NCBI RefSeq assembly: GCF_029223865.1
Contig: NZ_CP119520.1
Location: forward strand, 7,006,001 to 7,070,000
Length of the DNA stretch: 64,000 bases
Reading direction: 5' to 3'
DNA from: Telluria mixta
GTDB taxonomy: Bacteria; Pseudomonadota; Gammaproteobacteria; Burkholderiales; Burkholderiaceae_D
The stretch's first letter is position 1. Every line of letters starts with the position of its first letter. Under the pieces are notes generated by a model. That model was not told the origin of the DNA and searched no databases. It was given only the letters and a program-made list of their open reading frames with translations. Both the position numbers and the translations under genes were made by a program. Below, in pieces: positions 1 through 64,000 of the stretch.

Positions 1-2
1 TG

Positions 3-236
3 ATTGACGAAGACCCCGCACAACCACGCAGTAAGAACAATCCGGGCTTGCGACCTGAAAGTATTGCCGAGCTCGCGGCCAGCTATGGCGCAAAAGGCCC
101 AAAGACTCCCTTGTCCCTCCGCGTCAATGCCGACGTGCCTGGCCGTTACATCATCAATCACGGGCACCGGCGTTACCGAGCCGGCAAGCTGAACGGACTA
201 AGCGTCCTGCCCGCATTAATAGCCGGGCTTGCTTAG
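3..236 (+). pseudogene. ParB/KorB-like partition protein, truncated remnant
   Basis: The reading frame is open at the left window edge and stops at 234-236. The visible 77 residues match the ParB N-terminal domain as found in KorB-type proteins: an IDEDPAQPRS start, then ESIAELAASYGAKGPKTPLS, then the ParB box as INHGHRRYRAGKL. In the family this is followed by a helix-turn-helix DNA-binding domain. Here the frame ends right after the ParB box (PALIAGLA-stop), so the HTH is missing. KorB/ParB proteins act in plasmid partition or regulation, so this looks like a decayed piece of a plasmid-like or integrative element. It could instead be a short ParB-domain-only protein. The upstream part lies outside the window. 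Confidence 0.6.
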
Positions 237-294
237 TTTAGTCACTGCCAATGCGGACAGCTTGTTCAGGTTGAGCGGCATGGTGCCTCAATCG

Positions 295-315
295 TACCCC
301 CGCTTTTACCCCCGC
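295..315. repeat. Short direct repeat TACCCCCGC x2
   Basis: TACCCCCGC occurs at 295-303 and again at 307-315, separated by three bases. It lies between the ParB-like remnant and the tRNA-Ser gene. Short clustered direct repeats like this can be arm-type integrase binding sites next to an attachment site, but nothing else here proves that. Confidence 0.4.
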
Positions 316-392
316 GCTTGATCTGGATTGAGCCGGTTTCCGGAGGAGCTCACTGGACAACGTTTTCGCCGCATTCTCCTATGAGACGGACG

Positions 393-419
393 AAAAAAAA
401 GCCGTCTTTCGACGGCTTT
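393..419 (-). terminator. Rho-independent terminator after tRNA-Ser
   Basis: A 9-bp perfect stem (398-406 with 411-419) closes a TTTC loop. On the minus strand it is followed by eight T residues (393-400). It lies 12 bases beyond the encoded CCA of tRNA-Ser and fits as its terminator. Confidence 0.85.
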
Positions 420-430
420 CTTTCGCATCT

Positions 431-524
431 TGGCGGAGGCGGTGGGATTCGAACCCACGATACAGGTTTAAGCCCGTATGCTTCCTTAGCAGGGAAGTGC
501 CTTCGGCCACTCGGCCACGCCTCC
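431..524 (-). tRNA. serV-like: tRNA-Ser(GCT)
   Basis: The minus strand folds as a class II tRNA with a 7-bp acceptor stem (GGAGGCG with CGCCTCC), discriminator G and encoded CCA (431-433). The anticodon loop is CTGCTAA, giving anticodon GCT, which reads AGC and AGU serine codons. A long variable arm and the GGTTCGAATCC T-loop segment are visible. The 94-nt length fits tRNA-Ser. Its 3' end points toward the ParB-like remnant, the usual orientation for an island inserted at a tRNA 3' end. Confidence 0.95.
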
Positions 525-621
525 AGTCAGCTTCAACGTTTATGCGTCAGCGCTGAGTGCACGCATATTAATGGCCACACCCTTTTTGGTCAAGGAAGCA
601 CGGCCATTTTTTTGAAAAAAG

Positions 622-1869
622 TTAAGCTTGCTCGAGGTTAAACGCCTTGTGCAGGGCGCGTACCGCGAGTTCCATGTACTTCTCGTCGATCAGGACCGAA
701 ATCTTGATTTCCGAGGTCGAGATCATCATGATGTTGATGCCCTCTTCCGACAGCGTACGGAACATCTGCGACGCGACGCCCACGTGGCTGCGCATGCCCA
801 CGCCCACGGCCGACACCTTCGACACCTTGGCATCGCCCAGGATCTTGGCGGCGCCGATTTCGGCCTTCACGCCTTCCAGGACGCCCATGGCGCGCTGGTA
901 ATCGTTGCGCGACACGGTGAACGTAAAGTCGGTCTTACCGTCGACCGACTGGTTCTGTATGATCATGTCGACCTCGATATTGGCCTCCGAGATCGGCCCG
1001 AGGATGTGGAAGGCGACGCCCGGCTTGTCGGGCACGCCCAGGACGGTGATTTTGGCTTCATCGCGGTGGAAGGCGATGCCCGAGATGACGGCTTGTTCCA
1101 TGTTGCTTTCTTCCTCAAACGAAATCAGGGTACCCGAGTTGGCTTCTTCTTCGAGCGACATCAGGGGGTCGGTCAGCGACGACAGCACGCGCGTCGGCAC
1201 GCGGTAGTTGCCGGCAAATTCCACGGAGCGGGTCTGCAGGACTTTCGAGCCCAGCGACGCCAGTTCCAGCATTTCTTCGAACGTGATCTTGGACAGGCGG
1301 CGCGCTTCGCTCACGACGCGCGGGTCGGTCGTGTAGACGCCGTCGACGTCCGTGTAGATCAGGCATTCATCGGCCTTCAGCGCGGCCGCAATCGCGACGG
1401 CGGAGGTGTCCGAACCGCCACGGCCCAGCGTGGAGATATTTCCGTCCTCATCCATGCCTTGGAAACCGGTGATGATGACGATCCGGCCGGCGTCCAGGTC
1501 GGCGCGCACGCGGGTGTCGTCGATCGACTGGATGCGGGCCTTCGTGAAGGCCGAGTCGGTCTTGATGCCCACCTGCCAGCCCGTGTACGACACTGCATCC
1601 TTGCCGCGCGCCAGCAATGCCATGGCCAGCAGGCCGACGGACACCTGTTCGCCGGTCGATGCAATCATGTCCAGTTCACGCGGGTCCGGCTGCGACATAA
1701 TCTCTTTCGCCAGGCCGATCAGACGGTTGGTTTCACCGGACATTGCCGAAGGGACGACAACGACTTGATGACCGGCGTCGTGCCATTTGGCGACGCGGGC
1801 CGCGACGTTCTTGATGCGTTCCGTCGAACCCATCGACGTACCGCCATATTTGTGGACTATTAAGGCCAT
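622..1869 (-). CDS. lysC: Aspartate kinase (aspartokinase), two ACT domains
   Basis: Catalyses ATP-dependent phosphorylation of L-aspartate, the first step to lysine, threonine, methionine and diaminopimelate; cytosolic. The 415-residue protein opens with the kinase motif KYGGTSMG at residues 7-14 and carries GGSDTSAVA near residue 155. The last 150 residues form two ACT regulatory domains, as in lysine/threonine feedback-inhibited enzymes. Length and order match the single-subunit betaproteobacterial type. It lies between tilS and tRNA-Ser, 127 bp after tilS. The antisense frame of 411 codons opposite it is a GC-rich shadow. Confidence 0.97.
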   Translation of the reverse strand: MALIVHKYGGTSMGSTERIKNVAARVAKWHDAGHQVVVVPSAMSGETNRLIGLAKEIMSQPDPRELDMIASTGEQVSVGLLAMALLARGKDAVSYTGWQVGIKTDSAFTKARIQSIDDTRVRADLDAGRIVIITGFQGMDEDGNISTLGRGGSDTSAVAIAAALKADECLIYTDVDGVYTTDPRVVSEARRLSKITFEEMLELASLGSKVLQTRSVEFAGNYRVPTRVLSSLTDPLMSLEEEANSGTLISFEEESNMEQAVISGIAFHRDEAKITVLGVPDKPGVAFHILGPISEANIEVDMIIQNQSVDGKTDFTFTVSRNDYQRAMGVLEGVKAEIGAAKILGDAKVSKVSAVGVGMRSHVGVASQMFRTLSEEGINIMMISTSEIKISVLIDEKYMELAVRALHKAFNLEQA

Positions 1870-1996
1870 GACTGAAGGGATTTCCGCTTGTAAAAAATCA
1901 AATGAGCCTTTTACTCTACATGCTGCGGCGCGGAATCACAAGACGTCAAGATGCGAAAGCTATACCAAATAGGAATATGGTAATACGGAAAGGGTA

Positions 1997-3391
1997 TTAA
2001 CCCGGGATGGCAGCCGTCGCGCTTTCCCAACGCAGCGCGATGCGGCCCGGCTCCTCGGTCACGTGCCGGCAGTCCATGCCGAGCCCTGCCGCGAACAGCA
2101 GGTCGAGGCCGGCATTCACGATGGGCAGGCGGCCCCGCTCCCAGGCCGGGATGCCGCTCGCCTGGTAATGCATCTTGAGGCTGCGGGTCGGACGGTTGTG
2201 CGCCAGGCGCAGACGTTCTCCGCCCTTGCGGAAATCGATCTCGAGCCCCTGCCCTCGCAGCCAGGCCGGATCGAACCCGCGCTCGGCCGCGTCGAAATGC
2301 AGCACGCCGCCGTAGTCCGGGAACGCGATCGATGCCTCGCCGTTCCAGCGGAACGCCTGGGCGTGCTTGTCGATGATCCCGGCGTCCTCGGGATCGCGCA
2401 TGCCGGCCAGTTCCGGCAGGCGCGGCACGAGAAACAGATGGTCGCGGTGGCGGCGCACGTCGACGTCCGGGTGCTCGACGAGCAATTGCGCGTCCTCGCG
2501 GGCGGACAGGATCTGCGCCACCATCTGCGCCAGCCATGCCGTGGACGGCATCGCGAGACGGCGCGTGGTGAACCAGTGGCGCAGCAGATTGTCGATGCGG
2601 TCGCGGCTCAAGGCGCGCACGCGGACCAGGTCCAGACCATCGCCGGCCAGGCAGGCTTGCAGATCCTGCTCGCCCAGCTCGTCCAGCAGGCGCTGGGCCG
2701 CACGGGTGTGGGCGCTGCTGCGCGCCACGCGTTGCTGGTAACCGGGAAACGCGGCAGCCAGCGCCGGCATCACCTGGTGGCGCAGCGCGTTGCGGGCGTA
2801 ACGCGGATCGGTATTGGATTCGTCTTCGACCCACGCGATGCCCTGCTCGCGCGCGAACTGTTCGAGATCGGCGCGCGCGACACCCAGCAGCGGGCGCGCC
2901 ATCGCCAGGCGTTCGTCGCCCAGCAGGCCGGGGGCACGGTTGGCGGGGTCCATGCCGGACAGGCCGGCCGGGCCGGAGCCGCGCAGCAATTGCAGCAGCA
3001 CCGTTTCGACCTGGTCGTCGAGGTGATGGGCCGTCAGCAACAAACCGGCGCCGTGGGCCCGGCACATCTCACCCAGTGCCGCGTAGCGCTGCTTGCGCGC
3101 AGCGGCCTCGATGCCACTCTTCCCTTTCGCGACGACGACGGCGCGCCAGTCGAACGGGATGCCCAGGGCCGCCGCGGCGGACGCGCAATGGTCGCGCCAT
3201 GCGTCGGCGTTCGGGCTCAGGCCGTGGTGGACGTGGAACGCGTGCGGCTGCAGTCCGTGCGCGTGCGCGAGGTGCAGCAGCACCATCGAATCGAGGCCGC
3301 CGCTGAGGGCGACCGCGACGGGTGGCATGGCTTCGGGAAGGTATGCTTCGCGCAGGGCCGCGACGGCCTGCGCGAACCGGGCGACGATCAC
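1997..3391 (-). CDS. tilS: tRNA(Ile)-lysidine synthase
   Basis: Modifies C34 of the tRNA-Ile CAU anticodon to lysidine using lysine and ATP, so the tRNA reads AUA as isoleucine. The N-type ATP pyrophosphatase loop SGGLDS lies at residues 30-35, followed by a HVHHGLS segment and the TAHHLDDQVET stretch of the family. The C-terminal domain is present; total 464 residues. The GTG start at 3391 was chosen because an AGGGGG ribosome-binding site lies about nine bases upstream. The open frame continues upstream into accA only as a shadow. The start is 23 bp past the accA stop, suggesting cotranscription with accA. Confidence 0.93.
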   Translation of the reverse strand: MIVARFAQAVAALREAYLPEAMPPVAVALSGGLDSMVLLHLAHAHGLQPHAFHVHHGLSPNADAWRDHCASAAAALGIPFDWRAVVVAKGKSGIEAAARKQRYAALGEMCRAHGAGLLLTAHHLDDQVETVLLQLLRGSGPAGLSGMDPANRAPGLLGDERLAMARPLLGVARADLEQFAREQGIAWVEDESNTDPRYARNALRHQVMPALAAAFPGYQQRVARSSAHTRAAQRLLDELGEQDLQACLAGDGLDLVRVRALSRDRIDNLLRHWFTTRRLAMPSTAWLAQMVAQILSAREDAQLLVEHPDVDVRRHRDHLFLVPRLPELAGMRDPEDAGIIDKHAQAFRWNGEASIAFPDYGGVLHFDAAERGFDPAWLRGQGLEIDFRKGGERLRLAHNRPTRSLKMHYQASGIPAWERGRLPIVNAGLDLLFAAGLGMDCRHVTEEPGRIALRWESATAAIPG

Positions 3392-3414
3392 GGCCGCCCC
3401 CTGCGTACGACGGC

Positions 3415-4392
3415 TCACTCTTCGCGCGGCGTCGTTTCCTTGAACTTGCCGTAGGCCAGCAGCTTGGCGTGGCGGGCATCCAGCAGTTCCTTGGTCTTCA
3501 TGCCCTGGAACTGGCGCAGCGTGTCGGCCAGCGCGCGCTTGAGCATCTGGGCCATCTGGGCCGGATCGCGGTGGGCGCCGCCCAGCGGTTCGTTGACGAT
3601 CTTGTCGATCAGGCCCATCGCCTTCAGGCGGTGTGCCGTCAAGCCGAGGGCGTCGGCCGCTTCCGCCGCGCGCTCCGACGTCTTCCACAGGATCGACGCG
3701 CAGCCTTCCGGCGAGATCACGGAATACGTCGCGTACTGCAGCATCAGCACGGCGTCGCCGACGGCAATCGCCAGCGCGCCGCCCGAGCCGCCTTCGCCGA
3801 TGATCGTGGCGATCAGCGGCACTTTCAGCTCGGCCATCACGTACAGGTTGTGGCCGATGGCTTCCGACTGGCCGCGCTCTTCCGCGTCGATGCCGGGGAA
3901 CGCACCGGGCGTATCGACGAACGTGAAGATCGGCAGGTTGAATTTCTCGGCCAGCTTCATCAGGCGCATGGCCTTGCGGTAGCCTTCCGGACGCGGCATG
4001 CCAAAGTTGCGCGCCGCGCGTTCCTTCGTGTCGCGGCCCTTCTGGTGGCCGATGACCATGCAGGACTGGCCGTTGAAGCGGGCCAGGCCGCCGATGATGG
4101 ACTGGTCGTCGGCGAAGGTACGGTCGCCGTGCAGTTCATGGAAATCGGTGAAGATCGCGTTCACATAGTCCATCGTGTACGGACGCTGCGGATGGCGGGC
4201 GATCTGGGAAACCTGCCAAGGGGTCAGCTTGGCATAGATGTCTTTCGTCAGTTGCTGGCTCTTCTTGGCCAGGCGGTCGATTTCTTCCGAGATGTCGACG
4301 GCGGAATCGTCCTGCACGAAGCGCAGCTCTTCGATCTTCGAATCGAGCTCGGCAATCGGCTGCTCGAAACTGAGGAAAGTTGTTTTACTCAT
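3415..4392 (-). CDS. accA: Acetyl-CoA carboxylase carboxyltransferase subunit alpha
   Basis: Alpha subunit of the AccA2-AccD2 carboxyltransferase, which moves CO2 from biotin on AccB to acetyl-CoA to make malonyl-CoA for fatty acid synthesis. The 325-residue length is close to the usual 318-325. Characteristic segments include the N-terminal helix region, [50 protein letters not shown] and the oxyanion-forming [20 protein letters not shown] ribosome-binding site precedes the ATG at 4392. It sits between the glycosylase gene (61 bp upstream) and tilS. Confidence 0.97.
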
Positions 4393-4453
4393 TGTACCTC
4401 CGGGTGTGTTCGTGGCCGCGGAAGATCATCCGCGCGGCGGCAAGGGCGTTATT

Positions 4454-5122
4454 CTATACCGGAACCGGGTCCAGGCTACGCCATAAATACCATGTGGCAA
4501 CTGTCCGCCAGGGTTCCCAGTTCGCCGCAACCTCGCGCGCATCGCTGCGCGAGACCGGCTCGCCGGAGAAATAATTCTGGCTGATGCCCTGGATCAGGCC
4601 GGGATCGTCCAGGGGCAGGACGTTCGGTCTGAGCAGATTAAATATCAAAAACATCTCGGCTGTCCAGCGCGTGATGCCGCGGATCTGGACCAGTTCGGCG
4701 ATGACGGCCTCGTCATCCATCTGCGACCACTGGTCGGCATGGACGCGCTTCGCCTTGAAGTGGTCGGCCAGGTCGAGGATGTATTCCGTCTTCCGTTTCG
4801 ACAGGCCACAGCCCGCCAGTTCTTCCGCGCCGACCTTGATGACCTGGGACGGCGTCATCTTCGGGCACAAGGTGCGCAGCTTCGTCCACGCGACCTCGGC
4901 GGCCTTCACCGTCACCTGCTGGCCGACGATGGACCGCGCCAGCGTGGTGAACGGGTCGGGATGACCGCGCAGGTGCATGTCGCCGAATTGCGGGATCAGC
5001 TTGTTCATGATGCGATCCCGACGCATGAGCTCGGCCTTCGCCTCCGCCCAGTACGGTGGGACGGAAGGCTGAACGTCCGGCGGTGCCGGGACGGCGCCCG
5101 CGAGGTCCTTGGAAAGTGCCAT
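4454..5122 (-). CDS. DNA-3-methyladenine glycosylase II-type (HhH-GPD)
   Basis: Predicted base-excision repair glycosylase removing alkylated purines. The 222-residue protein is an HhH-GPD fold: a glycine-rich helix-hairpin-helix (VQIRGITRWTAEMF, about residues 148-161) followed by LPLDDPGL with the catalytic aspartate. IVGQQVTVKAAE near residue 65 is the family's early helix motif. No [4Fe-4S] cysteine cluster is present, so it belongs to the AlkA/MAG group rather than the MutY/Nth group. The N-terminal AlkA domain is missing, as in short AlkA homologues. Between cysS (24 bp) and accA (61 bp), same strand. The exact substrate range cannot be read from sequence. Confidence 0.88.
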   Translation of the reverse strand: MALSKDLAGAVPAPPDVQPSVPPYWAEAKAELMRRDRIMNKLIPQFGDMHLRGHPDPFTTLARSIVGQQVTVKAAEVAWTKLRTLCPKMTPSQVIKVGAEELAGCGLSKRKTEYILDLADHFKAKRVHADQWSQMDDEAVIAELVQIRGITRWTAEMFLIFNLLRPNVLPLDDPGLIQGISQNYFSGEPVSRSDAREVAANWEPWRTVATWYLWRSLDPVPV

Positions 5123-5146
5123 GCTCGTTACGTACCTGGACGGCCG

Positions 5147-6544
5147 TCAGGCGCGACGCCAGTTGGTGCTGCCGTCCGGCTTGTCTTCGAGCACGACGCC
5201 GCCCGCGGTCAGCTCGGCGCGGATCGCATCGGCCTCGGCGAAGTTGCGGGCTTTCTTGGCGGCGGCGCGGCGCGCGATCGCATCGACGATCGCCGCCTCG
5301 TCCAGACCACCCTCGCCCGGCGTGCCGGCCTGCAGGAAGGCTTGCGGGCTGCGTTCGAGCAGGCCCAGCACGGCGGCCAGCGCCTTCAGCTGGCGCGCGG
5401 CTGCGACGGATTTGCTCTTGTTGACTTCCGACGCCAGGTCGAACAGCTCGGCCACCGCCAGCGGCGTATTGAAATCGTCGTCCATCGCGTCGCGGAAGCG
5501 CTGCGCGTGGGCTTCGTCCCAGTCCACGCTGACAGGCTCGCTGCCGACATCTACCTCCGACAGCGCCGTGTACAGGCGCGTCAGCGCGCCCTTCGCGTCG
5601 TCGATGTGGACGTCCGAGTAATTCAGCGGGCTGCGGTAGTGGGCGCGCAGGATGAAGAAGCGGATGACCTCCGCATCATATTTCTTGAGGACGTCGCGGA
5701 TCGTGAAGAAATTGCCCAGCGACTTGGACATCTTCTCGTTGTCGACGCGCACGAAGCCGTTGTGGATCCAGTAGTTCGCCATCGGCGGGCCGAACGCGCC
5801 TTCCGACTGGGCGATCTCGTTCTCGTGGTGCGGGAACTGCAGGTCGGCGCCGCCGCCGTGGATGTCGAAGTGTTCGCCCAGCATGGCGCACGACATGGCC
5901 GAGCACTCGATGTGCCAGCCCGGACGGCCTTTACCCCATTTCGAATCCCATTTCGCTTCGTCCGGCTCGGATTCCTTGGCGGCCTTCCACAGCACGAAGT
6001 CGAGCGGGTCGCGCTTGCCCGTGTTCACGTCCACGCGCTCGCCCGCGCGCAGGTCGTCCAGCGATTTGCCGGACAGCTTGCCGTAGCCCGGGAAATTACG
6101 CACGGCATAGTTCACGTCGCCGTCCTCGCCCCGGTAGGCGAGTTCCTTCGTCTCGAGCTTTTCGATAATCGACAGCATGTGCGGCACGTACTCCGTCGCG
6201 CGCGGTGCGAAATCAGGCGGCAGGATACCCAGCGCGGCCGTGTCCTCGTCCATCGCCTTGATGAAACGGGTCGTGAGCGACGTCATCGTTTCATTGTTCT
6301 CGACGGCGCGCTTGATGATCTTGTCGTCGATGTCCGTGATGTTGCGGACGTATTTAACCTCGTAACCCGATGCCTTGAGCCAGCGGTAGATGACGTCGAA
6401 CGCCATCATCATCCGGCCATGACCGACGTGGCAGTAATCGTAAACCGTCATCCCGCACACGTACATGTTGACCTTGCCGGGTTGGAGGGGCACGAATACC
6501 TGCTTGTCACGCGCGAGCGTGTTGTAGATCTTGAGTTGGCTCAT
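5147..6544 (-). CDS. cysS: Cysteinyl-tRNA synthetase
   Basis: Class I aminoacyl-tRNA synthetase charging tRNA-Cys. The 465-residue length agrees with the usual 461-470. The zinc-site cysteine C30 lies in the YVCGMTVYD segment, the HIGH-type motif is HVGH at residues 39-42, and KMSKS lies near residue 270. The ATG at 6544 (protein start MSQLKIYNT) was chosen by homology; the frame runs on upstream for 47 codons without family similarity. It is divergent from the periplasmic cyclophilin gene, with 187 bp between the two starts. A TATACT hexamer on the minus strand (6627-6632) may be its -10 element. Confidence 0.96.
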
Positions 6545-6731
6545 CGGATGTTTGCTAGAGGGTTGGAGCAGGACAGCGAATCTTGGGAACCTTGTTCTTT
6601 TTGATAGAATCGGCAGTCCGTCGCAAAGTATAACATTGATAAAATCCTGACTGGCCGCATATGCAATAGGTTTATTTTTCTGCAAAACCCTTGACAGTAC
6701 TTTGCGCTATATCCACCGAGAGGAAGCAACG

Positions 6732-7337
6732 ATGCACGTCCTGAAATCGCCCGGTACCCGCTTTTTTGCCCGTTTTAGTGTTGGCCTGGCCGCGCTGACC
6801 CTGTCCGCCGCCGCGTTCGCGGCCGACCCGCAAGTGTCTTTAAAAACGTCGATGGGCGAGATCGTGCTGGAACTGAACCCGGAAAAAGCCCCCATCTCCG
6901 TGGACAATTTCCTCAAGTACGTCAAATCCGGCTTCTACAAGGGCACGATCTTCCACCGCGTAATCGACGGCTTCATGATCCAGGGCGGCGGTATGGATGC
7001 CCAGTTCCACGGCCGCAAGACGAACAAACCGATCAAGAACGAGTCCAACAACGGCCTGTCGAACGAAAAGTATACGGTCGCCATGGCGCGCGAATCGAAT
7101 CCGGACTCGGCCACCTCGCAATTCTTCATCAACGTGGTCGACAACCCGGCGCTCGATTATCCGAACATGCAGGGCTCGGGCTACACCGTATTCGGCAAGG
7201 TCGTGAAGGGCCAGGACGTCGTCGACAAGATCAAGGCCGTCATCGTGGACGACATCCGCGGCCTCGAAAATGTACCCGTCACGCCCGTCACGATCCGGTC
7301 CGCCACCCTCCTCAAGGGTGATAAGGCGGTAAAATAA
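6732..7337 (+). CDS. ppiA: Peptidyl-prolyl cis-trans isomerase, periplasmic cyclophilin
   Basis: Cyclophilin that speeds proline isomerisation during folding, here exported. The 201 residues begin with a signal peptide (cleavage expected after AFA, about residue 30), then a complete cyclophilin domain with FHRVIDGFMIQGG and SQFFIN active-site segments. The ATG at 6732 is chosen because GAGGAAG lies at the right distance; a start ten codons earlier has no such site. A second, cytoplasmic paralogue follows 32 bp downstream, so the pair looks cotranscribed. Confidence 0.93.
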   Translation: MHVLKSPGTRFFARFSVGLAALTLSAAAFAADPQVSLKTSMGEIVLELNPEKAPISVDNFLKYVKSGFYKGTIFHRVIDGFMIQGGGMDAQFHGRKTNKPIKNESNNGLSNEKYTVAMARESNPDSATSQFFINVVDNPALDYPNMQGSGYTVFGKVVKGQDVVDKIKAVIVDDIRGLENVPVTPVTIRSATLLKGDKAVK

Positions 7338-7369
7338 CGAACTCGCAACTCCAACGATAGGATAAAAAC

Positions 7370-7864
7370 ATGACCACCGTACTCATGACCACCAACAAGG
7401 GCAACATCAAGGTCGAACTGGACGCCGACAAGGCACCGAAGACCGTTGCCAACTTCCTGGACTACGTGAACAAGGGTCACTTCTCGAACACGATCTTCCA
7501 TCGCGTGATCAAGGACTTCATGATCCAGGGCGGCGGTTTCGAGCCGGGCATGAAGCAAAAGCCGACCGAGCAGACCGTCGAGAACGAAGCCAAGAACGGC
7601 CTGAAGAACGACAAGTACACGATCGCCATGGCCCGCACGATGGCCCCGCACTCGGCATCGGCCCAGTTCTTCATCAACACCAAGAACAACGACTTCCTGA
7701 ACTACCCGGGCCAGGACGGCTGGGGTTACGCCGTGTTCGGCAAGGTCGTCGAAGGCCAGGACATCGTCGACCAGATCAACAACGTCAAGACGAGCCGTGC
7801 CGGCATGCACTCGGATGTGCCGAGCGAAGACGTCGTCATCGAGAAAGTCGAAGTCGTCCAGTAA
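7370..7864 (+). CDS. ppiB: Peptidyl-prolyl cis-trans isomerase B, cytoplasmic cyclophilin
   Basis: Cytosolic cyclophilin of 164 residues, the normal PpiB length, without a signal peptide. It has the [15 protein letters not shown] segment and [15 protein letters not shown] of the catalytic pocket. An AGGATAA ribosome-binding site precedes the ATG. It is a paralogue of the exported cyclophilin just upstream. The ppiB-lpxH neighbourhood is common in beta- and gammaproteobacteria; lpxH starts 57 bp later. Confidence 0.95.
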
Positions 7865-7921
7865 TCTGAACAGGCAGGCATGACGCGCGGGCCCTGCTCC
7901 GGCGATTGATCCTGGCAGCAC

Positions 7922-8674
7922 ATGACCGCGCGCACGCTCGCACTCTTCATTTCCGACCTGCACCTGCAGGCGTCCCACCCGCGCACGGCCGAAGCCTTCT
8001 TCCGCTTCCTGGCCGAACGCGCGGCGCATGCCGAGCGGCTCTATCTGCTCGGCGACATCTTCGAATACTGGGCCGGCGACGACGACCTCGACGACCCGTT
8101 CAACCGCAGCGTCGTCACCGCGCTGCGCCGCCTGAGCGATGACGGCACGGCCGTCTACTGGCTCGGCGGCAACCGCGACTTCCTCGTCGGCACCGGCTTC
8201 GCCGAGGCGTCCGGCCTCACCCTGCTGCCCGAACCGCACGTGGCGACGATCGGCGGCCGCAGGGTCGTCCTCGTGCATGGCGACGCCCAGTGCACGGACG
8301 ACGTCAAGTACATGGCCTTCCGCGCCCAGGTGCGTGACCCGGCATGGCAGCGCCAGTTCCTCGCCATGCCGCTGGCCCAACGCAAGGCGATCATCGCCGG
8401 CCTGCGGGAAGGCAGCCGCGCGGCCCACGGCGAAAAATCATACGAGATCATGGACGTCACCCCGGCCGCCGTCGCCGCGCTGCATGCGGACAGCGGCACG
8501 GACGTCATCATCCACGGCCACACGCACCGCCCCGCCCTGCACGAGGCCGACGGCTTGCGTCGCTACGTGCTGCCCGACTGGGAACTCGACGCGGATCCTG
8601 TCCGCGGCGGCTGGATCGCGATCGACGACGCCGGACGTATCGCGCGCTTCGATCTCGACGGACAAGCCATCTAA
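7922..8674 (+). CDS. lpxH: UDP-2,3-diacylglucosamine diphosphatase
   Basis: Hydrolyses UDP-2,3-diacylglucosamine to lipid X and UMP in lipid A synthesis; peripheral on the inner membrane, metal dependent. The 250-residue calcineurin-like phosphoesterase shows every metal-binding motif: DLH at residues 12-14, GD at 44-45, GNRD at 83-86, HGD at 119-121 and HGHTH at 198-202. The start lies within the ppiB-lpxH spacer and gives the usual N-terminus (hydrophobic strand then SDLHL). The gene lies downstream of the two cyclophilins on the same strand. Confidence 0.95.
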   Translation: MTARTLALFISDLHLQASHPRTAEAFFRFLAERAAHAERLYLLGDIFEYWAGDDDLDDPFNRSVVTALRRLSDDGTAVYWLGGNRDFLVGTGFAEASGLTLLPEPHVATIGGRRVVLVHGDAQCTDDVKYMAFRAQVRDPAWQRQFLAMPLAQRKAIIAGLREGSRAAHGEKSYEIMDVTPAAVAALHADSGTDVIIHGHTHRPALHEADGLRRYVLPDWELDADPVRGGWIAIDDAGRIARFDLDGQAI

Positions 8675-8707
8675 CTTCCCTCTCAATCCTGCTAGGTCAT
8701 CCCCGTA

Positions 8708-8748
8708 TTGACCGTTGCCGACATGGTGTTATACTTCACTACAACACC
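8708..8748 (+). promoter_or_regulatory. Promoter with overlapping dyad operator for the GntR/ABC operon
   Basis: TTGACC at 8708-8713 and TATACT at 8730-8735 are separated by 16 bp. An inverted repeat GGTGTT-N12-AACACC spans 8725-8748 and covers the -10 element. The position, directly upstream of a YtrA-type GntR gene, fits an autoregulatory operator. Confidence 0.65.
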
Positions 8749-8816
8749 ACGACTCTACATCACCAACATGGAGGCAGGCATGACATGGACTGCACCGCGA
8801 CGAAAGGAGGCCGGCA

Positions 8817-9182
8817 ATGACGATCGGCTGGAATGACAACTCTCCAATCTACCGGCAGTTGAAGGACAGGGTGATCGGTATGATGCTCGATGGCGCTCTG
8901 AAGGCTGGGGATCCGCTCCCCTCCGTGCGCCAGATCGCGGCCGAATACCAGCTGAATCCGATCACGGTCTCGAAGGCTTACCAGGAACTGGTCGACGACA
9001 ACTTAGTAGAAAAACGAAGGGGGATCGGTATGTACGTCACGGAAGGCGCGAGCGAGAAATTGCTCGCCAGCGAAAGGGAGCGCTTCCTGCGCGAGGAATG
9101 GCCGGCGATGCTGGAACGGATCCGCCGCCTCGGCCTCAACATCGAGCAATTGCTGCGCGAACCGGTCGGAGGCGACAAATGA
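8817..9182 (+). CDS. GntR-family regulator, YtrA subfamily
   Basis: Short GntR regulator of 121 residues: an N-terminal winged helix (SPIYRQLKDRV, then LPSVRQIAAEYQLNPITVSKAYQEL, residues 1-75) and a short helical tail for dimerisation instead of a large effector domain. This is the YtrA architecture, usually encoded at the head of ABC transporter operons and often a repressor responding to envelope-active compounds. A strong AAAGGAGG site lies at 8803-8810. Its stop overlaps the ABC ATPase start as ATGA. The promoter just upstream contains a dyad that it may bind. Confidence 0.9.
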   Translation: MTIGWNDNSPIYRQLKDRVIGMMLDGALKAGDPLPSVRQIAAEYQLNPITVSKAYQELVDDNLVEKRRGIGMYVTEGASEKLLASERERFLREEWPAMLERIRRLGLNIEQLLREPVGGDK

Positions 9183-10048
9183 GCGCCGTGATCGAAGCGA
9201 AGAACCTGACGAAACGCTACGGCAAGCGCACGGCTGTGGACGGCATCGACTTCACCATCCCCGCCGGCCGCATCGTCGGCCTGATCGGTCCGAACGGCTC
9301 GGGCAAGACCACCACCCTCAAGGCCGCGCTGGGCCTGATCCCGTTCGAGGGACAGCTGTCGGTGCTGGGCTTCGACCCGCGCACCCACCGCGACGAGCTG
9401 ATGCAGGACGTCTGCTTCATCGCCGACGTCGCGATCCTGCCGCGCTGGCTGCGCGTACGCGACGCCATCGATTTCGTCGCCGGCGTGCACCCGCGCTTCA
9501 ACCGCGAGAAGGCGGAACGCTATATCGCGAACACGAAGCTGCAGCCGGGCATGAAGGTCAAGGAAATGTCCAAGGGCATGATCGTGCAACTGCACCTGGC
9601 CCTCGTGATGGCCATCGATGCGAAGCTGCTCGTACTGGACGAACCCACGCTGGGCCTGGACATCATCTACCGCAAGCAGTTCTACCAGAACCTGCTGGAA
9701 GACTATTTTGACGAGCACAAGACGATCGTCATCACGACGCACCAGGTCGAGGAAGTCGAACACATCCTGACCGACCTGATGTTCATCCGCGACGGCCGCA
9801 TCGTGCTGGCCGCGTCGATGGAAGAAATCGGCGAGCGCTATGTCGAGGTGATGGTGCCGCAGGAAAAACTCAGCTCCGCCAATGCGCTGCAGCCGATCGA
9901 CCGCCGCACCGTGTTCGGCAAGGCCGTGCTGCTGTTCGATGCGGGCCCCGGTGGCGCGTCGCGCCAGCAGCTGGCCGCGCTCGGCGAGACCCGTAATCCG
10001 TCCGTCGCCGATCTGTTCGTCGCGACCATGAAAGGAACCTACGCATGA
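9179..10048 (+). CDS. ABC transporter ATP-binding protein (YtrB-like)
   Basis: Nucleotide-binding subunit of an ABC exporter, 289 residues. Walker A is GPNGSGKT (37-44) and Walker B is LLVLDEP (150-156). The signature motif is atypical, MSKGM at 130-134 in place of LSGGQ, as in several YtrB/bacitracin-type ATPases. A switch histidine is seen in TTHQVEE. The ATG at 9179 overlaps the regulator's stop, and its own stop overlaps the permease start (ATGA), so the three genes are translationally coupled. The transported substrate cannot be read from sequence. Confidence 0.92.
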   Translation: MSAVIEAKNLTKRYGKRTAVDGIDFTIPAGRIVGLIGPNGSGKTTTLKAALGLIPFEGQLSVLGFDPRTHRDELMQDVCFIADVAILPRWLRVRDAIDFVAGVHPRFNREKAERYIANTKLQPGMKVKEMSKGMIVQLHLALVMAIDAKLLVLDEPTLGLDIIYRKQFYQNLLEDYFDEHKTIVITTHQVEEVEHILTDLMFIRDGRIVLAASMEEIGERYVEVMVPQEKLSSANALQPIDRRTVFGKAVLLFDAGPGGASRQQLAALGETRNPSVADLFVATMKGTYA

Positions 10049-11037
10049 ACACGAACACCATGAAATGGCTGCTCAAGCGCGAATTCTGGGAACACAAGGG
10101 CTCCATGTTCTGGGCGCCGCTGATCGTCGGCTCGCTGCTCGTCGTGCTGCTGGGCTGCACGATCACCTTCGGCATCATGCAGCACGGCATTCCCGCGCAC
10201 GTGACGATCAATGGCCATACGCTGGATCACGCACGCCTGGACCAGATCCTGCCCGACGAAACGAAGCTGATGGTCGCGAAGATCGCCTCCGGCATGTACC
10301 TGGGCGCCGCGGCACCGCTGTTCGCGATCCTGGTCGGCGTCGTGTTCTTCTACTGCCTCGGCGCGCTGTACGACGAGCGCCGCGACCGCAGCATCCTGTT
10401 CTGGAAATCGCTGCCCGTGTCCGATCCGATGACGGTGCTGTCGAAGGCTATCACGGCGATGGTCGTCGCGCCCGCAATCACGCTGGCCGCGGCCGTCGTC
10501 GCGTCGCTGGCCCTGTTGTTCATCGTCTGCATGGTGCTCAGCACGCAGGGCCTGAACCTGTTTGCGCCAGTGCTGGCGTCGTCCGAACTGTACCTGTCAC
10601 CGTTGCGCCTCGCCGCCCTCCTGCCGGTGTACGTCGTGTGGGCGCTGCCGACCGTCGGCTGGCTGATGCTCGTGTCGAGCTGGGCGAAATCGAAGCCGTT
10701 CCTGTGGGCCGTGGGCGTGCCCGTCGTCGCACTCGTCATTCTCAAATGGATCAACGCGGCGCTCGAGAATTTCTCCGGCCAGACGCTGCTGCTGGCGCAC
10801 TACGCGAGCGACGTCGTCGCGCGGATCCTCGGCGGCATCGTACCCGGCATCTGGTTCACGTTCAAGCCGGGCCTGCAGACGGGCATGCACCCGACCGAAA
10901 ACGGCTTCGACATGGGTGGACTCGTCTCACAGTCCTACCAGTCGCTGGTGGGCATCGATGCCTGGATCGGCGTGGCGATGGGTGTCGCGATGCTGGTTGC
11001 CGCGGTCCGCATGCGGCGCTGGCGCGATGAAGGCTGA
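10045..11037 (+). CDS. ABC transporter permease
   Basis: Integral membrane partner of the upstream ATPase, 330 residues. Hydrophobic segments lie near residues 25-45, 90-112, 140-170, 190-215, 225-245 and 305-325, about six transmembrane helices, with a large loop after the first (residues 45-85). EFWEHKGSMFWAPL near the N-terminus resembles other ABC-2 type permeases. The start overlaps the ATPase stop. The stop overlaps the next gene by 11 bp, which ties the secreted proteins downstream to the same transcript. Confidence 0.88.
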   Translation: MNTNTMKWLLKREFWEHKGSMFWAPLIVGSLLVVLLGCTITFGIMQHGIPAHVTINGHTLDHARLDQILPDETKLMVAKIASGMYLGAAAPLFAILVGVVFFYCLGALYDERRDRSILFWKSLPVSDPMTVLSKAITAMVVAPAITLAAAVVASLALLFIVCMVLSTQGLNLFAPVLASSELYLSPLRLAALLPVYVVWALPTVGWLMLVSSWAKSKPFLWAVGVPVVALVILKWINAALENFSGQTLLLAHYASDVVARILGGIVPGIWFTFKPGLQTGMHPTENGFDMGGLVSQSYQSLVGIDAWIGVAMGVAMLVAAVRMRRWRDEG

Positions 11038-11788
11038 GGCCGTGCGCCCAGTCCTCATCGCCCTCGCCCTGCTGTCCGCGGCCGCCTCCGCCCAGGACGT
11101 CGAACCGGGCGCCAACCGCGAAGGCGTGGTGCACGTGAATGCGATCAAGAATCCGGAAATGCATTCGTACCGCGCCATCGCGGCCGGCCTCGACACCTTC
11201 GATGCGCAGCACGCGCTGGCGCCCAGCGTCCCGCAACTGCGGTTCCGCGTGCGCCGGCCCGGCGGGGCCCTGCTGGAGGGCGACCTGCCGACGGCGAAGC
11301 TGACCGCCGACGAGTTCACGCTGGCACTGCCGGTCGGCGCCGATGCACTGTTCGACGTGCCGCGCAGCCAGCAGGCGTGGGACGCCAACGCGGAGCTGGT
11401 GCTGAGCCGCAAGCGCAAGGAGATCCGGGTCTGGCCCTACGTGCGCACGCCCGGCCTGGCCGACAACCAGCGCCGCCTGGGCGACCTGCGGCTCGAATGC
11501 CAGGTCTTCGTCACGGTCGCCAAGAAGGAGGCGCCGTTCTGGGTTGTCGCGCTGGCCAACACCGTGTTCCTGACGGGCGACTGGTGCAGCTTCTTCAAGG
11601 ACCGGGACCGCACGTGGTCCGTGAATGTGGAATCGCCGCTGGCGTCCGCCGTGCTGCGCGAAGGCGAACGCACGCTGCCGCTGAAGGTGAAGAACCGCCA
11701 GTTCGAACTGCCGCTGTACGACACCAGCTGGGGGAACGATGCCGTCGTCGACCTGGCGTTCGTCGCGCCCGAAGGAGCCGCGCCATGA
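11027..11788 (+). CDS. Secreted protein of unknown function, paralogue 1
   Basis: Not recognised as a named family. The 253-residue product has a signal peptide (hydrophobic stretch ending at SAAASAQ, about residue 22). The mature part carries NPEMHSYRAIAAGLDTFDA, then PGLADNQRRLGDLRLECQV and a DWC segment. The gene after it encodes a paralogue with the same landmarks in the same order. The start overlaps the ABC permease by 11 bp and the stop overlaps the next start (ATGA), so it is part of the GntR/ABC operon. A periplasmic or surface role linked to the exporter is an inference from this coupling. Confidence 0.8.
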   Translation: MKAEAVRPVLIALALLSAAASAQDVEPGANREGVVHVNAIKNPEMHSYRAIAAGLDTFDAQHALAPSVPQLRFRVRRPGGALLEGDLPTAKLTADEFTLALPVGADALFDVPRSQQAWDANAELVLSRKRKEIRVWPYVRTPGLADNQRRLGDLRLECQVFVTVAKKEAPFWVVALANTVFLTGDWCSFFKDRDRTWSVNVESPLASAVLREGERTLPLKVKNRQFELPLYDTSWGNDAVVDLAFVAPEGAAP

Positions 11789-12552
11789 GAACCAGACGTA
11801 TCGCTTTGTTGTTCGCGCTCGCCTGCATCCTGCCGGCTGCGCATGCCGACGAACCCATGCCGTCGGTGCAGGTCAAGGGCATCGCGGATCCGGAAATGCG
11901 CTCGTACCGCAGCGTCGTCGCCGGCCTCGACGCCTTCGACGCGCACCGCGCCTTGGCGCCGCACGCCACCCTGCGCTTCCGCATGCGCCACGCCGAGGGC
12001 GCCCCGGCAAACGCAGGCGACGGCTTGCGGCTGCGGCTCGCGAGCGACGACGGGAGCTTCCAGGAAGACGTGCCCATCGACGCCGCCGGCCTCCTCGCCG
12101 TGGGCCGCAACCAGGCCGCGTACGATGCGGACGCCACGTTCATCCTGAACCAGAAGAACGGCTTGTACACGGGGCATCCGGAGGTGCGCACGGCAGGGCT
12201 GCCGGACAACACCCGCCGGCTGGGCGACCTGCGCCTGGAATGCCGCGTGACCATCGCCATCGTCAAGGACCAGATGCCGTTCATGGCGAAGGCAGCGATC
12301 AACACGCTGATGCTGACGTCGGACTGGTGCGCCAAAAAGGATTTCAACTATGGCACGCTGGCGCCGCGGCCGGGCGTGCGGGCGGTGCTGCGCGACGGCG
12401 AACGGTCGCGCACACTGGAAACCCACGGGTGGAACATGATGGTGCCGATCGGCGATACGAGCTGGCCGGACGACGCCCTCGTGCGATTCGACGAGGGCGC
12501 GCCCGAGGATCTTACTCGAACTGCTGACGGAACGCCGCGAACTGCGCCTTGA
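11785..12552 (+). CDS. Secreted protein of unknown function, paralogue 2
   Basis: A 255-residue exported protein (signal peptide ending near HADEP, about residue 20) clearly paralogous to the preceding gene. Both share the DPEMRSYRSVVAGLDAFDA-like block, the LRFR strand, PGL/PDN-xRRLGDLRLEC, a DWC motif about 30 residues later, VLRDGER and a terminal DTSWPDDALV segment. The two cysteines in the LEC and DWC motifs are conserved between copies and could form a disulfide. The last 41 bp overlap the convergent yceH gene. Function unknown. Confidence 0.78.
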   Translation: MRTRRIALLFALACILPAAHADEPMPSVQVKGIADPEMRSYRSVVAGLDAFDAHRALAPHATLRFRMRHAEGAPANAGDGLRLRLASDDGSFQEDVPIDAAGLLAVGRNQAAYDADATFILNQKNGLYTGHPEVRTAGLPDNTRRLGDLRLECRVTIAIVKDQMPFMAKAAINTLMLTSDWCAKKDFNYGTLAPRPGVRAVLRDGERSRTLETHGWNMMVPIGDTSWPDDALVRFDEGAPEDLTRTADGTPRTAP

Positions 12553-13201
12553 GTTCGTCGACTTCGCTGCGCAGCGCGATCACTTCCTGCTCCAGCTGCG
12601 CCACGCGGGCGCCCGTCGAGCCGCCGGCCGAGCCGCCGGCCGCGGCACCGCCCGCATCCATGCGCGCGACGTCGATCGGCCCGCCGAGCAATTGCCCGTA
12701 GCGGAATTCCTTCGTGCCGGGCGCGCGTTCGAGGCGGACGACGAGCGGCGGGTACTTATCGATGAGGAATTGCAGCACGCTTTCCACCTCGGCCACCGAT
12801 TTGAAATCGTGCAAACGGCCCGTGCGGCTGCGGATCTCGCCCGCCGTCTGCAGGCCGCGCAGCATCAGCACGGCCAGCACGGCGACCTTGTCCTGCTCGA
12901 GCGTCCACTTGATGCGCATGCGGTGCTCGTACTTGATGACACGCGCTCCGGCCTGCGCGATGCCGTTCACGAGCTTGCGCTGCATGAGGCGCTGCAGGGT
13001 GTCGTGGACGACGTCTTCCGACAGCTGCATCACGGGATCGCGGCTGGACAGCTGGTTGCAGCCGTTCATCACCGCATTCAGCGACATGGGGTAATTGTCG
13101 GGCGTCAGCGCCTCTTTTTCGGCGAGGACGCCCAGGACGCGGATTTCGTTGGGGTCGAGGTCGGATGCCGGGTCGAAGCTGCCCGGGATATCGTCTTGCA
13201 T
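12512..13201 (-). CDS. yceH: YceH family protein (DUF480)
   Basis: Conserved protein of 229 residues with the DUF480 landmarks: NEIRVLGVLAEKEALTPDNY, SLNAVMNGCNQLSSRDPVM and LMLRGLQTAGEIRSRT. The fold is two winged-helix domains, so nucleic acid binding is likely, but no function is established. The C-terminus carries a glycine/alanine-rich linker (about residues 183-196) and a short coiled coil (VAQLEQEVIALRSEVDELK). The 3' end overlaps the convergent secreted-protein gene by 41 bp. Confidence 0.92.
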   Translation of the reverse strand: MQDDIPGSFDPASDLDPNEIRVLGVLAEKEALTPDNYPMSLNAVMNGCNQLSSRDPVMQLSEDVVHDTLQRLMQRKLVNGIAQAGARVIKYEHRMRIKWTLEQDKVAVLAVLMLRGLQTAGEIRSRTGRLHDFKSVAEVESVLQFLIDKYPPLVVRLERAPGTKEFRYGQLLGGPIDVARMDAGGAAAGGSAGGSTGARVAQLEQEVIALRSEVDELKAQFAAFRQQFE

Positions 13202-13238
13202 CGGTGGTCCTTTGTTGGTTCGGCGCCCGCCGATCGCT

Positions 13239-13976
13239 TCAATCGACGAGCCGGTTCAGTTGTGCCTGGTCGAGTTTATCACTCTCGTCCGGCGTATGGC
13301 AGCGGATGCCGGCCGCCTTCATCGTCGCGCACATGCGCTCGATCTGCTCGTCCTGCTGGGCCACGTGATTGATCAGGTTGCGCAGCGCCTTCGACAACGG
13401 ATCGTCGCCGTTCGGCGTGACGCCGTAAGCAGCGAACATCTGGGCGCTGCGCGTCTGCTCTTCCTTGCGCACGATGTGGGCCGGATTGCCGACGGCCGTC
13501 GCGCCGGCCGGGACCGGTTTGACCACGACGGCATTCGAGCCCACCTTCGCGTACTCGCCGACCGTGAACGCGCCCAGCACCTGCGCGCCGGCACCCACGA
13601 TCACCCCGCGCTCCAGCGTCGGATGGCGCTTCGTGCCCGCGACGAGCGTGGTGCCGCCCAGGGTGACGCCCTGGTAGATCGTGCAATCGTCGCCGACGAC
13701 GGCCGTCTCGCCGATCACGACGCCGAAGCCGTGGTCGATGAACACGCGGCGGCCGATCGTCGCGCCCGGGTGGATTTCGATGCCCGTGAGAACGCGCGCG
13801 AAGTACGAGATGAACCTGCCCAGCCAGCGGAAATTGGCGCGCCAACACGCGTGCGCCCAGCTGTGCATGACGACGGCATGCAGGCCCGGGTAGCAGGTGA
13901 GCACTTCCCATGCGTTACGGGCTGCAGGGTCGCGTTCGATGATGCTCTGGATATCTTCGCGCAGGTTGGAAAACAT
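13239..13976 (-). CDS. cysE: Serine O-acetyltransferase
   Basis: Transfers acetyl from acetyl-CoA to L-serine, giving O-acetylserine for cysteine synthesis. The 245-residue protein is the shorter, SrpH/EpsC-like form. It has the left-handed beta-helix hexapeptide repeats (IEIHPGATIGRRVFIDHGFG, then VGDDCTIYQGVTLGG), with catalytic histidines in the DHG and KRHPTL segments. The C-terminal tail is extended. It is followed 37 bp later by yceH on the same strand. No Fe-S regulator gene (iscR) lies beside it. Confidence 0.95.
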   Translation of the reverse strand: MFSNLREDIQSIIERDPAARNAWEVLTCYPGLHAVVMHSWAHACWRANFRWLGRFISYFARVLTGIEIHPGATIGRRVFIDHGFGVVIGETAVVGDDCTIYQGVTLGGTTLVAGTKRHPTLERGVIVGAGAQVLGAFTVGEYAKVGSNAVVVKPVPAGATAVGNPAHIVRKEEQTRSAQMFAAYGVTPNGDDPLSKALRNLINHVAQQDEQIERMCATMKAAGIRCHTPDESDKLDQAQLNRLVD

Positions 13977-14046
13977 AGTCGTGATTCGTGCAAGTGAAAC
14001 AGCATGGTAGCTTATCCGCGCCGTACTTGCTTATGAGGGAATCAAT

Positions 14047-14075
14047 TTTGGGTGAGCCCGAAGAGCCCACCCAAA
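14047..14075 (-). terminator. Probable terminator after rlmB
   Basis: On the minus strand, beginning five bases past the rlmB stop, an 11-bp stem (one G-U pair) with arms 14065-14075 and 14047-14057 closes a TCTTCGG loop. The following T-run is weak (AATTGATT), so termination may be partial. Confidence 0.5.
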
Positions 14076-14079
14076 GTGA

Positions 14080-14826
14080 TTATTGCGGCTCGCGCGACAG
14101 GCGCTGGCGGCGTGCCTCGTACAGGCAGACGCCCGAGGCCACGGAGACGTTCAGGCTCTCGACCGAGCCGAACATGGGAATGGAAACGAGCAGGTCGCAG
14201 GTCTCGCGGGTCAGGCGGCGCATGCCCTCGCCCTCCGAGCCCATCACGAGCGCCGTCGGGCCCGTGAAATCGCCTTCGTACAGGCCCTTGTCGGCATCGT
14301 CGGACGTGCCGATCAGCCAGATGCCCCGTTCCTTCAGGTCGCGCATCGTGCGCGCCAGATTCGTCACGGTGATGTACGGCACGGTCTCGGCGGCACCGCT
14401 CGCCACCTTGGCTGCCGTCGCGTTCAGGCCGACGGAGCGGTCTTTCGGGGCGATGACGGCATGCGCGCCGACGCCGTCTGCCACGCGCAGGCAGGCACCC
14501 AGGTTGTGCGGGTCGGTGATGCCGTCCAGGATCAGCAGCAGCGGTGGGCCTTCCACCGCATCCAGCAGCTCGTCCAGGTTGCGCGCCAGTGACAGCTGGC
14601 TCGCGAACGCGATCACGCCCTGGTGGCGGCGGGTGCCGACGATCTTGTCGAGGCGCTCGGCGTCGACGGGCATCACGCGCACGCCGGCCGATTTCGCGTT
14701 GGCGATCAGGTCCTGCATGCGGCGGTCCTGGCGGCCTGCGTCGACGAAGATCTCTTCCACACTGGCGGCCTCGTGGCGGAGACGCGAGGTGACGGCGTGG
14801 AAGCCAAAAATCATTTTATTTTTCAT
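14080..14826 (-). CDS. rlmB: 23S rRNA (guanosine-2251-2'-O)-methyltransferase
   Basis: SPOUT-class methyltransferase that 2'-O-methylates G2251 in the P-loop of 23S rRNA. At 248 residues it has normal length. An N-terminal substrate-binding domain ([12 protein letters not shown]) is followed by the knotted catalytic domain: [30 protein letters not shown] and [15 protein letters not shown], the three SpoU motifs. It begins three bases after the rnr stop, the usual rnr-rlmB pairing, and is surely cotranscribed with it. Confidence 0.96.
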
Positions 14827-14829
14827 GCG

Positions 14830-17385
14830 TTACTTCTTCTTCCTGGTTTTGGAGGCGCTCTTTGTGGAAGCGCTTTTTTTCGCCGCGGTCTTGTTCGTCG
14901 CGGTCGGCTTTGCTGCGGGTGCGGTGTTGCGAGGAGTGCGGCGGCCGCGCGTCGGCGGCACGAACACGACGTCTTCTTCGCTCTCGTCGGTCGCGCCGAA
15001 CGTCGACGCGGACGGTTCGGCCGGCGTCACGCGGGCTTCCTGCTGCGACACCGGCACAGCGGCGCCCTTCGCCTTGCGGCGACGCGGCGGCTTCGGCTCC
15101 ATGGCGTCCAGTGCGGCCGCGCGGGCACGCTCCAGCGGCGCCGGGACCTTCTCGTCCGCCTTCGGCTGCGCGAGCACGAGGTCGATCTTGCGCGATTCCA
15201 GATCGACGCGCGCCACCTGCACCGTGACACGGCCCGTCAGCTGGTACACCTGCCCCGTGCGCTCGCCGCGCAGTTCGTGGCGGGCTTCGTCGTATTGGAA
15301 GTAATCCGTGCCGAGGCCGGTGACGTGCACGAGACCCTCGACGAACAACTGGTCGAGCTGGACGAAGATGCCGAACGGCGTCACGCCCGAGATCACGCCC
15401 GTGAATTCGTCGCCGAGGCGATCCTTCATGTAGTAGCACTTGAGCCAGTTTTCGACGTCGCGCGACGCTTCGTCGGCACGGCGCTCGTTGGCCGAGCAGT
15501 GTACGCCCAGCGCGTCCCAGATCGTCAGGTCCTTCGGATCCTTCTGCCTGCCTTCCGCCTTGTCCTTGGCGGCCTGCTTGCGCACCGCCTTCGACGTGGT
15601 CGTGTTCAGCTTCGACAGGTCGATGCCGGTCGGCTCGTATTTCTTGCCCTTCAGCACGGCCTTGATGGCGCGGTGCGTCAGCAGGTCCGGGTAGCGGCGG
15701 ATCGGGCTCGTGAAGTGCGCATAGGCTTCGTACGCGAGGCCGAAGTGGCCGACGTTGTCCGGGCTGTAGACGGCCTGCTGCATCGAACGCAGCAGCATCG
15801 TCTGCAGCAGCGTGGCATCCGGACGCTCCTTGATTCGCTGCATCAGCTCGGCGTAATCGCGCGCCTGCGGCGTCGTGCCGCCGCCCAGGTTCAGGCCCAC
15901 CTGCTTCAGGAAGGTGCGCAGCTGGTTCAGCTTTTCCTCGGTCGGCACCGCGTGGATGCGGAACGTGCTCGGCTGGTCGTGGCGGATCAGGAAGTCGGCC
16001 GCGCACACGTTGGCGGCCAGCATGCATTCCTCGATCAGGCGGTGCGCGTCGTTGCGGGTACGCGGCAGGATCTTCTCGATCTTGCCCATCGCATTGCAGA
16101 CGATGTACGTCTCCGTCGTCTCGAAGTCGATGGCGCCCCGCTCCTGGCGTGCCTGCAGCAGCGCGCGGAACACTTCGTTCAGGTTCAGCAGGTGCGGCAC
16201 GATGCCGGGACGACGGCCCGCTTCCGGTCCGTTCGTGTTGCCCAGGATGGCGGCAACCTCGTTATAGGTCAGGCGCGCCGCCGAGTGCATCACAGCGGGA
16301 TAGAACTGGTAGGCCTTCACTTCGCCGTCCATCGCGACGACCATATCGCACACGAGCGTGAGACGGTCGACGGCCGGATTCAGCGAGCACAGGCCATTCG
16401 ACAGCTTTTCCGGCAACATCGGGATCACGCGGCGCGGGAAGTACACAGAGGTCGAGCGTTCGATCGCGTCGCCGTCGAGCGCATCGTTCGGCTTGACGTA
16501 GTGGCTGACGTCGGCGATGGCGACGAGCAGGCGATAACCCTTCGTGCGGCCGATCTTGACGGGTTCGCAGTAGACGGCATCGTCGAAGTCGCGCGCATCC
16601 TCGCCGTCGATCGTGACGAGCGGCACGTCGCGCAGGTCGACGCGGTCCGCGAGGTCGGCGTCGCGCACTTCGTTCGGCAGTTTATTGGCCTGCTTGATGG
16701 CCGCCGGCGAGAAGATGTGCGGCACGCCGAACTTGCGCACGGCAATCTCGATCTCCATGCCCGGGTCATCCAGTTCGCCGAGCACTTCGACGATCTTGCC
16801 GGTGGGCTGGCGGAAACGCGACGGCTGCTCCAGGAGTTCGACGCTGACGACCTGACCGGACTTGGCCTTGCCTGGGGAGCCGCTGACGAGGATGTCCTGG
16901 CCGATGCGCTTGTCTTCCGGCGCGACGACCCACACGCCGTTCTCGTTCAGCAGGCGGCCGATGACGTGGGTATTGGCGCGTTCCGTGACTTCGACGATCG
17001 TGCCTTCGGCGCGGCCGCGGCGGTCGGTGCCGACGACGCGGGCCAGCACGCGGTCGCCGTGCAGGACTTTTTGCATTTCCTTATCGGGCAGGAACAGGTC
17101 TTCGCCGCCCTCGTCCGGGATGACGAAACCGAAACCGTCGCGGTGCGCGCTGATGCGGCCGGAAATGAAACTGGAGTGGTCCGTAAGCGCGAATTCGCCC
17201 GCCGGATTGGCGCGCAACTGGCCGTCGCGCTCCATCGCATTCAAGCGGCGCGCCAGCACGCCTTCCGCTTCCGGGTTGACTTGCAGGGCTCGGGCCAGGG
17301 CACCGCTGTCGAGCGGCCCCTTGGCTTCGCGGAACACGCCGAGGATTTCCTCGCGGCTTGGAATGGTATGAGTTGGGTGCTTCAA
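14830..17385 (-). CDS. rnr: Ribonuclease R
   Basis: Processive 3'-to-5' exoribonuclease that degrades structured RNA. The 851 residues show the family order: N-terminal helix-turn-helix and cold-shock domains (GFGFVIPDEGGEDLF near residue 80), then the RNB catalytic domain with DGEDARDFDDAVY holding the metal-binding aspartates (about residues 258-270). A C-terminal S1 domain (GVISGVTPFGIFVQLD) follows, and then a lysine- and alanine-rich basic tail of about 100 residues. Start ATG at 17385 gives the normal N-terminus. A frame of 942 codons on the opposite strand is an artefact. Confidence 0.96.
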   Translation of the reverse strand: MKHPTHTIPSREEILGVFREAKGPLDSGALARALQVNPEAEGVLARRLNAMERDGQLRANPAGEFALTDHSSFISGRISAHRDGFGFVIPDEGGEDLFLPDKEMQKVLHGDRVLARVVGTDRRGRAEGTIVEVTERANTHVIGRLLNENGVWVVAPEDKRIGQDILVSGSPGKAKSGQVVSVELLEQPSRFRQPTGKIVEVLGELDDPGMEIEIAVRKFGVPHIFSPAAIKQANKLPNEVRDADLADRVDLRDVPLVTIDGEDARDFDDAVYCEPVKIGRTKGYRLLVAIADVSHYVKPNDALDGDAIERSTSVYFPRRVIPMLPEKLSNGLCSLNPAVDRLTLVCDMVVAMDGEVKAYQFYPAVMHSAARLTYNEVAAILGNTNGPEAGRRPGIVPHLLNLNEVFRALLQARQERGAIDFETTETYIVCNAMGKIEKILPRTRNDAHRLIEECMLAANVCAADFLIRHDQPSTFRIHAVPTEEKLNQLRTFLKQVGLNLGGGTTPQARDYAELMQRIKERPDATLLQTMLLRSMQQAVYSPDNVGHFGLAYEAYAHFTSPIRRYPDLLTHRAIKAVLKGKKYEPTGIDLSKLNTTTSKAVRKQAAKDKAEGRQKDPKDLTIWDALGVHCSANERRADEASRDVENWLKCYYMKDRLGDEFTGVISGVTPFGIFVQLDQLFVEGLVHVTGLGTDYFQYDEARHELRGERTGQVYQLTGRVTVQVARVDLESRKIDLVLAQPKADEKVPAPLERARAAALDAMEPKPPRRRKAKGAAVPVSQQEARVTPAEPSASTFGATDESEEDVVFVPPTRGRRTPRNTAPAAKPTATNKTAAKKSASTKSASKTRKKK

Positions 17386-17541
17386 ATTTGTATTCTTTAT
17401 CTTCTCAGTGGTGGCGCCGTCCGTCTGACAGCGCGGATATCGTTACATTGACACGTAGGCACGCGTAGTGTAACGGAGGACCGGCGAATTCGCCTAACGT
17501 CGTCCATGAACCGTGCAGGGAATGTCCTGTTCGGAGGGTCT

Positions 17542-17569
17542 TTGACATTTGCCATCCATCCGCTATACT
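17542..17569 (+). promoter_or_regulatory. Sigma-70 promoter for the tRNA-Leu cluster
   Basis: TTGACA at 17542-17547 and TATACT at 17564-17569 are separated by 16 bp, close to consensus. The next feature on this strand is the tRNA-Leu array, about 155 bp downstream. The 17386-17727 interval otherwise holds the rnr leader on the minus strand and the tRNA precursor leader; no gene is seen in it. Confidence 0.8.
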
Positions 17570-17727
17570 CTCGGTCTCTTCGGAAACGGCCCAGCCGGAA
17601 ACGAAGATGCTACGCAGGCGATGCGCGCCGAGATCGAACGAAAGTTGGTCTAGCGCAAAATGGCAAAGCCTGATATCGTAGCGGAATTCGACGGCAACGT
17701 CGAGCAATGCAAGCAAAGCGGTCCAAT

Positions 17728-17812
17728 GCCCACGTGGCGGAATTGGTAGACGCGCATGGTTCAGGTCCATGTGCCGCGAGGTGTGGGGGTTCGAGTCCCT
17801 CCGTGGGCACCA
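17728..17812 (+). tRNA. tRNA-Leu(CAG), copy 1
   Basis: Class II tRNA of 85 nt with acceptor pair GCCCACG/CGTGGGC, discriminator A and encoded CCA. The anticodon CAG (in GGTTCAGGTCC) reads CUG, expected to be the main leucine codon in this GC-rich genome. First of four copies. Confidence 0.96.
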
Positions 17813-17842
17813 GCTGGCGAGCATTGCAAGGTTGTTTTGTAT

Positions 17843-17927
17843 GCCCACGTGGCGGAATTGGTAGACGCGCATGGTTCAGGTCCATGTGCCGCGAGGTGTG
17901 GGGGTTCGAGTCCCTCCGTGGGCACCA
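17843..17927 (+). tRNA. tRNA-Leu(CAG), copy 2
   Basis: Same 85-nt sequence as copy 1 as far as can be read, including encoded CCA. The 30-bp spacer before it differs from the later spacers. Confidence 0.96.
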
Positions 17928-17964
17928 AAAGCTACCTGTAGTTGTTGTACGTTTGATTTTGCAT

Positions 17965-18049
17965 GCCCACGTGGCGGAATTGGTAGACGCGCATGGTTCA
18001 GGTCCATGTGCCGCGAGGTGTGGGGGTTCGAGTCCCTCCGTGGGCACCA
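17965..18049 (+). tRNA. tRNA-Leu(CAG), copy 3
   Basis: Same 85-nt sequence with CCA. The spacer before it (about 37 bp, beginning AAAGCTACC and containing GTAGTTGTTGTACGTTT) is nearly repeated before copy 4, which points to tandem duplication of a unit of about 120 bp. Confidence 0.96.
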
Positions 18050-18088
18050 GAAGCTACCGTAGTTGTTGTACGTTTTGATGTTTTGCAT

Positions 18089-18173
18089 GCCCACGTGGCG
18101 GAATTGGTAGACGCGCATGGTTCAGGTCCATGTGCCGCGAGGTGTGGGGGTTCGAGTCCCTCCGTGGGCACCA
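18089..18173 (+). tRNA. tRNA-Leu(CAG), copy 4
   Basis: Same 85-nt sequence with CCA. It is followed by AAAGCTACC, the start of the repeated spacer, then by unrelated sequence and a strong hairpin that probably ends the transcript. Confidence 0.96.
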
Positions 18174-18224
18174 AAAGCTACCCGGTCGATCGCGACCCGG
18201 TCTTGAAGACCACCAGGATACTGG

Positions 18225-18268
18225 CGCAAAACGCCGCAATCTTTGCAAAAGGATTGCGGCGTTTTGCG
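18225..18268. terminator. Bidirectional terminator, 17-bp perfect hairpin
   Basis: Arms 18225-18241 and 18252-18268 pair perfectly over 17 bp with a 10-base loop. The outer part of the stem is A/T rich with runs of four T on both strands. It lies between the tRNA-Leu cluster and the 3' end of the convergent hydrolase gene and can serve both. Confidence 0.75.
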
Positions 18269-18270
18269 TT

Positions 18271-19167
18271 TCAGCGTACGTCGCCGACCGCGACCGGATC
18301 CAGATGCGCCGCCAGAAACGCGCCGATGCGCCGCTCGTATTCCTCGCGCGCGTACGCATGCAGGTTCACGTGCGCGGCGCCCTTCACCACCCACAATGCT
18401 TTCGGCTGCGCGGCGGCCTCGTAGAGCCGCTGCGTTTCGGCCAGGGTCGTGTGCAGGTCGGCGCTGCCGGACGCGATCAGCACCGGCGCCTTCACCTGTC
18501 CCACGTATTTGATCGGGTGCAGCGCATCCGGCCGGATACTGAGCCGCAGCGGCAATTGCCACAGCAGCAGCGCGGACAGCGGCCCGCCCACGGGCCCCAG
18601 ACGCATGCGCAGGCGGTTGGCGACGGCTTCCTCGATCGTCGGATACATCGATTCCAGCACGACCGCATCGACGGGCGGGCAGTCGCGGCACAGCACGAGC
18701 GCCGCCGCGCCCAGCGACACGCCGATCACGCCAATCCTCTGCCCCGGCGCGCGGCGCCTGAGCTCCTCGAGCGCGGCCCGGACACCATCCGCCTCGCGCA
18801 GGCCGAACGTGACGAAGGACGCCGTACTGGCACCCTGGCCCGGCAGGTCGATCAGCAGGACGGCATAGCCCTGGTCGTTGAGGAAACGGGCGCGGTCGGC
18901 CATGTCGCGGCGGTCGCCGTGGATTCCGTGCAGCAGCAGGACGGCGCCGCGGCCCCGCCCCGGCAGCCAGGAACTCGCGACACGCTGGTCCGGCGCCGCA
19001 CGCAGCAGCACGTCTTCGAAGCCGGGGCTGGCCAGCGCCACTTGCCGCGGTTCGACCGCGATCAGTTTCGAACCGATCGCCCACACGATAGCGGCGCCAA
19101 CCAACACGAGGACGGCAAGAGCGATCAGGCAGGCGGAGAGCGGCAGGCGGAGCGGCATGTCGATCAT
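18271..19167 (-). CDS. Membrane-anchored alpha/beta hydrolase
   Basis: Predicted esterase or peptidase-like hydrolase of 298 residues; substrate unknown. An N-terminal transmembrane segment (about residues 8-30, CLIALAVLVLVGAAIVWAI) anchors it. The alpha/beta hydrolase core follows with the oxyanion segment LLLHGIHGDRRD, the nucleophile elbow GVSLGA, an acidic residue in ASGSADLH and the catalytic histidine probably in KGAAHVN. The ATG at 19167 is the best start; ribosome-binding signals are weak and an in-frame ATG three codons later is possible. It lies 50 bp after the CueR-like gene, same strand. Confidence 0.82.
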   Translation of the reverse strand: MIDMPLRLPLSACLIALAVLVLVGAAIVWAIGSKLIAVEPRQVALASPGFEDVLLRAAPDQRVASSWLPGRGRGAVLLLHGIHGDRRDMADRARFLNDQGYAVLLIDLPGQGASTASFVTFGLREADGVRAALEELRRRAPGQRIGVIGVSLGAAALVLCRDCPPVDAVVLESMYPTIEEAVANRLRMRLGPVGGPLSALLLWQLPLRLSIRPDALHPIKYVGQVKAPVLIASGSADLHTTLAETQRLYEAAAQPKALWVVKGAAHVNLHAYAREEYERRIGAFLAAHLDPVAVGDVR

Positions 19168-19217
19168 TAGACCGCAATGCTTGCGTCCGGTCCAGCCGGA
19201 TGATCCAGTGGGCTGAC

Positions 19218-19622
19218 TCAGTGGGCCGCCAGGTCGTCCAGGATCGGGCAATCGGAACGGGCGTCGCCGTGACAGGAACTGGCCAGGTTGGCAAGGGTGC
19301 GCTTCATTGCTTCCAGCTCCGCGATCTTGCGGTCCAGCTCGGCGATGTGTTCCAGTGCCAGGCGGCGCACGTCGGCGCTGGCACGGTGCTTGTCGCGCCA
19401 CAGCGCCAGCAGGTCCGCGATCTGGTCCAGCGAAAAGCCCAGCGCGCGGCCGCGGTGGATGAATTGCAGCATGCGCACGTCGTCGCCGCCGTACAGCCGG
19501 TAGCCCGCCTCCGTGCGCCGCGCCGGCGGCAGCAGGCCGATGGATTCGTAATGACGCACCATCTTCGCCGTCACGCCGGACGCCCTGGCCGCCTCGCCGA
19601 TGTTGAAATATGTGTCGTTCAT
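19218..19622 (-). CDS. cueR: MerR-family copper-responsive regulator (CueR-like)
   Basis: Metal sensor of 134 residues. The MerR helix-turn-helix (FNIGEAARASGVTAKMVRHY, then GLLPPARRTEAGYRLY) is followed by a dimerisation helix. The C-terminal metal loop has C117 and C125 spaced as in CueR (C-x7-C, within CHGDARSDCPIL). A serine in RASADV sits where CueR has S77, which in the family marks monovalent ions such as Cu(I) or Ag(I). Its own promoter has the MerR-type 19-bp spacer. No copper ATPase gene is visible in the window, so its targets other than itself lie elsewhere or are unknown. Confidence 0.88.
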   Translation of the reverse strand: MNDTYFNIGEAARASGVTAKMVRHYESIGLLPPARRTEAGYRLYGGDDVRMLQFIHRGRALGFSLDQIADLLALWRDKHRASADVRRLALEHIAELDRKIAELEAMKRTLANLASSCHGDARSDCPILDDLAAH

Positions 19623-19629
19623 GAACGCC

Positions 19630-19660
19630 AGCATACACCTTCCCACGATGGGAAGCTCAA
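19630..19660 (-). promoter_or_regulatory. MerR-type promoter/operator of cueR
   Basis: On the minus strand TTGAGC (19660-19655) and TATGCT (19635-19630) are separated by 19 bp, the long spacer that MerR-type activators untwist. The spacer holds the perfect dyad CTTCCCA-CGA-TGGGAAG (19639-19655), close to known CueR/HmrR boxes. Transcription would begin about one base before the cueR ATG, so the mRNA should be nearly leaderless. Confidence 0.75.
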
Positions 19661-19705
19661 GGGGTCGCTTGACTTGCCGCGCCAAGCGGTTAAGCTCGAC
19701 GAACC

Positions 19706-19909
19706 ATGAAGAAGACTTTACTCATCGCATTGGGCCTTGCACTGGCCGGCCCCGTCGTCCTGAACGCGGCCCCGGCGCCGTGGTATCACTGGCACAGCAA
19801 GAGCACGGGCGCGATCGTCTGTTCGCAGACGCCGCTCGGCGAAGGCTGGGCGCGCGCCGATGGGCCGTATCGTGACGCCCGTTGCGAAAAACCATTGCCT
19901 GCTAAATAA
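19706..19909 (+). CDS. Small secreted protein of unknown function
   Basis: A 67-residue product with a clear signal peptide (MKKTLLIALGLALAGPVVLNA, cleavage near residues 21-22). The mature part, about 45 residues, has a WYHWHSK segment rich in histidine and tryptophan and two cysteines (VCSQTP and ARCEKP) that could form a disulfide or bind metal. It is divergent from cueR, 83 bp from its start, with TTGACT (19669-19674) and TAAGCT (19691-19696) 16 bp apart just upstream. A copper-linked role is only suggested by the neighbour. No family recognised. Confidence 0.7.
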   Translation: MKKTLLIALGLALAGPVVLNAAPAPWYHWHSKSTGAIVCSQTPLGEGWARADGPYRDARCEKPLPAK

Positions 19910-19968
19910 TCCACCAGAGGAGTCAGCAACACGAAGGTCGCCGTAGTCCCCTAACCGAGGAGAAATCG

Positions 19969-20526
19969 ATGTTCAACAACCCCGAGCAATTCGCAAACGC
20001 CACCAAGACCCTGTTCGACCTGCAGATGCAGACTTTCAATGCCTTGGCCACCAAGGCCGTGCAGGGCGTCGAGCAGGTGGTGGCGCTGAACCTGGCGACC
20101 GCCAAGCAATCGATGGAAAACACGCTGGAGGCCAGCCGCCAGTTCAGCCAGGCGCCGGACCCGAAGACGGCCATCGATGCCCTGCAGGCGCGCGTGCAGC
20201 CGGGCGTGACGGAAGCGACGGCCTATGGCGAACAGCTCAAGCAGATCATCGGCGACATCAAGAGCGAATTCGAGCAGGCCGCCGATACCCATCTGGCCGA
20301 AGCGAAAAACACCCTGTCCGCGCTGATCTACGACGTCACGCAAAACGTCAAGCCGGGCCAGGAAAACGCGGTGGAAATCATCAAGGCCGCGATCGAGAAT
20401 GCGTTCAAGGGCTACGAGCAGGTGACGCAATCGACCCGCGAGGCCATGCGCCGCGTCGAGGAGGAGGTCGCGAGCGCGACCGAGCGGCTGAAAGCCGCCC
20501 AGTCGCAACCGCCAACGGCGCATTGA
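19969..20526 (+). CDS. phaP: Phasin family protein (PHA granule-associated)
   Basis: Amphipathic helical protein of 185 residues with the phasin_2 pattern: NPEQFANATKTLFDLQMQTF at the N-terminus, then long helices rich in Ala, Gln and Glu and no signal peptide. Phasins coat polyhydroxyalkanoate granules and control their size. An AGGAG-type site precedes the ATG. The stop lies only four bases from the end of the convergent tssA gene, leaving no room for a separate terminator. No other PHA genes are in the window. Confidence 0.9.
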   Translation: MFNNPEQFANATKTLFDLQMQTFNALATKAVQGVEQVVALNLATAKQSMENTLEASRQFSQAPDPKTAIDALQARVQPGVTEATAYGEQLKQIIGDIKSEFEQAADTHLAEAKNTLSALIYDVTQNVKPGQENAVEIIKAAIENAFKGYEQVTQSTREAMRRVEEEVASATERLKAAQSQPPTAH

Positions 20527-20530
20527 GCGG

Positions 20531-21511
20531 TCAGGACGGCGGGGTCCCCACGCCCAGCATCTCTTCGATGTGGGCGAATGCCGCGTCGTCCTTCACCACC
20601 GACCGCAGCCACACGTGCAGCGGTTGCTCGCCCCACTGCGCGGCCTTGTCGGCCAGGTAGGCGACCGGGCTGTGCGGCTCCGTGCGGCGGAAGTAGTCGG
20701 CCACCGCGCGCAGCTGGGCCAGCGCCTGGGTGCGAGTTTGCAGCGGCCCGTCCGCCGCCGGCGCCCGCGCCGCCCCCATGACGACGACGTCGGTCGCGCC
20801 GGGGGCCGGCACCGCTTCCTTCAATGCCGGCTTGATGAACAGGACGAGGCTTTCCAGTCCCGAGCGCGCGGCACCGAAACTGGGACCGTCCGTCCCCACC
20901 GCCGCGTCGACGCTCTTTTCCAGCCGGTCGATGGCGTCTGCGCAATGCTCGCAGTCGCGCATCAGGTTCGCATAAAACGCCTGCGACGTGCGCTGGCGCG
21001 CCCCTTCCAGCTTCGCGAGCGCGTCGGCGCCCTGCATGCGCGCGACGTCGAAATCGCTGAGCGACCGGCCGTCCGCGCCTTCGGTGAGCGGCACGGCGCG
21101 CAGCCAGGGCGCAATGCGCGCGGCCAGCCACGCGAGGTTGCCGATGCGGCGCTCGGCACCATCCTCGTCCGGCAGCGGATACAGCCCATCCCAGTAACGC
21201 TCGCACAGCATGGCGATGAGAAGCAGGCTGTCGGCGAGCGCGCGCACGCCGGCCGTCTGCACGCTGGCCTCGGCCAGCCAGACGGCCAGCTGCAAGTCCT
21301 TGCTGCGCTGTTCGATCAGCCGGGCGCACTCCCGGCCGACGAACTTCCAGTCCGCCTCCTTCAGCTCCGTGACCCAGGCGCCCTGCTCCAGCGACGGATC
21401 GTCGGCCTGGCGCGCACGCACGATGGCGTCGATCTCGCTGGAAAACGCGAGGTCGTCGCCGCAGGGCTTGTCCGCGCTGACGGGCGCGAGCAGCCGTTCC
21501 AGGTTCAACAT
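20531..21511 (-). CDS. tssA: Type VI secretion protein TssA (ImpA N-terminal domain)
   Basis: TssA caps and organises assembly of the T6SS baseplate and sheath. The 326-residue protein starts with the ImpA_N domain (LLAPVSADKPCGDDLAFSSE, then ERYWDGLYPLPDEDG near residues 105-120) and ends with a C-terminal domain containing YFRRTEPHSPVAYLADKAAQ, typical of TssA. The start is 10 bp after the clpV stop. It is the last gene of the leftward operon and abuts the phasin gene. Confidence 0.93.
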   Translation of the reverse strand: MLNLERLLAPVSADKPCGDDLAFSSEIDAIVRARQADDPSLEQGAWVTELKEADWKFVGRECARLIEQRSKDLQLAVWLAEASVQTAGVRALADSLLLIAMLCERYWDGLYPLPDEDGAERRIGNLAWLAARIAPWLRAVPLTEGADGRSLSDFDVARMQGADALAKLEGARQRTSQAFYANLMRDCEHCADAIDRLEKSVDAAVGTDGPSFGAARSGLESLVLFIKPALKEAVPAPGATDVVVMGAARAPAADGPLQTRTQALAQLRAVADYFRRTEPHSPVAYLADKAAQWGEQPLHVWLRSVVKDDAAFAHIEEMLGVGTPPS

Positions 21512-21521
21512 GGTGACCTCC

Positions 21522-24173
21522 TCACGCCGGTTCGACGGCGTACCTGATCTTGCCCGTTTTGGTGGCGCCGACTTTCACCCGGCCGATCGCACCGCCTTCC
21601 GCCATGCGCGCCAGCACGGCGTCCGCGATCTCGGGCAGCAGCGTGCCATTCAGGATCGTGTCGACGTTGCGCGCGCCCGAGTCGACCTCGGTGCAGCGTG
21701 CCAGCACGGCCGCCACGAGCGCGTCGTCGTATTCGAAGCGGGCGTTGTGGTTGACGGCCACGCGCTGCTTGATGCGGTCCAGCTTGAGCCGGACGATGTT
21801 GGAGAGGACGGCATCGTCGATCGGATAGAACGGCACCACCGTCAGGCGGCCGAGGAACGCGGGTTTGAAGTGCTTCATGAGGCTCGGCCGGATCAGTTCC
21901 GCCAGCTGGTCCGGCGTAGGGCGCTCGCCAGGTGCCTTGTTCAGGCAGGCCTGCATGATCTGGCTCGACGCCGCATTCGACGTCAGGATGATGATCGTGT
22001 TGCGAAAGTCGATCTGGCGGCCTTCCGCGTCGTCCAGCACGCCCTTGTCGAACACCTGGAAGAACAGTTCGAGCACGTCGGCATGCGCCTTTTCGACTTC
22101 ATCCAGCAGCACGACGCTGTACGGATTGCGGCGCACGGCTTCCGTCAGCACGCCGCCTTCGCCATAGCCGACGTAGCCCGGCGGCGAGCCTTTCAGGCCG
22201 GAGACGCTGTGCGCTTCCTGGTATTCGCTCATGTTGATCGTCACGAGCTTCCGTTCGCCGCCGTACAGCAGGTCCGCGAGCGCGAGCGCCGTCTCCGTCT
22301 TGCCCACGCCGGACGTGCCGACGAACAGGAATACGCCCTTCGGCTTGTTGGGATCCTCGAGGTTCGCGCGCGCCGTGCGCACGCGCTGGGCGACGATGCC
22401 GCTGGCGTGACCCTGGCCGAGGATCCGCTCGTCCAGCAAGCCCTGCAGATTCATCACGGTGCGGATCTCGTCCTTCACCATGCGCCCGAGCGGAATGCCG
22501 GTCCAGGCGGCGACGATGGCGGCCACCGTCTGGCCGTCGACCTGCACGGGCACGAGCGGCGTCTCGCCCTGCAGCGCATGCAGTTCCGCGATCTTCGCGC
22601 GCAGCGCGGGACTGTCGCCCTGCCCCGCTTCCTGCCCCGCCTCAAGCCGCGCGCGCATCGCGTGGATCTCGGCGCACAGCGCCTGCTCGGCATCCCAGCG
22701 CGCGCGCAGGCGGTCCTGTTCGTCCAGCGCCGTGGCCCGCTCCGCGTGCAGCGCGGTCAACACGGCACCATGGTCCGCGCCCGCGCTCTCTTCGCGCACG
22801 AGGGCCTGGATGCGCGCATCGAGACGCTCCACCGTGCGCGCGCAATCCTCCAGCACGGCGGGCGTGGCCTTCTGGCCCAGCGCGACCTTGGCGCACGCCG
22901 TATCGAGCACGCTGACCGCCTTGTCCGGCAACTGGCGCCCGCTGATGTAGCGGCGCGACAGGCGCACGGCTTCCACGATGGCCTCGTCGTAGATGCGCAC
23001 GCCGAAGTGCGCCTCCATCAGCGGCGCCATCGCACGCAGCATCGCGCTCGCCGTTTCCTCGTCCGGTTCCTCGACCTTCACGACCTGGAACCGGCGTGCC
23101 AGCGCGGCATCCTTTTCAAAATACTTTTTGTACTCGCTCCACGTGGTGGCGGCCACGGTGCGCAACTCGCCGCGCGCCAGCGCGGGCTTCAGCAGGTTGG
23201 CCGCATCGTTCTGGCCGGCCGTACCGCCCGCGCCGATCATCGTGTGCGCCTCGTCGATGAACAGGATGATCGGATGCAGGCTTTTCTTCACCTCGTCGAT
23301 CACGTTCTTCAGGCGGTTCTCGAACTCGCCCTTGACGCTGGCACCGGCCTGCAGCAGGCCGAGATCCAGCGTGTGGATCTCAACGCCACGCAGGACATCC
23401 GGCACGTCGCCCTGCGCGATGCGCAGCGCGAGGCCTTCGACGACGGCCGTCTTGCCCACGCCCGCCTCGCCCGTCAGGATCGGGTTGTTCTGGCGCCGGC
23501 GCATGAGGATGTCGATCACTTGCCGGATCTCGGCGTCGCGCCCGATCACGGGATCGAGCCTGCCTTCGCGCGCGCGCGCCGTGAGGCAGGTCGTGTACTG
23601 GTCGAGCGCGGGCGTCTTGCCGTGCGCGCTCCCCTGCAGTTCGGTGACGGGGTCCGCGGACGGCGCCGGGGCGGCGGCCATCACGGCGGGTGCTTCGTCG
23701 GAGCCGTGCGTCAGCTTGTCGAAATCGTGTTTCAGGCGGTCGAGCGGGAAGCCGGCGAAATGGCGCGACGCGCGCTGGGCCAGTTGCGCGAGGCCCGGCT
23801 CCGTCAGCAGCGCGAGCAGCAGGTGACCGCTGCGGATATGCTGCGGCTGCCCCGATGCGCCGAGTGACGCGATCAGCCACGCATGCTCGAACAGCACCGG
23901 CAAATGGCGCGAGAACACGGGCGTGCGCGCGCTGCCCGACGGCAGGCGTTCCACCTCCTTGCGCAGATCGGATTCGAGGCCCGTCAGGCTGACGTCGGCC
24001 GCGCGCGCCACCACCACGAGGTCGCTCCCGGGCTGCTCCAGCAGCGCGAGGAACACGTGCTCGATGTCGACTTCGTACTGGCCGAGCCCCACGCAGATGC
24101 CGGCCGCGCGCGTGGCGGCGGAGCGCGTGACGTCGTTCAGCTTGGCGATCAGGGTCTTCAGGTTGATATCCAT
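21522..24173 (-). CDS. clpV: Type VI secretion ATPase TssH (ClpV)
   Basis: Hexameric AAA+ ATPase that disassembles contracted TssBC sheaths in the cytoplasm for reuse. The 883 residues have a Clp N-domain, first ATPase with Walker A GEAGVGKT (about residue 218) and Walker B ILFIDEAH, a coiled-coil middle domain, and second ATPase with GTSGVGKTE and VVLLDEVEKAH. A C-terminal domain follows. An AAAGGACC ribosome-binding site precedes the ATG at 24173. That site lies inside the tssE coding tail, giving a 16-bp overlap. In most T6SS loci tssF and tssG separate tssE from clpV; here they do not. Confidence 0.96.
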   Translation of the reverse strand: MDINLKTLIAKLNDVTRSAATRAAGICVGLGQYEVDIEHVFLALLEQPGSDLVVVARAADVSLTGLESDLRKEVERLPSGSARTPVFSRHLPVLFEHAWLIASLGASGQPQHIRSGHLLLALLTEPGLAQLAQRASRHFAGFPLDRLKHDFDKLTHGSDEAPAVMAAAPAPSADPVTELQGSAHGKTPALDQYTTCLTARAREGRLDPVIGRDAEIRQVIDILMRRRQNNPILTGEAGVGKTAVVEGLALRIAQGDVPDVLRGVEIHTLDLGLLQAGASVKGEFENRLKNVIDEVKKSLHPIILFIDEAHTMIGAGGTAGQNDAANLLKPALARGELRTVAATTWSEYKKYFEKDAALARRFQVVKVEEPDEETASAMLRAMAPLMEAHFGVRIYDEAIVEAVRLSRRYISGRQLPDKAVSVLDTACAKVALGQKATPAVLEDCARTVERLDARIQALVREESAGADHGAVLTALHAERATALDEQDRLRARWDAEQALCAEIHAMRARLEAGQEAGQGDSPALRAKIAELHALQGETPLVPVQVDGQTVAAIVAAWTGIPLGRMVKDEIRTVMNLQGLLDERILGQGHASGIVAQRVRTARANLEDPNKPKGVFLFVGTSGVGKTETALALADLLYGGERKLVTINMSEYQEAHSVSGLKGSPPGYVGYGEGGVLTEAVRRNPYSVVLLDEVEKAHADVLELFFQVFDKGVLDDAEGRQIDFRNTIIILTSNAASSQIMQACLNKAPGERPTPDQLAELIRPSLMKHFKPAFLGRLTVVPFYPIDDAVLSNIVRLKLDRIKQRVAVNHNARFEYDDALVAAVLARCTEVDSGARNVDTILNGTLLPEIADAVLARMAEGGAIGRVKVGATKTGKIRYAVEPA

Positions 24174-24652
24174 GTCGAGGTCCTTTGTGGAGTTGACGGA
24201 GCGGCCTTGCTGACCGCGTAGTTCAGCGAGTCAGGCTGCAGCACGGCGTTGAAATTGACCGGTACGACAGCGGCGCCGGGACCGGCGTGCAGGGTCGCGT
24301 TGATCACGAAATTCAGGCGGTTGACGCTGCCCTGCCCGGAAGCCAGGGTCGCGCTGACGTTCTTCAGGCGCGGTTCGTGGCGCTCGATCGCGTCCTTCAG
24401 GCAGGCGCAGATCGCGGCCCGGTCCTCGCTGCTCGACAGGGAGAACGCGGCGAAGTCGGTCAGGCCATAGTTCAGGATGGAGGCGCGTGCGAGGGGCCAC
24501 GCGTCGAAGGCTTCGGGCGGCAGGCCGGCGCGGGCGTTCAGCAGGGCTTCCAGGTCGCGCGCAACATTGTCCTTGAGTTGCTCGACACCGGCGCGGCTGG
24601 GATGGGCCCGCTCACCCATCAGGCGGTCGAGCAGGCCGGGAAGATAGGTCAT
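24158..24652 (-). CDS. tssE: Type VI secretion baseplate protein TssE (gp25-like)
   Basis: Wedge component of the T6SS baseplate, related to phage T4 gp25. The 164 residues contain the gp25 core: VARDLEALLNAR, SILNYGLTDFA, and ERHEPRLKNVSATL, the conserved acidic/arginine segment needed for sheath polymerisation. The last dozen residues (APSTPQRTSTWIST) read through the clpV ribosome-binding site and look like a non-conserved tail. The start lies 71 bp after the hcp stop, beyond a strong terminator. Its usual partners TssF and TssG are not encoded next to it. Confidence 0.9.
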   Translation of the reverse strand: MTYLPGLLDRLMGERAHPSRAGVEQLKDNVARDLEALLNARAGLPPEAFDAWPLARASILNYGLTDFAAFSLSSSEDRAAICACLKDAIERHEPRLKNVSATLASGQGSVNRLNFVINATLHAGPGAAVVPVNFNAVLQPDSLNYAVSKAAPSTPQRTSTWIST

Positions 24653-24676
24653 CGCTGCTCCGTTTCAAACGGTAGT

Positions 24677-24703
24677 AAAAAAACCGCGGCCCGGAGGCCG
24701 CGG
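24677..24703 (-). terminator. Intra-operon terminator after hcp
   Basis: On the minus strand an 8-bp all-GC stem (24696-24703 with 24684-24691) closes a TCCG loop and is followed by seven T residues (24677-24683). It begins about 20 bp after the hcp stop and before tssE. It could end part of the transcription there, so Hcp, needed in bulk, would outnumber the downstream products. Confidence 0.85.
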
Positions 24704-24723
24704 AAGACGCGGGGAAGACGTAT

Positions 24724-25215
24724 TCAGACGACCCGGTTCGTGGCAAGATCCCAGCCGCCGGACGTATTGCCGCCGGCGCCGCCGCCGATCTTCTGCTGGG
24801 TGTACTTCCATTTGATCTTCGAGAATTTCAGGCCGACCTTCTCGTGCAGGAAATCGCCTTCCGCGACCGCCGGCTTGACGGAACCGATCAGCACGTTCTC
24901 GATCTCGATCTCGAAGTACTTGACGCGTTCGCCCTGCCCGTCGGCACGCATGAATTCGAACTTCGCCTTCGGGATGGTCTTGCCCGACGAGCAGGTCTGC
25001 AGCAGCAGCGGCGAAGACAGGTCGGCCAGCTTGGCGATCTCGATTTCCTCGTGCTCGCAGCGCTCGGCCGTATGGCCACCGCCTGTCGACGCCGTGGCGG
25101 ACTTGGGTTGGGTCACGCCCCAGTTGACCGATTTGCACTCGATCCAGTCCTTGTGCTTGTCGTCGGCCGATTCACCCTTGATGCCGTCGATTTGCAGGTA
25201 CACGTCAATTGCCAT
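24724..25215 (-). CDS. hcp: Hcp, type VI secretion tube protein (TssD)
   Basis: Forms hexameric rings that stack as the inner tube of the T6SS and are secreted. The 163-residue length and sequence are typical of Hcp1: MAIDVYLQIDGIKGES at the start, DWIECKSVNWGV, then strand-rich segments ending in KIKWKYTQQKIGG. A short glycine-rich tail (GGGAGGNTSGGWD) ends the protein. It lies 30 bp after tssC and is followed by a strong hairpin terminator before tssE. Confidence 0.96.
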   Translation of the reverse strand: MAIDVYLQIDGIKGESADDKHKDWIECKSVNWGVTQPKSATASTGGGHTAERCEHEEIEIAKLADLSSPLLLQTCSSGKTIPKAKFEFMRADGQGERVKYFEIEIENVLIGSVKPAVAEGDFLHEKVGLKFSKIKWKYTQQKIGGGAGGNTSGGWDLATNRVV

Positions 25216-25245
25216 GTTCTACTCCAGTTCAAGTTGTTGAGAGAT

Positions 25246-26739
25246 TCAGTTCTTGGTCGATTGCGGCAACTCCGCGACCAAACGGAGCGAAACGGACAAT
25301 TCGTCGAGCTGGAAATGCGGACGCAGGAACGAGACGGCACGGTAGACACCCGGACGTCCCGGCACTTCCTGCACCTGCACGCTCGCTTCGCGCAGCGGGA
25401 ACTGCGCCTTTTGTTCCTGGCTCGCGTTATCGTCCAAAAGCACGTATTGCGTCAGCCAGCGGTTCAGGTAATCCTCGACGTTCGACGCGGCGGTGAAGCT
25501 GCCGATCTTGTCGCGCATCATGGCCTTCATGTAGTGCGCGATGCGCGACACGGCGAAGATGTACTGCAGCTGCGACGACAGCAGCGCGTTCGCATTGGCC
25601 GCCTCGTTCGCATACTTGCGCGCCTTCTGCGCCGACTGCGCGCCGAAGAACGCGGCATACGATGTGTTCTTGCAGTGCACGAGCGAGATGAAGCCCAGGT
25701 CCGACAACTCCTTTTCGCGCCGGTCCGTGATCGCCAGCTCGGTCGGGCATTTCAGCGCGATCTCGCCCTCGTCCGTCTTGAACGTGTGCGTCGGCAGGTT
25801 TTCCACCAGGCCGCCGCCTTCGACGCCGCGGATCGCGGCGCACCAGCCATAGTCCTCGAAGGCCTTCGTCAGCTTCGTCGCAAAGGCATACGCGGCGTTA
25901 CACCACAGGTATTTCTGGTGATCGGTGCCATCCACGTCCTCGACAAAATTAAACCCTTCGGTGGCAGTGCCGTCGGCCGGGTTGTACGGCAGCCGGCCCA
26001 GGAAGCGCGGCAACGTGAGGCCGACGTAGCGCGCGTCCTCCGACTCGCGGAACGCCTTCCATTTCGCGTATTCGACGGTGTCGAACACCTTGGCCAGGTC
26101 GCGCGGCTTGCCCAGGTCGCCGAAGCTCTCGATGCCGAACAATTCCGGCCCGGCGGACGTGATGAACGGCGCATGGCTGGCCGCCGCCACGTGCGACATC
26201 TGCTCGAGAAAATAGATGTCTTCGGGCTGGCGCGTGATCTCGAAGTCGCCGATCAGCGTGCCGTACGGCGCGCCGCCGAAGCTGCCGAATTCCTCTTCGT
26301 AGATTTTCTTGAATAACGTGCTCTGGTCGAATTCCAGCGCCGACTGGAAGTCCTTCACGAGCTCGCGCTTGCTCGCATTGAGCATGCGCACCTGCAGGCC
26401 GTTGCTGGTCGCCGTGTTCTTGACCAGGTAGTGCAGCCCGGTCCAGCTGCGCTCCAGCTTCTGGAACTCCGGCGCGTGCATGATCGCGGACAGCTGGGCC
26501 GAGATCATCCGGTCCAGCTCCGCCAGGCGCGCATCGATCGTCGCCGACAGATTCGTCGACACGACCATCGTGCCCTCCATCACCTGGCTCACGAGCTCGG
26601 AGATGATGTCGCGCGCCCGTTCGTGTTCGCTGCTCGATTTCGCCACCCGGCTCTGTTCGACGATCTGGTCGAGCAGGGACATGTCCAGTTCGCCGGCCGG
26701 TCCAGGTACCGCGTTCGCCGTCTCGAGGATCGCGCTCAT
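25246..26739 (-). CDS. tssC: Type VI secretion sheath large subunit TssC
   Basis: Large subunit of the contractile sheath, forming the TssB-TssC cogwheel recognised by ClpV. At 497 residues it matches the family. Landmarks are LDRMISAQLSAIMHAPEFQK, WTGLHYLVKNT, EFGSFGGAPYGTLIGDFE, FLGRLPYNP and the C-terminal LRPHFQLDELSVSLRLVAELP. Its start overlaps the tssB stop (ATGA), so the two sheath subunits are translationally coupled. Confidence 0.97.
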   Translation of the reverse strand: MSAILETANAVPGPAGELDMSLLDQIVEQSRVAKSSSEHERARDIISELVSQVMEGTMVVSTNLSATIDARLAELDRMISAQLSAIMHAPEFQKLERSWTGLHYLVKNTATSNGLQVRMLNASKRELVKDFQSALEFDQSTLFKKIYEEEFGSFGGAPYGTLIGDFEITRQPEDIYFLEQMSHVAAASHAPFITSAGPELFGIESFGDLGKPRDLAKVFDTVEYAKWKAFRESEDARYVGLTLPRFLGRLPYNPADGTATEGFNFVEDVDGTDHQKYLWCNAAYAFATKLTKAFEDYGWCAAIRGVEGGGLVENLPTHTFKTDEGEIALKCPTELAITDRREKELSDLGFISLVHCKNTSYAAFFGAQSAQKARKYANEAANANALLSSQLQYIFAVSRIAHYMKAMMRDKIGSFTAASNVEDYLNRWLTQYVLLDDNASQEQKAQFPLREASVQVQEVPGRPGVYRAVSFLRPHFQLDELSVSLRLVAELPQSTKN

Positions 26740-27251
26740 GCTTCCTCCTTGCCGCCCTTGCCGCCTTTGCGGAGACTGCCGAGTTTTTCCGTATTCGACA
26801 GCACGTCGCTGAGCAGGTCTTCCAGCTTGTCGTTGCCGGCCAGCTTGTTGCGCAGGTCGGCCAGCTTGCCGCGCGCTTCCAGCAGGCCCTTCAACGGCGC
26901 CACCTGCTGCACGACGGCTTCCGGACGAAAGTCGTCCATCTGCTTGAACTGCAGCTGCACGGCGAATTCGCCGCCTTCCGGCGACAGATGGTTCTCCACG
27001 CGGAAGCTCGTCGCGGGGGCCACGCCGCCCAGCACTTCGTCGAAATTGTCGGCGTCGACGTTGACGAAGTTGCGGTCCTTGAGGCGCTTCTTCGCCGCCT
27101 CCGGATCCGCACCGAAGTCGCCCAGCACGCCGACCACGAACGGCAGTTCCTTGTTTTCGATCGTGTCGCCGATCTCGACGTCGTACGTCATCTGCACGCG
27201 CGGCGCGCGCACCTTCTGCAGGCGTTTCTGCACGCTTTCATTCTTTGCCAT
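26736..27251 (-). CDS. tssB: Type VI secretion sheath small subunit TssB
   Basis: Small sheath subunit (VipA-like) pairing with TssC. The ATG at 27251 gives 171 residues, the usual length, starting MAKNESVQKRLQKVRAPRVQ. The conserved block ELPFVVGVLGDFG, then RNFVNVDADNFDEVL, and a C-terminal helix with lysine/glycine-rich end (GGKGGKEEA) are visible. Longer upstream frames are not coding. It is preceded 26 bp upstream by the lipoprotein gene and overlaps tssC by 4 bp. Confidence 0.96.
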   Translation of the reverse strand: MAKNESVQKRLQKVRAPRVQMTYDVEIGDTIENKELPFVVGVLGDFGADPEAAKKRLKDRNFVNVDADNFDEVLGGVAPATSFRVENHLSPEGGEFAVQLQFKQMDDFRPEAVVQQVAPLKGLLEARGKLADLRNKLAGNDKLEDLLSDVLSNTEKLGSLRKGGKGGKEEA

Positions 27252-27277
27252 GTCGACTCCAGTGGGCTGTGGGCGGA

Positions 27278-27871
27278 TTATTTGAGCGCGCCGAACGGAT
27301 CGCTCGATGCGGTGGAACGGGCGGCGGATGCGGCGCCGAGGGCCTTCTTGACCGTCTCCTTCACGCGCGGCGCGGCGGGACGGTTGTTCGGCACCAGCAC
27401 GTCTTCGTTGAGGCTCGTGCGCAGCAGCTTGGCCAGGTCCTGCGCCTCCGTGCGCACGTTGCCCGTCAAATTGTTTTTCTGGCTCAGGTCGGACAACGCC
27501 TTGCTCGTCACGCGCAGGCCGCTGACGGCGACGATGCTGTTGGCCAGCGTATCGTCCGGGTCGCGCTCGAGCGCTTCCAGCGCATCGACGATCGCTTCGC
27601 CGTAATTCGTGCTGTCGAAGTGCATCTGGGCCATGCGCACCCACGGCGTCTTGTCGGTCGGGAAGGCAGTGCCGGCGTTCTTCAGGATCGCGTAGGCCTT
27701 GTCGTTCTGGCCCGCGAGCACGGCGGCATCCACTTCGGCCATCGCACTCGCCATGGTCGGCGCCGCCTTGGGGGCATGGCTTGCCGCCGGCGCGGTACTG
27801 GCGCAGGCCGACAACAACATGACACATGTGATGGGCACCGCCGCAAGCGGCATCAGGCGTTCGAAGGTCAT
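27278..27871 (-). CDS. T6SS-associated lipoprotein with tetratricopeptide-like helices
   Basis: A 197-residue lipoprotein with lipobox LLSAC (lipidation at C23). The mature part is helical and contains VLAGQNDKAYAILKNAGTAFPTD, a TPR-like repeat, followed by a second helix pair (NYGEAIVDALEALERDPDD). Lipoproteins with TPR repeats are encoded at the head of tssB operons in several Burkholderiales T6SS clusters; their role is not settled. It begins the leftward operon, 26 bp before tssB. The 198-bp gap to tssJ should hold divergent promoters, but no clear boxes were seen. Confidence 0.8.
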   Translation of the reverse strand: MTFERLMPLAAVPITCVMLLSACASTAPAASHAPKAAPTMASAMAEVDAAVLAGQNDKAYAILKNAGTAFPTDKTPWVRMAQMHFDSTNYGEAIVDALEALERDPDDTLANSIVAVSGLRVTSKALSDLSQKNNLTGNVRTEAQDLAKLLRTSLNEDVLVPNNRPAAPRVKETVKKALGAASAARSTASSDPFGALK

Positions 27872-28069
27872 CTGGCTCTCCCGGGTTGAAATCAGACGCC
27901 ATTATTGGTGAACGATTTCTGGGAAGAATTGCGTGCCATCAACGCAGCTTTGCCGCCCCATTGCGCCTTGTCGAAGAGGCTGTTGCGCCGGTGTTGCGCC
28001 TGCTCAGGGTGCATGGCGGGCGATCCCGTTAAATCTCTCTGTTCTCTTTACCTGATGCAAGGAGCACCC

Positions 28070-28594
28070 ATGAAACGAACGTGGATCGCGTTGTGCGTGG
28101 CCTGCCTGCTCGGCGGTTGTGCCGGCGGCACCATCGGGCTGCGCAAGCCGGCGCCGGTACCTGAATCCCAGCAGCCGCCGCGCAACGTCGTGGTGCACCT
28201 GCATGCTGCGCCGCGGCTGAACGTCGACGCGCGCGGCCAGTCGCTGGCGCTGCTGGTCAAGATCTACAAGCTGCGCCAGCGCGGCACGTTCGACCAGGCA
28301 CCCTATGCCGCTTTCCTGTCGCCCCAGACGGAGCGCGACGCCCTCGGCGCCGACCTCGTCGAGGTCAGGGAAGTCACGCTGGTGCCCGGCCAGCGCCTCG
28401 ACGTCAGCGACCGGCTCGCGCGCGACACGCCCTGGCTCGGCATCGTCGCCCTGTTCCATGCGCCGGCGGGCAATGCCTGGCGCACCGCCATCCCGGCCGC
28501 GGATGCCGAAGGCGCCGGCGTGACCATCGGCCTGCATGCGTGCGCGCTGTCGGCCGGCGGCGCCAAGCCTTTGTCTCTTGTCCACTGTCAATAA
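28070..28594 (+). CDS. tssJ: Type VI secretion lipoprotein TssJ
   Basis: Outer-membrane lipoprotein of the T6SS membrane complex that binds the periplasmic end of TssM. The 174 residues have lipobox LLGGC (C17), then the TssJ transthyretin-like fold: VVVHLHAAPRLNVDARGQS, LALLVKIYKLR, and LVEVREVTLVPGQRLDV. The ATG at 28070 is preceded by AAGGAG, supporting it over an ATG five codons earlier. It starts the rightward tssJ-tssK-tssL block, divergent from the tssB operon. Confidence 0.93.
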   Translation: MKRTWIALCVACLLGGCAGGTIGLRKPAPVPESQQPPRNVVVHLHAAPRLNVDARGQSLALLVKIYKLRQRGTFDQAPYAAFLSPQTERDALGADLVEVREVTLVPGQRLDVSDRLARDTPWLGIVALFHAPAGNAWRTAIPAADAEGAGVTIGLHACALSAGGAKPLSLVHCQ

Positions 28595-28640
28595 GCGCCT
28601 CAACGTTTCCAGCAAGCTAGAGATTTGCGAAGGGAGGCAC

Positions 28641-29987
28641 ATGAACATTCCGGCTAAGGTTTTATGGGGCGAAGGGCTGTTCCTGCGTCCCCAGCACTTC
28701 CAGCAACAGGACCGCTACCACGAAGCGCGCCTGAACGAGACGGCCAGCGCCCTGCATCCCTATTGCTGGGGCGTGCGCCGGCTGGCCATCGATACCGATG
28801 CGCTCAAGGCCGACATGCTGCGCGTGACCGACCTGGCGCTGATCTTCCCGGACGGCGACCTCGTGCGCGCGCCGGACCAGGATCCGCTGCCGGCGCAGGT
28901 GCGCCTGGACGAGCTGCCGCCCGACGTCCAGACGATCACCTTCCACGCCGCCCTGCCCGTGCTGAAACCGCACGGCGACAATTGCGCCGAGCGGGGTGCG
29001 ACGCGGCCCGACGCCCGCTTCGGCCAGCGCGAGCACGACACCCAGGACCTGTTCAGCCAAGCCGCCCCGGCCCCGGTGGCCTACCTGACCCGCACGGTGC
29101 GCCTCGTGTCCGAACTCGACGCGCTCGACGCCTACGACAGCTTTCCGCTCGTGCGCCTGCAGCGCGTGCCGACGGGCGGCTTCGAGATCGACCCGGCGTT
29201 CACGCCGCCCAGCCTGTCGATCGCGGGCGCCCAGGGCCTGCACGCGCGCCTCGTGCGCCTGATGGAAAAACTGCTGGCCAAGGTGAATGCGCTGTACGGC
29301 CATTACCGCGAACCGGGCCGGCATGTCGTCGAGCTGCGCGGGGGCGACGTCGCGTCGTTCTGGCTGCTGCACACGGTCAGCACGGGCTATGCGGCGCTGA
29401 CCCATTACCTGTCCCACCGGGAACTGCATCCGGAACGCCTGTTCCAGGAACTCCTGTCGCTGGCGGGCGGCCTGATGACGTTTTCGCGCACGGCCCGGCT
29501 GGAAGACCTGCCGGCCTATGCGCACCAGGATCCCGGACCTGCGTTCGCCCGCCTGGACGGCATCCTGCGCGAGCTGCTCGACACCGTGATCTCGTCGCGC
29601 TATTTCGCGATCGCGCTGTCGAACGACCGCCCTTCGTATCATCTGGGCGCACTCGACTCCGGCAAGATCAATGTCCAGACGACCCTGTACCTGGGCGTGG
29701 CCGCCGACCTGCCGGCGCTGCAACTCGTCGACATCGTCCCGCTGCGCTTCAAGATCGGCGCCCCGGAAGACGTCGACAAGCTGGTGCTGACCGCCATGCC
29801 CGGCGTGAAGCTGACCCACGCGGCCCAGGTACCCAGCGCGCTGCCCGTGCGCCCGGACATGGTGTATTTCGTGCTCGACAACCGGGGCGTGCTGTACGAC
29901 AGCATGCTCAAGGCGCAGGCCATCTCGATCTATGTCCCGAACGGTATCCGTGACCTCAAACTCGAACTGATTGCGATCGCAGCATGA
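28641..29987 (+). CDS. tssK: Type VI secretion baseplate protein TssK
   Basis: Connects the T6SS baseplate to the membrane complex; homologous to phage receptor-binding proteins. The 448 residues start with the family signature KVLWGEGLFLRPQHFQQQDR. Other landmarks are the LRLVSELDALDAYDSFPL-like segment, SRYFAIALSNDRPSYHL and the terminal YVPNGIRDLKLELIAI. AAGGGAGG lies at 28630-28637, four bases before the ATG. Its stop overlaps the tssL start (ATGA). Confidence 0.96.
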   Translation: MNIPAKVLWGEGLFLRPQHFQQQDRYHEARLNETASALHPYCWGVRRLAIDTDALKADMLRVTDLALIFPDGDLVRAPDQDPLPAQVRLDELPPDVQTITFHAALPVLKPHGDNCAERGATRPDARFGQREHDTQDLFSQAAPAPVAYLTRTVRLVSELDALDAYDSFPLVRLQRVPTGGFEIDPAFTPPSLSIAGAQGLHARLVRLMEKLLAKVNALYGHYREPGRHVVELRGGDVASFWLLHTVSTGYAALTHYLSHRELHPERLFQELLSLAGGLMTFSRTARLEDLPAYAHQDPGPAFARLDGILRELLDTVISSRYFAIALSNDRPSYHLGALDSGKINVQTTLYLGVAADLPALQLVDIVPLRFKIGAPEDVDKLVLTAMPGVKLTHAAQVPSALPVRPDMVYFVLDNRGVLYDSMLKAQAISIYVPNGIRDLKLELIAIAA

Positions 29988-30745
29988 ACCATCCCGTCGA
30001 ACGGCGCGCCGCGCCCTCCCAACGCGGCGCCGCCGGCACCGCCCCCGCCTCCCTTGTCGATCTGATGTACGAGGGTTTCTATGCCCTGTTCCTCCTCAAG
30101 AGCGGTTGCGGTCCGCAGGACCAGGCCGCCTTCGCCGACCGCATGACCGGCTTCCTCGGCGAAGTCGACCGCAGCGCCAAGTCGCTCGGCATTCCCGCCG
30201 ACGACGTGACGGCCGCCAAATATGCATTCTGCGCGGCCGTCGACGAGATCATCCTCGGTTCCGACTACGCCATCCGCGAAGCGTGGGAGACCCGCCCGCT
30301 GCAGTTGCGCCTGTTCGGCGACCAACTGGCCGGCGAACATTTTTTCCAGCGCCTGGAAGACTTGCGGGCGAAAGGCAGCGCGCACCTGCAGGCGCTCGAG
30401 GTCTACCACCTGTGCCTGCTGCTCGGCTTCCAGGGCCGCTTCGCGCTGGACGGCCGGGACAAGCTGAACTACCTGACAGCGCGCCTGGGCGACGAAATCG
30501 CCCGCATGCGCGGCAAGAGCCGCACCTTCGCCCCGCATGCGGAGCGGCCCGACCAGGTCGCCCACAAGCTTGGGAGCGATACGTCGCTGTGGGTCCTGTG
30601 CGGCGTATTCGCGCTGGCCGGCCTGGGCGCCTATCTCGGTTACCGCGGCGCGCTGGGGCGCGAGACGGATCGCGCGCTCGCCAGTTACAACGACCTCGTC
30701 AAGCTGCCGCCGCGGTCGGCCAATGTGACGATCACGCTGCCGTGA
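29984..30745 (+). CDS. tssL: Type VI secretion inner-membrane protein TssL (DotU family)
   Basis: Tail-anchored inner-membrane partner of TssM. The 253-residue protein has the DotU cytoplasmic domain (SLVDLMYEGFYALFLLKSG, then KYAFCAAVDEIILGSDYA and LLLGFQGRFAL) and a single C-terminal transmembrane segment (about residues 205-222, WVLCGVFALAGLGAYLGY). There is no C-terminal OmpA domain; a separate OmpA-like gene in the locus may supply peptidoglycan binding. The last 61 bp overlap the 3' end of the convergent glycosyltransferase gene. Confidence 0.94.
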   Translation: MNHPVERRAAPSQRGAAGTAPASLVDLMYEGFYALFLLKSGCGPQDQAAFADRMTGFLGEVDRSAKSLGIPADDVTAAKYAFCAAVDEIILGSDYAIREAWETRPLQLRLFGDQLAGEHFFQRLEDLRAKGSAHLQALEVYHLCLLLGFQGRFALDGRDKLNYLTARLGDEIARMRGKSRTFAPHAERPDQVAHKLGSDTSLWVLCGVFALAGLGAYLGYRGALGRETDRALASYNDLVKLPPRSANVTITLP

Positions 30746-32025
30746 TGCGCGAAGGCCTGCATGACGAGCGCGACCGCCGCATCGACGCCATGCTCGTTTT
30801 GCATCGCGCCGGCGACGTCCGCGGCCCGCGCCGCCATCCCAGGTGACGCCAGCACGTGACGGAGCCGTCGTGCCAGCGCGGGCGCCGTTACATCGCGACG
30901 CCTGGCCGGCCTGCCTGCGATCCCCAGGCGGCGTAATTCCCTGCCCCAATGCTCCTGCTCGCTGATGTTGGCCACGACGACCGACGGCTTCCCCGCCCGC
31001 ATGACCGACTGCGTCGTCCCCGCCCCGCCGTGATGCACGACCGCGCGGCAATGTGGGAAGATGGCATGGTGCGGCGCCGCCGCGACGTACAGGATGGCGT
31101 CATCCGATTGGAATCCGCACGTTGCGGCCGCGGGCGCCTGGATGATGGCACGGCATCCAGCCAGACGCGCCGCGTCAGTCAGCAGATGCAGGGCCTTCGC
31201 CTGTCCCGCAGGGTCGCGTGGCATCCAGCTGCCGAACGTCATGTAGACGGGCGCGTCGCCGGCGGCGAGGAAACGGGCGAAGCCCGGCGGGACCTGCCCT
31301 TCCATGGCCAGGTTCGGCGTATCGAGGAATCCGCACACGCGGACGGACGCCGGCCAATCCGGCTGCGCGCGGCAGATCGTGGGACTCACGGCGGCCAGCG
31401 TGAGATGTGGCGAGATCCAGCCCTGCGTGACGACGTCCCGCAGCGGCGGCAAGCCGAGCTGGCTGCGCAACCGGTCGGGATAGTGCTTCAACGTGCGATT
31501 GAGCAGCGTCCGCGTCAGCCACCACAGCATGCGATGGATGCGCTTGCCGGCGCCGGGCATGGTCAGCGGGTGATCGAAGTCGCTGGGGATCGCCGCGTGC
31601 GACAACAGGACGCTGACATACGGCCTTCCCGCCGCCTCCGCCGCGGTCTGCAACGGGTGCATGAAGTAATGGCCGATCAGCACGTCGGACTCGGCGCACA
31701 AGCGGCGCGCGGCGTCGAACATGGCATCTTCGACCGGGTCCAGGCACAGCCGCAGGACGGTCGCCATCTGCGTCATGGGATTGCGGATGGCGTAGGCCGT
31801 CCGGCCGACGGTTTCCTGCTGTTCCGGTGTGAGCACGGGCGACGCGACGACGCTGATCTTCACGCCGCTCGCCGACACCATGCCTTCGTAGGCATCACTG
31901 TCGACGCAGGTGATCACGAGGTGAACGTCGTTGCCCGCCGCCTGCAGGCCCTCCGCGAGCGCCAGGAAGGGCCGGATATCGCCGTGGCTGCCCCACGTTT
32001 GTATACCAATTTTCATACGCGCCAT
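30685..32025 (-). CDS. UGT-type glycosyltransferase (GT1-like)
   Basis: A 446-residue glycosyltransferase of the GT-B, macrolide/sterol UGT group. The N-terminal MKIGIQTWGSHGDIRPFLAL has the GDxxP acceptor-side signature. The C-terminal nucleotide-sugar site is FPHCRAVVHHGGAGTTQSV followed by ISEQEHWG. It probably moves a sugar onto a small hydrophobic acceptor or lipid; donor and acceptor are unknown. Start ATG at 32025 or 32016; neither has a good ribosome-binding site. It lies 46 bp after the OmpA-like gene in the tssM operon direction and its 3' end overlaps tssL by 61 bp. Such a gene is not a standard T6SS component. Confidence 0.85.
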   Translation of the reverse strand: MARMKIGIQTWGSHGDIRPFLALAEGLQAAGNDVHLVITCVDSDAYEGMVSASGVKISVVASPVLTPEQQETVGRTAYAIRNPMTQMATVLRLCLDPVEDAMFDAARRLCAESDVLIGHYFMHPLQTAAEAAGRPYVSVLLSHAAIPSDFDHPLTMPGAGKRIHRMLWWLTRTLLNRTLKHYPDRLRSQLGLPPLRDVVTQGWISPHLTLAAVSPTICRAQPDWPASVRVCGFLDTPNLAMEGQVPPGFARFLAAGDAPVYMTFGSWMPRDPAGQAKALHLLTDAARLAGCRAIIQAPAAATCGFQSDDAILYVAAAPHHAIFPHCRAVVHHGGAGTTQSVMRAGKPSVVVANISEQEHWGRELRRLGIAGRPARRRDVTAPALARRLRHVLASPGMAARAADVAGAMQNEHGVDAAVALVMQAFAHHGSVIVTLADRGGSLTRSL

Positions 32026-32071
32026 TGCAAGGATGTCAACCTTGCAAATATACAACAAAAAGGCGTGGGGA

Positions 32072-32869
32072 TTATTGGACGACCTTGAATTCGATGCGAC
32101 GGTTGCGGGCCCTTCCTTCGGGCGTACGGTTGTCCGCCACGGGACGATCCGGGCCTTCGCCGGACACGGCGACCATGTCGGGCTTGACGCCGCGCCCGAC
32201 GACGTACGCTTTCACGGCTTCCGCACGTGCCTGGCTGAGCGACAGATTGCCGGCGCGCGAGCCGGCATTGTCCGTATGGCCGATGACTTCCACCCGCTTG
32301 TCCTTCAGGCGCAGCAGCGCCACGCTCATCTGGTCGAGAATGGCCTTGCCGGAATCCGTCAGCGTGGCCTGGCCGGATTCGAATTCGATGATGCGGTTGG
32401 CCAGCGCCGCATCCAGCATCCCCTGCTCCGAGGCCGCCACGCGCAGGCCGTTGTTGACCGTGTAGCCGGGATCGAGCGCCAGCGCGATGTCGCTCGCGAT
32501 CTGCGTGCGCTGGACTTCGCTGGCAACGTCGCCGCGCAGGCTGACGCTGGTGCCGTCGACCTGCAACTGGCCGCGGCTGATCAGCTTCAGGTTCGGGCCG
32601 ATCAGCTTGCCGACATGGTCGTTCCAGTTCGCCGGCATCGAGACCCGGCCGACCGCAAGCTGGTCCACGATCCGGTCCGCGCCGTACACCGTGCGCAGGC
32701 GGGCCAGCAGCGCGGCCTTGCTGGCGTCGTCGGCGACCGTGCCGGACACGACGATGGGTGCAGCAGGCGCGGGCGCGGGCGCGGGCGTGGGCTGGGGTTG
32801 CACCTGCGCCAGCGAGGCGATGGGGGTGCACGCGAGGGCGGCATAAAGAATAAATGTCTTCGGCATCAC
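32072..32869 (-). CDS. OmpA-family protein, T6SS-associated (TagL-like role)
   Basis: Exported 265-residue protein. A signal peptide (to about residue 21, SLA) and a Pro/Ala-rich linker (QPQPTPAPAPAPAAP) precede one or two BON-like segments (about residues 40-150). The C-terminal OmpA domain has FESGQATLTDSGKAIL, EVIGHTDNAGS and NRRIEFKV. OmpA domains bind peptidoglycan; in T6SS loci such proteins anchor the membrane complex to the wall. TssL here lacks this domain, so the protein may take its place. Its start overlaps the tagF stop (ATGA). Confidence 0.88.
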   Translation of the reverse strand: MMPKTFILYAALACTPIASLAQVQPQPTPAPAPAPAAPIVVSGTVADDASKAALLARLRTVYGADRIVDQLAVGRVSMPANWNDHVGKLIGPNLKLISRGQLQVDGTSVSLRGDVASEVQRTQIASDIALALDPGYTVNNGLRVAASEQGMLDAALANRIIEFESGQATLTDSGKAILDQMSVALLRLKDKRVEVIGHTDNAGSRAGNLSLSQARAEAVKAYVVGRGVKPDMVAVSGEGPDRPVADNRTPEGRARNRRIEFKVVQ

Positions 32870-33813
32870 GGCGCGGCTCCGATAAAGGTTTTCAGGAACA
32901 GTTCGTGCGCGAGCCGCAGGGGCAGCGCCGGCTGTTCGAGGTAGCTGGCCAGCGCACGCACGTCGACGTCCAGGCCGAGCTGCTCGTCGATCCAGGCATT
33001 GTCCGCGAGGTGCACCTGCTGGTCGGCGGCCACGATCGGATCGATCAGGGCATGGAGCGTACCGGCGGCCTCCCCGCCGAAACCGACGACGAGTGCCGGA
33101 TGCTCGCGGACGCGAGTGAGGAACAGCACGAGGTCGAAGCCGCTGCGCCGGATGAATGGCAGCACCAGTTCCAGCCAGAAGGCGGCCGCCGCATAGCGGT
33201 GGGCACCCGTGCGCGGCAGCGGCAGCACGAGGCTCTTGTGCAGGCTGGCGGGACGGCTGTGCATCACGGGCTGCAGCAGCAGGCCGAGCCCGAGGATCAT
33301 CCGGTTGACCGCCAGTTCAAGTTGCGCCGTCAGTTCGCCGACGGTGGACAACGCCAGATAGCTGTCCAGCGCGGCATCGTGTTCGCCCAGCGTGACGGGA
33401 GCGTCCGCGATCGCCTGCAGGTAGGCACTCGGATCGCTGCTGCCCAGCACCTGGGGTGCCATGCCCTCGAGGTAATCCCACAACGGCGCGAAAGCGAGCG
33501 GGCAGCGCGCGACGAAGCCGGCGGGATCGGGCACGTCGACGGTGCGCATCATCAGGAACGGGAAGCGGCGCCCCGAGCGGTCGTGGCTCGCGACGAGGTG
33601 GCCGGCGACGGCATGGCGCCGGTCCGGCCCCACGAAGGCGAAGCTGGCCGGGGCCATCGCATCATAGTTCAGCTTCCAGCGTGCATCGGACGGCAGCCGC
33701 GTCATGACCTGCGCAATCCAGTCGTCCAGCATGCCGATGACGGGCTGGTCGTCGGCCAGCTTGACGAAGTCGCTGTGCGCCGGGATCTTGCCGAAATAGC
33801 CGATGCGGCTCAT
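32866..33813 (-). CDS. tagF: Type VI secretion-associated protein TagF
   Basis: TagF proteins repress T6SS firing post-translationally in pseudomonads and Agrobacterium, through Fha or the PppA/PpkA pathway. The 315-residue protein starts with the family signature IGYFGKIPAHSDFVKLA and RLPSDARWKLNYDAM, within the DUF2094 domain (about residues 1-145). The C-terminal half is extended. The ATG at 33813 is the family start; upstream open frame is tssM shadow. No fha, ppkA or pppA genes are in the window, so its partner is unclear. It lies 38 bp after tssM. Confidence 0.9.
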   Translation of the reverse strand: MSRIGYFGKIPAHSDFVKLADDQPVIGMLDDWIAQVMTRLPSDARWKLNYDAMAPASFAFVGPDRRHAVAGHLVASHDRSGRRFPFLMMRTVDVPDPAGFVARCPLAFAPLWDYLEGMAPQVLGSSDPSAYLQAIADAPVTLGEHDAALDSYLALSTVGELTAQLELAVNRMILGLGLLLQPVMHSRPASLHKSLVLPLPRTGAHRYAAAAFWLELVLPFIRRSGFDLVLFLTRVREHPALVVGFGGEAAGTLHALIDPIVAADQQVHLADNAWIDEQLGLDVDVRALASYLEQPALPLRLAHELFLKTFIGAAP

Positions 33814-33851
33814 TGCGCGCGCGCGCGGGGCGGCACGGTTCAGGGCGCGGT

Positions 33852-36800
33852 TCACTGCGCCGCTCCCGCCAGCGCGGGACCCGCGCCACTGGTGCCCACC
33901 GCGCCCGCGCGGCCGACGACGGCGTCCGGCAGGCGCAGGCCGCGGAAGCCCTGGCTGGCCTGGGCGTTGCCCCCGGACGTGTCCGTGCTGCTGACGCGCT
34001 TCAGGTTCACGGCCACCGAGACGTTGCCCGCATTCCAGCGCAATTCGTGCGTGCCCGCGTCCAGCCGTTTCTTCGTTGCCGCCTCGATCATCTTCTGCAG
34101 ACCGAACTCGCCCGGCTCGTTGAACAGCTCGACCGTGCGGCCATCGAACGTGACGGCGCTGATCTTCGCGCCGCTGCTGCCCTGCGGACCGGGATGCACC
34201 ATATTGACCCAGGCCGGTGGCGTGTTCCGGTAGCGCAGCTGCTGGCCGTCGATCTCGATCGTGTATTCGGTGACGCCGGGCGCGGTCAGCGGCAGCAGCT
34301 GGAACACGGTCTGCGGGCCGCCGCCGGCCGCCACGCCGTTGGCCGACAACGGTGCCACCCAGCCGGGGAAGCCGCTGACCACCTGCGGCGCCAGCGTGAT
34401 GCCGATGTCGGCCCAGGTACGGCTGCTGAGCACGTCGCCGCGGCGCACGACGAGCGGCCCCATCGTCGTACCCACGAATTTGGCGACGACGCCGTCCGGT
34501 CCGAACACCTGGCCGATCTCGGCCGGCGTGGCCTGGATCTGGGCGGAGGGTGCGAACGGGTACTTGGCGGCCAGCGTCTTCTGGAACGGTTCGACGACCT
34601 GTGCCTGCCACGTCCGGTTGATCTCCGATTCCGACGGCAGCACGATCATCGCGAACGTCTGCACGAGCGGACGCACGAGCAGCGGACGCAACATCTGCTT
34701 CTGCGTGTCCGTCATCCCCGTCAGCATCTGCTCGTCGACGTATTTCAGCGCATCGGCCAGCTCGGAACCACTACCCTCCAGCGTCTGCTGCATCAGCTGC
34801 CTGGCGCCGGGGCCGGGATCGCCCTGGTTCTTCAACTGGTTCAGGCGGCTGCGCAGCTTCGACAACGCATCGAGGTAGCCCGTCATCAGCGACGCATCTT
34901 TTTCCTTGACCCCGACCAGCCGCGCGACCCCTGCGAACTCGCGGCCGACCGGACCGGCTGCCTGCACGCCACCGACCGGCAGCGGCCCCATCGCATCGGC
35001 CACCTGGCGCGCCTCGCTCGGCGCCTGACGCAACACCACTTCACGGAACCAGCCGGCGAGACCGCGCTTGAGCTTGACGGTGTCGACCCGGGCCTGCGTG
35101 GGATCGTCCCAGGCCGTCTGTTCGTGGACGGTCTTGAGCACTTTCGCGAGCGGCGAGGTCAGCGGATCGCCGAGGCGGTTCATCGCCTGCACGCTGGCGT
35201 CGAAGCCGTTGAGGTCGGCGATCGTCACGCCCTGCACGAACTTGCTCCATTCGCGCGCGTAATCGGCCTTGTACATCTCGATGAGCGCCTTCTGGATCTG
35301 CTCCGGGCTGCCCTCCAGCGTGAGGTCGTCCTTGGCGACGCTTTTCAACACCCAGTCGCTGCTCTGCAATTCGCGGGTCGATGCCTCGCGGATGGCGCCC
35401 TGGACGAATTTTTCCCACGCATCGCGGGTGTACGCGCCGCTGACGGCGTAACTGCCGACGACCAGCGCCTGGTCCTGCTCGCCGACGATGCGCGCCACCG
35501 TCACGCCGGCGTAACGCGTCGACGCGCGCGTGCGGATGTCGGCATACACGCGCTCGCGCGCGGGGGTGCCGCGCACGACGCGGCGCAGATTCTCGCGGGC
35601 GGTGTCCAGCAGGCTGAGCTTGGGCGTGATCTGGGGCCACGCCTGGTCGTCGATATGGGCCAGCACGAACGTCAGCTGGCGCTCGGCGCTGCGGATCATC
35701 TGCTCGCGCGGCATGGCGCCCCGGTTCGCTTCGAGCCAGCCGCGCCAGAAGCGCGTCAGCTGGTCGTTCAGGTGGCCGGGCTCGGCATGGCTCCTGTCCG
35801 CCAACATCAGGTATGTCTTGAGCGCGTTGTAGGCGTCGCCGACGTTCGTGGCCGAGACGTCCTGGTACGGCTGCCCGGGTTTGGCGGCCGGCGTCGCGCG
35901 CACGTTCGGGTCGAGCTGCGACGCGTTCGCATTCATCTCCGTCAGCAGGTTTTCCAGCGCGCCCGCCACCGGCTGCACCATGACTTCGCGCACGCCGGCG
36001 AAATACTCGTCGCGCAGCTTGCGCTCCAGCGCTTCGCCCTGGTACAGGCCGAACGCCAGCGCCCACGGACGGTCCTGGCGATATTTATCGAGCTGCTCGA
36101 TACGGTCCTGCAGGATATCGAGCCCCTCCAGCCGCGCCTGCAGATCGGTCCGGCCGGCCTGCAGCTTCATGACCTTGTCCAGGTCGGCCTTGACGTTCGC
36201 GACCAACTGCCGGTTCCCCATGTACGACCAGCTCCAGCCGCCCAGTGCACAGCCGAGCAGCAGGGTCGCGGCGAAGAACGCGCCGATCTTCATGCGTGTG
36301 GCGGCCGGGCTCGTATAGCGCTTGACCAGGTCGCGGTCGGCGAAGATCACCTTGCGGAACAGCTGCAACAGGAAAAAGCCGGACTGCTCCGTGCCGGGCG
36401 CCGCGTCCTCGCCGGCCTTCTCGCCGAACGGACGCAGCTGCAGGTCGAACCTCCCCGCGACGCGCCGTGCCGACTGGTTCTCCACGCTGCCCTCCTGCAG
36501 GGCACTTGTGAAATAGAAGCCGCGAAACACGGGCTTGAATTGCCACGTGTTTTCCTCGAACAGGGTAGCCAGGAAGGCGCGCAGCTGGGGCTTGAGCGCG
36601 GCGAATTCGAGCGGGAACGTGAATACGCCGGGACGCAGGGCAGTGCTGCGGTTGCCCGCCATGCTGGCCAGGCTCATCTCCTTGAGGCCGTCGTGCAGTT
36701 CATCGAAATGCTGGTCGAAGAACGCCAGCACGTCCTGCGGCGTGCTGCGCCGGTTGTAGCGCAGGGTCGCGCCCCAGACGCGTTCGCGTTCCGTCCGTTC

Positions 36801-37610
36801 GCAGTCCTGGAAAAAATCGGCGAAGCCGGCGATCAGGTCGGCCTTCGTGAACATCACGTACACGGGCGCGTGGACGCCCAGCCGTTCGGTCAGCTCCTGT
36901 ACCCGCGTGCGCAGGCTCTTGGCCAGCTCGATCGAGGCCTCGGGACTACCGCCGGCCAGCTCGGCGACGCTGACCGCGACCAGGATCCCGTTGATCGGGG
37001 CGCGGGAGCGGTGCTTGCGCAGCAGGTCGAGGAAGCTGAACCATTCGGCACGGTCCGCTTCGAATACGGAATAGCGCCCCGCCGTGTCGAGCAGGATGCC
37101 GTCCGTCGTGAAGAACCAGTCGCAGGTGCGCGTGCCCCCGACGCCCTGCACGGCCTTGCTGCCGGGGATCGGGAACGTCAGCCCGGAATGCTTGATCGCG
37201 CTGCTCTTCCCGGCCGCCGGGTTCCCGATGATCATGTACCACGGCAGCTCGTACAACGCCGCCGCGCCGCGCGTCAGGCCCAGCTTGGAGGTCTTGATCG
37301 TATTGATCGCCTCCAGCATGCCCTTGCGCAGCACGGCCGCGTCGTTGCGCGCCGCCTGGGCCTTGCCGTCGGTCTCCGCGCCGGTCAGCATCGCTCCGGC
37401 CAGCCGGCTGGCCGCGCGCTTGCGCAGCCAGGCACGGACAAACCAGGCGATGCCCCCCGCGCACATGAGGAGCAGGCACAGCAGCGCGGCCCAGATGAGT
37501 GCAGCATCGGGGGATTCCGCGCCCAGCAGCACGAGTGCCGCAAGCACGCCGATGCCGATCACGGCCAAAACACGTCTGTCGGTGAGGAACTGCCAGAGTC
37601 GGGCCATCAT
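33852..37610 (-). CDS. tssM: Type VI secretion membrane protein TssM (IcmF family)
   Basis: Core of the T6SS membrane complex, spanning the inner membrane and reaching TssJ. The 1252 residues show two N-terminal transmembrane helices (about 14-31 and 37-60), a cytoplasmic NTPase domain with Walker A GNPAAGKS (129-136), and a third transmembrane helix near residue 450. A long periplasmic part follows with the C-terminal beta domain (VTFDGRTVELFNEPGEFGL). The NTPase motif is intact. The start ATG at 37610 is the only one giving the full transmembrane hairpin. It follows the M15 peptidase gene by 96 bp and leads into tagF. Confidence 0.96.
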   Translation of the reverse strand: MMARLWQFLTDRRVLAVIGIGVLAALVLLGAESPDAALIWAALLCLLLMCAGGIAWFVRAWLRKRAASRLAGAMLTGAETDGKAQAARNDAAVLRKGMLEAINTIKTSKLGLTRGAAALYELPWYMIIGNPAAGKSSAIKHSGLTFPIPGSKAVQGVGGTRTCDWFFTTDGILLDTAGRYSVFEADRAEWFSFLDLLRKHRSRAPINGILVAVSVAELAGGSPEASIELAKSLRTRVQELTERLGVHAPVYVMFTKADLIAGFADFFQDCERTERERVWGATLRYNRRSTPQDVLAFFDQHFDELHDGLKEMSLASMAGNRSTALRPGVFTFPLEFAALKPQLRAFLATLFEENTWQFKPVFRGFYFTSALQEGSVENQSARRVAGRFDLQLRPFGEKAGEDAAPGTEQSGFFLLQLFRKVIFADRDLVKRYTSPAATRMKIGAFFAATLLLGCALGGWSWSYMGNRQLVANVKADLDKVMKLQAGRTDLQARLEGLDILQDRIEQLDKYRQDRPWALAFGLYQGEALERKLRDEYFAGVREVMVQPVAGALENLLTEMNANASQLDPNVRATPAAKPGQPYQDVSATNVGDAYNALKTYLMLADRSHAEPGHLNDQLTRFWRGWLEANRGAMPREQMIRSAERQLTFVLAHIDDQAWPQITPKLSLLDTARENLRRVVRGTPARERVYADIRTRASTRYAGVTVARIVGEQDQALVVGSYAVSGAYTRDAWEKFVQGAIREASTRELQSSDWVLKSVAKDDLTLEGSPEQIQKALIEMYKADYAREWSKFVQGVTIADLNGFDASVQAMNRLGDPLTSPLAKVLKTVHEQTAWDDPTQARVDTVKLKRGLAGWFREVVLRQAPSEARQVADAMGPLPVGGVQAAGPVGREFAGVARLVGVKEKDASLMTGYLDALSKLRSRLNQLKNQGDPGPGARQLMQQTLEGSGSELADALKYVDEQMLTGMTDTQKQMLRPLLVRPLVQTFAMIVLPSESEINRTWQAQVVEPFQKTLAAKYPFAPSAQIQATPAEIGQVFGPDGVVAKFVGTTMGPLVVRRGDVLSSRTWADIGITLAPQVVSGFPGWVAPLSANGVAAGGGPQTVFQLLPLTAPGVTEYTIEIDGQQLRYRNTPPAWVNMVHPGPQGSSGAKISAVTFDGRTVELFNEPGEFGLQKMIEAATKKRLDAGTHELRWNAGNVSVAVNLKRVSSTDTSGGNAQASQGFRGLRLPDAVVGRAGAVGTSGAGPALAGAAQ

Positions 37611-37706
37611 GTTCGTTCGGAAGGTTGGTGAATACCACCGGCAATACTGGCACTATTTCCTTCTTGAAAACTTGAGGTGAGACAACGCTCCGGGAACGGT
37701 CCCGCC

Positions 37707-38546
37707 TCAACGCCGCATCACCCCGCGCATGCGCAACTCCGTATGACCGAAGTCCATCATCGTCCAGCGTCCGCCCCAGGTCAGGCCCAGCGATTCGGCA
37801 ACCTCGCCGTACAGCTGGTAGCCACGCATGGCCCAAGGGTCTTTTTCCGAGATCACGAGCTTGCCGTCGCGCCAGAACGCGCAGTCGGCCGCCAACCCAT
37901 ACTGGTGCCAGCTCTGGAATGCGCGGGCGTTGGTCACCTGCGAGCCCATGCCGGCCAGCATGTCCTGGCGGGCCGGGCTGCGGTAGCCTTCCAGCAGGGC
38001 CATCTCGTAACCGTATTTCTCCTTCATGATCTTGAACACCAACAGCAGGCGCTGGCTGAACTCCGGCCGCAACAGTCCCCAGTTGCGGCTCGCGTCCACC
38101 AGCATCGGACGTACCAGTTCCACTTCGCGCGTGCCGAACGCGAGCGGCGGCAACGCGGCCGGCGGCACCAGCTGCTCGCCCTTGAGCAGCACGGCCACCT
38201 GGGCGTCGACGACCGTGTCGGCGGGCTCGTAGTCGGGCAGCATGTCCGGCCGGCGCATCAGCAACGCGAGCAGCGTCGGGACCAGCACGAGCGGCACCCC
38301 GACGGCAAACCAGGCCCAGTGCCGGCGCAGCAGCCGGCGGCTGTCGTACAACACGCCGCGCGCGCCCGACCACGATGCCTGCAGCGTCGCATTCCCGCTG
38401 CGCTGCCAACCGCCGACGCGCCATTGCAGGCGGCGTTGCAGCATGCCGAGCATCTGCAGCACCATCGCCCGCCCGCCGGGGAACAGGGCGAGCCAGATGA
38501 CGCTGCAGGCCAGACAAAAGTACAAGAATGCGAGGAAGATCAGCAT
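37707..38546 (-). CDS. tagX: Membrane-bound M15 peptidase, TagX-like
   Basis: Predicted peptidoglycan endopeptidase anchored in the inner membrane. The 279 residues have two transmembrane helices (about residues 2-24 and 78-97) and a periplasmic M15/VanY-type domain. Zinc ligands are visible as H214 and D221 (SWHQYGLAAD) and H268 (DFGHTEL), with YRSPARQ upstream. In Acinetobacter, TagX is an L,D-endopeptidase that opens the wall for T6SS assembly, and this protein matches its layout. CCGGAGAAG gives the ribosome-binding site for the ATG at 38546. It is the first gene of the tssM block. Confidence 0.85.
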   Translation of the reverse strand: MLIFLAFLYFCLACSVIWLALFPGGRAMVLQMLGMLQRRLQWRVGGWQRSGNATLQASWSGARGVLYDSRRLLRRHWAWFAVGVPLVLVPTLLALLMRRPDMLPDYEPADTVVDAQVAVLLKGEQLVPPAALPPLAFGTREVELVRPMLVDASRNWGLLRPEFSQRLLLVFKIMKEKYGYEMALLEGYRSPARQDMLAGMGSQVTNARAFQSWHQYGLAADCAFWRDGKLVISEKDPWAMRGYQLYGEVAESLGLTWGGRWTMMDFGHTELRMRGVMRR

Positions 38547-38565
38547 CGACTTCTCCGGTTTGTTT

Positions 38566-38579
38566 CTAATTGGAATTAG
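38566..38579. promoter_or_regulatory. Perfect dyad in the tagX/38604 divergent spacer
   Basis: CTAATT-GG-AATTAG is a perfect 14-bp inverted repeat in a 57-bp AT-rich gap between two divergent genes. A second partial dyad (TTGGAA with TTTCCAA) overlaps it. The spacer is too short for separate control regions, so this may be a shared operator. No regulator is known. Confidence 0.4.
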
Positions 38580-38603
38580 TTTTCCAATCTTAGGAGTAAC
38601 GCG

Positions 38604-39347
38604 GTGCGCCCTACAGATGAAAATCAACCCGGCTCCAGACGTCCCAACCTGATGTCGTCGTCGCGCCGGACCACCGGCGAGATCAATATCCTTGCCGTGC
38701 TCGACGGCCAGGCGCCCGGGCGGCGGCTCCGCACCCTGCCCGCCGTCGTCTGGTATGGCGCCGCCGGCGTGCTGGCGTGCTCCCTGCTCGTCGCTCTCGC
38801 CTGGCTCGTCCGCGGCACGGCGCCGGCGCGCAGCACGGATACGGCCGGCACGGCGCAGGCGTCCGCGCCGACTTTGCAGTCGACACAGCCCTCCCAATCC
38901 TCGCGGCCGGCGCCGGACATGGTCGCATCCCCTGACGCCGCCGGTCCGGCGCGCGGCGCGGTCATCATCGATCTGCCGCAACCCGCCCCGGCGACGGCAT
39001 CCGCCATGCCTGTGCGCGCCCCGGCCGGCACGGAGACGAATCGGGCCACGCCGCGCCATACGGCCACGCACCCCGCCACGCCGTCGATTCCATCCACGCG
39101 GCCGCAACCGGCGCTGCGGACGAATTCGGTCCAGGCGCTCGCTCATACGGACCCGGCACCGCCGCGCCAGAAGCGGAGCGCCGGCCCCTCGAGGACCACG
39201 TCATCGGCCGCCACGGTCGATACGGACGTCGCCCTCATCTCGGCCATCCTCCAGCACACCGGCCCCCGTAACGAGGCGGCCGATGGCGCGGGCACGGCGG
39301 CGTGCAGCGACAAACCGTGCGGTCCGCGCATTCCACCCCGACAATAG
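38604..39347 (+). CDS. Proline/alanine/threonine-rich single-pass membrane protein, unknown
   Basis: A 247-residue protein of unknown function. After a polar N-terminus (EINILAVLDGQAPGRRL) there is one transmembrane helix (about residues 50-68, YGAAGVLACSLLVALAWLV). Then comes a long low-complexity region rich in Pro, Ala, Thr and Ser, and two cysteines near the end (ACSDKPCG). The GTG start at 38604 has AGGAG eight bases upstream; an ATG at 38652 is an alternative. It is divergent from the TagX-like gene by 57 bp and may be a T6SS accessory. Low-complexity sequence in GC-rich DNA makes the call less sure. Confidence 0.6.
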   Translation: MRPTDENQPGSRRPNLMSSSRRTTGEINILAVLDGQAPGRRLRTLPAVVWYGAAGVLACSLLVALAWLVRGTAPARSTDTAGTAQASAPTLQSTQPSQSSRPAPDMVASPDAAGPARGAVIIDLPQPAPATASAMPVRAPAGTETNRATPRHTATHPATPSIPSTRPQPALRTNSVQALAHTDPAPPRQKRSAGPSRTTSSAATVDTDVALISAILQHTGPRNEAADGAGTAACSDKPCGPRIPPRQ

Positions 39348-39423
39348 GGCGGCAATCCCGGAAAACCACGCCGCAGGCCATCACGACACCGAAACTGCTG
39401 GGCCATCGTCGCCGGCACCGTTA

Positions 39424-39443
39424 TACTGTACAAAAGTACAGTT
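39424..39443 (+). promoter_or_regulatory. LexA (SOS) box overlapping a -10 element
   Basis: The 20-bp site contains CTGT-N8-ACAG (39426-39441) in the perfect dyad ACTGTAC-AAAA-GTACAGT, close to the gammaproteobacterial LexA consensus. A TATACT -10 hexamer (39422-39427) overlaps it, so bound LexA would block RNA polymerase. The ATG of the nuclease gene is only nine bases after the box. A clear -35 element was not seen. Confidence 0.85.
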
Positions 39444-39451
39444 GGTGCGGT

Positions 39452-41113
39452 ATGACGATGATCAGAGTCCTGGAAAACGAGTTTTATTATCTGGATAACT
39501 TCCAGCGCGTGCTGGACTGGATCGCCGAGCGCTACGCCGACCTGCTCATCGACGAGGAACATGCGTTCATCGCCGCCTTCCCGCAATTGCCGCAACCGGC
39601 CCGCGCCCTGTTCGTGCGGATGGTCATGCGCAAGGGCACCCTGTTCCGCGCCAGCAAGCTCAACTACGCAGAGATCGGCTGCCCGCGCGCAGCGACAGAG
39701 GCGCTGCTGCCCAGCGGCTGGATCGAGTCCGATCCCGTCCTGACGCTCGACGAGTTGTTCGACCTGCTGTCGAAGCCGGAACTGGCCGAGGCGTTCGGCC
39801 TGACGGGCGCGCAGAAGAGCGCGCGCAAGGCCGACCAGCTCGAAGCGCTGCGCGCGGATCCTGCGCACGAAGCTCAGCGTCCGTTCTCGCATTGGCACGG
39901 CAACTGCGACGACCTCGCATTGCGCCTGCTCGTACAACCGCTGTGCGACCGCCTGCGCCTCATCTTCTTCGGCAACCTCTCGCAGGACTGGACCGAGTTC
40001 GTCCTGTCCGACCTGGGCCTGTTCCGCTACGAGCGCGTCGAATTCTCGCCGGCGTCGCGCGGCTTCCGGGCCCGCCAGGACATCGACCACTATCTCGACC
40101 TTCACGCGTGCAAGGAGCGCTATTACGCGGGCGAGGCGGCACTGGACGTGCTGGCCGACCTGCCCCGCCATGCGTTCGGCAACGACTGGCTCGACAGCCG
40201 GCGCGAACGCCTCCTGTTCCAGCTTGGCCAACTGCTCGAAAAAGAGCGGGACTGGGACAATGCGTATGCCGTGTATGTGGATTGCCGCTATCCGGGCGCG
40301 CGCGGACGGGCGATCCGCGTACTGGAAAAGCACGAGAAGTTCGACGCAGCCTATGCCCTGTTCGAGACGGCGCAGCAAGCCCCGGAAAGCGAGGCGGAAC
40401 GCCAGCACCTGCTGCGCCTCGGCCCGCGCCTGGCACGCAAGCTGGGCCACCCGAAGGGCCCGCCGCGCCGGGCGACGCCGGTCGCGCGGCTCGACCTGAA
40501 CCTGCCGCTGCCGGGTGGAGAATGGCGCGTCGAAGGCGTCGTGCTGGCGCATCTGGCGCGCGACGACGCACCGGTCTTCTACGTCGAAAACACGCTGGCC
40601 AACACGCTGTTCGGGCTGTTGTGCTGGCGCGCCATCTTCGCGGCCATTCCAGGCGCCTTCTTCCACCCGTTCCACCGCGGCCCGGCCGACCTGTTCGCGG
40701 CCGACTTCTACCGGCGCCGCAAGGACGATTTCAACGCCTGCCTCGCACTGCTGGACGACGGCCGCCACCGTGCCGCCATGCTCGCGACGTACGAAGAGAA
40801 GGCGGGCCTGCAATCGCCGTTCGTCGCCTGGGACTGGCTCGACCGCGACATCATCGAACTGGCGCTGGACTGCATCCCGGCCGCGCACCTGAAACTGTGG
40901 TTCCGCCGCATCCTGCAGGACGTGAAGGAAAACCGCACGGGCTTCCCCGACCTGATCCAGTTCTGGCCCGGCGAGCAGCGTTACAACATGATCGAGGTGA
41001 AGGGTCCGGGCGACCGCCTGCAGGACAACCAGCTGCGCTGGATCGATTACTGCGCCGAGCACGGCATGCCGATCACGGTGTGCTATCTGCAATGGGAACA
41101 AGCGGCGGCATGA
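39452..41113 (+). CDS. FAN1-like VRR-NUC domain nuclease
   Basis: Predicted structure-specific DNA nuclease, the bacterial counterpart of FAN1, which cuts 5' flaps and helps repair interstrand crosslinks. The 553 residues have the FAN1 layout: an N-terminal helical and SAP-like part (FVRMVMRKGTLFRASKLNY), a TPR-like middle (about residues 230-330), then the C-terminal VRR-NUC domain. Its catalytic residues appear in GFPDLIQFWPG, IEVKGPGDRLQDNQ and WIDYCAEHG. The ATG at 39452 is used; the frame upstream runs through the LexA box. The stop overlaps the helicase start (ATGA). SOS induction is predicted. Confidence 0.9.
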   Translation: MTMIRVLENEFYYLDNFQRVLDWIAERYADLLIDEEHAFIAAFPQLPQPARALFVRMVMRKGTLFRASKLNYAEIGCPRAATEALLPSGWIESDPVLTLDELFDLLSKPELAEAFGLTGAQKSARKADQLEALRADPAHEAQRPFSHWHGNCDDLALRLLVQPLCDRLRLIFFGNLSQDWTEFVLSDLGLFRYERVEFSPASRGFRARQDIDHYLDLHACKERYYAGEAALDVLADLPRHAFGNDWLDSRRERLLFQLGQLLEKERDWDNAYAVYVDCRYPGARGRAIRVLEKHEKFDAAYALFETAQQAPESEAERQHLLRLGPRLARKLGHPKGPPRRATPVARLDLNLPLPGGEWRVEGVVLAHLARDDAPVFYVENTLANTLFGLLCWRAIFAAIPGAFFHPFHRGPADLFAADFYRRRKDDFNACLALLDDGRHRAAMLATYEEKAGLQSPFVAWDWLDRDIIELALDCIPAAHLKLWFRRILQDVKENRTGFPDLIQFWPGEQRYNMIEVKGPGDRLQDNQLRWIDYCAEHGMPITVCYLQWEQAAA

Positions 41114-43380
41114 GTGACGCGGAAAACAGCGCGCGCTACGTCGTATCCGTGCGTGCCCTGTGCGAGTTCACGGCCAAGCAGGGCGACCTCGACCTGCGCT
41201 TCACGCCGTCGCCCACGGCGCAGGAAGGTATCGCGGGTCATGCCGTCGTGGCATCCCGCCGCGACGACAACTACCGCAGCGAAGTGACGCTCGCGGGCGA
41301 TTGGGGCCCGCTGCACGTGCGTGGACGGGCCGATGGCTACGACCCCGACCGCAACCTGATCGAAGAGGTCAAGACGTACCGCGGCCAGTTCGCGCGCATT
41401 CCGGACAACCACCTGCGTCTGGCCTGGGCCCAGTTGCGTGTCTACGGGCACCTGATGTGCGAGGAACTCGGCATGGACGACGTCAACCTGGCGCTCGTCT
41501 ACTTCGACATCGGCACCCAGCAGGAGACCGTGCTGCGCGAAACCCGCACCCGCGCCGATCTCGCCGCGCTGTTCGAAGACCAGTGCCGCCGCTTCGTCGC
41601 CTGGGCCGAGCGGGAACTCGCGCACCGCGGCGCGCGAGACGCCGCGTTGACGGCGCTGCGCTTTCCGCATGCCAATTTCCGTCCCGGCCAGCGCCAGCTC
41701 GCGGAAGCCATCTTCCGCGCGAATTCGGGCAAGCGCTGCCTGCTCGCCCAGGCCCCGACCGGCATCGGCAAGACCGTCGGCACCCTGTTCCCGGTGCTGA
41801 AGGCGGCCCCGGGACAGGGTCTCGACAAGGTGTTCTTCCTGGCCGCCAAGACGCCGGGACGCCAGCTCGCGCTGGACGCGGCGGCAACACTCAAATCCGG
41901 CGGCACGCTGCCATTGCGCGTGCTCGAACTGAGCGCGCGCGACAAGGCCTGCGAGCACCCGGACAAAGCCTGCCATGGCGATTCCTGCCCGCTCGCCCAG
42001 GGCTTCTACGACCGCCTGCCGGCCGCGCGCGAAGCGGCGGCGAATGCGGACATGCTCGACCGCGCCACGTTGCGCGAAATCGGCCTCGCGCACGACGTCT
42101 GTCCGTACTACCTGGGCAGCGAGATGGTACGCTGGAGCGACGTCGTCGTGGGCGACTACAACTACTGGTTCGACGGCGGCGCGATGCTGTACGCGCTGGC
42201 GCTGGAGCGCGGCTGGAAGGTCAGCGTGCTGGCTGACGAGGCGCACAACCTGGTGTCCCGGGCACGGTCGATGTACACGGCGACGCTGCAACGCGCGGAC
42301 CTGCGCGCGGCACGGGCCATCGCCCCGCCTGCGCTGCACAAGGCACTCGACAAAGTGAAACGCGCGTGGACGGACGTGAGCAAGTCCGCGCCCCTGCCCT
42401 ACCAGGTGCTGGACGGCCTGCCCGACAAATTCCTGAACGCGCTGCAGGGCGCGGCCAGCGCCATCACGGAGCACATGGCTGCGTTTCCGGTCCCGTTGGA
42501 TCCCGAGCTGCAGGATTTTTATTTCGGCGCGCTGCAGTTCGGTCGCCTCGCGGAATCGTTCGGCGAGCACTCGCTGTTCGACGTCACGCGCGAGGACGAA
42601 CGCAACACGACGCTCTGCATCCGCAACGTCGTCCCCGCCCCGTTCCTCGGTCCGCGCTTCGCATACGCCCATTCGACGACGCTGTTTTCCGCAACCCTGA
42701 GTCCCTGGCATTATTTCGCCGACCTGCTCGGCATGCCGGCGGACACAGCGTGGATCGACGTCGATTCGCCGTTCACCGCGAGCCAGCTGGACGTGCACGT
42801 CGCGCACGGCATCTCCACCCGCTACCAGGCGCGCGGCAGCTCGCTCGCGCCGATCGCGACCCTGATGGCGGACCAGTACCACGAGAAGCCCGGCAACTAC
42901 CTCGCGTTCTTTTCCAGCTTCGACTATCTGCAGCAGGTGGCGGACCGCTTCGAGCGCGACCATCCGGGCATTCCTGTCTGGAGACAGGCGCGCCGCATGA
43001 GCGAGCCGGAACGGGCGGATTTCCTCGCGCGCTTCGTCGCGGGCGGCCGCGGCATCGGCTTCGCAGTGCTCGGGGGCTCCTTCGGCGAAGGCGTCGACCT
43101 GCCGGGCGAGCGTCTCATCGGCGCGTTCGTCGCGACCCTCGGCCTGCCGCAGCTGAACCCCGTCAACGAACAGCTGCGCCAGCGCATGCAGGCGATGTTC
43201 GGCGCCGGCTACGACTACACCTATCTCTATCCCGGCATGCAGAAGGTCGTGCAGGCGGCCGGCCGCGTGATCCGCACGGAGCAGGACCGCGGCGTCGTGT
43301 GGCTGATCGACGACCGTTTCGCGCGGCCCGAAGTGCAGGCCCTGCTGCCTGCGTGGTGGCACGTCGAGAAAGCGGCTTAG
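41110..43380 (+). CDS. RecB/Cas4-like nuclease fused to XPD/DinG-type Fe-S helicase
   Basis: A 756-residue DNA repair helicase. The N-terminal 150 residues hold PD-(D/E)xK nuclease motifs: D75 in GRADGY, E86-V-K88, and Q108-x3-Y112, the QxxxY of the RecB/Cas4 group. The superfamily 2 helicase follows: Walker A APTGIGKT (215-222), four cysteines C281, C288, C293 and C331 placed as in the XPD/DinG iron-sulfur cluster, and DEAH at 376-379. The late motifs GSFGEGVDLPG and QAAGRVIRTEQDRG (motif VI) are present. It is translationally coupled to the FAN1-like nuclease and ends four bases into the convergent response regulator gene. Confidence 0.9.
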   Translation: MSDAENSARYVVSVRALCEFTAKQGDLDLRFTPSPTAQEGIAGHAVVASRRDDNYRSEVTLAGDWGPLHVRGRADGYDPDRNLIEEVKTYRGQFARIPDNHLRLAWAQLRVYGHLMCEELGMDDVNLALVYFDIGTQQETVLRETRTRADLAALFEDQCRRFVAWAERELAHRGARDAALTALRFPHANFRPGQRQLAEAIFRANSGKRCLLAQAPTGIGKTVGTLFPVLKAAPGQGLDKVFFLAAKTPGRQLALDAAATLKSGGTLPLRVLELSARDKACEHPDKACHGDSCPLAQGFYDRLPAAREAAANADMLDRATLREIGLAHDVCPYYLGSEMVRWSDVVVGDYNYWFDGGAMLYALALERGWKVSVLADEAHNLVSRARSMYTATLQRADLRAARAIAPPALHKALDKVKRAWTDVSKSAPLPYQVLDGLPDKFLNALQGAASAITEHMAAFPVPLDPELQDFYFGALQFGRLAESFGEHSLFDVTREDERNTTLCIRNVVPAPFLGPRFAYAHSTTLFSATLSPWHYFADLLGMPADTAWIDVDSPFTASQLDVHVAHGISTRYQARGSSLAPIATLMADQYHEKPGNYLAFFSSFDYLQQVADRFERDHPGIPVWRQARRMSEPERADFLARFVAGGRGIGFAVLGGSFGEGVDLPGERLIGAFVATLGLPQLNPVNEQLRQRMQAMFGAGYDYTYLYPGMQKVVQAAGRVIRTEQDRGVVWLIDDRFARPEVQALLPAWWHVEKAA

Positions 43381-44126
43381 CGCATCAGGTCGCGCACCTT
43401 CTGGTAGCCGCTGCGGCTGATCGGAATGCGCGCACCGGACTTCAGCACGGCGCAGTGGCCATCCTTCCCGGTCGGCTCGATGCGCGCGATGGTGCCCAGG
43501 TTGACGATGTACGACCGGTGCACGCGCAGGAAGGCCTGCGGATCCAGCTGGCTTTCCAGTTCGGCCATGCGCTGGTTCTTCAGCCACTGCCGGCCTTCCG
43601 AGCAGATGGCCACGTAGTCGTCCTGGGCCTCGATGTAGTCGACGCGCGCGACGGGGATCACCTGCACGCGTGCGCCGTCGCGGATCAGGATGCGTTCGAG
43701 CGGCTGGTGGCGCGCCTGCGCCTCGCTCACGAGCGCGCGCATCGCCGCCTCCCCCTGGGTCGCGGCCGCGGGCGCGGCGAGGCGTTCGCGCGCGTGCGCC
43801 AGCGCCTGCGCGAGACGCTCGCGCGTGAACGGTTTCAAGAGATAGTCCAGCGCATGGACGTCGAAGGCGCGCAGCGCGAACTGGTCGTAAGCCGTGACGA
43901 ACACGTAGTGCGTCTTCGCGCCGGCCAGTTCGACGACTTCGAAGCCGTCCAGCTTGGGCATCTGGATGTCAAGGAACACGAGATCGGGCGCCAGCTCCGC
44001 GATCGCCTTCACGGCCTCGAAGCCGTTGGCGCATTCGCCGACGATCTCCACGTCGGCATGGGCCCCGAGATGTTCGCGCAGCACGGCGCGCGCCAGGGGT
44101 TCGTCGTCCACGATGATCACGCGCAT
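43377..44126 (-). CDS. LytTR-type response regulator
   Basis: Response regulator of 249 residues. The receiver domain has D7/D8, the phosphorylation site D53 (in VFLDIQMPKLDG), and K98 (YLLKPF). A linker leads to a C-terminal LytTR DNA-binding domain (IEAQDDYVAICSEGRQWLK, then FLRVHRSYIVNL). Such regulators (AlgR, LytR) control envelope and surface genes. It is the last gene of a four-gene operon, 3 bp after the histidine kinase stop. Its stop overlaps that of the helicase gene on the other strand. Confidence 0.94.
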   Translation of the reverse strand: MRVIIVDDEPLARAVLREHLGAHADVEIVGECANGFEAVKAIAELAPDLVFLDIQMPKLDGFEVVELAGAKTHYVFVTAYDQFALRAFDVHALDYLLKPFTRERLAQALAHARERLAAPAAATQGEAAMRALVSEAQARHQPLERILIRDGARVQVIPVARVDYIEAQDDYVAICSEGRQWLKNQRMAELESQLDPQAFLRVHRSYIVNLGTIARIEPTGKDGHCAVLKSGARIPISRSGYQKVRDLMR

Positions 44127-44129
44127 GCG

Positions 44130-45230
44130 TCAGGTCCTTTCGGGTTCAGGTTGGGGTTCGTCGGCCGTCACCGCCGGCAGCGCCAGCTCCACGATGAAGC
44201 GGCCGTCGCGCCGGGCCCAGTGCGCGCTCGCCTCATGCCCATGGTCCGCCGCCAGGCGCTGGCGCACGTTGACGAGGCCCAGGCCCGTGCCGCGTGCGCT
44301 GCCTGCGCCGTCGACGCTGTCGGGATCGACGTCGTTCTCCACGCGGATGCGCAGGATCGATCCGGCGCGCGTCGCCTCGATGCGTACGAGGCCCGTCTCG
44401 ATCATCTGGCCGATGCCGTGCTTGATCGCGTTTTCCACGAGCGGCTGCAGCAGCATCGGCGCCAGCAGGCACGCACCGGCGGCGGGATCAATGGCGGCCT
44501 CGAAGCGCAGCCGGTCGCCGTAGCGCACCTGCTCGATGGCGATGAAATGCCGTACGAGTTGCAGTTCCTGGTCGAGCGTCACCTTGCGGTCGGCCCGCAG
44601 GCCCAGCGTGTGGCGGAAGAACTCGGCCAGCTGCACGGTCATGGCGCGCGCAGCCGCCGGATCGAGCGACGTCAGCGCGCTGATCGAGTTCAGGCTGTTG
44701 AACAGGAAGTGCGGATCGACCTGGGCGCGCAGCATCCGCAGTTCGGCGTCCTGGGCCATCAGCTTCATCTCCAGGCGCTGCGTCTCGAGCTGGCGCACGC
44801 GTTCGGTCTCGATCAACAGGTAGTTCACGGCCGCCGCCAGGCCGTACAGGATCAGGCCCAGGCCGAACATCGATGCCAGCACGGGGCCGCTCGCGACGGG
44901 CACGTAAGCGTCCGGCGCGAGCGCGGCCAGGAGACTGTTCCAGACCGCGCCCATGCCGCACCACAGCCCGGAGACACAGGCCGCCGTCATGCCGACGCCG
45001 GCGGCGATGGCGAGCGGACGGCGCCGTCCCAGCGGGTACGCGCGGCACACGTAGTAAGCGGAAAAGCCCGCCGCGTACGCGTACCAGAGCGCCAGCGGTA
45101 CGGCGAACAGCACGCTCGCGCCCCAGCCCGCGCCGCTGACGGCCAGCATGGCCGCCAGCAGCAGGCCCAGCATCAGCCAGGCCAGCAGATAGAGCGCCGT
45201 CGCGCGCCAGCTCGCGAAGATGCCGTGCAC
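44130..45230 (-). CDS. LytS-family sensor histidine kinase
   Basis: Sensor kinase of 366 residues, partner of the LytTR regulator. Five or six transmembrane helices fill residues 5-160 with little extracellular loop. The His_kinase domain has AQVDPHFLFNSLNSISAL with the phosphorylated histidine, and a GHKL ATPase domain follows with LQPLVENAIKHGIG (N box) and GTGLGLVNVRQRL (G box). The small loops suggest that it senses something in the membrane, perhaps through the two LiaF/DUF5668-like proteins encoded just upstream. Confidence 0.93.
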   Translation of the reverse strand: MHGIFASWRATALYLLAWLMLGLLLAAMLAVSGAGWGASVLFAVPLALWYAYAAGFSAYYVCRAYPLGRRRPLAIAAGVGMTAACVSGLWCGMGAVWNSLLAALAPDAYVPVASGPVLASMFGLGLILYGLAAAVNYLLIETERVRQLETQRLEMKLMAQDAELRMLRAQVDPHFLFNSLNSISALTSLDPAAARAMTVQLAEFFRHTLGLRADRKVTLDQELQLVRHFIAIEQVRYGDRLRFEAAIDPAAGACLLAPMLLQPLVENAIKHGIGQMIETGLVRIEATRAGSILRIRVENDVDPDSVDGAGSARGTGLGLVNVRQRLAADHGHEASAHWARRDGRFIVELALPAVTADEPQPEPERT

Positions 45231-45241
45231 TGGCCGCGCCC

Positions 45242-45940
45242 TTAGTTACGCACTTCCACGCCGCCCATGATGGCGTAGCCGGAGATGACGAGGCGCTTGC
45301 TGGCGTCGGGCGGCCGGGACGTCTTCTCTGCGAAGCCGCCCATTACGGGCGTGCCGTTCAGGACGACGGTCCAGTCGGGCGGCACCTTGATGTTGATGCC
45401 GCCCCAGACCGTGAAGACGTTGATCACGGCTTCCTTGACGATGGACGCATCGCGCAGGTCGAGTGCGCAGCCGCCCATCACGGCCGTGATCTCGCCGCCG
45501 CGGAAGTCCTGCGCGCTGACGCGGCGCTCGAAGCCGCCCAGTACGGCGACGATGTCGACGACGTTGTCGGGGCTCGTGCCCGCGGCGACGTCTTCGCGCG
45601 CCACCCGCCCCGGGCCCAGCGACCGGTACAGCACGAGTCCGCCGAGTGCGATCATCACGAGCGGCCACAGCGTGCCCCAGCTGATGTAAAAATACCCCAT
45701 GCGGCCGACGATCATCAGCACACCCACCGCGATCAGCACGCCGCCCATGTAGTTGCCGCTGCGCGCACCGTTGCCGAACAGCGCGGCACAGCCGGCCACG
45801 ATGAAGGCAAGCGGCCAGAAACCGATCGCGTGGCGGAAGTTCAGGATGTCGAGGTTATCGAGCAGGAACAGGACGCCCATGCCCACGACGAGCAGGCCCA
45901 GCACGACCTGGCTCGACGCGCGGTTCGTATTATTTTCCAT
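45242..45940 (-). CDS. LiaF-like membrane protein (DUF5668 plus cell-wall-active antibiotic response C-domain)
   Basis: A 232-residue protein with four transmembrane helices (about residues 12-30, 38-55, 63-78, 85-105) and a C-terminal beta-rich domain. That domain has repeated glycine turns (VAVLGGFERRV, TAVMGGCALDL, VWGGINIKVP, TPVMGGFAEK, YAIMGGVEVRN). This layout resembles LiaF and its DUF2154-type C-domain, which in Firmicutes inhibits a kinase until cell-wall stress. Here the kinase is LytS type and starts 11 bp downstream. The ATG at 45940 overlaps the preceding gene by 11 bp. A sensor-control role is inferred from context. Confidence 0.82.
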   Translation of the reverse strand: MENNTNRASSQVVLGLLVVGMGVLFLLDNLDILNFRHAIGFWPLAFIVAGCAALFGNGARSGNYMGGVLIAVGVLMIVGRMGYFYISWGTLWPLVMIALGGLVLYRSLGPGRVAREDVAAGTSPDNVVDIVAVLGGFERRVSAQDFRGGEITAVMGGCALDLRDASIVKEAVINVFTVWGGINIKVPPDWTVVLNGTPVMGGFAEKTSRPPDASKRLVISGYAIMGGVEVRN

Positions 45941-46304
45941 GGCCGTCGCCTCCCTTCTGGCCGAAGCGGCGCTCGGCGATCGGCCGGATCGCCATCGTGA
46001 TGCCGCTGATGATGATGAACAGGGGCCAGCTGTTGCCGAACGTGAGGCCCCACAGGCCTTCCAGCACGGCGAACAGCCACAGGCCGATGAACACGGTCCA
46101 CAGGCCATTGGAGAATTCGCGGGCGCTCGGGTAGCCGATGGTCTGGTTGATGCCCACGACGACCAGCAGCAGCGGCGCATAATGCCACAGCGAGCGGATG
46201 TCGAACACATCCATCTGGTCCAGCAGGAAGGCCACGCCCAGCCCCACCAGGACCAGGCCCCACAACACCTGGCGCCGCAGGTGGTAGGAAGCTTCGCTAT
46301 TCAT
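45930..46304 (-). CDS. DUF5668-like small membrane protein
   Basis: A 124-residue membrane protein with four predicted helices, the first starting VLWGLVLVGLGVAFLLDQMD. This matches the start of the transmembrane part of the next gene (VVLGLLVVGMGVLFLLDNLD), so the two are related by duplication; this one lacks the C-terminal beta domain. A GGAGG site lies before the ATG at 46304. It is the first gene of the operon with the LiaF-like protein, LytS kinase and LytTR regulator. The helix pattern LDxxD-x-F(R/D) after helix 1 is kept in both. Confidence 0.82.
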   Translation of the reverse strand: MNSEASYHLRRQVLWGLVLVGLGVAFLLDQMDVFDIRSLWHYAPLLLVVVGINQTIGYPSAREFSNGLWTVFIGLWLFAVLEGLWGLTFGNSWPLFIIISGITMAIRPIAERRFGQKGGDGHGK

Positions 46305-46420
46305 GTTTCCTCCGTTGTGATCGAATGTCGACACGATAACGGAGACCGCCGTCCGAGTGGAAGCGCTTTTCGGCCAATGGCGGCGCGGTGCCGGTGAATG
46401 GCGACGTGAACGGCGAATAG

Positions 46421-46453
46421 CAAAGGGCCCGCCATGTCGCCATGGCGGGCCCT
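46421..46453 (-). terminator. Terminator after the 54-residue gene
   Basis: A perfect 13-bp stem (46424-46436 with 46441-46453) closes a four-base loop. On the minus strand it ends in CCCTTTGCTATT, a modest T-run. It starts 16 bp after the stop of the small gene. Confidence 0.7.
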
Positions 46454-46468
46454 CGGAAAGCGGATGGA

Positions 46469-46633
46469 TCAGGCGGCGGCTTGTGGACGCTGCCCCTTCT
46501 GCTGGTTGCGGTACTTGGCGCGGGCAGCGGCAATCTTGAGGGCTTCGCGCGCGACGTTCATCTTGTGGATTTCCTCGCGCTCTTTCTTGCCCCGGTGCTG
46601 GGCGACGTGTTTGCTGCCGATCTTGGCGGTCAT
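46469..46633 (-). CDS. Small basic protein, 54 residues
   Basis: A short gene with an AGGAG ribosome-binding site before the ATG at 46633 and a strong hairpin after the stop. The product is rich in Lys, Arg, Ala and Gln (MTAKIGSKHVAQHRGKKERE at the N-terminus, AARAKYRNQQKGQ later), with no membrane segment. It is probably helical and could bind nucleic acid, but no family is recognised. The signals on both sides and codon use like the neighbours argue that it is real. Its start is 34 bp after the stop of the next small gene upstream. Confidence 0.68.
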   Translation of the reverse strand: MTAKIGSKHVAQHRGKKEREEIHKMNVAREALKIAAARAKYRNQQKGQRPQAAA

Positions 46634-46667
46634 GATGCTTCTCCTGTTCGGTGACGGTGAAACTGGT

Positions 46668-46835
46668 TCAGGAACGGGAGGCGCCGATCCGGTCGTCCGA
46701 CGGCATCAGCATGCCCCACCCCAGCTGGCGCCGGATTTCTTCCGGCGTCGGCGGCGGTTTCGTGTCTTTCGAACGCCGCTCGAGGTACTCGCGCACGAGA
46801 TGCTTGGGGGGGTGATTCGTCGTCGTCGTGGTCAT
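46668..46835 (-). CDS. Small hydrophilic protein, 55 residues
   Basis: A short gene with GGAGG upstream of the ATG at 46835. The product begins MTTTTTNHPPKHLVREYLER and continues with a proline-rich turn (KPPPTPEEIRRQLGWGML). The PTPEEIRRQLGW segment looks like a helix preceded by a cap. No family recognised. It is followed 34 bp later by the 54-residue gene and may be cotranscribed. A stable hairpin sits in its leader. Confidence 0.62.
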   Translation of the reverse strand: MTTTTTNHPPKHLVREYLERRSKDTKPPPTPEEIRRQLGWGMLMPSDDRIGASRS

Positions 46836-46853
46836 GGCAACCTCCGCTCCGTT

Positions 46854-46880
46854 GAAGCCGGCGCGCCTGGCGCCGGCTTC
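46854..46880 (-). other. Leader hairpin upstream of the 55-residue gene
   Basis: A perfect 10-bp GC-rich stem (46854-46863 with 46871-46880) with a 7-base loop lies about 19 bases before the start codon, next to the ribosome-binding site. It might affect translation or be a transcription pause site. The 46836-47130 interval holds this, the receptor terminator and no gene. Confidence 0.45.
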
Positions 46881-47087
46881 GAAATTGGTGCCGATCCTCG
46901 AGGCGACCGGCTGACCTGTCGAGGTGGTTGGCCGCCTGCGGAAGATCGCTGGTGCCTCACTCGACGCCTCTATCGTAACGAGTCCGCCGGGGTCGCAACC
47001 GTTAGTTGCCGCACACTGTACGTCCCCATGAGTTCCAGTCCTACAGACCACCTTCAAACAGGCCTACGTGACGTCGAAAAATGCAAT

Positions 47088-47111
47088 AAAAAAGGGGGCC
47101 GCAGCCCCCTT
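47088..47111 (-). terminator. Rho-independent terminator after the TonB-dependent receptor
   Basis: An 8-bp stem with five G-C pairs in a row (47092-47099 with 47104-47111) is followed on the minus strand by TTTTTTATT. It begins about 20 bp after the receptor stop. Confidence 0.85.
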
Positions 47112-47130
47112 AAGCTTGCCGACGATGACG

Positions 47131-50079
47131 TCAGAATCGATATTTCAGATTCACGTAGAACTGGCGGCCGCTGACGTCCAGCTTCTGCTGTTCTTCCTCG
47201 CTGTAACGGTAGTACGCGCGCTTCACGTTGGTCAGGTTCGTCGCGTCGAACGTGAGCAGCAGGTTCGACGCGAGGTTGACACTGGCGTTGAAGGCGAGCG
47301 TCGTCACCGGCGCGGCCATCGTGGGCGCAGTCGGCATCAGGACGCCGTTGACGCTGTACAGCCCCTGGCTGTTGGCCGTCGGCGCCGGCGCCGTGGAGCT
47401 GTTCACGTACTCGCTGCGGTAGTTCGCGACGAGGCGCAGCGACACCTTGTCGTTCTCGAAATAGCCGCCCAGGTTCGCCGCCCATTCCGACGCGCCGACC
47501 ATCGGCCGGCCGTCGTCGACCTTCGTGTGGGCGCGGCTGATGTTGCTGGTGAAGCCGAAGCCCGTCGTGCCGAACGGCTGCTCGTACGACAGCTCGAGGC
47601 CCGCGATATGGGCGCCCTGCTGCTCCGACGTCTGGACCGTGTACGTCTTCATCGCCTGCGCCGCCGAATCCCACAGGTCGATCGTCGCGCCGCCGGTGGT
47701 GCCGGTCTTCGCATAGCCCTGGATGCGCGAGTAGAATAGGTCCACGCCGACCATCGACCGGCGCGCGAAGTACCAGGCCCACGACGCATCCAGGTTGTCC
47801 GACGTGAGCGGCTTGATGCCGGGGTTCGGTCCCGTCACGCGGCAGCCCTGCGCATCGCAGGTCGGCGAGCCGAAGCCGGCGCCGAGCAGGTTGTAGTTCT
47901 GGCGGCCCACCGTGCGGCTCGCGCCGAAGCGCAGGATCTGGTCCTTCGTCAGCTCGTAGCGCACGTTCATGCTGGGCAGCCAGTTGTTGAAGCGGCGGTC
48001 CGTCTTGATGAAGTAGTAGGTGTTGCCCGTGTTGTTCTTGAAGGGTTCGTTGTCGTAGACCGGCTGCAGGTCGCCCGACGTCGTGATCGCATCCGGATAG
48101 GCCGCGCACGGAATCGCCGGCTGGCCGGGCGCGGCGCGCAGGCACACGCCGGCCGGGATCGGCGTCGGGATGTCGGCGTTGATGCGGGTCTGCACGAAGC
48201 GCAAGCCGACGTTGCCGGACCAGCGCTCGCCTTCCAGGTTGGCCATCACATAGGCCGCGCCCTGGCGTTCGCGCATGTGCAGCTCGGTCCCGACCCGGCG
48301 CTCGTACTGGTCGCTCGTCGCCTTCGTCGCGCCCTGGAAGTACGCCATCAGCACGGCCGGGTCGAACGTGTAGCCCGTGTTGTCCCAGCCGGCCGGGCCG
48401 TCGAGACCCGCGCCGAAGTCGGACGGCCACGGGATCGTGCCGGTCGGCGCACCGATCGTGATGTCGCGGTTGTGATAGGCCGGGTAGCGGCGCGCGCTGT
48501 CGCGGTGGTGGTCGGCGTAGCGCACGCCGCCTTCGACCGACTGGATCCAGCCCTTGTCGACGCGCCATTCGCCGTCGACCTGGCCGCTCGTCTCGCGGTC
48601 CGTCGTTTTCAGGCCCGAGATCGTGCGCACCACGAGCTGGTCCGGTTTGACGCCGGTGCCGTAGTACTTCACATATGGCGCGTTGTCGACGCCGCCCAGC
48701 GCATACGACACGCCCGTGCCGAAGCTGGCGTACGTCAGGCCCTGGTCGTAGTCCGTCTTGCCGACGCCGCGCGTCGTCGACAGCAGCGTCTTCAGGGTCA
48801 GGTCGGGGTTCACGCGCCACTTGCCGTCCAGGTCGAGGAAGGAGCTGGTGGCGCGCGCGCCCTGGCGATAAAAGCCTTCCGAGTTGCCGATGTACTGGGG
48901 CGGCGTCCCGTCGGCGAACATGATGTCGGCGCTTTTCAGCACGCGCAGCTGGTCGCCGTACATCGTCGTCTCGGTGACGATGACAGGATTGCGGATCGAT
49001 GCGAACACCTGCTGGCCCTGGGCGCCCACCGTGTTCGGCGCGGTCGCGCCGGTGGCACCGTCGGCCAGCGACGCTTTACCGAGCAGCATGCTGTACATGG
49101 CGCCGGCCTTCAGGCGGCCATAGTTCGGCGCCTTCAGCGTGGACGTGAAGCCCGTCACGGTGACGTCGACGTCCTGGTTCGGCTTGAACTCCAGCGAGAA
49201 CATGCCGCCCTTGCGGTCGCGCACGCCCTCGACGAATTCCGTGCTCATCGAACCCGGCAGGCGCACGCCGTTCAGGTCCGCGGCCTTGTAGCCGCTGCCG
49301 GCCAGCGACGCATCCGTGATGCCCTTCATGGTGGTCGTGTTGATGACGTCCCACCCGCTGCTCGTGCCGTACGCGAGGCGCGACGCGGAGTCGCGGCGGA
49401 TGTAGCGCTTCTCCGCGAAGCCTTGCAGGATGAAGCCGAACGTGCCCGCCTCGTTCTTCCAGTTGACGGAGGCGTTCAGGTCCGGCGCCGTCTTGCCCGG
49501 CAGGGTCGCGTAGCTGGCGCCGACGCTGGCCACGCCCGACAGGCGCTCCTTCTGCGCCAGGGGTTTGCGCGTCGTGACGTTGATGGTGCCCGCGAGGCCG
49601 CCATCGACGATGTTCGCCTGCGACGTTTTATAGACGATGGCCTGGTTCAGCACCGACGACGGCATCAAGGACAGGCTCGTGGAGCGGCTGCTCGATGCCT
49701 GGTCGGCGATGTACCAGTCGCCGCTGCTCACCGCGTGGCCGTTGAACACGATCAGCGACATGTCGGGATTGGTGCCGCGCATCGCCACCTTCTCCGCTTC
49801 GTCGTAGTCGGTGCGAACCGCGACGCCGGGCAGGCGCTGCAGCGAATCGGCCAGGTTCTTGTCCGGCATCTTGCCCACGTCCTCGGCCGTGATCACTTCG
49901 ACGTTGGCGGTAGCGTCGCGCTTGACGGCCAGCGACTTCGCCATCGATGCACGGATGCCCGTCACTTCGACCGTCTGCATCTGCGTGCTGCCTGCATCGT
50001 TCTGGGCCAGCGCGGGCGTGCCTGCCACGCCCAGCCATGCCAATGCGACAGCGGCCGCGAGCGGCTTCTGCTTCAACAT
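47131..50079 (-). CDS. TonB-dependent receptor (Caulobacter/Xanthomonas carbohydrate type)
   Basis: Outer-membrane active transporter of 982 residues. A signal peptide (to about residue 25, PALAQ) is followed by VEVTGIRASMAKSLAVKRDA, a plug domain with MPDKNLADSLQRLPGVAV, and a 22-strand barrel ending in YVNLKYRF. The GIR-SL-K start is typical of the large family often tied to plant sugar uptake. No partner transporter, SusD-like protein, hydrolase or sigma/anti-sigma pair lies beside it, so the substrate is unknown. The ATG at 50079 has GAGGAGAG in front and is preferred to one seven codons earlier. Confidence 0.93.
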   Translation of the reverse strand: MLKQKPLAAAVALAWLGVAGTPALAQNDAGSTQMQTVEVTGIRASMAKSLAVKRDATANVEVITAEDVGKMPDKNLADSLQRLPGVAVRTDYDEAEKVAMRGTNPDMSLIVFNGHAVSSGDWYIADQASSSRSTSLSLMPSSVLNQAIVYKTSQANIVDGGLAGTINVTTRKPLAQKERLSGVASVGASYATLPGKTAPDLNASVNWKNEAGTFGFILQGFAEKRYIRRDSASRLAYGTSSGWDVINTTTMKGITDASLAGSGYKAADLNGVRLPGSMSTEFVEGVRDRKGGMFSLEFKPNQDVDVTVTGFTSTLKAPNYGRLKAGAMYSMLLGKASLADGATGATAPNTVGAQGQQVFASIRNPVIVTETTMYGDQLRVLKSADIMFADGTPPQYIGNSEGFYRQGARATSSFLDLDGKWRVNPDLTLKTLLSTTRGVGKTDYDQGLTYASFGTGVSYALGGVDNAPYVKYYGTGVKPDQLVVRTISGLKTTDRETSGQVDGEWRVDKGWIQSVEGGVRYADHHRDSARRYPAYHNRDITIGAPTGTIPWPSDFGAGLDGPAGWDNTGYTFDPAVLMAYFQGATKATSDQYERRVGTELHMRERQGAAYVMANLEGERWSGNVGLRFVQTRINADIPTPIPAGVCLRAAPGQPAIPCAAYPDAITTSGDLQPVYDNEPFKNNTGNTYYFIKTDRRFNNWLPSMNVRYELTKDQILRFGASRTVGRQNYNLLGAGFGSPTCDAQGCRVTGPNPGIKPLTSDNLDASWAWYFARRSMVGVDLFYSRIQGYAKTGTTGGATIDLWDSAAQAMKTYTVQTSEQQGAHIAGLELSYEQPFGTTGFGFTSNISRAHTKVDDGRPMVGASEWAANLGGYFENDKVSLRLVANYRSEYVNSSTAPAPTANSQGLYSVNGVLMPTAPTMAAPVTTLAFNASVNLASNLLLTFDATNLTNVKRAYYRYSEEEQQKLDVSGRQFYVNLKYRF

Positions 50080-50274
50080 TTCTCTCTCCTCTGTTGTCAT
50101 CGTCGGGACCGGTGTTTCCCGGTCTCCGCTCAGTATTGACTGATGACACAGCGGTTGGATAATGATTACTGTTGCAGAATGTATAACTTAAAGGAATGCG
50201 TGGCCCGCAAATTTCTTTTTGACGGCACCCGCCGGCCGGGTTAGCGTAGCGTTTTATTCATCGAGATCCTCGCC

Positions 50275-51267
50275 ATGCGTCCTGTCCGCGCGCTGCCCGC
50301 GCTCCTGTTTTCCACGCTCGTTGCCGGCTGCGCGACGCCGCCCGCCGCGCCGGTCGCCGCGCCGGTCGCCGCCGAGGCCAGCACGACCGCGCAAGCCGCC
50401 GCCACGGAGCCGCTCGATACGATCCTGGGCAAGCCGCTGTACCGCATGCATCCCGTCGAAGCAGGCCGCTACATCGCGTGGGCGCACGAGGCCGAACCCG
50501 ACCTGCGCAAGCGCATCGCCGCCATCGGCCGCAAGAACCTCGGCCAGCCGTACCGCCTGAACCTGCTGGGCGAATTCCCGTACCAGGTGCATGACGACCT
50601 GCCGATGTTCAGCCTGGACCACAGCGACTGCGTCGTGTTCGCGGAGCACACGTATGCGATGGCCCTGTCGCAGTCATGGGAAGAATTCTTCTGGATGCTG
50701 CAGCGCATCCGCTACCGCGACGGCATCGTCGGCGTGGCCACGCGCAACCACTACACGGAGATGGACTGGAACGTGGCGAACCGCTGGCTCGTCACGGACA
50801 TCAGCGCCGACCTGGCGGGCGCCGACGGCCCCGCGTACACGATGACGATCGACCGTGCCCGCTTCCTCAAGACGCGCCATCACACTGACGCCAGCATCCC
50901 CGTCGAGACGAGCCGCCAGGCGTACGTGCCGAAAGAGCGCGTGGCGGCCATCGCGAGCCAGCTGCGCGAAGGCGATCTCGTCAACGTGATCTCGACGCGC
51001 GACGGCCAGTACTGGGCCTCGCACGTGGGCCTCGTCGTGCTCGGGCCCGACGGCGAGCGCCACTTCCTCCACTCCTCCGAGCCGCAGGTGCGCGAGGAAA
51101 CCTTCGAGTCCTATATCGCCCGCGCCGCCGCACGCGAGGAACGCAACCGCCAGGCAGGCAAGAACGGCCAGGTGCTCGCCGGCTTCAAGTTCCTGCGCCT
51201 GAACGACGACATCGTGGTGCCGCCGATGGCACCGCAGCCCCGACCGGGCCATCCGGCCGGCGCCTGA
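50275..51267 (+). CDS. DUF1460 N-acetylmuramoyl-L-alanine amidase-like lipoprotein
   Basis: Predicted cell-wall amidase or peptidase, 330 residues. The N-terminus is a lipoprotein signal (LVAGC, lipidation at C19) with an Ala/Pro-rich linker. The DUF1460 domain, of the NlpC/P60-like papain fold, has the probable nucleophile C119 in DHSDCVVFAE and the probable histidine H250 in YWASHVGLVV. The protein thus faces the periplasm. It stands alone between the divergent TonB receptor and a strong terminator; the substrate is inferred from the family. Confidence 0.83.
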   Translation: MRPVRALPALLFSTLVAGCATPPAAPVAAPVAAEASTTAQAAATEPLDTILGKPLYRMHPVEAGRYIAWAHEAEPDLRKRIAAIGRKNLGQPYRLNLLGEFPYQVHDDLPMFSLDHSDCVVFAEHTYAMALSQSWEEFFWMLQRIRYRDGIVGVATRNHYTEMDWNVANRWLVTDISADLAGADGPAYTMTIDRARFLKTRHHTDASIPVETSRQAYVPKERVAAIASQLREGDLVNVISTRDGQYWASHVGLVVLGPDGERHFLHSSEPQVREETFESYIARAAAREERNRQAGKNGQVLAGFKFLRLNDDIVVPPMAPQPRPGHPAGA

Positions 51268-51276
51268 GACTCGCGC

Positions 51277-51312
51277 CCCGTCGATCCCATCGCACCCGAT
51301 GGGATCGACGGG
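51277..51312 (+). terminator. Terminator after the DUF1460 gene
   Basis: A perfect 16-bp stem (51277-51292 with 51297-51312) with a CACC loop begins 10 bp after the stop codon. The downstream run is mixed pyrimidine (CCTTCCTTTC), so it is strong as a structure but not a textbook intrinsic terminator. Confidence 0.7.
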
Positions 51313-51359
51313 CGCCGCCTTCCTTTCATCGCCTCCGCTCCACTGCTGCGCCGCGTCGT

Positions 51360-51671
51360 ATGCGCGGCGCCACATCGCTTTTCCAATCGTTCCCATTTCA
51401 ATTAAAAATTAATCATGGAAATATATTCCTACGGTTAATTTCCAAATATTATCTTTTTGGGATTCCGAAAAGAATTCCCTATAGCCGGTTGAGCATGGTC
51501 AAACCTTTATTAATAGGCGCCGAGATAATAACGAAACTCGCTCAGCAAAATATCCAACAACAATTTATCCGCCAATAAATATAACAACAAAAACTCCTTC
51601 CCCCGGGATACCAGTGCCTGTTTCGCACGTTGGAAGTTTGCATTCATTAACTCACGCGATGCTCCAGAATT
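51360..51671 (+). promoter_or_regulatory. AT-rich leader and candidate promoter of the polysaccharide locus
   Basis: About 310 bp without a gene, strikingly AT-rich against the GC-rich surroundings. TTGGGA (51457-51462) and TATAGC (51480-51485) are 17 bp apart and could be the promoter. The spacer holds an imperfect dyad (GGGATTC and GAATTCCC). The leader from there to the first gene would be about 180 bases. No ops-type antitermination element was recognised. AT-rich leaders like this are common targets for H-NS-like silencers. Confidence 0.5.
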
Positions 51672-53702
51672 ATGGCCAAGCTCAACCACGTATTCGTCCA
51701 CCGCTTTTGCACCCGGATGGTGTCCCTGCATCGCACGACGAAAATCGCGCTGATGGTCACGGCCGATCTGATCGCATTGCCATTTTGTTTTCTGGCCGCG
51801 ATGCTCCTGCGCGGCGGCGATTTGAAACTCGCGTCCCATTACGGGCCCGGTTCTTATGTCCTCGTAGCGATCGTCACCATTGCGGCTTTTTTCATTTCGG
51901 ATCTTTATCGCGCCGTAATCCGTTTTATCGACCAGCGATTATTGAGCGCAACCGGCCTTGCCCTGGCAATTGCCGTTCTTTGCGCATATACCATCACATT
52001 TTCGGTGAATGAAGCGAATTTTCCACGCAGTGCTTTGGCAATTTACTGGTTTATCGCTTTTTCGTATGTCATTGCATCCCGCGTCGGCGTGCGCAATCTT
52101 CTGCGCACTCTGAACGGGAACCAGCGCGGCACGTCGGAAGTGGTCGCCATCTACGGCGCCGGAGAATCGGGCGCCCAACTGGCGCAGACGATGCGCAACA
52201 GCGACGAATATCGTCCGGTCTGCTTTTTCGACGACAAGCGCGCACTCAGTGAACGCACCATTGGCGGCCTCCGCGTTTTCCACACCGATCGCCTGGTGGA
52301 AACGGTCAAGGCCATGGGCATCCGCTCCATCGTGATCGCCATCCCGGCCGCGGCCCCCGGACGCCTGCGTGACATCATGCAGCGGCTGGCCCAGGCCGGG
52401 ATCAGCACCAAGATCCTGAGCCGTCTCGTCGACCTTGCCGACGACAAGGTCACGCCGCGCGAGAGCATCCGCGACCTGAAATTCGAAGACCTTCTCGGCC
52501 GCGCGCCGGTACCGCCTCGCCTCGACCTGTTCGCTCTCTGCGTACGCGCAAAAAACGTCATGGTGACGGGGGCCGGCGGCTCCATCGGGAGCGAGCTTTG
52601 TCGGCAGATCGCCACGCTGAGGCCCAGCCGGTTGCATCTGCTCGACCACTCCGAGTTTGCGCTATACACGGTCCGCCAGGAGATCGCCAATCGCTTTCCG
52701 GACGTCCCCGTCGAAGCACACCTGGGCTCCGTCTGCAATGCGGACCTGGTCGAACGCATCCTCCGCGACAATCGCGTCGACACCATTTACCACGCCGCCG
52801 CCTACAAGCACGTTCCCCTTGTCGAAACGAATATCGTCGAAGGCCTGCGCAACAACGTGATGGGCGCCCAGGTGGTCGCCACGGCTGCGGCAAGGCATGG
52901 CGTCGAAACCTGCGTGCTGATTTCAAGCGACAAGGCGGTGCGTCCGACCAACATCATGGGCGCCAGCAAGCGCATCGCAGAACTCATCTTCCAGGCAGCG
53001 GCCGCGAGACCCGGCACGGACACGACATTCTGCATGGTCCGCTTCGGGAACGTGCTGGGGTCGTCGGGTTCGGTGATTCCCCTGTTCCAACGCCAGATCG
53101 CACGCGGCGGCCCGGTCACCATCACGCACCCCGAGGTGTCGCGCTACTTCATGCTGATTCCCGAAGCGGCCCAGTTGGTGATCCAGGCAGGGGCGATGGC
53201 AAAGGGGGGCGACGTGTTCGTGCTCGACATGGGCGAGCCCGTACGTATCGTGGACCTCGCACGGACGCTGATCGCGTTGTCCGGCCTGACCGAGAAAACG
53301 CAGCAGAATCCGGGCGGGGACGTCGAAATCCGCTTTGTCGGCCTCTTCCCTGGCGAAAAGCTGCACGAGGAATTGCTGACCGACGGCGTCGTCTTCCCGA
53401 GCGAACACCCGCGCATCATGCGCATGAAAGAAAACGCCTTGCGGCCGAGCGTGCTGGACACCTTCATCAACTGCCTGATGATGGCCTGCGACACGCACGA
53501 ACGCGGCCTGATCGAAGGCATGGTCAAGGCCATCGTCACCGAATACAACCCCGGCCGGCATGCCGAAGGGCCCGTGTCGGCTCCATCTGCGGCGCCGGCT
53601 CCGGCCCCGGCTTCATCCCCGGCTGTTGCGACACAGGCCCCGATCGCTGCGCCGCAGGAACGTCTGGCCCTGATCAAGAAATTCGTGCCGTTCCGGATAT
53701 AG
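51672..53702 (+). CDS. wbpM: UDP-sugar 4,6-dehydratase, WbpM/CapD family
   Basis: Membrane-bound nucleotide-sugar dehydratase, 676 residues. Four transmembrane helices lie between residues 25 and 130. They are followed by a first Rossmann-like domain (VVAIYGAGESGAQLAQ) and then the catalytic SDR domain with TGAGGSIGSE near residue 297, HAAAYKHVPLVE (catalytic motif replacing YxxxK) and ISSDKAVRPTNIMGASK. WbpM turns UDP-GlcNAc into the 4-keto-6-deoxy intermediate for QuiNAc or FucNAc. The C-terminal tail is rich in Pro and Ala. It is the first gene of the polysaccharide locus. Confidence 0.95.
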   Translation: MAKLNHVFVHRFCTRMVSLHRTTKIALMVTADLIALPFCFLAAMLLRGGDLKLASHYGPGSYVLVAIVTIAAFFISDLYRAVIRFIDQRLLSATGLALAIAVLCAYTITFSVNEANFPRSALAIYWFIAFSYVIASRVGVRNLLRTLNGNQRGTSEVVAIYGAGESGAQLAQTMRNSDEYRPVCFFDDKRALSERTIGGLRVFHTDRLVETVKAMGIRSIVIAIPAAAPGRLRDIMQRLAQAGISTKILSRLVDLADDKVTPRESIRDLKFEDLLGRAPVPPRLDLFALCVRAKNVMVTGAGGSIGSELCRQIATLRPSRLHLLDHSEFALYTVRQEIANRFPDVPVEAHLGSVCNADLVERILRDNRVDTIYHAAAYKHVPLVETNIVEGLRNNVMGAQVVATAAARHGVETCVLISSDKAVRPTNIMGASKRIAELIFQAAAARPGTDTTFCMVRFGNVLGSSGSVIPLFQRQIARGGPVTITHPEVSRYFMLIPEAAQLVIQAGAMAKGGDVFVLDMGEPVRIVDLARTLIALSGLTEKTQQNPGGDVEIRFVGLFPGEKLHEELLTDGVVFPSEHPRIMRMKENALRPSVLDTFINCLMMACDTHERGLIEGMVKAIVTEYNPGRHAEGPVSAPSAAPAPAPASSPAVATQAPIAAPQERLALIKKFVPFRI

Positions 53703-53753
53703 GCGCGAAGACCTGAACGCCCCTTTTACCCAACCCGTTTGGCGAGGACACAC

Positions 53754-55082
53754 ATGCGTGACGAAAGCAAACCGGCTTATCTCGAACAGCTCACTACCCG
53801 TCTGAGTGAGCGCACTGCCCTCATCGGCATCATCGGCCTGGGCTATGTCGGCCTGCCGCTGACGCTACGCTATGCCGAAGCCGGCTTCCGCGTACTCGGG
53901 ATCGACATCGACGGCGGCAAGGTCGAGCGTCTCAACCGGGGTGAAAGCTACATCAACCACATCCCCGCTGCCGACATCGCACATGCGCGCAGCCACGGCT
54001 TCGAAGCGACCACCGATTTCACGCGCGCAGGCGAACCGGACGCATTGATCATCTGCGTGCCGACGCCGCTCAACCCGTATCGCGAACCCGACCTGTCCTT
54101 CGTCCTGGACACGACGGACGCTCTCCTGCCCTTCCTGCGCCCTGGGCAGGTACTGTCTTTGGAAAGTACCACGTACCCGGGTACCACCGACGAGGAACTC
54201 AAGCCGCGCCTCGAATCGCGCAGCTTCGTCATTGGACGCGACATGTTTCTCGTGTTCTCGCCGGAACGCGAGGACCCGGGCAATCCCGACTTCCACACCC
54301 GTACGATACCCAAGGTGTGCGGCGGCGTCACGCCGGCCTGTCTCGAAGCGGGGATCGCACTGTACAGCGCGGCAATCGACCGTGTCGTACCCGTCAGTTC
54401 AACCCGCGCGGCGGAGCTGACCAAGCTGCTGGAAAACATCCACCGGGCCGTCAACATCGGTCTCGTCAACGAGATGAAGATCATCGCGGACCGCATGAAG
54501 ATCGACATCCACGAGGTCATCCGCGCGGCCGCAACGAAACCCTTCGGCTTCACCCCTTATTACCCCGGGCCCGGTCTCGGCGGGCACTGCATCCCGATCG
54601 ACCCGTTTTATCTGACGTGGAAAGCACGCGAATACGGGCTGCACACGCGCTTCATCGAACTCGCCGGGGAAATCAACAGCGACATGCCCCACTGGGTCGT
54701 CAGCAAACTCGCCGATGCCCTGAACCAGCGCGGCAAAGCGGTCATGGGCAGCCGCGTGCTTGTCCTGGGCATCGCCTACAAAAAAGACGTCGAGGACATG
54801 CGGGAATCACCGTCCGTCGAACTGATGGAAATCCTGCGCGACAAAGGGGCGGTCGTCGACTATGCCGATCCACATGTACCCGTCTTTCCACGCATGCGCG
54901 AACACCACTTCGACCTGAAAAGCGTCGAACTCACCCCGCAGCGCATCGCTTCCTACGACGTCGTACTGCTGGCCACGGCACACTCCGCCTTCGACTACGA
55001 CCTTGTACGACAGTACGCCAGTCTCATCGTCGACACACGCGGCGTCTACCTCGCCGCCCTGCCGAACGTCGTAAAAGCCTGA
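53754..55082 (+). CDS. wbpA: UDP-N-acetyl-D-glucosamine 6-dehydrogenase
   Basis: Oxidises UDP-GlcNAc to UDP-GlcNAcA with NAD+, the first step to UDP-ManNAc3NAcA. The 442 residues have the NAD-binding [12 protein letters not shown], the [10 protein letters not shown] segment, and [12 protein letters not shown] holding the catalytic cysteine. C-terminal [12 protein letters not shown] is typical of the UDP-glucose/GDP-mannose dehydrogenase family. The ATG start was chosen by homology; a TTG five codons earlier is less likely. It starts 51 bp after wbpM and leads into wbpB 8 bp later. Confidence 0.95.
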
Positions 55083-55090
55083 GGACCGCC

Positions 55091-56155
55091 ATGATGCGCC
55101 ACTATCCTGCTCCCATCCCGGACCGCAAGATCCGCTTCGCGCTGGTCGGTTGCGGCCGCATCGCCAACAACCACTTCGAGGCCCTGCGCAAGCACCACGA
55201 CCGCGCCGAGCTGGTTGGCGTCTGCGACGTCGACCCGCGTGCGCTCGACCGCGCGGTCGGGATGACCGGCGCCGAAGGCTATACCAGTCTCCAGGAGATG
55301 CTGCGCCGCGTGGACGCCGACATCGTCGTCGTCACCACGCCTTCCGGCCTGCATCCCGAGCAATCGATCCAGATCGCCAACAGCGGCCGGCACGTGATGA
55401 CTGAAAAGCCGATGGCGACCCGCTGGGAGGACGGCAAGCGCATGGTGGCCGCGGCCGACGCTGCCGGGGTACGCATGTTCGTGGTCAAGCAGAACCGCCG
55501 CAACGCCACCCTGCAGCTGCTCAAGCAGGCGGTCGACAAGAAGCGCTTCGGCCGCATCTATATGGTCAACCTGAACGTGTTCTGGACCCGCCCGCCCGAG
55601 TACTACCACAGCGCGAAGTGGCGCGGCACCTGGGAGTTCGACGGCGGCGCCTTCATGAACCAGGCCAGCCACTACGTCGACCTGATCGACTGGATCGTCG
55701 GCCCGGTCGAGAGCCTGCAGGCCTATACCGCTACCCTGGCGCGCGACATCGAGGTCGAGGACACCGGGGTACTCAGCCTGCGCTGGCGCAACGGCGCGCT
55801 GGGTTCGATGAACGTCACCATGCTGACTTACCCGCGCAACCTCGAAGGCTCGATCACGGTCCTGGGCGAGCACGGCACGGTGCGCATCGGCGGCGTGGCC
55901 GTGAACGAGATTCAGCAATGGGAATTCGCCACGTCCGATCCGGACGACGACAAGGTGCGCGACGCCAGCTATGAAACCACCTCGGTCTACGGCTTTGGCC
56001 ACCCGCTGTACTACGACAACGTGATCAAGGTACTGCGCGGCGAGGCGGAGCCCGAGACCGACGGACGCGAGGGCCTGAAATCGCTCGAAGTGCTGATCGC
56101 CGCCTACAAATCAGCGCGCGACGGCAAGCGCGTGGCCCTGCCGCTGGAGTACTGA
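55091..56155 (+). CDS. wbpB: UDP-GlcNAcA 3-oxidase (Gfo/Idh/MocA family)
   Basis: Oxidises C3 of UDP-N-acetylglucosaminuronate, acting with the aminotransferase WbpE. The 354 residues start with the NAD-binding [17 protein letters not shown], then [11 protein letters not shown] and [14 protein letters not shown] with the catalytic lysine. The C-terminal beta-sheet domain ([17 protein letters not shown]) is complete. It is very GC-rich compared with the genes further right. The stop is followed two bases later by the acetyltransferase start. Confidence 0.94.
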
Positions 56156-56157
56156 CC

Positions 56158-56766
56158 ATGAACGCTCCCTTCGACAGCAAGGCCGTCCACCCGAGCGCGA
56201 TCGTCGACGACGGCGCCGTGCTCGGTCCCGGCACGCGGGTCTGGCACTTCGCGCATGTCTGCGGCGGTGCCCGCATCGGCGCCGGCTGCTCGCTCGGCCA
56301 GAACGTTTTTGTGGGCAACGACGTCGTCATCGGGGACCGCGTCAAGATCCAGAACAACGTCTCCGTCTACGACGCGGTGACGCTCGAAGACGAAGTGTTC
56401 TGCGGCCCCAGCATGGTCTTCACGAACGTCTATAACCCGCGCGCCGGCATCGTCCGCAAGGATCAATACCGGCGCACCCTGGTCCGGCGCGGCGCCAGCA
56501 TCGGCGCCAACGCCACCATCGTCTGCGGCGTGACGATCGGTTCCTATGCCTTCATCGGCGCCGGCGCCGTGGTCAAGCGCGACGTGCCCGACTTCGCCCT
56601 GATGGCCGGCGTGCCGGCGCGCCAGGTCGGCTGGATCAGCCGTTTCGGCGAACGCCTGCCGCTGCCGCTGGCCGGCAACGGCGAGGCGGTCTGTCCCCAT
56701 ACCGGCGAATCGTACCTGCTGGTCGACGGCGTCTGCAGCATCGTTTCCACCCACTCCTGTCCCTGA
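56158..56766 (+). CDS. wbpD: UDP-GlcNAc3NA 3-N-acetyltransferase (hexapeptide repeat)
   Basis: Acetylates the 3-amino group made by WbpE, with acetyl-CoA as donor. The 202-residue protein is a left-handed beta-helix: [57 protein letters not shown] and [22 protein letters not shown]-terminal extension follows (residues 165-202), including [11 protein letters not shown]. The position between wbpB and wbpE matches the WbpA-B-E-D set of Pseudomonas and Bordetella. Confidence 0.93.
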
Positions 56767-56797
56767 ACCACACTGAATCGCGAACGGACCGATCACC

Positions 56798-57937
56798 ATG
56801 GAATTCATCGACCTCAAGTCCCAATATCAAGCATCGCGCGACCTGATCAATGGCCGCATCCAGGCTGTCCTCGACCATGGCCAGTACATCATGGGCCCCG
56901 AAGTGGCCGAACTCGAGGAGCGCCTGGCCCGGTACACAGGCGCCAGCCACTGCATCACCGTGGCCTCCGGGACGGAGGCGTTGCTGATTGCGCTGATGGC
57001 GCTGGGCGTGGGCCGCGGCGACGAAGTGATCACCACCCCCTTCACCTTCATTGCCACCGCCGAGGCCATCGTGCTGCTCGGGGCGACCCCGGTATTCGTC
57101 GACATCGATCCGGTCACCTGCAATATCGCGCCGGGGCTGATCGAAGAGAAGATCACGGCGCGCACCCGGGCGATCATCCCCGTGTCCCTGTACGGACAGC
57201 CGGCGGACATGGACGAGATCAATGCGATCGCCCTGCGCCACGGTCTCACCGTCATCGAGGACGCCGCCCAGAGCTTCGGCGCCACCTACCGCGGCAGACA
57301 AAGCTGCAACCTGTCCGCGATCGGCTGCACCAGCTTCTTTCCCAGCAAGCCGCTCGGCTGCTATGGCGATGGGGGTGCCCTGTTCACCAGTGACGACGAG
57401 CTGGCCAAGGCCATGCGCGAAATCCGCGTGCACGGGCAGTCGAAGCGCTACGTGCACACCCGCATCGGCGTTGGCGGCCGCATGGACACCCTGCAGTGCG
57501 CAATCGTGCTGGCCAAGCTGGAGCTGTTCGACTGGGAATTGCAGCAACGCCAGCGCGCCGCCGCCGTCTACGATTCGCTGTTGCTCGACGGGGACACGGA
57601 AGTCCGTCCTGTCGGCCGGCGGGATGACCGCACCAGCGTCTACGCCCAGTACACCGTGGTACTGGAACAGCGCGATGTGCTGCAGGCGGCGCTGCTCCGG
57701 GCCGGGATTCCGACCGCCATCCATTACCCGGTCCCCATCCACCGCCAGCCTGCGTATGCATCGCCGGGCTCAACGGATGCCTGTCCGGTTTCCGTCGAGA
57801 TGGCAGGAAAAGTGATGAGCCTGCCGATGGGCCCCTATCTGTCGACGGCGAATGCGCAACAGGTTGCCACTGTATTGCTGACCGCCGCGGACGTCACCCG
57901 ACGCAGCAGCTCGGACCCCGTGGCATTGCCGGAGTAG
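56798..57937 (+). CDS. wbpE: UDP-3-oxo-GlcNAcA aminotransferase (DegT/DnrJ/EryC1)
   Basis: PLP-dependent aminotransferase placing an amino group on C3 of the 3-keto sugar from WbpB, using glutamate. The 379 residues show the family pattern: FIDLKSQYQASRDLINGRIQ, GTEALLIALMALGVGRGDEV, EDAAQSFGA and FFPSKPLGCYGDGGAL with the PLP lysine. VHGQSKRYVHTRIGVGGRMD follows. It begins 31 bp after wbpD and is followed 27 bp later by a glycosyltransferase gene. Confidence 0.95.
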   Translation: MEFIDLKSQYQASRDLINGRIQAVLDHGQYIMGPEVAELEERLARYTGASHCITVASGTEALLIALMALGVGRGDEVITTPFTFIATAEAIVLLGATPVFVDIDPVTCNIAPGLIEEKITARTRAIIPVSLYGQPADMDEINAIALRHGLTVIEDAAQSFGATYRGRQSCNLSAIGCTSFFPSKPLGCYGDGGALFTSDDELAKAMREIRVHGQSKRYVHTRIGVGGRMDTLQCAIVLAKLELFDWELQQRQRAAAVYDSLLLDGDTEVRPVGRRDDRTSVYAQYTVVLEQRDVLQAALLRAGIPTAIHYPVPIHRQPAYASPGSTDACPVSVEMAGKVMSLPMGPYLSTANAQQVATVLLTAADVTRRSSSDPVALPE

Positions 57938-57964
57938 GCCGTTCACGCAGAAGGATGCCCCACA

Positions 57965-59095
57965 ATGTGCAAGATCGTGCATCTCACATCAGCCCACCCT
58001 CGCAACGACACGCGCATCTTCATCAAGCAGTGTCGGACCCTGGCCGCGCACGGGTATGACGTGACCCTGGTCGTTGCCGACGGCCTGGGTGACGAACAAC
58101 GCGATGGGGTATCGATCACCGATGTTGGGTGCCTGCGTGGCCGCGTCAAGCGCGTCCTGACGACCACGCACCGCGTCGGCGACAAGGCGATCGCTCTCGA
58201 TGCAGATATCTATCAACTGCATGATCCCGAGCTGCTCCTCGTCGGATTGCGGCTCAAGCGGCGCGGCAAGAAGGTCATCTTCGACTCGCATGAGGATGTT
58301 GCGCGCCAGCTCCTGGGCAAGCCATACCTGGGCCCTTTGTCGCGCATGATGCTGTCCTCCGCCTATTCGGCTGTGGAGCGGCATGCCTGCTCGCGCTTCG
58401 ACGGGATCATCACCGCAACCCCGTTCATCAGAGACAATTTCCTCAAGATTCATCCCCTCACTGTCGACGTCAACAATTTCCCCATGGTGGGAGAACTCGA
58501 TGGCGGCGGACCATGGGAAAACAAGCAGGCCGAGGTCTGCTATGTCGGCGGTATCGGCGGTATCCGCGGCATCCGCGAACTGGTCCAGGCGGGTCAATTC
58601 CTGGACTCGGCGGCACGGGTGAACCTGGTCGGGACGTTTTCCGAACCGTCGGTCGAGGCGGAAGTGAAGGCCAGCCCTGGATGGCGGCGCGTGAATGCGC
58701 ATGGTTTCCTCGACCGCCGGGGTGTGCGTGAAGTGATGAAGCGTTCCCTGGCGGGCATCGTGACCTTTCATCCGCTCCCGAACCACCTGGATTCCCACCC
58801 GACCAAGATGTTCGAGTACATGTCGTCCGGTATTCCCGTGATCGCCTCGAATTTCCCGCTCTGGCGCGACATCATCGAAGGCAATCAGTGCGGGATCTGC
58901 GTCGACCCGCTCGATCCTAAAGCGATCGCAGCCGCGATCGATTACGTTGTGACCCATCCACAGGCCGCGCAGGCAATGGGCGAAAACGGCCGCCGGGCCG
59001 TGCTGGAGAAGTACAACTGGACCGTCCAGGCAAACAGGCTGACCGACTTCTACGGAGCGATATCCCATGACAGGCAAGCTTTCGCAGCTGTTTAA
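57965..59095 (+). CDS. Glycosyltransferase family 4
   Basis: GT-B glycosyltransferase of 376 residues, cytoplasmic face of the inner membrane. The N-terminal domain has VHLTSAHPRNDTRIFIKQC and YQLHDPELLLVGL. The C-terminal donor site is VTFHPLPNHLDSHPTKMFEYMSS split over two motifs (HPLPNH and PTKMFEY), then GIPVIAS and the terminal VLEKYNW. The SHPTK-EY pattern is typical of the WbpH/WbpY-like branch of GT4. Acceptor and donor are not known; UDP-ManNAc3NAcA is a candidate donor given the neighbours. It overlaps the next gene by 29 bp. Confidence 0.88.
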   Translation: MCKIVHLTSAHPRNDTRIFIKQCRTLAAHGYDVTLVVADGLGDEQRDGVSITDVGCLRGRVKRVLTTTHRVGDKAIALDADIYQLHDPELLLVGLRLKRRGKKVIFDSHEDVARQLLGKPYLGPLSRMMLSSAYSAVERHACSRFDGIITATPFIRDNFLKIHPLTVDVNNFPMVGELDGGGPWENKQAEVCYVGGIGGIRGIRELVQAGQFLDSAARVNLVGTFSEPSVEAEVKASPGWRRVNAHGFLDRRGVREVMKRSLAGIVTFHPLPNHLDSHPTKMFEYMSSGIPVIASNFPLWRDIIEGNQCGICVDPLDPKAIAAAIDYVVTHPQAAQAMGENGRRAVLEKYNWTVQANRLTDFYGAISHDRQAFAAV

Positions 59096-59762
59096 TCTGG
59101 CGCTCGACATCAGCAAACTCCCCGTCGCACGCCTCGAATTTCGATTGGACCTGAATCCGGATGCGGTGCGGCGCATGCACGCCCATTTCACCAAGCCTCA
59201 CCCGAAGTACAAAATCTTCCAGAACAAATCGTTAGGCGCGGCGCTGGTCGACCTGAAGCGCTTTGCCAACCCCGAAACGTATATGGAGAACGTGAAGGGT
59301 CGAAACTCGGCGGCCTACCACGCCAGGAAGGCCAGGTCGCGCGGCTACACGGTCGTAGAGATCGACAAGAACGATTTCGTGGAGGACATCCATGAGATCA
59401 ACACTTCGCTCGATCAGCGCCAGGGCCGGCCGATGCCCGAGGCATATCGGCAAAAACAGGCTCAGTTTATCGTGGAAAAAAATTACAAGTATTTTGGGGT
59501 GTTAAATCCCGCTGGAAAACTGACGGCCTACAGTGACGTCGGGTTGTTCGGCAATTTTGTCGCCTTCGATCGCCTGCTCGGCCTGCGCAACAATGACGGC
59601 GCCATGCACCTGATGGTGACGGAGATTATCTGCAGGATGATCGAGACCCACGCCTACGGCTACCTCATGTATGACACGTTCTTCGGTGCCAGTCCCGGGC
59701 TCAGGACCTTCAAGACGATGCTCGGTTTCGAACCCTATCGCGCGAAATATTCACTCCAATGA
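59067..59762 (+). CDS. Putative acyl/aminoacyltransferase of GNAT-like fold, unknown
   Basis: A 231-residue protein with no confidently recognised family. The centre (NSAAYHARKARSRGYTVVEI, then DIHEINTSLDQRQGRPMPE) and the C-terminal MYDTFFGASPGLRTFKTMLG have the feel of a GNAT or FemAB-type acyltransferase domain: a long helix, strands, then a GLxxFK helix. It might acylate a sugar or amino-sugar of the polymer. Base composition is lower in G and C than wbpA-E, a sign of a different origin. It overlaps the GT4 gene by 29 bp and the next gene by 4 bp. Confidence 0.7.
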   Translation: MTGKLSQLFNLALDISKLPVARLEFRLDLNPDAVRRMHAHFTKPHPKYKIFQNKSLGAALVDLKRFANPETYMENVKGRNSAAYHARKARSRGYTVVEIDKNDFVEDIHEINTSLDQRQGRPMPEAYRQKQAQFIVEKNYKYFGVLNPAGKLTAYSDVGLFGNFVAFDRLLGLRNNDGAMHLMVTEIICRMIETHAYGYLMYDTFFGASPGLRTFKTMLGFEPYRAKYSLQ

Positions 59763-60538
59763 CTACCTTACTAAGGCGCATCTACAGCGATTATGGGATG
59801 CCGTCGCGCCTGCGTACGCACGAAAAACTGATTTGTGCCGCCAGGGACGCCGGCTATATCCAGACCTCGCTCCGGGATTTCCTCGACCGTACACGGACCG
59901 GCCACTCGGCGGCCTCGACAGTCATCGTGCACAGGCATGACATCGATACGGACCTGCGCACGACCAGGAAATTATTCGAGATGGAGAGAAGGTATGGCAT
60001 CAAGGCGAGCTATTACTTCCGATTGTCGACGCTTGATTTTGGCCTGATGCGTGAAATTGAAGACTACGGCAGCGAGGCCAGCTACCACTACGAAGAAGTG
60101 GCATCTTTCGCCAAGAAGAACAAGATCAAGGATCCTGCCCTCGTGCGGGATCGTCTTCCCGAAATCAGGAATGTCTTTCGCAACAACTTCCAGTGGTTCG
60201 AGCAGCAGCTCGGAAAAAAGCTTCGCACCGTCGCCGGCCATGGGGACTTCGCGAACCGCCGCCTGAAGGTGAACAATACGGAGATTCTCGCCGACGACCA
60301 GTTGCGCGAAGAATGCGGCATCGAGTGCGAGGCCTACGACCGCTTCCTGCTCGACCACATCGACATGTATATCGTGGATCGGCCGCCTCCACAATATTAC
60401 TGGCCGACCTCTCCCCTGAATGTGGTCGCCGCACACCGCAGCTTTTGTCTCGTGACCCACCCGCGGCAGTTTGAAACGAATTGGAAGGAAAACACCAAGG
60501 ACAATCTTTTCCGCTTTTATGAAGCTGTGACCTGGTAA
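59759..60538 (+). CDS. NodB-like polysaccharide deacetylase-related protein (WbmS type)
   Basis: A 259-residue protein with a divergent polysaccharide-deacetylase fold. The metal-binding HRHDIDTDL motif (about residues 57-65, aspartate pair D60/D62) opens the barrel, a SEASYHYEE segment supplies histidine later, and TVAGHGDFANRRL and VVAAHRSFCLVTHP follow. Homologues sit in Bordetella O-antigen loci (WbmS). It probably removes an acetyl group from a sugar of the growing polymer or its precursor. The start overlaps the previous stop (ATGA). The composition is lower in GC, as for its neighbour. Confidence 0.75.
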   Translation: MTTLLRRIYSDYGMPSRLRTHEKLICAARDAGYIQTSLRDFLDRTRTGHSAASTVIVHRHDIDTDLRTTRKLFEMERRYGIKASYYFRLSTLDFGLMREIEDYGSEASYHYEEVASFAKKNKIKDPALVRDRLPEIRNVFRNNFQWFEQQLGKKLRTVAGHGDFANRRLKVNNTEILADDQLREECGIECEAYDRFLLDHIDMYIVDRPPPQYYWPTSPLNVVAAHRSFCLVTHPRQFETNWKENTKDNLFRFYEAVTW

Positions 60539-60575
60539 GCCTCGCCCCCACTCAACCGGCAAGCAAAAAAAGCTC

Positions 60576-61685
60576 ATGAATCCAAAGAAAATCGTCACAG
60601 TGATCGGCGCCCGCCCCCAATTCATCAAGGCGAGTGCCGTCTCCGCCGTCCTCGCCGAGTCCGACCAACTTCGTGAAATCGTCGTGCACACGGGCCAGCA
60701 CTTCGACACCAACATGTCGGATGTCTTTTTTTCAGAGCTGGGGATGATGCCGCCCGCTTATCAATGCGGGATTCACGGCGGCACGCATGGGGACATGACT
60801 GGACGCATGTTGATCGACATTGAAAAAATATTGTTCCACGAAAAGCCCGATGCCGTCCTGGTATATGGCGATACCAATTCCACGCTTGCAGCATCCTTGG
60901 CGGCGATCAAGTTGCACATCCCGATCGCGCACGTCGAAGCAGGTTTGCGTTCTTTTAACATGAGATCCCCGGAAGAGGTCAACCGCATTCTCACAGACCG
61001 GGTCTCGCGCTGGCTTTTCACACCCAACCATGTGGCCGGCGTGCATTTGCTGGACGAAGGGGCCAGCCCCGGTCGGATTCATCAGGTTGGCGACGTCATG
61101 CTCGATGTCGCGCTTCGGCATGGCGCACGGGTCACGCCAGACGGGGGCGTACTGGCCCGACTGCGGGACAAGCACGGCGTCCGGGCTGGCGAGTATTGTC
61201 TGGCCACCATTCACCGCGCAGAGAATACCGACGATCCCGTCAGAGTTACGACGATTGTCGACGCCCTTACGCATTTCGCCAGGGATATCCAAATAGTGAT
61301 GCCCCTGCATCCCCGGACACGCACCACCCTCGCGGAACAGGGCAAATTGCAGGCATTGCAGGACGCAGTGGTCCTGCTGGATCCACTGGGTTATCTGGCG
61401 ATGGTGCAGTTGGAGAAGCACGCTGCGATCATTGCTACCGATTCCGGTGGTGTACAGAAAGAAGCCTTTTTCTATCGAGTTCCCTGTGTAACCTTACGGA
61501 ACGAAACCGAATGGACAGAGTTGGTGGACGCCGGGTGGAACCGGCTGGCGCCACCGGTCGATGCCACCTCGGTGCTGCAGTCGCTGCGTGCCGGCCTTGG
61601 AAGTATCGGCGACGACATTGCCCCTTATGGCTCGGGGGACGCCGCAGTCCGGATCGTGCAACGTCTATCGAACGAGCTTGCCTGA
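60576..61685 (+). CDS. wbpI: UDP-GlcNAc3NAcA 2-epimerase (non-hydrolysing)
   Basis: Epimerises C2 of UDP-2,3-diacetamido-glucuronate to give UDP-ManNAc3NAcA, the last step of the WbpA-B-E-D-I pathway. The 369 residues begin VIGARPQFIKASAVSA; further landmarks are VVHTGQHFDTNMSD, VYGDTNSTLA, HVEAGLRSF and ATDSGGVQKEAF. Family members that act on UDP-GlcNAc look alike, so the assignment to the diacetamido substrate rests on the other four pathway genes nearby. It begins 37 bp after the deacetylase-like gene. Confidence 0.92.
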   Translation: MNPKKIVTVIGARPQFIKASAVSAVLAESDQLREIVVHTGQHFDTNMSDVFFSELGMMPPAYQCGIHGGTHGDMTGRMLIDIEKILFHEKPDAVLVYGDTNSTLAASLAAIKLHIPIAHVEAGLRSFNMRSPEEVNRILTDRVSRWLFTPNHVAGVHLLDEGASPGRIHQVGDVMLDVALRHGARVTPDGGVLARLRDKHGVRAGEYCLATIHRAENTDDPVRVTTIVDALTHFARDIQIVMPLHPRTRTTLAEQGKLQALQDAVVLLDPLGYLAMVQLEKHAAIIATDSGGVQKEAFFYRVPCVTLRNETEWTELVDAGWNRLAPPVDATSVLQSLRAGLGSIGDDIAPYGSGDAAVRIVQRLSNELA

Positions 61686-61750
61686 ACCGCCGGCACTCTG
61701 CCTGGCAGGGCGACGCCAGAGCGGCGTCGACCGACATCACGGAGGTACGC

Positions 61751-62938
61751 ATGACGGAGACCACACCATTCGATAAACCCTGCCGTGTGCCAGACGTTCA
61801 CAGAGCCCGAGCCCGCGGCGACCTGTGGCTTCCAGTGGCCGCGCGCGGCGTTTCACTCCTGGGCTTGGCCGTCCTGCTCGCCTCCTGTGCCGACACCAGG
61901 CAGCTGTACGTGTCACCCCATGGCGCCGACTCGAACCCCGGGACGAAAGACGAGCCCTTCTTGACGATCGGGCGAGCAGATGCCGCCGCCGCGCCCGGCT
62001 ACACCATCCATGTGGCCCCCGGCGAATACAAGGTTTCCGCCCCAGGTCCCGACAGCGCGGGCATCGACACGCTGCGTAGCGGTACACCGTCCGCTCGGCT
62101 CAAATTCGTATCGGACGTCAGATGGGGCGCAAAAATCATCGTGTCGGGAACCGGCATCGCCTGGCACTCCAAGGGGAACTATGTCGATATCGAGGGGTTC
62201 GACATCAGCGGCACCGGGCGGCACGGCATTTTGGCGGACGGGACGAATCTCACGATCGCGAACAACTTCATTCACGACCTGACGGTCAGCGGCGGCTGCA
62301 CGGGTAACGGCGGCGCCGCGATCGATACCAACGGCGGCGCCGGAAAGGTGCTCATCAAAGGAAACGTCGTCAGGAATATCGGCTACTCGATGATCGGAAA
62401 GTGCAACACGGTGCAGGGAATTTACATCGCCAACCCGAAGAATACGGTCGTCGACAACATTGTTTCTGGCGTTGCACTGGCAGGCATTCAACAGTGGCAT
62501 GGCGCCACCGATTCAACCATCATGCACAACACGGTTTTCCGCTGCAAAATCGGCATACTCATCGGCGGCGGAGACGCTGGAACCTTGCCGAACGGGTCAG
62601 AAAACAACTACGTTGCCAACAATATCGTCTACGACAACATCACCTACGGGATTATCGAAGGCGGCAAGGTCGGCGCCAACAACCGCTACATTGATAACCT
62701 GGTGTACTTGAGCGGCACCAATGTGCACGCGGCTGGCCACATCAGCGGCACGATCTCAGCCGATCCCGAGTTCGTGAATTACCAGGCAGATGGTACTGGT
62801 GATTATCGTTTACAAAAAACCTCACCGGCTATCCGTAAAAGCGTCGAGTCCCCCGTATCGCCAGACGTGGCTTCCGCGTCTGCCCACGACACGCGGGTAG
62901 AGCTCGGCGCATACAGCTCCGGGGCAGCCGGACATTAA
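61751..62938 (+). CDS. Parallel beta-helix lipoprotein (DUF1565 / pectate-lyase-like)
   Basis: Exported lipoprotein of 395 residues. A polar 25-residue N-terminus precedes the signal core and lipobox LLASC (lipidation at C46). The mature part begins LYVSPHGADSNPGTKDEPFL, the DUF1565 start, then right-handed beta-helix turns rich in Gly and Asn (IEGFDISGTGRHGI, NNFIHDLT, GNVVRNIGY, NTVFRCKIGI, NNIVYDNIT). Such proteins often cut or bind polysaccharides. Here it may trim or export the polymer made by the locus; catalytic residues cannot be picked by eye. A CGGAGGT site precedes the ATG. Confidence 0.85.
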   Translation: MTETTPFDKPCRVPDVHRARARGDLWLPVAARGVSLLGLAVLLASCADTRQLYVSPHGADSNPGTKDEPFLTIGRADAAAAPGYTIHVAPGEYKVSAPGPDSAGIDTLRSGTPSARLKFVSDVRWGAKIIVSGTGIAWHSKGNYVDIEGFDISGTGRHGILADGTNLTIANNFIHDLTVSGGCTGNGGAAIDTNGGAGKVLIKGNVVRNIGYSMIGKCNTVQGIYIANPKNTVVDNIVSGVALAGIQQWHGATDSTIMHNTVFRCKIGILIGGGDAGTLPNGSENNYVANNIVYDNITYGIIEGGKVGANNRYIDNLVYLSGTNVHAAGHISGTISADPEFVNYQADGTGDYRLQKTSPAIRKSVESPVSPDVASASAHDTRVELGAYSSGAAGH

Positions 62939-63606
62939 CCGGAGCGGCGCAGATCCGCTTTCGACGCACCGTTCAATGGCGCGTGCTGCCGAGCGGCGCA
63001 CACGTCCACATCGCAGGTCCATCGATAAGGATGGTCGCGCCCGGAGAAATACAGCGCGACGTCGACCAGCCGGTGATTGATCGCAGACGGCTTCAAACTG
63101 CAGATGATAAAGAAAGTGAGCAAGCTGATCGCTACTGCCTGCGGATTGGCGACAGGTGCCGGCAGTGTGGCCGACAGGTGTACAAAGACACGGCCCGCAG
63201 CGACGCCAAGGAGCAGGCTCGCAAGAACCTCCGATGTCGTGTGAAACCTGAACACGATGAGCAGTACGCCGAGGCCGATACTAAGCACCACACCGAACGC
63301 GAATCCGCGCTTGCGCCATGTGTCGGGAGCGCCCTGCAGAAGGACGAAAAACAGAACAGGCAATACTGCCGCTGTCCGCCACGCATGACCGCTCAGCGCC
63401 TTGAAACCGAGCGCAGGAACAGACAGCCCCCACCCGAGGAAGGAAATCTTGGACAGTGCAACCAGCCCCAGCCCAGCGGCAAAGATCAGGCACCAGCACG
63501 AACCCAGCTTCCATGCGCGACCGGACATGAGCCAGACGGCGATCGCACCCGCCATCGGCACCATCATCGCCGTATGGCCGATATCGATGACATGCATCCA
63601 CGACAT
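62935..63606 (-). CDS. PAP2-family membrane phosphatase-like protein
   Basis: A 223-residue protein with about six transmembrane helices and PAP2 landmarks: KALSGHAWRT carries the SGH core, and FRFHTTSEVLASLLLG matches the R-x-H-x3-D helix with E in place of the last acid. PAP2 enzymes dephosphorylate lipids such as undecaprenyl pyrophosphate. The atypical residues leave it open whether it is active. The last 30 residues are cytosolic and basic. Its start overlaps the aminotransferase stop (TGATG), and its stop overlaps the beta-helix gene end by 4 bp. With the aminotransferase it forms a leftward unit facing the main cluster. Confidence 0.78.
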   Translation of the reverse strand: MSWMHVIDIGHTAMMVPMAGAIAVWLMSGRAWKLGSCWCLIFAAGLGLVALSKISFLGWGLSVPALGFKALSGHAWRTAAVLPVLFFVLLQGAPDTWRKRGFAFGVVLSIGLGVLLIVFRFHTTSEVLASLLLGVAAGRVFVHLSATLPAPVANPQAVAISLLTFFIICSLKPSAINHRLVDVALYFSGRDHPYRWTCDVDVCAARQHAPLNGASKADLRRSG

Positions 63607-64000
63607 CACGGGCCCGCCGGCAGTTCGGCGCCCTCCGCCATGGCCATGACTTCCCTGATGACCAGGCAGGTCTTCTGGATATCCTGATTGCTCAGGGACG
63701 GGTGTACGAGGAACATCAGGCTTGTTTCGCCTAATTCCTTCGCGACCGGCAACCGGTTCGTTGGGCGGAAACCTGTGTTGTCGAACGCCTTCTCCATATA
63801 GAGTTCCGAACAGGTGCCCTGGACGCATGGGACGCCCCTTGCAGAGATTTCCTCGATGATCCGGTCGCGCGTCCAGCCGCCTGCCAGCTTCTCGGGCTCC
63901 ACGAACACATAGAACTTGTAGAAGGCATGTTGCACGTCGGCCGGCACCACTGGAACCCGCAATGCCGCACATTCCCGGCATGTTGCGGCAATCCTCGAGG
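63606..64000 (-). CDS. DegT/DnrJ/EryC1-type aminotransferase, C-terminal part
   Basis: The frame is open at the right window edge, so only the last 131 residues are seen. ALRVPVVPADVQHAFYKFYV and the later RGVPCVQGTCSELYMEKAF match the C-terminal domain of sugar aminotransferases: the small-domain strand, then the substrate loop. TSLMFLVHPSLSNQDIQKT closes the fold. It probably makes an amino sugar for the same polymer. It is encoded opposite to the main wbp block. An apparent start at 63962 is only an internal TTG. Confidence 0.85.
   Translation of the reverse strand, partial: SRIAATCRECAALRVPVVPADVQHAFYKFYVFVEPEKLAGGWTRDRIIEEISARGVPCVQGTCSELYMEKAFDNTGFRPTNRLPVAKELGETSLMFLVHPSLSNQDIQKTCLVIREVMAMAEGAELPAGP

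Follow-up and report, generated by a model that had tools for sequence, protein, structure and literature searches.

The 64-kb window, by which we mean the whole stretch of DNA analyzed, comes from a soil bacterium and carries two overlapping genes on the forward strand, the first encoding a bacterial FAN1 nuclease and the second a nuclease-helicase that fits the recently named EndoDinG class, and in front of them lies a predicted LexA-type box (Table 1).

Table 1. Features of the FAN1/nuclease-helicase locus, in window coordinates
Feature	Position	Strand	Basis
Possible -35 element CTGGGC	39398..39403	+	18 nt from -10
-10 element TATACT	39422..39427	+	Shares two bases with LexA box; layout in 60/66 named relatives
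LexA-type box (predicted) CTGTACAAAAGTACAG	39426..39441	.	1 base from lexA box of same genome; conserved
Bacterial FAN1 nuclease, 553 aa	39452..41113	+	Pfam; PaFAN1 structure 4r89, E 1.3e-186
FAN1 HTH domain (FAN1_HTH)	39482..39727	+	PF21315, 130.2 bits
FAN1 SAP domain (FANC_SAP)	39737..39895	+	PF18081, 64.5 bits
VRR-NUC domain (VRR_NUC), catalytic D500, E515, K517	40757..41089	+	PF08774, 119.7 bits; 4r89 alignment
ATGA, FAN1 stop over helicase start	41110..41113	+	Sequence
EndoDinG-type nuclease-helicase, 756 aa	41110..43380	+	Pfam; 9kqh, Finegoldia magna DinG, full length
N-terminal PD-(D/E)XK (RecB/Cas4-like) nuclease domain; H44, E58, D75, E86, K88, Q108-x3-Y112	41137..41643	+	Invariant residues; PDDEXK_1
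Fe-S cysteines C281, C288, C293, C331	41950..42102	+	Invariant in 60- and 39-sequence alignments

FAN1 is known in humans as a crosslink-repair enzyme. The first protein of the window is a bacterial FAN1 with intact catalytic residues and predicted flap nuclease activity. Its HTH, SAP and VRR-NUC domains all exceed the Pfam cut-offs, bearing out the VRR-NUC domain described in the initial annotation; the ATGA gene overlap named there is also present. The TPR region scored 14.7 bits with TPR_7 (cut-off, 27.9) and aligns to 4r89 throughout. That structure is of the Pseudomonas aeruginosa enzyme PaFAN1 (PA1865), a full-length homologue (residues 7-549) with the same catalytic PD...EVK, placed here at 499-500 and 515-517; the window's catalytic D, E and K correspond to D507, E522 and K524 in the PaFAN1 numbering given in PMC9635880. 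The motif pattern was matched in 111 of 113 loci, the misses being L055 and L064.

In the second protein, Pfam matched DEAD_2 and Helicase_C_2, and the same scan gave no match for the N-terminal nuclease region, so that support for the nuclease is indirect. The helicase core contains GKT (220-222) and DEAH (376-379), and its fold matches 9kqh, XPD and DinG. A second structure comparison returned, besides 9kqh, helicase-core matches only, which leaves motifs, Pfam and a profile match as the basis for the nuclease fold. The five residues H44, E58, D75, E86 and K88 are unchanged in both alignments, one of 60 sequences and one of 39; PDDEXK_1 was matched at E values up to 0.1 in 11 of the 39 family members, a set that includes P0060 and P0328, chosen with that match already known; and the helicase-family profile matches PDB 4ic1 (E 0.0032), which we take to be a Cas4 structure. 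When the nuclease domain was modelled by itself from a single sequence, the pLDDT was 46.6, and that model was set aside. On this evidence, the earlier reading of a RecB/Cas4-like nuclease joined to an XPD-type Fe-S helicase holds. The N-terminal PD-(D/E)XK residues, the CCCC Fe-S motif and the SF2 XPD/DinG core agree with the EndoDinG subgroup of DinG-like proteins, which has a Bdellovibrio representative and an N-terminal domain marked by H, E, D, E and K (PMC11981726); the protein fits this class, and endonuclease activity is predicted. DinG or YoaA proper was rejected, as the NCBIfam scores were 77 (cut-off, 598) and 84 (cut-off, 680), respectively; a true YoaA, scoring 877, is encoded elsewhere in the same genome.

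It is important to consider that the box gains its significance from position and conservation. It is the sole exact CTGT-N8-ACAG in the window, where shuffling predicts 0.35 such sites and at least one in 32 of 100 shuffles, and the whole genome holds 36 against 44 for a reversed control, with no excess; taken alone, it would not reach significance. The box ends 10 bp before the FAN1 start and, as for members of the LexA regulon, its sequence overlaps the promoter, as the initial annotation had proposed. The same annotation called it a perfect dyad, which is correct for the 6+6 arms (CTGTAC/GTACAG) and not for the central AAAA, which is asymmetric. A generic sigma-70 consensus scan found no promoter, the -35 element included; however, 43 of the 66 named relatives carry CTGGG 15-35 nt 5' of the box, and in 42 of the 66 the spacer to the -10 is 18 or 19 nt.

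Conservation of the box was pronounced. Among the named relatives, the exact motif lies just 5' of FAN1 in 66 of 66 loci and occurs at three other places in 737,524 bp, a comparison that supports the SOS-type switch suggested earlier for this operon. The 30 same-genus loci read (from 37 genomes) have the exact box in 28 cases and CTG-N10-CAG in 29, with about one expected from shuffles; L041 has no box 5' of FAN1. Outside the genus, CTG-N10-CAG was found in 22 of 28 phylum loci, against about one from shuffles, and not in the other six; the 22 include three loose matches whose left half is not CTGT and which may be chance (L070, L072 and L073). Furthermore, in the genus of a close relative of P. 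aeruginosa (20 of 25 genomes' loci read; g55 is Pseudomonas by inference), CTG-N10-CAG precedes FAN1 in 20 of 20 loci, six of them exact, and the helicase comes next in all 20. The operon box is kept through Massilia relatives, Burkholderia and this last genus.

The same genome encodes a LexA with the same type of box. Its lexA exceeds the TIGR00498 cut-off and has an exact box, CTGTACAAAAATACAG, 27 bp upstream that differs from the operon box by one base. Exact boxes of this type also precede imuA, dinB and ruvC, whereas the box before recA has one mismatch. ORFs were listed near 35 of the 36 boxes in the genome, 17 boxes were picked by eye, and one protein was scanned at each of 10. Six of the ten are lexA, imuA, dinB, ruvC and two radical SAM genes; a manganese catalase, a PAP2 protein, a tyrosine recombinase and a protein that matched nothing make up the rest. 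LexA control of the operon, with LexA binding at the box and induction on damage as its predicted consequences, is supported by these comparisons.

The initial annotation also proposed that co-occurrence of the two genes be surveyed, and they usually do occur together. FAN1 and the helicase are both present, and adjacent every time, in 37 of 37 same-genus genomes (gaps of -4 to 127 bp), although these loci are closely related, so the counts overstate independence. Among 349 genomes of the phylum, 30 of the 35 with the helicase (threshold, E 1e-30) also have FAN1, adjacent in 29 of these with gaps of -4 to 53 bp, and 17 have FAN1 without the helicase; at most four FAN1 and three helicase candidates were scored per genome, and a few absences may be misses. 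In the named loci, which overlap in part with the same-genus genomes, FAN1 is the partner of the helicase in 65 of 65 evaluable cases; L139 is a contig end with the start of FAN1 only. Damaged copies of both genes exist, with an in-frame stop (G020 and G252) or two frames (G110) in the helicase and, likewise, an in-frame stop (G269) or two frames (G419) in FAN1.

Genomes that keep the two genes apart are informative. Five of nine helicases without an adjoining FAN1 have an exact box of their own (G314, G384, two Cupriavidus records and one Caballeronia record, FAN1 being absent within 2.5 kb of the helicase in the last three), and in G308, where the genes are separate, an exact box stands before each. 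For the helicases of G079, G266, G284 and G041, no box lies in the 200 bp before the gene, and the G079 locus (L196) has an exact box inside the helicase coding start. Among nine upstream ORFs near these four, at most three from each locus and perhaps not all of them genuine genes, one matched a glutathione S-transferase and one TctC; the others had no match. The 45 FAN1 genomes outside the genus comprise 28 loci read with a helicase in the genome, eight read without one, and nine left unread (G075, G095, G170, G185, G218, G326, G332, G334 and G346); the eight FAN1 genes without a helicase had no box. As judged from these loci, the box follows the helicase rather than FAN1, a clue to which partner leads. 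Since the pair is separable, with helicases lacking FAN1 and FAN1 lacking the helicase, the description of a "self-contained" unit was too strong.

Published data on P. aeruginosa bear on this arrangement. PA1865 and PA1866 are induced by UV-C and are among 18 induced genes without a known LexA-like repressor; PA1865 is also induced by ciprofloxacin and reported as repressed by hydrogen peroxide (PMC12796719, 2026). LexA control of these genes goes unrecognized there, unlike the predicted LexA box described here. The FAN1 of G414, 93% identical to PaFAN1, also precedes a helicase and has the box CTGTATGCATGAACAG. No searched genome exceeds this match, so we infer the box of P. aeruginosa itself from the relative L140, and PA1866 is presumably the helicase. 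A shared SOS-type operon would offer an explanation for the UV induction of PA1865 and PA1866, a damage response that PMC12796719 leaves unexplained. The LexA-controlled DinG-superfamily helicase of PA1044/PA1045 belongs to different genes from the window pair.

Other relatives differ in architecture or regulation. Staphylococcus aureus ExoDinG belongs, like the window helicase, to the DinG superfamily and likewise joins a nuclease to a helicase; resistance to mitomycin C and formaldehyde depends on it, with both activities required; this crosslinker role is that of the S. aureus protein, which has instead a 3'-5' exonuclease domain and is not LexA regulated, and the excerpted text of PMC12345164 mentions no FAN1 partner. 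The main text of the EndoDinG review never mentions FAN1 or VRR, and its section 3.7 discusses neither LexA nor gene neighbors (PMC11981726). Our literature search found no publication on PDB 9kqh, and no earlier report of a LexA-controlled FAN1/EndoDinG operon in open-licence PubMed Central.

We consider it likely that the locus is a two-gene SOS operon in which FAN1 and EndoDinG would act on crosslinked or stalled DNA, with the crosslink role suggested by published work on related proteins. LexA bound over the -10 would keep the operon off; RecA on single-stranded DNA would provoke LexA self-cleavage, and one transcript would then yield both proteins. EndoDinG, a putative 5'-3' XPD-type Fe-S helicase (polarity being predicted from the family) with a Dna2/Cas4-like nuclease, would load onto single-stranded DNA exposed where a fork is blocked or crosslinked, open the duplex and trim the displaced strand. 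FAN1 would make its cut a few bases beyond the junction of the 5'-flap or fork structure and nibble across, unhooking the crosslink or clearing the stalled fork for recombination. Sharing a conserved operon and SOS switch would give both bacterial proteins a concrete role that can be tested.

A bolder and rather doubtful extension is that the two proteins form one physical machine, an overlooked SOS-inducible system in beta- and gammaproteobacteria dedicated to crosslink unhooking or fork clearing beside UvrABC. In eukaryotes, FAN1 is a 5'-flap nuclease, FANCJ/XPD are XPD-family helicases and DNA2 is a RecB-type nuclease. These separate proteins have the same three kinds of activity, a functional analogy only; if it existed, the machine would be a bacterial counterpart of them.

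The operon may also be SOS controlled while FAN1 and the helicase serve separate pathways and have only the switch in common, which we regard as quite possible without favoring it. The boxed helicases without a nearby FAN1, the 17 FAN1 genomes lacking the helicase and the separate boxes of G308 would all be expected from such independence, but the tight adjacency is kept over wide distances both in the phylum and in the genus, and PMC9635880 describes the same order, VRR nuclease before helicase, in the T1p21 subfamily as well. That the box is the site of another LexA-like repressor, or a chance palindrome, is improbable: the motif shows no genome-wide excess, yet its constant place before FAN1 in the named relatives, the single base separating it from the lexA box and its recurrence outside the genus all argue for LexA.

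The remaining readings concern the neighborhood. One is that the helicase is the CasDinG of a type IV CRISPR system or serves some other anti-phage function, for which its 407.5 bits with the PADLOC model PDLC01439 (typeIV_DinG) speak; however, none of eight flanking proteins matches a PADLOC model at E 0.001, and six of these are T6SS components, a sensor kinase, a LytTR regulator or proteins without a Pfam match. No type IV CRISPR-Cas locus was found among the eight, FAN1 is the constant partner, its relatives are absent at E 1e-10 from 50,697 phage records, and the N-terminal nuclease with four Fe-S cysteines fits EndoDinG; on neighborhood and architecture, we reject CasDinG as very improbable. 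Least probable of all is that FAN1 serves the adjacent type VI secretion system as a VRR-Nuc effector. Such effectors exist (PMC9635880), genes for DotU, TagF and IcmF/TssM lie directly upstream, and TssM accompanies 40 of 66 named loci, but the examined flank of the other 26 has no detectable TssM, the helicase gene comes next, and the LexA box stands in front. A TseV-type effector was rejected on architecture, the protein being a full-length FAN1 with FAN1_HTH and SAP in place of a PAAR-like N-terminal domain.

Cargo of a mobile element was also rejected, given the phage result for FAN1 and the nature of the plasmid records matching the helicase. At E 1e-60 there were eight of these (six examined, H5 and H7 left out); one was from Enterococcus and seven were Burkholderiales replicons of 1.3-3.5 Mb.

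The initial annotation described an SOS-controlled operon joining a FAN1-like nuclease to a nuclease-helicase in a plausibly self-contained repair unit. The observation was confirmed and its interpretation is supported in a corrected form, with separable partners and a LexA-type box tied to the helicase. SOS operons, like the two protein families, are already known; searches of open-licence PubMed Central turned up no published FAN1 and EndoDinG combination and no report of its LexA control.

Features of the FAN1-helicase operon and its surroundings (window positions)
Feature	Position	Remark
Type VI secretion genes DotU, TagF, IcmF/TssM	29984-37610	Directly 5' of operon
-10 element TATACT	39422-39427	
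LexA-type box CTGTACAAAAGTACAG	39426-39441	Overlaps TATACT
FAN1 gene	39452-41113	+ strand, 553 aa
EndoDinG-type nuclease-helicase gene	41110-43380	+ strand, 756 aa
LytTR response regulator and its sensor kinase	43377-45230	Convergent with helicase gene, 4 bp overlap at helicase end

The box shares bases with the -10 element, as first annotated. One exact box (CTGT-N8-ACAG) in 64 kb against 0.35 expected is unsurprising by itself, and the motif shows no overall genome-wide excess; its significance is decided by conservation. The exact box lies directly 5' of FAN1 in 66/66 named loci of relatives, overlapped by TATACT in 60, and the remaining 737,524 bp of these loci hold 3 exact boxes. Among 30 genus-sample loci, 28 carry the exact box, one the looser CTG-N10-CAG only and one (L041) neither. 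Outside the genus (28 loci), the exact box occurs in 8, the looser form in 22 (letter shuffles, 0.9 expected, maximum 4; reversed control, 1) and none in 6; three of the 22 sites have no CTGT on the left and may be coincidental. In a single family, four loci (L065-L068) retain the right half (approximately ATGAACAGT or ATGACCAGT) and have lost the left, perhaps a relic of a change in LexA specificity.

The claim of a coupled unit holds for co-occurrence, but not for self-containment, as the partners are separable. Both genes are present in 37/37 genomes of the genus (gaps of -4 to 127 bp). Of 349 genomes sampled from the phylum, 47 carry FAN1 and 35 the helicase (threshold E 1e-30); 30 have both, adjacent in 29 (Fisher p 3e-26, uncorrected for phylogeny). 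The pair is patchy within the order, since a first draw of 24 genomes from other families gave no FAN1 and one full-length helicase. A few genomes (G020, G110, G252, G269, G419) hold damaged gene copies.

The predicted switch accompanies the helicase. Genome G308 carries the two genes on separate contigs, each with its own exact box, and helicases of two genomes lacking FAN1 (G314, G384) also have exact boxes; no box lies within 200 bp of those in G079, G266, G284 and G041. Leaving out G308, 5/9 helicases without an adjoining FAN1 carry the exact box, although some of these five may be near kin. FAN1 genes without the helicase had a box in 0/8 cases, read from 8 of the 17 FAN1-only genomes. 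The box was present in 5/5 Burkholderiales records examined, preceding the pair in Burkholderia stagnalis and B. arboris, and the helicase, with FAN1 absent within 2.5 kb, in two Cupriavidus and one Caballeronia records; a sixth record, from Enterococcus, had no box.

The proposed fusion of a RecB/Cas4-like nuclease with an Fe-S helicase is supported by invariant residues. H44, E58, D75, E86, K88 and Q108-x3-Y112, together with cysteines C281, C288, C293 and C331, are invariant among 60 helicase proteins (60-96% identity) and in a 39-sequence alignment reaching Firmicutes at ~30%. Pfam PDDEXK_1 does not match the window's own protein at E 0.1; it matches 11/39 family members at E <=0.1 (best 4.7e-6), two of the 39 having been chosen with that match already known. 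Against the PDB, the N-terminal family profile ranks 9kqh (Finegoldia magna DinG) first and 4ic1, a Cas4 structure, second (E 0.0032), with an unrelated third match (0.096). The crystallised 9kqh protein probably carries a nuclease-inactivating mutation, because GRAAG replaces the GRADG of a 98%-identical natural relative and D occupies that place in 118/120 listed homologues, the other two lying outside the search pattern. The residues H, E, D, E, K and CCCC by which EndoDinG is described in a 2025 review (PMC11981726) are all present here. A DinG or YoaA identity is ruled out by NCBIfam, and the genome encodes a separate YoaA. PADLOC PDLC01439 'typeIV_DinG' scores 407.5 bits on this protein; it may overcall CRISPR type IV, since no CRISPR gene occurs among the neighbours examined.

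By analogy with related proteins, the likeliest function would be crosslink or stalled-fork processing, because S. aureus nuclease-helicase DinG is required for mitomycin C and formaldehyde resistance through both activities (PMC12345164) and P. aeruginosa FAN1 (PaFAN1) cuts 5' flaps (PMC4103454; PMC9635880). The S. aureus nuclease domain is of a different kind. In a 2026 P. aeruginosa study (PMC12796719), PA1865, identified as PaFAN1 through its citations, and PA1866 are among 18 UV-C-induced genes not known to be under any LexA-like repressor; PA1865 is also ciprofloxacin induced and peroxide repressed. A 93%-identical PaFAN1 relative has CTGTATGCATGAACAG ahead of FAN1 and the helicase directly after, and in its genus CTG-N10-CAG occurs in 20/20 loci (exact in 6). 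LexA control of the operon, read from this relative rather than P. aeruginosa itself, would be the simplest account and would explain the UV-C induction of both genes.

The type VI neighbourhood is conserved in part, as TssM occurs in 40/66 named loci, with no evident functional link; a LytTR relative occurs in 56/66. Elsewhere in the T. mixta genome, exact boxes lie 18-42 bp upstream of lexA, imuA, dinB and ruvC, and recA has one with a single mismatch. Exact boxes also lie 17 and 13 bp upstream of PA0069-family and UDG-linked radical SAM genes (L184, L013), likely further SOS genes. A tyrosine recombinase (L191) has an exact box 16 bp upstream, and a manganese catalase (L190) has one at 44 bp.
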